Assembly: GCA_030611945.1 (NCBI GenBank)
Contig: JAUWOV010000096.1
Span: 1-5,436, forward strand
Source of the DNA: a bacterium
GTDB taxonomy: Bacteria > JAHJDO01
Length of the DNA stretch: 5,436 nt
Direction: 5' to 3'
The position numbers and the translations under genes were made by a program. The first letter of the stretch is position 1. Each line of letters opens with the position of its first letter. Shown here in pieces: positions 1 to 5,436 of this stretch. Under the pieces are notes generated by a model. It was not told the DNA's origin, did not search any database, and worked only from the letters and a program-made list of their open reading frames with translations.

Positions 1-362
1 TTTTTCCAGATAATCTCTCTTGCCTCCATAGAATCAACTGCACTTATCACAATGCCTTTAAGTTTTTGAGCTTCGTATCTATCCTCAACAGCCTTTATCT
101 CTAATCCTGTATCTGCCTTTATCCTGTTTTTAAGACATACAACCTTTTTTCTGCCAATATCCCCTGCGTTGTATATCTGGTTAGAGAAATTGTGCTCTTC
201 CACTATGTCATAATCATAAACAGTAATATCTTTAATACCCATCTTTGCTAATGCGTAAGTTGCAAATGAGCCAATGCTTCCTGCTCCTATTATTGTTACT
301 GCTGTCTGTCCTAATCTTTTCATATCTATTAAGTCTGTCTGCCTTATGAATTTCTTATCCAT
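1..362 (-). CDS. ThiF/MoeB/HesA-type E1-like adenylyltransferase, N-terminal part (cut by window edge)
   Basis: The frame opens with ATG at 362, preceded by an AAAGGAAA SD, and stays open for 120 codons to the window edge, so the C-terminus is missing. Seen: a Rossmann nucleotide-binding motif GAGSIGS at residues 26-32 after a hydrophobic strand (VTII), then VYDYDIVEEHN with acidic D50/D52, then NFSNQIY (58-64), GDIGRKKV with K72/K73, and the VISAVDS strand with D110. This order matches the ThiF/MoeB/E1 fold, which adenylates the C-terminus of a ubiquitin-like or sulfur-carrier protein, or a small substrate, using ATP. One oddity: the usual NxxRQ reads NFSNQ, so the Arg that helps ATP chemistry in MoeB is Asn here. 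The catalytic Cys and zinc-binding Cys pairs, if present, would lie in the missing half. It follows the JAB gene by 25 bases and is probably co-transcribed with it. The fold is secure; the substrate is unknown. Confidence 0.88.
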   Translation of the reverse strand, partial: MDKKFIRQTDLIDMKRLGQTAVTIIGAGSIGSFATYALAKMGIKDITVYDYDIVEEHNFSNQIYNAGDIGRKKVVCLKNRIKADTGLEIKAVEDRYEAQKLKGIVISAVDSMEAREIIWK

Positions 363-387
363 AGCTTGTTTCCTTTCTTTGATTGTG

Positions 388-831
388 TTATTGAATTAGT
401 CCTTCTCTTCTCATAGACAGGTATTTGTCAGCGCCAACTATGAGGTGGTCTAATACCTTAATACCGAGTATCTCTCCTGACTGGACTAGTTTTTTGGTTA
501 TCTCTTTATCCTGCTCAGAAGCTCCTGTCTCTCCGCTTGGATGATTATGCAAACACATTATAGAGCACGCATTAGCCAAAATAGCGCCTTTAAAGACTTC
601 CCTTTGCTCCACTACAGAAGAATTGAGCGTGCCGATAGATACTGTTTCTATGCCTAATATCCTGCTCTGGCTGTCCAGATAAACACACATAAAATGCTCT
701 CTGTCTTTTTTTCTCAACTCATCCATAACATCGTTTAAATCATCCGGTGTTTTGATGCTCTGTCCTGGGTTATACTCTTCCCTTATCAGCTGCACTTTAA
801 CCTCATATCCATCAAACAATTTTTTGCTCAT
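388..831 (-). CDS. RadC-like JAB/MPN domain protein
   Basis: This 147-aa protein is a stand-alone RadC C-terminal domain without the N-terminal helix-hairpin-helix part of full RadC (about 220 aa). Seen: E46 in DREHF, then HNHPSG at 95-100, S105 and D108, which together form the JAMM metal site (Glu, HxH, S-x2-D), followed by DHLIVG at 128-133, typical of RadC. The metal ligands are intact. JAMM folds are zinc isopeptidases in ubiquitin systems; for RadC-type members in phages and mobile elements the biochemical role is unsettled, and the old 'DNA repair' label is weakly supported. The start is the internal ATG at 831 because AAAGGAGA lies 8 bases upstream; a longer frame from 882 would overlap the preceding gene by 31 bases. 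The adjacent ThiF/E1-like gene raises the possibility of a conjugation/deconjugation pair, which is inference only. Confidence 0.92.
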   Translation of the reverse strand: MSKKLFDGYEVKVQLIREEYNPGQSIKTPDDLNDVMDELRKKDREHFMCVYLDSQSRILGIETVSIGTLNSSVVEQREVFKGAILANACSIMCLHNHPSGETGASEQDKEITKKLVQSGEILGIKVLDHLIVGADKYLSMRREGLIQ

Positions 832-839
832 TTCAGAAA

Positions 840-847
840 TCTCCTTT
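840..847 (-). promoter_or_regulatory. SD site fixing the RadC-like start
   Basis: AAAGGAGA on the minus strand, 8 bases before ATG 831 and just after the TAG (852-854) of the preceding 99-aa gene. It rules out the longer frame starting at 882. Confidence 0.85.
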
Positions 848-851
848 GATT

Positions 852-1151
852 CTATTTTTTGTTGCTGAGCAAACTGCCGCACTGATAGAGCAGTCTTATT
901 GCATCTCCGAGATATTCACGGTTTTGACCAGCTTTGTTATGGATAATCTGAGAAGTATGTTTATAGAACTTCTGCCAGTCTATTGGCGCTAAAACCTTAA
1001 AATTCAGCATCTCTTTAGGCAGCATTTTCTTGGCTAAACAAAGAATTCTTTCTGCCATATCATCCATGCTCTCGGGTGTTATCTCATGGATAGAGGATTC
1101 ATAAATCTCAGCTGCCTTACTCATAAAATCTTTATAAACAGGATTAGCCAT
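852..1151 (-). CDS. Unrecognised 99-aa helical protein
   Basis: I do not recognise this protein. It is 99 residues, largely alpha-helical by eye, with no signal peptide, membrane segment or Cys pair. The N-terminal half (residues about 5-45) is amphipathic and acidic, with an ITPESMDDMAERI stretch; the C-terminal half is more basic and contains WQKFYKHTSQIIHNK. The start at 1151 has a good purine-rich SD (GGGAGGG) that overlaps the last codons of the 73-aa gene, whose stop lies 1 base before this ATG, so the two are probably translationally coupled. It immediately precedes the RadC-like and ThiF-like genes and may belong to the same functional group. It shows no E2-like catalytic Cys context (its only Cys residues sit in helical stretches) and no beta-grasp pattern. 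Real gene, unknown function. Confidence 0.8.
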   Translation of the reverse strand: MANPVYKDFMSKAAEIYESSIHEITPESMDDMAERILCLAKKMLPKEMLNFKVLAPIDWQKFYKHTSQIIHNKAGQNREYLGDAIRLLYQCGSLLSNKK

Positions 1152-1152
1152 T

Positions 1153-1374
1153 TTAATTTTCCCTCCCTTGTTTTTTTGGCTCTTTTCCAGCTTTTTTAAC
1201 CACTAATACATGTTCTTCAATACAGAAGTCATTCTCTTTAAAATCTTTTATCTCCTGTGCGTGGTATTTGATATCTTCCTCAGCCAGCTTCCTTGAGGCA
1301 AATACTCCATGCGCAGCATACTCACCACTTGGATGAACATAGAGTAACACTGCAACTTTATTGCTGTTTTGCAT
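1153..1374 (-). CDS. Small hypothetical protein (73 aa), beta-beta-alpha-beta
   Basis: The predicted pattern is strand (KVAVLLYVHP), strand (EYAAHGVFAS), helix (RKLAEEDIKYHAQEIKDF), strand (DFCIEEHVLVV), then a basic Lys-rich tail. Short phage and mobile-element proteins with a V-x-L-L-Y-x-H start and a 'GVFAS...A' turn before a helix are common, and their role is unknown. The start at 1374 has the SD AAGAAAGGAG with correct spacing. The TAA stop at 1153-1155 is separated from the next ATG by 1 base, which suggests coupling to the 99-aa gene. The tail does not end in Gly-Gly and the fold lacks a final strand, so I do not call it ubiquitin-like. Real gene, function unassigned. Confidence 0.8.
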   Translation of the reverse strand: MQNSNKVAVLLYVHPSGEYAAHGVFASRKLAEEDIKYHAQEIKDFKENDFCIEEHVLVVKKAGKEPKKQGREN

Positions 1375-1397
1375 TCTCTATTCTCCTTTCTTAATTT

Positions 1398-1466
1398 CTA
1401 CTTTATATTGTCCGCTAACTCTGAATATCCATCATAAGCTTCTTCTCTTGTTACTTTATCTTCCAT
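1398..1466 (-). CDS. Possible 22-aa mini-ORF
   Basis: ATG at 1466 follows directly on the TAA of the 54-aa gene (TAAATG), and the frame reads MEDKVTREEAYDGYSELADN plus two residues before TAG at 1398-1400. There is no usable SD, so translation could occur only by reinitiation after the preceding gene. The acidic, helix-forming composition resembles the other small proteins here. It could equally be spacer sequence or the remnant of a longer gene. Low confidence. Confidence 0.3.
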   Translation of the reverse strand: MEDKVTREEAYDGYSELADNIK

Positions 1467-1631
1467 TTATTGCTTTTCTTGTTGACCTGTCTTAATCATT
1501 AAATCCTCATATTCCTCTTTTTCTTCATCCTCCAACCATTCATAAGCATCAAAATCAAACTTCCCCAAAAACCTTGCAGTAGCCATACAATATAATTCAT
1601 TTAATCTTGCTTGCATTTTTTTATGAGTCAC
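1467..1631 (-). CDS. Small acidic protein (54 aa), GTG start
   Basis: A short frame fills most of the gap after the 219-aa gene. It starts with GTG at 1631, which overlaps the TGA of the preceding gene as GTGA. The SD AAAGGGGTG lies 5 bases upstream, inside the last codons of that gene. An in-frame ATG at 1616 would give 49 aa, but its distance from the SD (20 bases) is too large. Seen: a short basic N-terminus (THKKMQARLNELY), then FLGKFDFDAYEWLEDEEK and an acidic helix ending EDLMIKTGQQEKQ. No domain is recognised. The four-base overlap is a classic translational-coupling arrangement and supports a real gene. Function unknown. Confidence 0.6.
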   Translation of the reverse strand: MTHKKMQARLNELYCMATARFLGKFDFDAYEWLEDEEKEEYEDLMIKTGQQEKQ

Positions 1632-2287
1632 ACTTTCACCCCTTTCTTAACGGTCATGTAATTTTCACATTCATCTATACACCCCACTATTCTGTCATGT
1701 TTAAAAGCTCTTTTTAGGTCTCCATGCATTTTCTTTATAGCTTTTGTCGACTCAGTAATGTTTCCTCCTAGAAGTGACAGGTCTCTGGTTTCCCAATAAT
1801 CCCCTTCGTCATTTACGCTTTTCAATATTCCTAATTTCTTACAGGCATCAAGGATTGTAATCACAAGTAAATGCGCCTTTACAAAATGCTCTGCGTACTG
1901 TGTTTTTGTAAAAGCGTGCCCCATCCAATTTTTCCCATCCTTGCTGATTAAACCAAGATTCGTTGCCTCGCAACCCTTGCCAGCCCACAGTTCAACTACA
2001 TATCCTTTGTATTTACTTCCATCTTTATCAGGATACTGAGTTCTGCCTATCCACTCACCTCTTGGTTGTGATTGGATTTTTGCCCATCTATAACCATCTT
2101 CGTTTGCCCCTGCTTGTCTTTTGTTCTCCTCATCATTATTAAAATCTTTACTATAATCCAGCTCCCAAATTTCCCCGACGGTTTTAAATGGTAATGCTCT
2201 TGCCAGTTTACTGACCTCTTGAAGTTTCGCTCTTGCCTCTTCAGCTATTCCTTGAAACTTCAGGTCATAATGTATTGTAAGACCCAT
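1628..2287 (-). CDS. Conserved-looking hypothetical protein, MGLTIHY family (219 aa)
   Basis: The protein begins MGLTIHYDLKF, an opening I associate with a family of uncharacterised bacterial proteins; no function is known to me. Seen: a helical segment (residues about 14-33) followed by LPFKTVGEIWELDY, a Trp- and Gly-rich central part with WAGKGCEATNLGL and NWMGHAFTKTQYA (about 100-132), a hydrophobic helix (HLLVITILDACKKLGIL), then DEGDYWETRDLSLLGGNI and a basic C-terminus. The mixed alpha/beta make-up and conserved-looking aromatic residues suggest a soluble globular protein. There is no signal peptide or membrane segment. The start at 2287 has the strong SD AAAGGAGA. It starts 1 base after the stop of the 72-aa gene and overlaps the following 54-aa gene by 4 bases. 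It is the largest gene in this stretch of small unknowns. Confidence 0.85.
   Translation of the reverse strand: MGLTIHYDLKFQGIAEEARAKLQEVSKLARALPFKTVGEIWELDYSKDFNNDEENKRQAGANEDGYRWAKIQSQPRGEWIGRTQYPDKDGSKYKGYVVELWAGKGCEATNLGLISKDGKNWMGHAFTKTQYAEHFVKAHLLVITILDACKKLGILKSVNDEGDYWETRDLSLLGGNITESTKAIKKMHGDLKRAFKHDRIVGCIDECENYMTVKKGVKV
1637..1645 (-). promoter_or_regulatory. SD site favouring the GTG start at 1631
   Basis: AAAGGGGTG on the minus strand lies within the final codons of the 219-aa gene. It is 5 bases from GTG 1631 but 20 bases from the alternative ATG 1616. Confidence 0.6.
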
Positions 2288-2288
2288 G

Positions 2289-2507
2289 CTATGTCTCCTT
2301 TCTCTTTAATGATTTTACTTTACTGGCAATTTCATCCTCCATGTTGTAGTAATCCTCTCCGTAGATTAATGCTCTGTCTTCTTCAGGAGGATCCTTGTCT
2401 GATTCTTTTTCAGTCTTTTTATCTTTGTAGGTTATTCCGTAATGCTCTTCAATGTAGCTGGAAACCGTGTCTATTACTTCACTTGCTAATTCCTCATATT
2501 TGTTCAT
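2289..2507 (-). CDS. Small acidic hypothetical protein (72 aa)
   Basis: The start is ATG 2507 because AGAGGTG lies 6 bases upstream. The in-frame GTG at 2516 sits inside that SD and is unlikely to be used. The product has an N-terminal helix (NKYEELASEVIDTVSSYIEE), a highly charged, probably disordered middle (KDKKTEKESDKDPPEEDR, about residues 28-45), then LIYGEDYYNMEDEIASKVKSL and a basic end. The charge pattern and size resemble accessory proteins of phages, but I do not recognise a family. Its TAG stop at 2289-2291 is 1 base from the ATG of the 219-aa gene, which points to coupling. Real gene likely, function unknown. Confidence 0.75.
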   Translation of the reverse strand: MNKYEELASEVIDTVSSYIEEHYGITYKDKKTEKESDKDPPEEDRALIYGEDYYNMEDEIASKVKSLKRKET

Positions 2508-2513
2508 TCGCAG

Positions 2514-2520
2514 CACCTCT
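2514..2520 (-). promoter_or_regulatory. SD site fixing the 72-aa gene start at ATG 2507
   Basis: AGAGGTG on the minus strand with a 6-base spacer. It contains the GTG that would otherwise be read as an upstream start. Confidence 0.7.
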
Positions 2521-2538
2521 GATTTAATTGATTTAAGT

Positions 2539-2724
2539 CTAATAACCCCTGCGGTTGAAGATATAGCATCTAACCCGCTTTAGAGCGTTAAGAAGCAGAT
2601 ATCTTTCCGGATACTCAATGTTCTGAGCAAGATAGACAATCTCCTCTGCTTCATCTCTGTAAAGGCTTAGTAAATTCCATGCGATTCTTACTGGTCTTCT
2701 ATGAATAGCTTCTACTGCTGTCAT
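2539..2724 (-). CDS. Small basic hypothetical protein (61 aa)
   Basis: The protein starts MTAVEAIHRRPVRIAWNLL and is helical and Arg-rich, with an acidic centre (YRDEAEEIVYLAQNI) and a basic end (ALKRVRCYIFNRRGY). No domain is recognised; the net charge would fit nucleic-acid or protein binding, but that is conjecture. The start at 2724 is chosen because a near-perfect SD (AAGGAGGTG) lies about 6 bases upstream. The frame stays open to 2802, but that version would overlap the preceding 64-aa gene by 65 bases and has no SD. The SD shares bases with the TAA of the preceding gene, implying coupling. A 31-base gap follows before the next gene. Confidence 0.75.
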   Translation of the reverse strand: MTAVEAIHRRPVRIAWNLLSLYRDEAEEIVYLAQNIEYPERYLLLNALKRVRCYIFNRRGY

Positions 2725-2729
2725 TTTTA

Positions 2730-2740
2730 CCACCTCCTTA
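2730..2740 (-). promoter_or_regulatory. SD overlapping a stop codon, fixes the 61-aa gene start
   Basis: TAAGGAGGTGG on the minus strand: the TAA is the stop of the 64-aa gene and the rest is a near-ideal SD for ATG 2724. It excludes the longer frame from 2802. Confidence 0.88.
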
Positions 2741-2932
2741 TTGATACCTGAGTTCAGGTAAGTCACTGTTTGTAGGATATAAACTATAAACTTTTCTTCC
2801 ATCTTTTAGTCTCCATTCAGCAAGACTATCGGATATATCGCCAAAGCTGTTCCCTTCTTCATCTGACGACATGTCTATTACTGCCTCTTGGTCTAAAGTC
2901 TTTAATAGTTTTATCAGGTCTTTAACTATCAT
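2738..2932 (-). CDS. Small hypothetical protein (64 aa), phage/plasmid type
   Basis: The protein reads MIVKDLIKLLKTLDQEAVID, then MSSDEEGNSFGDISDSLAEW and a short C-terminus. An N-terminal V-K-x-L-I-x-L-L-x-x-L-D-Q-x-A helix followed by a strand and an SSDEEGN turn is a pattern I associate with many short proteins in phages and plasmids; none has a role known to me. The start at 2932 has an AAAGGGGG SD. It overlaps the preceding 55-aa gene by 11 bases, and its TAA is built into the SD of the following gene. Both ends therefore suggest coupled translation. Real gene, unknown function. Confidence 0.8.
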   Translation of the reverse strand: MIVKDLIKLLKTLDQEAVIDMSSDEEGNSFGDISDSLAEWRLKDGRKVYSLYPTNSDLPELRYQ

Positions 2933-3089
2933 ACTTGCCCCCTTTGTTATGTTGCGTAGTTATTGTTTTTTCTCTCTTAATGAATCTGCCAAGCATCTGA
3001 TTCACTAATATAGTCATAGGCATACCCCTGCTTTTTGCCATCTTGTAAAGTAATGGAACTAACCGCTCATCTATTTTGGGACTGTACAT
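2922..3089 (-). CDS. Ribbon-helix-helix-like small protein (55 aa)
   Basis: The protein begins MYSPKIDERLVPLLYKMAKS and continues GMPMTILVNQMLGRFIKREK before a polar tail. The layout is a short N-terminal strand (YSPKI), a helix (ERLVPLLYKMAKSRG), a turn with MPMT, and a second helix (ILVNQMLGRFI). This fits a ribbon-helix-helix (Arc/MetJ-type) dimer, which would bind DNA through the strand pair. If so, it may be a repressor or segregation-type regulator of this element. That is inference, because the strand is short and a similar pattern occurs in proteins of unknown role. The start is ATG 3089, set by AAAGGAGGAG 5 bases upstream; the frame is open to 3179, but that would overlap the 139-aa gene. 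Its end overlaps the 64-aa gene by 11 bases. Confidence 0.78.
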   Translation of the reverse strand: MYSPKIDERLVPLLYKMAKSRGMPMTILVNQMLGRFIKREKTITTQHNKGGKYDS

Positions 3090-3094
3090 AAGAA

Positions 3095-3104
3095 CTCCTC
3101 CTTT
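3095..3104 (-). promoter_or_regulatory. SD site fixing the 55-aa gene start
   Basis: AAAGGAGGAG on the minus strand, 5 bases before ATG 3089. One of the strongest SD sites in the window, it decides against the longer frame from 3179. Confidence 0.88.
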
Positions 3105-3135
3105 GATTTTGTGACCGACTGTATGTATAGAAAGT

Positions 3136-3555
3136 TTATTTGGCAGGATTAGATCGCCCCTCACATTTCCAACACGCACAATTACTATAAATCCCTCCTG
3201 CGTTTTTCAGCCTTGGGCACTGTCCAATTTTTATCATGCAGGCCCCTAAGCGATTTTTGTATTGAATATGAGGATTTTTCATTATTGCCTGAACTATTTT
3301 AGCCTTTGAAACACCCAGTTCCTTCAGTCTTTCTACGCACCACATAGAATGACCATCGTTTTTATGCGTAGGTTCGTTAACATAAGCCTTAACTTCTGCT
3401 TGATCTTTGTAATTAAGCCAGGCGCGCATATCCCAAAGACTTGGATTCTTTTCCAGATAGCCAAGATAATAATCTGCGCTTTTATATCCAATTCCGGATG
3501 TAGGTCCCTGATTTACCTGCGGGCTGGTTTTGAATAGCTCTTTCTGTTTATTCAT
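3136..3555 (-). CDS. Unrecognised protein with C-terminal Cys cluster (139 aa)
   Basis: I do not recognise a family. The N-terminal part is polar; residues about 28-58 (YYLGYLEKNPSLWDMRAWLN...) and 70-95 (HSMWCVERLKELGVSKAKIV) look helical, the second possibly a helix-turn-helix-like pair. The C-terminal third has C106-x6-C113-x12-C126-x-C128-x2-C131 within basic sequence, which could hold zinc or an iron-sulfur cluster; there are more ligands than one zinc needs. Such a layout suits a DNA- or RNA-binding accessory factor, for example in replication, given the upstream dnaN, but this is inference. The start at 3555 has the SD AAAGGTGGG; the TAA of the 23-codon ORF sits directly before it. No membrane segment or signal peptide is present. 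Confidence 0.82.
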   Translation of the reverse strand: MNKQKELFKTSPQVNQGPTSGIGYKSADYYLGYLEKNPSLWDMRAWLNYKDQAEVKAYVNEPTHKNDGHSMWCVERLKELGVSKAKIVQAIMKNPHIQYKNRLGACMIKIGQCPRLKNAGGIYSNCACWKCEGRSNPAK

Positions 3556-3564
3556 TTCCCACCT

Positions 3565-3636
3565 TTACCTTTTAAAGATTTTAAAAGCGTACGCTTGGTC
3601 TTTAGATTCTAATGTTTTAATTGCTTTTAATACCAT
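3565..3636 (-). CDS. Possible 23-aa mini-gene or leader peptide
   Basis: ATG 3636 is preceded by GAGGGAG with an 8-base spacer and encodes MVLKAIKTLESKDQAYAFKI plus FKR, ending in TAA directly before the SD of the 139-aa gene. It is the first ORF after the promoter-like motif at 3672-3703. The basic helical peptide may be a genuine microprotein, or a leader that controls entry to the 139-aa gene by coupling. The well-placed SD and the stop/SD junction, both like those of neighbouring genes, support translation. No relative is known to me. Confidence 0.5.
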   Translation of the reverse strand: MVLKAIKTLESKDQAYAFKIFKR

Positions 3637-3644
3637 TTTCTAAA

Positions 3645-3651
3645 CTCCCTC
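3645..3651 (-). promoter_or_regulatory. SD site for the 23-aa mini-gene
   Basis: GAGGGAG on the minus strand, 8 bases before ATG 3636. It is the main reason for treating this very short frame as translated. Confidence 0.55.
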
Positions 3652-3671
3652 TATCGTTGTTTATTCTTCTG

Positions 3672-3703
3672 CTTATATAACAGCTTCAGAAAGGACTTTA
3701 GAC
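3672..3703 (-). promoter_or_regulatory. Promoter-like two-box motif, copy 1
   Basis: The minus strand reads GTCTAAA (3703-3697), 13 unconserved bases, then CTGTTATATAAG (3683-3672). Read as a promoter, TATATA at 3679-3674 is a -10 with an extended TG, and TCTAAA is a weak -35 at 17-base spacing. Transcription would start near 3667, about 30 bases before the 23-codon ORF. Both boxes and their spacing recur exactly at 5062-5093. It would drive the small-gene cluster downstream of dnaN. Confidence 0.7.
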
Positions 3704-3734
3704 TGGACTATTTTAGAAAAACTTAGTGACTGGA
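3697..3734 (-). repeat. Short direct repeat TCCAGTC upstream of promoter copy 1
   Basis: TCCAGTC occurs twice on the minus strand, at 3734-3728 and 3707-3701, each followed by a TAA(A)G-type end (ACTAAG versus TAAAG). The inner copy runs into the upstream box of the promoter-like motif. It may be an operator, or a decayed duplication of the box. At 7 bases in AT-rich DNA, chance remains possible. Confidence 0.35.
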
Positions 3735-3742
3735 TTTTTTAA

Positions 3743-4801
3743 TCAAAGCTTGACAGGCATTATGATGTGGGTAAAATCGTCTTTTTTAATTACGATTGGG
3801 GAATTTACGTCTTTCCCTAATTCAAGGGCAACTTCTCCACTTACTCTTTTCAATGCCTCCATTAAGAGAACAGGATTTATAGCAAACTTCTTTTCTTCCT
3901 TATTTTTAATAACCATTTCCTCGTTAGCCATTTTCCCTGCTTCACCTGTTTTAAACACAACAGAATCTTTCACAAAAGCAATTTCTACTACACTTTCATT
4001 GATCAGTTTCATTCTTTTAAGTATGTTTATCAATTCCTCGCTGTTTATTTTTATTTTACAATCGTTCTTTGGAATTATCGCCTTGTAATCCGGAAACTTC
4101 CCCTCTATCAACCTTGATTTGATATATGATCCATTATTTTTAAATAAGATATTTTTATCTGTTATTTGCACCTCTGCTTTTCCATCAATCTTTGAAATTT
4201 CCCTGCAGGCATTTGTAGGCACAATACAACTTGCTTCACCTAGATTACAGGGTGTTACTGATAACCGAACCCCATTTGTCGCAACGGCATTTTCGCCGTC
4301 AAAAAACACTCCGTTTAGAGCATATCTTATTTCATCATTAGACACTGCGAACATAGTCTTATGAAGCGCTTCTTTAATATCTATTTCCATACTTGTTTTC
4401 GCTTCTAAATTTTCAATCTTTGGGAAATCTTTAACCTTTACTAACGGCAATCTATATTTGCCTTTATCGGTTTTTAGTAAAAGCGCACCTGTTTTTTCTT
4501 TTCCCTTTTCTTTTTCCGCATCTTTTTTCTCTACTTCCAAGCTGATCATTTCAACATCAATCTCTTTTACCAAGCCAAATAAATCTCTGTGTGAAACAAG
4601 GATAGTCCCTTCTTTTTCTACTTCACACTCAATGCTTTTCCCCAGTGTTATTTCGAGATCAGTTGTTACGCACTCTAGTTTTCCTTCTCTTGCAGACATT
4701 TTTACACATTCTAAAACAGGTAGAGCATTCTTTTTGCCAGCAGCCCCGCTACAATACGCAAGCGCATCAATCAGATTTTCTTTCTTTACAGTTATTTTCA
4801 T
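3743..4801 (-). CDS. dnaN: DNA polymerase III beta subunit (sliding clamp)
   Basis: The product is the ring-shaped clamp that tethers a replicative polymerase to DNA. At 352 aa it is slightly shorter than the usual 365-380, with all three clamp domains present. Seen: LPVLECVKM and VTTDLEI (residues 28-51) in domain I; NDEIRYALNGVFFD and VATNGVRLSV (155-182) in domain II; SRLIEGKFPDYKAIIPK (229-245) leading into domain III; and SPIVIKKDDFTHIIMPVKL at the C-terminus. Pieces of the partner-binding pocket are recognisable (T175, G177, R179, L180 and the MPVKL end). Domain I carries an extra Lys/Glu-rich loop at about 91-104. The ATG at 4801 has AGGAG 8 bases upstream. There is no dnaA, recF or gyrB beside it, so this is not the chromosomal oriC locus but probably an element-encoded clamp. 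It lies 31 bases after the PnuC-like gene and is probably co-transcribed from promoter copy 2. Confidence 0.97.
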   Translation of the reverse strand: MKITVKKENLIDALAYCSGAAGKKNALPVLECVKMSAREGKLECVTTDLEITLGKSIECEVEKEGTILVSHRDLFGLVKEIDVEMISLEVEKKDAEKEKGKEKTGALLLKTDKGKYRLPLVKVKDFPKIENLEAKTSMEIDIKEALHKTMFAVSNDEIRYALNGVFFDGENAVATNGVRLSVTPCNLGEASCIVPTNACREISKIDGKAEVQITDKNILFKNNGSYIKSRLIEGKFPDYKAIIPKNDCKIKINSEELINILKRMKLINESVVEIAFVKDSVVFKTGEAGKMANEEMVIKNKEEKKFAINPVLLMEALKRVSGEVALELGKDVNSPIVIKKDDFTHIIMPVKL

Positions 4802-4832
4802 GGCTTTTACTCCTATTGTTTTATTCCTTCTT

Positions 4833-5039
4833 TCATTTCCATGTTAAAAATCCATAAATTGCCAGTCCCAAATATATAGTGAATAAACAACTTTGTGCGT
4901 ATTCCTTCTTTTTATAGTTATAGCCAGTCCAAAATATATTGCTCGCAATCCAACACGCAAATCCCCAATGATTCATTTTAATATTCAACACAACACCAAC
5001 AATACTTACCAAGGTTATAATCCACGTTATAATCCGCAT
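4833..5039 (-). CDS. PnuC-like small membrane protein (68 aa, three helices)
   Basis: Three hydrophobic segments at residues about 3-20, 24-41 and 48-65 are separated by short polar turns. WIITLVSIVGVVLNIKMNHW, then FACWIASNIFWTGYNY and YAQSCLFTIYLGLAIYGFLTW, resemble one three-helix half of PnuC-type nicotinamide riboside transporters (also the SWEET/SemiSWEET-like topology): Trp in the first helix, W-x-x-S-N-x-x-W in the second, AQ and Y-G-x-x-x-W in the third. Short single-repeat relatives occur in phages; if functional they would assemble as oligomers in the inner membrane. The substrate is not established, and NAD-precursor uptake is inferred from the family only. The ATG at 5039 has the SD AAAGGGGA. 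The gene follows promoter copy 2 and precedes dnaN. Confidence 0.75.
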   Translation of the reverse strand: MRIITWIITLVSIVGVVLNIKMNHWGFACWIASNIFWTGYNYKKKEYAQSCLFTIYLGLAIYGFLTWK

Positions 5040-5061
5040 TGCATATCCCCTTTCGTTTCTA

Positions 5062-5093
5062 CTTATATAACAGTAAATTCCTTATTTTTAGAC
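5062..5093 (-). promoter_or_regulatory. Promoter-like two-box motif, copy 2
   Basis: The minus strand reads GTCTAAA (5093-5087), 13 bases, then CTGTTATATAAG (5073-5062), identical in boxes and spacing to the copy at 3672-3703. It lies inside the last codons of the 118-aa gene, whose TAA is part of the TATATAAG box. A start near 5057 leaves a leader of about 17 bases, just enough for the SD of the PnuC-like gene. It probably transcribes the PnuC-like gene and dnaN. Confidence 0.7.
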
Positions 5094-5419
5094 ATCGGCT
5101 TAATCTTATATTTATATTCTGTAATCAACATTTTTCCAACATATCTTCCTGCATTATCGCAACCGTGAGGACATCCAAAGTCAATATCCAGCGGTCTATT
5201 GATTTCTTCCTGCATATACCAAACTGAATGGCAAGTATCACAGGCATACTCATACAGCCAAAGACTAAAACTCTTTTCCTGCCAAGCATTACAATCATTC
5301 ATGCTTAACTTTTTATCAATATCCCCTATCTCTGAAAATCCGCCCTCATAACATACATGTTCATCATTTTGCCTTAATAGGTATTTACAGGTTCTGCAGC
5401 ATCTTTTTATATTATTCAT
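5063..5419 (-). CDS. Cys-rich protein with two zinc-knuckle-like clusters (118 aa)
   Basis: Two Cys groups stand out. The N-terminal one is C7/C8, C11, C23 and C43 (CCRTCKYL ... HVCYEGGF ... NDCNAW), a layout common in short phage and clostridial proteins that ends in a Cys-x-x-Trp. The second is C60-x2-C63-x19-C83-x3-C87 (ACDTCHSVW ... FGCPHGC), like a zinc ribbon. Both probably bind structural zinc, so the protein is likely cytoplasmic and binds nucleic acid or protein. No named family is recognised. The start at 5419 has a GGGGGAAG-type SD close to the window edge; the promoter must lie further right. The last codons carry promoter copy 2, so the 3' end of this gene is under two constraints. 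Confidence 0.8.
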   Translation of the reverse strand: MNNIKRCCRTCKYLLRQNDEHVCYEGGFSEIGDIDKKLSMNDCNAWQEKSFSLWLYEYACDTCHSVWYMQEEINRPLDIDFGCPHGCDNAGRYVGKMLITEYKYKIKPMSKNKEFTVI

Positions 5420-5436
5420 CTTCCCCCGCCTTCTTT

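Follow-up and report, generated by a model that had tools for sequence, protein, structure and literature searches.

A two-box promoter class on probable plasmid contigs of uncultured bacteria and a linked candidate ECF-type sigma factor

Introduction

Plasmid-wide regulons under the control of a plasmid's own sigma factor are nearly unknown, and a literature search gave one worked example, SigN on pBS32. SigN (ZpdN) of the Bacillus subtilis plasmid pBS32 is plasmid-encoded and drives a plasmid regulon of two-box promoters, which among the listed sites read like TTTACGTTT...CTAGATA; no such promoters were found on the chromosome, and SigN activates its own gene (PMC6751061). A repeated regulatory sequence also stands before several small operons, including ardC, in the establishment regulons of pLS20-family plasmids, where EGeRS1 spans 400-600 bp and contains inverted repeats, and EGeRS2 consists of a promoter between the operators of a repressor (PMC8708921).

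Here we analyse a 5436-nucleotide stretch of DNA, referred to as the window, which is the entire contig C89 of the assembly G000 (1.66 Mb) and the only fragment of its element, 5.4 kb, in this assembly. The comparison covered five genomes of the window's phylum, all from one genus, among which G001 provides most of the evidence below.

Results

Two copies of the motif in the window

The first-pass annotation had described two exact copies of a promoter-like motif, each followed by N-AGAA and lying just upstream of an SD-led gene. The minus strand indeed has both copies of GTCTAAA-N13-CTGTTATATAAG, one at 3703-3672 and one at 5093-5062, and N-AGAA follows each of them (Table 1). By comparison, 200 dinucleotide-preserving shuffles gave zero occurrences of the 18-base pattern, and only 0.01 would be expected with three mismatches allowed. 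Copy 1 is followed by an SD-led ATG at 3636 (a 23-aa ORF with SD AGAGGGAG) and copy 2 by one at 5039 (68 aa, SD AAAGGGG); transcription is predicted to start at about 3668/3667 and about 5058/5057, respectively.

Table 1. Predicted promoters and genes around the two motif copies (window coordinates)
Feature	Position	Strand	Basis
Promoter copy 1 (predicted)	3668..3703	-	GTCTAAA-GTCCTTTCTGAAG-CTGTTATAT-AAG-CAGA; exact match
Promoter copy 2 (predicted)	5058..5093	-	GTCTAAA-AATAAGGAATTTA-CTGTTATAT-AAG-TAGA; exact match
118-aa Cys-rich protein (MNNIKRCCRTCK...)	5063..5419	-	ORF; G001 orthologue C130:13989-14342
68-aa membrane protein, first gene behind copy 2	4833..5039	-	PF04973 E=1.5e-7, PnuC C-terminal part
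DnaN-like sliding clamp	3743..4801	-	PF00712/PF02767, phrog_947; 88% identical to G001 plasmid clamp
23-aa short ORF (MVLKAIKTLESKDQAYAFKIFKR), first gene behind copy 1	3565..3636	-	Sequence, start call
139-aa gene, second behind copy 1	3136..3555	-	DNA 78% identical to G001 C130:16264-16501

Genes of the window

Across the Cys-rich, PnuC-like, DnaN and short genes, the window is syntenic with the 33.5 kb contig C130 of G001, and 1.7 kb align at 85% DNA identity. The final codons of the Cys-rich gene, which lies upstream, extend into copy 2, and this gene order is kept in G001. The membrane protein encoded next matches only the last 63 positions of the profile of PnuC (PF04973), an NMN transporter; a similar gene occurs in G001, and what is retained next to the clamp gene appears to be a membrane protein of truncated or half-size form. 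The clamp gene itself probably belongs to the transcript that would begin at copy 2. Behind copy 1, the 23-aa ORF is a truncated relative of a 62-aa G001 gene (orthologue C130:15842-16030). Elsewhere on the minus strand, a ThiF-like gene (E1/MoeB fold, 3-362) adjoins a RadC/JAB-domain gene (388-882), a pair that recalls the ubiquitin-like conjugation/deconjugation pairs of mobile elements.

A promoter class with two conserved boxes and a fixed gap

A lack of further copies in the parent genome had been named as refuting the proposal. The parent assembly, which contains only the two in the window, would by itself have counted against it, whereas the same-genus genome G001, with the larger element, contains many more: a weight-matrix scan placed 15 plus-strand sites on C130 and two each on C89, C116 and C125, in addition to the two of the window. 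The resulting class is GTCTAA-N14-CTGTTATAT-nnn-TAGA, with at least 23 sites, in 23 of which the gap is 14 bases; a single further site (C130:25036) has a gap of 13. The same signal was found by other searches, as up to three mismatches gave 14 motif occurrences in G001 and none with the reversed control pattern, and when gapped word pairs on C130 were counted de novo, the GTCTAA/CTGTTATAT pair ranked top, with 15 observed against 0.07 expected.

Aligning the sites narrowed the boxes as originally drawn. The GTCTAA and CTGTTATAT cores hold, while the seventh base (A in 16 of 23 sites, otherwise C, G or T) and the AAG after CTGTTATAT vary within the class, the base right after the core being free. 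The -35-like box is as far from TTGACA as had been noted, with GTCTAA invariant across 23 sites. Positions 33-38 prefer TAGAAA, and positions 35 and 36, at the predicted start, are purines (R) in all 23. Two boxes spaced about 23 bp start-to-start, upstream of genes and facing them, are the general arrangement of sigma-factor promoters; the housekeeping sigma-70 combination of a TTGACA-like -35, a TATAAT-like -10 and a -7 T is not what these sites have, and the -7 T is present in just one of the 23.

Placement follows the genes closely, since every site faces a gene or gene cluster. The proposed enrichment upstream of coding-strand genes was borne out on C130, where 15 of 15 sites lie 40-80 nt before a same-strand SD-led start against a background of 12.4%, although the P value of 2e-14 is indicative because this interval was picked after viewing the sites. 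Orthologous sites were compared as well: copy 2 (5093) and G001 C130:14312 are identical at 16/16 box positions, 6/13 spacer positions and 12/40 upstream positions (ungapped), and copy 1 and C130:15779 at 16/16 and 9/13 positions of boxes and spacer. The boxes are conserved while spacer and upstream DNA drift, which constitutes a phylogenetic footprint.

The spacers of the window pair are unalike, as first described, but this does not extend to the wider set, which includes ATCAAAAGTTTAT-like and GTTCTTCCTGAAG-like spacer sub-classes. Some sites have in common both the spacer and 60-190 bp of flank (the ATCAAAAGTTTAT type on C89, C130, C125, G002:C25 and the Omnitrophota contig L012), so duplication accounts for the spread of part of the class; sites within a sub-class are probably related or copied. 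Taken as a whole, the relatives' sites strongly support the original proposals of a promoter rather than a duplicated segment and of an element-specific promoter class, and a promoter function is well supported.

Confinement of the sites to the element

The 21 G001 sites that have no more than one mismatch all fall on contigs C130, C89, C116 and C125; off these four, two-mismatch hits are about as frequent as with the reversed control. The other G001 contigs, a 244 kb chromosome sample, contain no motif site but carry ordinary promoters, with TTGACA-N17-TATAAT observed 10 times against 1.1 expected. Across G001 and this sample, the promoters are therefore confined to the element, as in a SigN-like regulon. 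Neither the plasmid sigma described below nor any site was found in the same-genus genomes G003 and G004, which encode host sigma factors. Among 384 genomes of Omnitrophota, the phylum of G005, the motif occurred in 11 against about 9 with the reversed control, and homologous genes back only the G005 site.

Literal-motif matches elsewhere (15 in genomes and 2 viral) were rejected because 18 fixed bases would yield about that many by chance; the one exception is L012, supported by its homologous genes and by a spacer that matches. The match in Deltaproteobacteria (L018) was likewise attributed to chance, its downstream DNA looking like the coding sequence of an unrelated gene. In G002, an exact promoter copy with its flank (C25:2817-3002, L126) lies in a contig that looks chromosomal, carrying Mrp-, DnaJ- and RpoN-like genes, and adjoins a small excisionase-like HTH gene; this copy is likely left over from an integrated element.

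Gene content points to a probable conjugative plasmid

C130 encodes ParA, ParB, UvrD, a recombination-directionality-like protein, ArdC, DnaN and a reverse transcriptase, while G001 C89 encodes a RepA-like initiator (RPA), TrbI, TraC, TraG (TraG_N) and type II/IV pilus proteins, with TraH assigned through the homologous copy on L127. Relatives of TraC are mostly on conjugative plasmids. Initiator, partition and type IV transfer genes are thus all present, spread over the separate contigs C89 and C130. On the strength of ParA/ParB, ArdC and DnaN on the syntenic C130 and of RepA, TraC/G/H and TrbI on the motif-bearing C89, a conjugative plasmid, or a set of related conjugative plasmids, is the most likely identity of the element, rather than a phage; C130, C89, C116 and C125 may not form a single replicon and may have been brought together by misbinning. 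A phage origin had been considered, as the window's DnaN and RadC have phage relatives, and was rejected because the larger element carries conjugation genes. No capsid, terminase or other virion genes were found among the proteins scanned, which are part of the element's proteins. Relatives of the window clamp also occur on plasmids, all below 60% identical, and none were found in viral contigs.

One of the C130 sites, at 10115, precedes a gene at 10172 followed by ArdC at 10404. Elsewhere on this contig (1132-2151, L055), a stand-alone reverse transcriptase (RVT_1, E=1.9e-15), possibly retron-like, adjoins an HTH_3 gene.

Two sigma genes on the motif-bearing contigs

A gene for a divergent ECF-type sigma (P0001) lies on C130 at 5442-6149, and the site cluster begins 209 bp past its end, placing the gene and 15 sites on the same contig, as SigN and its promoters share an element. 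A paralogue on C125 (P0002) is 50% identical in the core. Region 2 and region 4 occur in this order in both proteins, the order seen in ECF sigmas, with matches to TIGR02937 (sigma70-ECF) at residues 57-199 of P0001 (E=7e-8) and 53-206 of P0002 (9e-9); both scores fall short of the curated cut-off (42.9 bits). Pfam Sigma70_r2 is over its cut-off in P0001 and below it in P0002, and PHROGs assigns both to a sigma factor family (phrog_1740). No relatives were found in the plasmid, phage and viral-contig collections; one distant hit (30%) lies in an Omnitrophota chromosome without the motif. The motif was not found upstream of either sigma gene, giving no sign of autoregulation.

The leader and N-terminal segment of the two genes are about 86% alike over 264 bp (C130:4940-5708 and C125:5956-4905; L055, L060), and the first 28 codons, with SD-led in-frame starts, are near-identical, while the bodies have 50% protein identity. 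The shared leader is perhaps a regulatory RNA or a recombination joint.

The linkage of sigma gene and sites, their confinement to the element and their non-sigma-70 sequence together suggest that the C130 sigma recognises the motif. No sigma was found in the G000 element, the G005 element or the G002 chromosomal remnant, all of which have sites; this is weak counter-evidence, since these are fragments or come from incomplete assemblies. Among the readers first offered (a phage sigma, an activator or a divergent host sigma), an element-encoded sigma fits the evidence best, though one encoded by a likely plasmid and not a phage.

Discussion

A probable plasmid regulon read by its own sigma

We consider it probable that the motif serves as core promoter for a regulon spanning the plasmid, read most likely by the plasmid's ECF-type sigma. 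In such a model, the plasmid sigma, through its regions 2 and 4, would join the host core polymerase and recognise GTCTAA as the -35 element and CTGTTATAT as the -10 element, with centres about two helical turns apart. Transcription would start at a purine about 7 bases past the -10 box, leaving a leader of about 10-40 nt that holds the ribosome site. Many small transcription units could then be switched on together, independently of host promoters, and the putative regulon would comprise accessory and establishment genes, including those for anti-restriction ArdC, the DnaN clamp, the PnuC-like protein, a methylase-helicase and numerous small proteins of unassigned function, and would reach the transfer region at two points. 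Transcription of the sites, the start position, the sigma-promoter pairing and the timing are all predictions from sequence.

The main competitor, which we regard as unlikely, is a DNA-binding activator of the plasmid, with GTCTAA or the whole site as its operator and host RpoD using the CTGTTATAT box as an extended -10 (TGnTATAT). The TG one base ahead of TATAT does resemble an extended -10, genes for HTH proteins are present on C130 (HTH_3 at 851 and HTH_17 at 31583), and fixed spacing would also be compatible with an activator. However, 22 of 23 sites lack the -7 T expected for sigma-70, and the linked sigma would account for the two-box core without a further factor. The site is also directional and has no dyad; a dyad operator was rejected, because the right box conserves its CTG while the corresponding side of the left half-site varies freely, and each site has a defined orientation.

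Recognition by a divergent sigma of the host itself seems improbable. Several ECF-like sigmas are indeed encoded in the host genomes, yet G001 has no site with zero or one mismatch off the element, G003 and G004 combine host ECF-like sigmas with zero sites, and the Omnitrophota genomes stay at control level save for the element-bearing G005. Still less probable is that the motif is no transcription signal but a spread repeat, a recombination or integration site, or an element acting at the RNA level in processing or translation control. The copies with common flanks, one of them in the chromosomal contig of G002, do indicate that some were moved or duplicated, but most have the boxes alone in common, and their constant placement before start codons and the purine start region argue against it. 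Nor does the RNA version fare better: folding of sites and flanks is not in excess (mean z -0.19 against -0.34 for background), and there is no Rfam match. A single-stranded-DNA promoter of a leading region, active only upon entry into a recipient, is hardly credible, for the co-orientation of 15/15 C130 sites in the ArdC region, as in leading regions of F-like plasmids, is not accompanied by the stable hairpin that an Frpo-type promoter requires, none being predicted.

Possible spread between phyla

The 5.1 kb contig L012 (C115 of G005, Candidatus Zapsychrus exili, Omnitrophota) is 88% identical in DNA to G001 C89:19145-24122, holds a TraH-TraG stretch and has the same promoter at the same gene, while the RpoD proteins of the two hosts share only about 44% identity. 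L012 is either a recent inter-phylum transfer or a misbinned contig. We tentatively raise the possibility, which at present we would not favour, that the plasmid family moves between phyla with a private transcription system, consisting of a divergent ECF-type sigma and more than 20 promoters of the new class. If so, establishment and transfer genes could be expressed wherever the host's core polymerase accepts the plasmid sigma, the promoter language of the host would be irrelevant to plasmid expression, and the Omnitrophota copy would be an instance of such a transfer. This might explain how a plasmid can be independent of host promoter preferences. The promoter class and the linked sigma offer a directly testable sigma-promoter pair from uncultured bacteria, and the motif provides a handle for recognising fragments of the plasmid in metagenomes.

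Comparison with known systems

Like housekeeping sigma-70 promoters, the sites have two boxes at about the same distance and a TGn ahead of a TATA-like box; unlike them, they have GTCTAA at -35, a fixed gap and no -7 T, in contrast to the TTGACA-N17-TATAAT of the host chromosome. The plasmid sigmas share the region 2 and region 4 architecture of ECF sigmas (TIGR02937/TIGR02985), matched nearly end to end, but score below the curated cut-offs of these families, and CTGTTATAT at -10 and GTCTAA at -35 are presumably not usual ECF boxes. The nearest precedents are SigN of pBS32 in function and the pLS20 regulons in layout, the latter with other mechanisms. With the pLS20 regulons the element shares a repeated sequence before several small operons, including ardC, and mostly unknown small proteins; it differs in that the repeated unit is a 36-bp two-box core without folding, with a sigma gene linked to it. 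As with SigN, a plasmid sigma gene accompanies two-box promoters confined to the plasmid, and both sigmas are weakly similar to known ones; SigN, however, activates its own gene, whereas the motif is absent before the C130 and C125 sigma genes, and its promoters differ in sequence. The promoter sequence described here agrees with neither the SigN nor the pLS20 systems.
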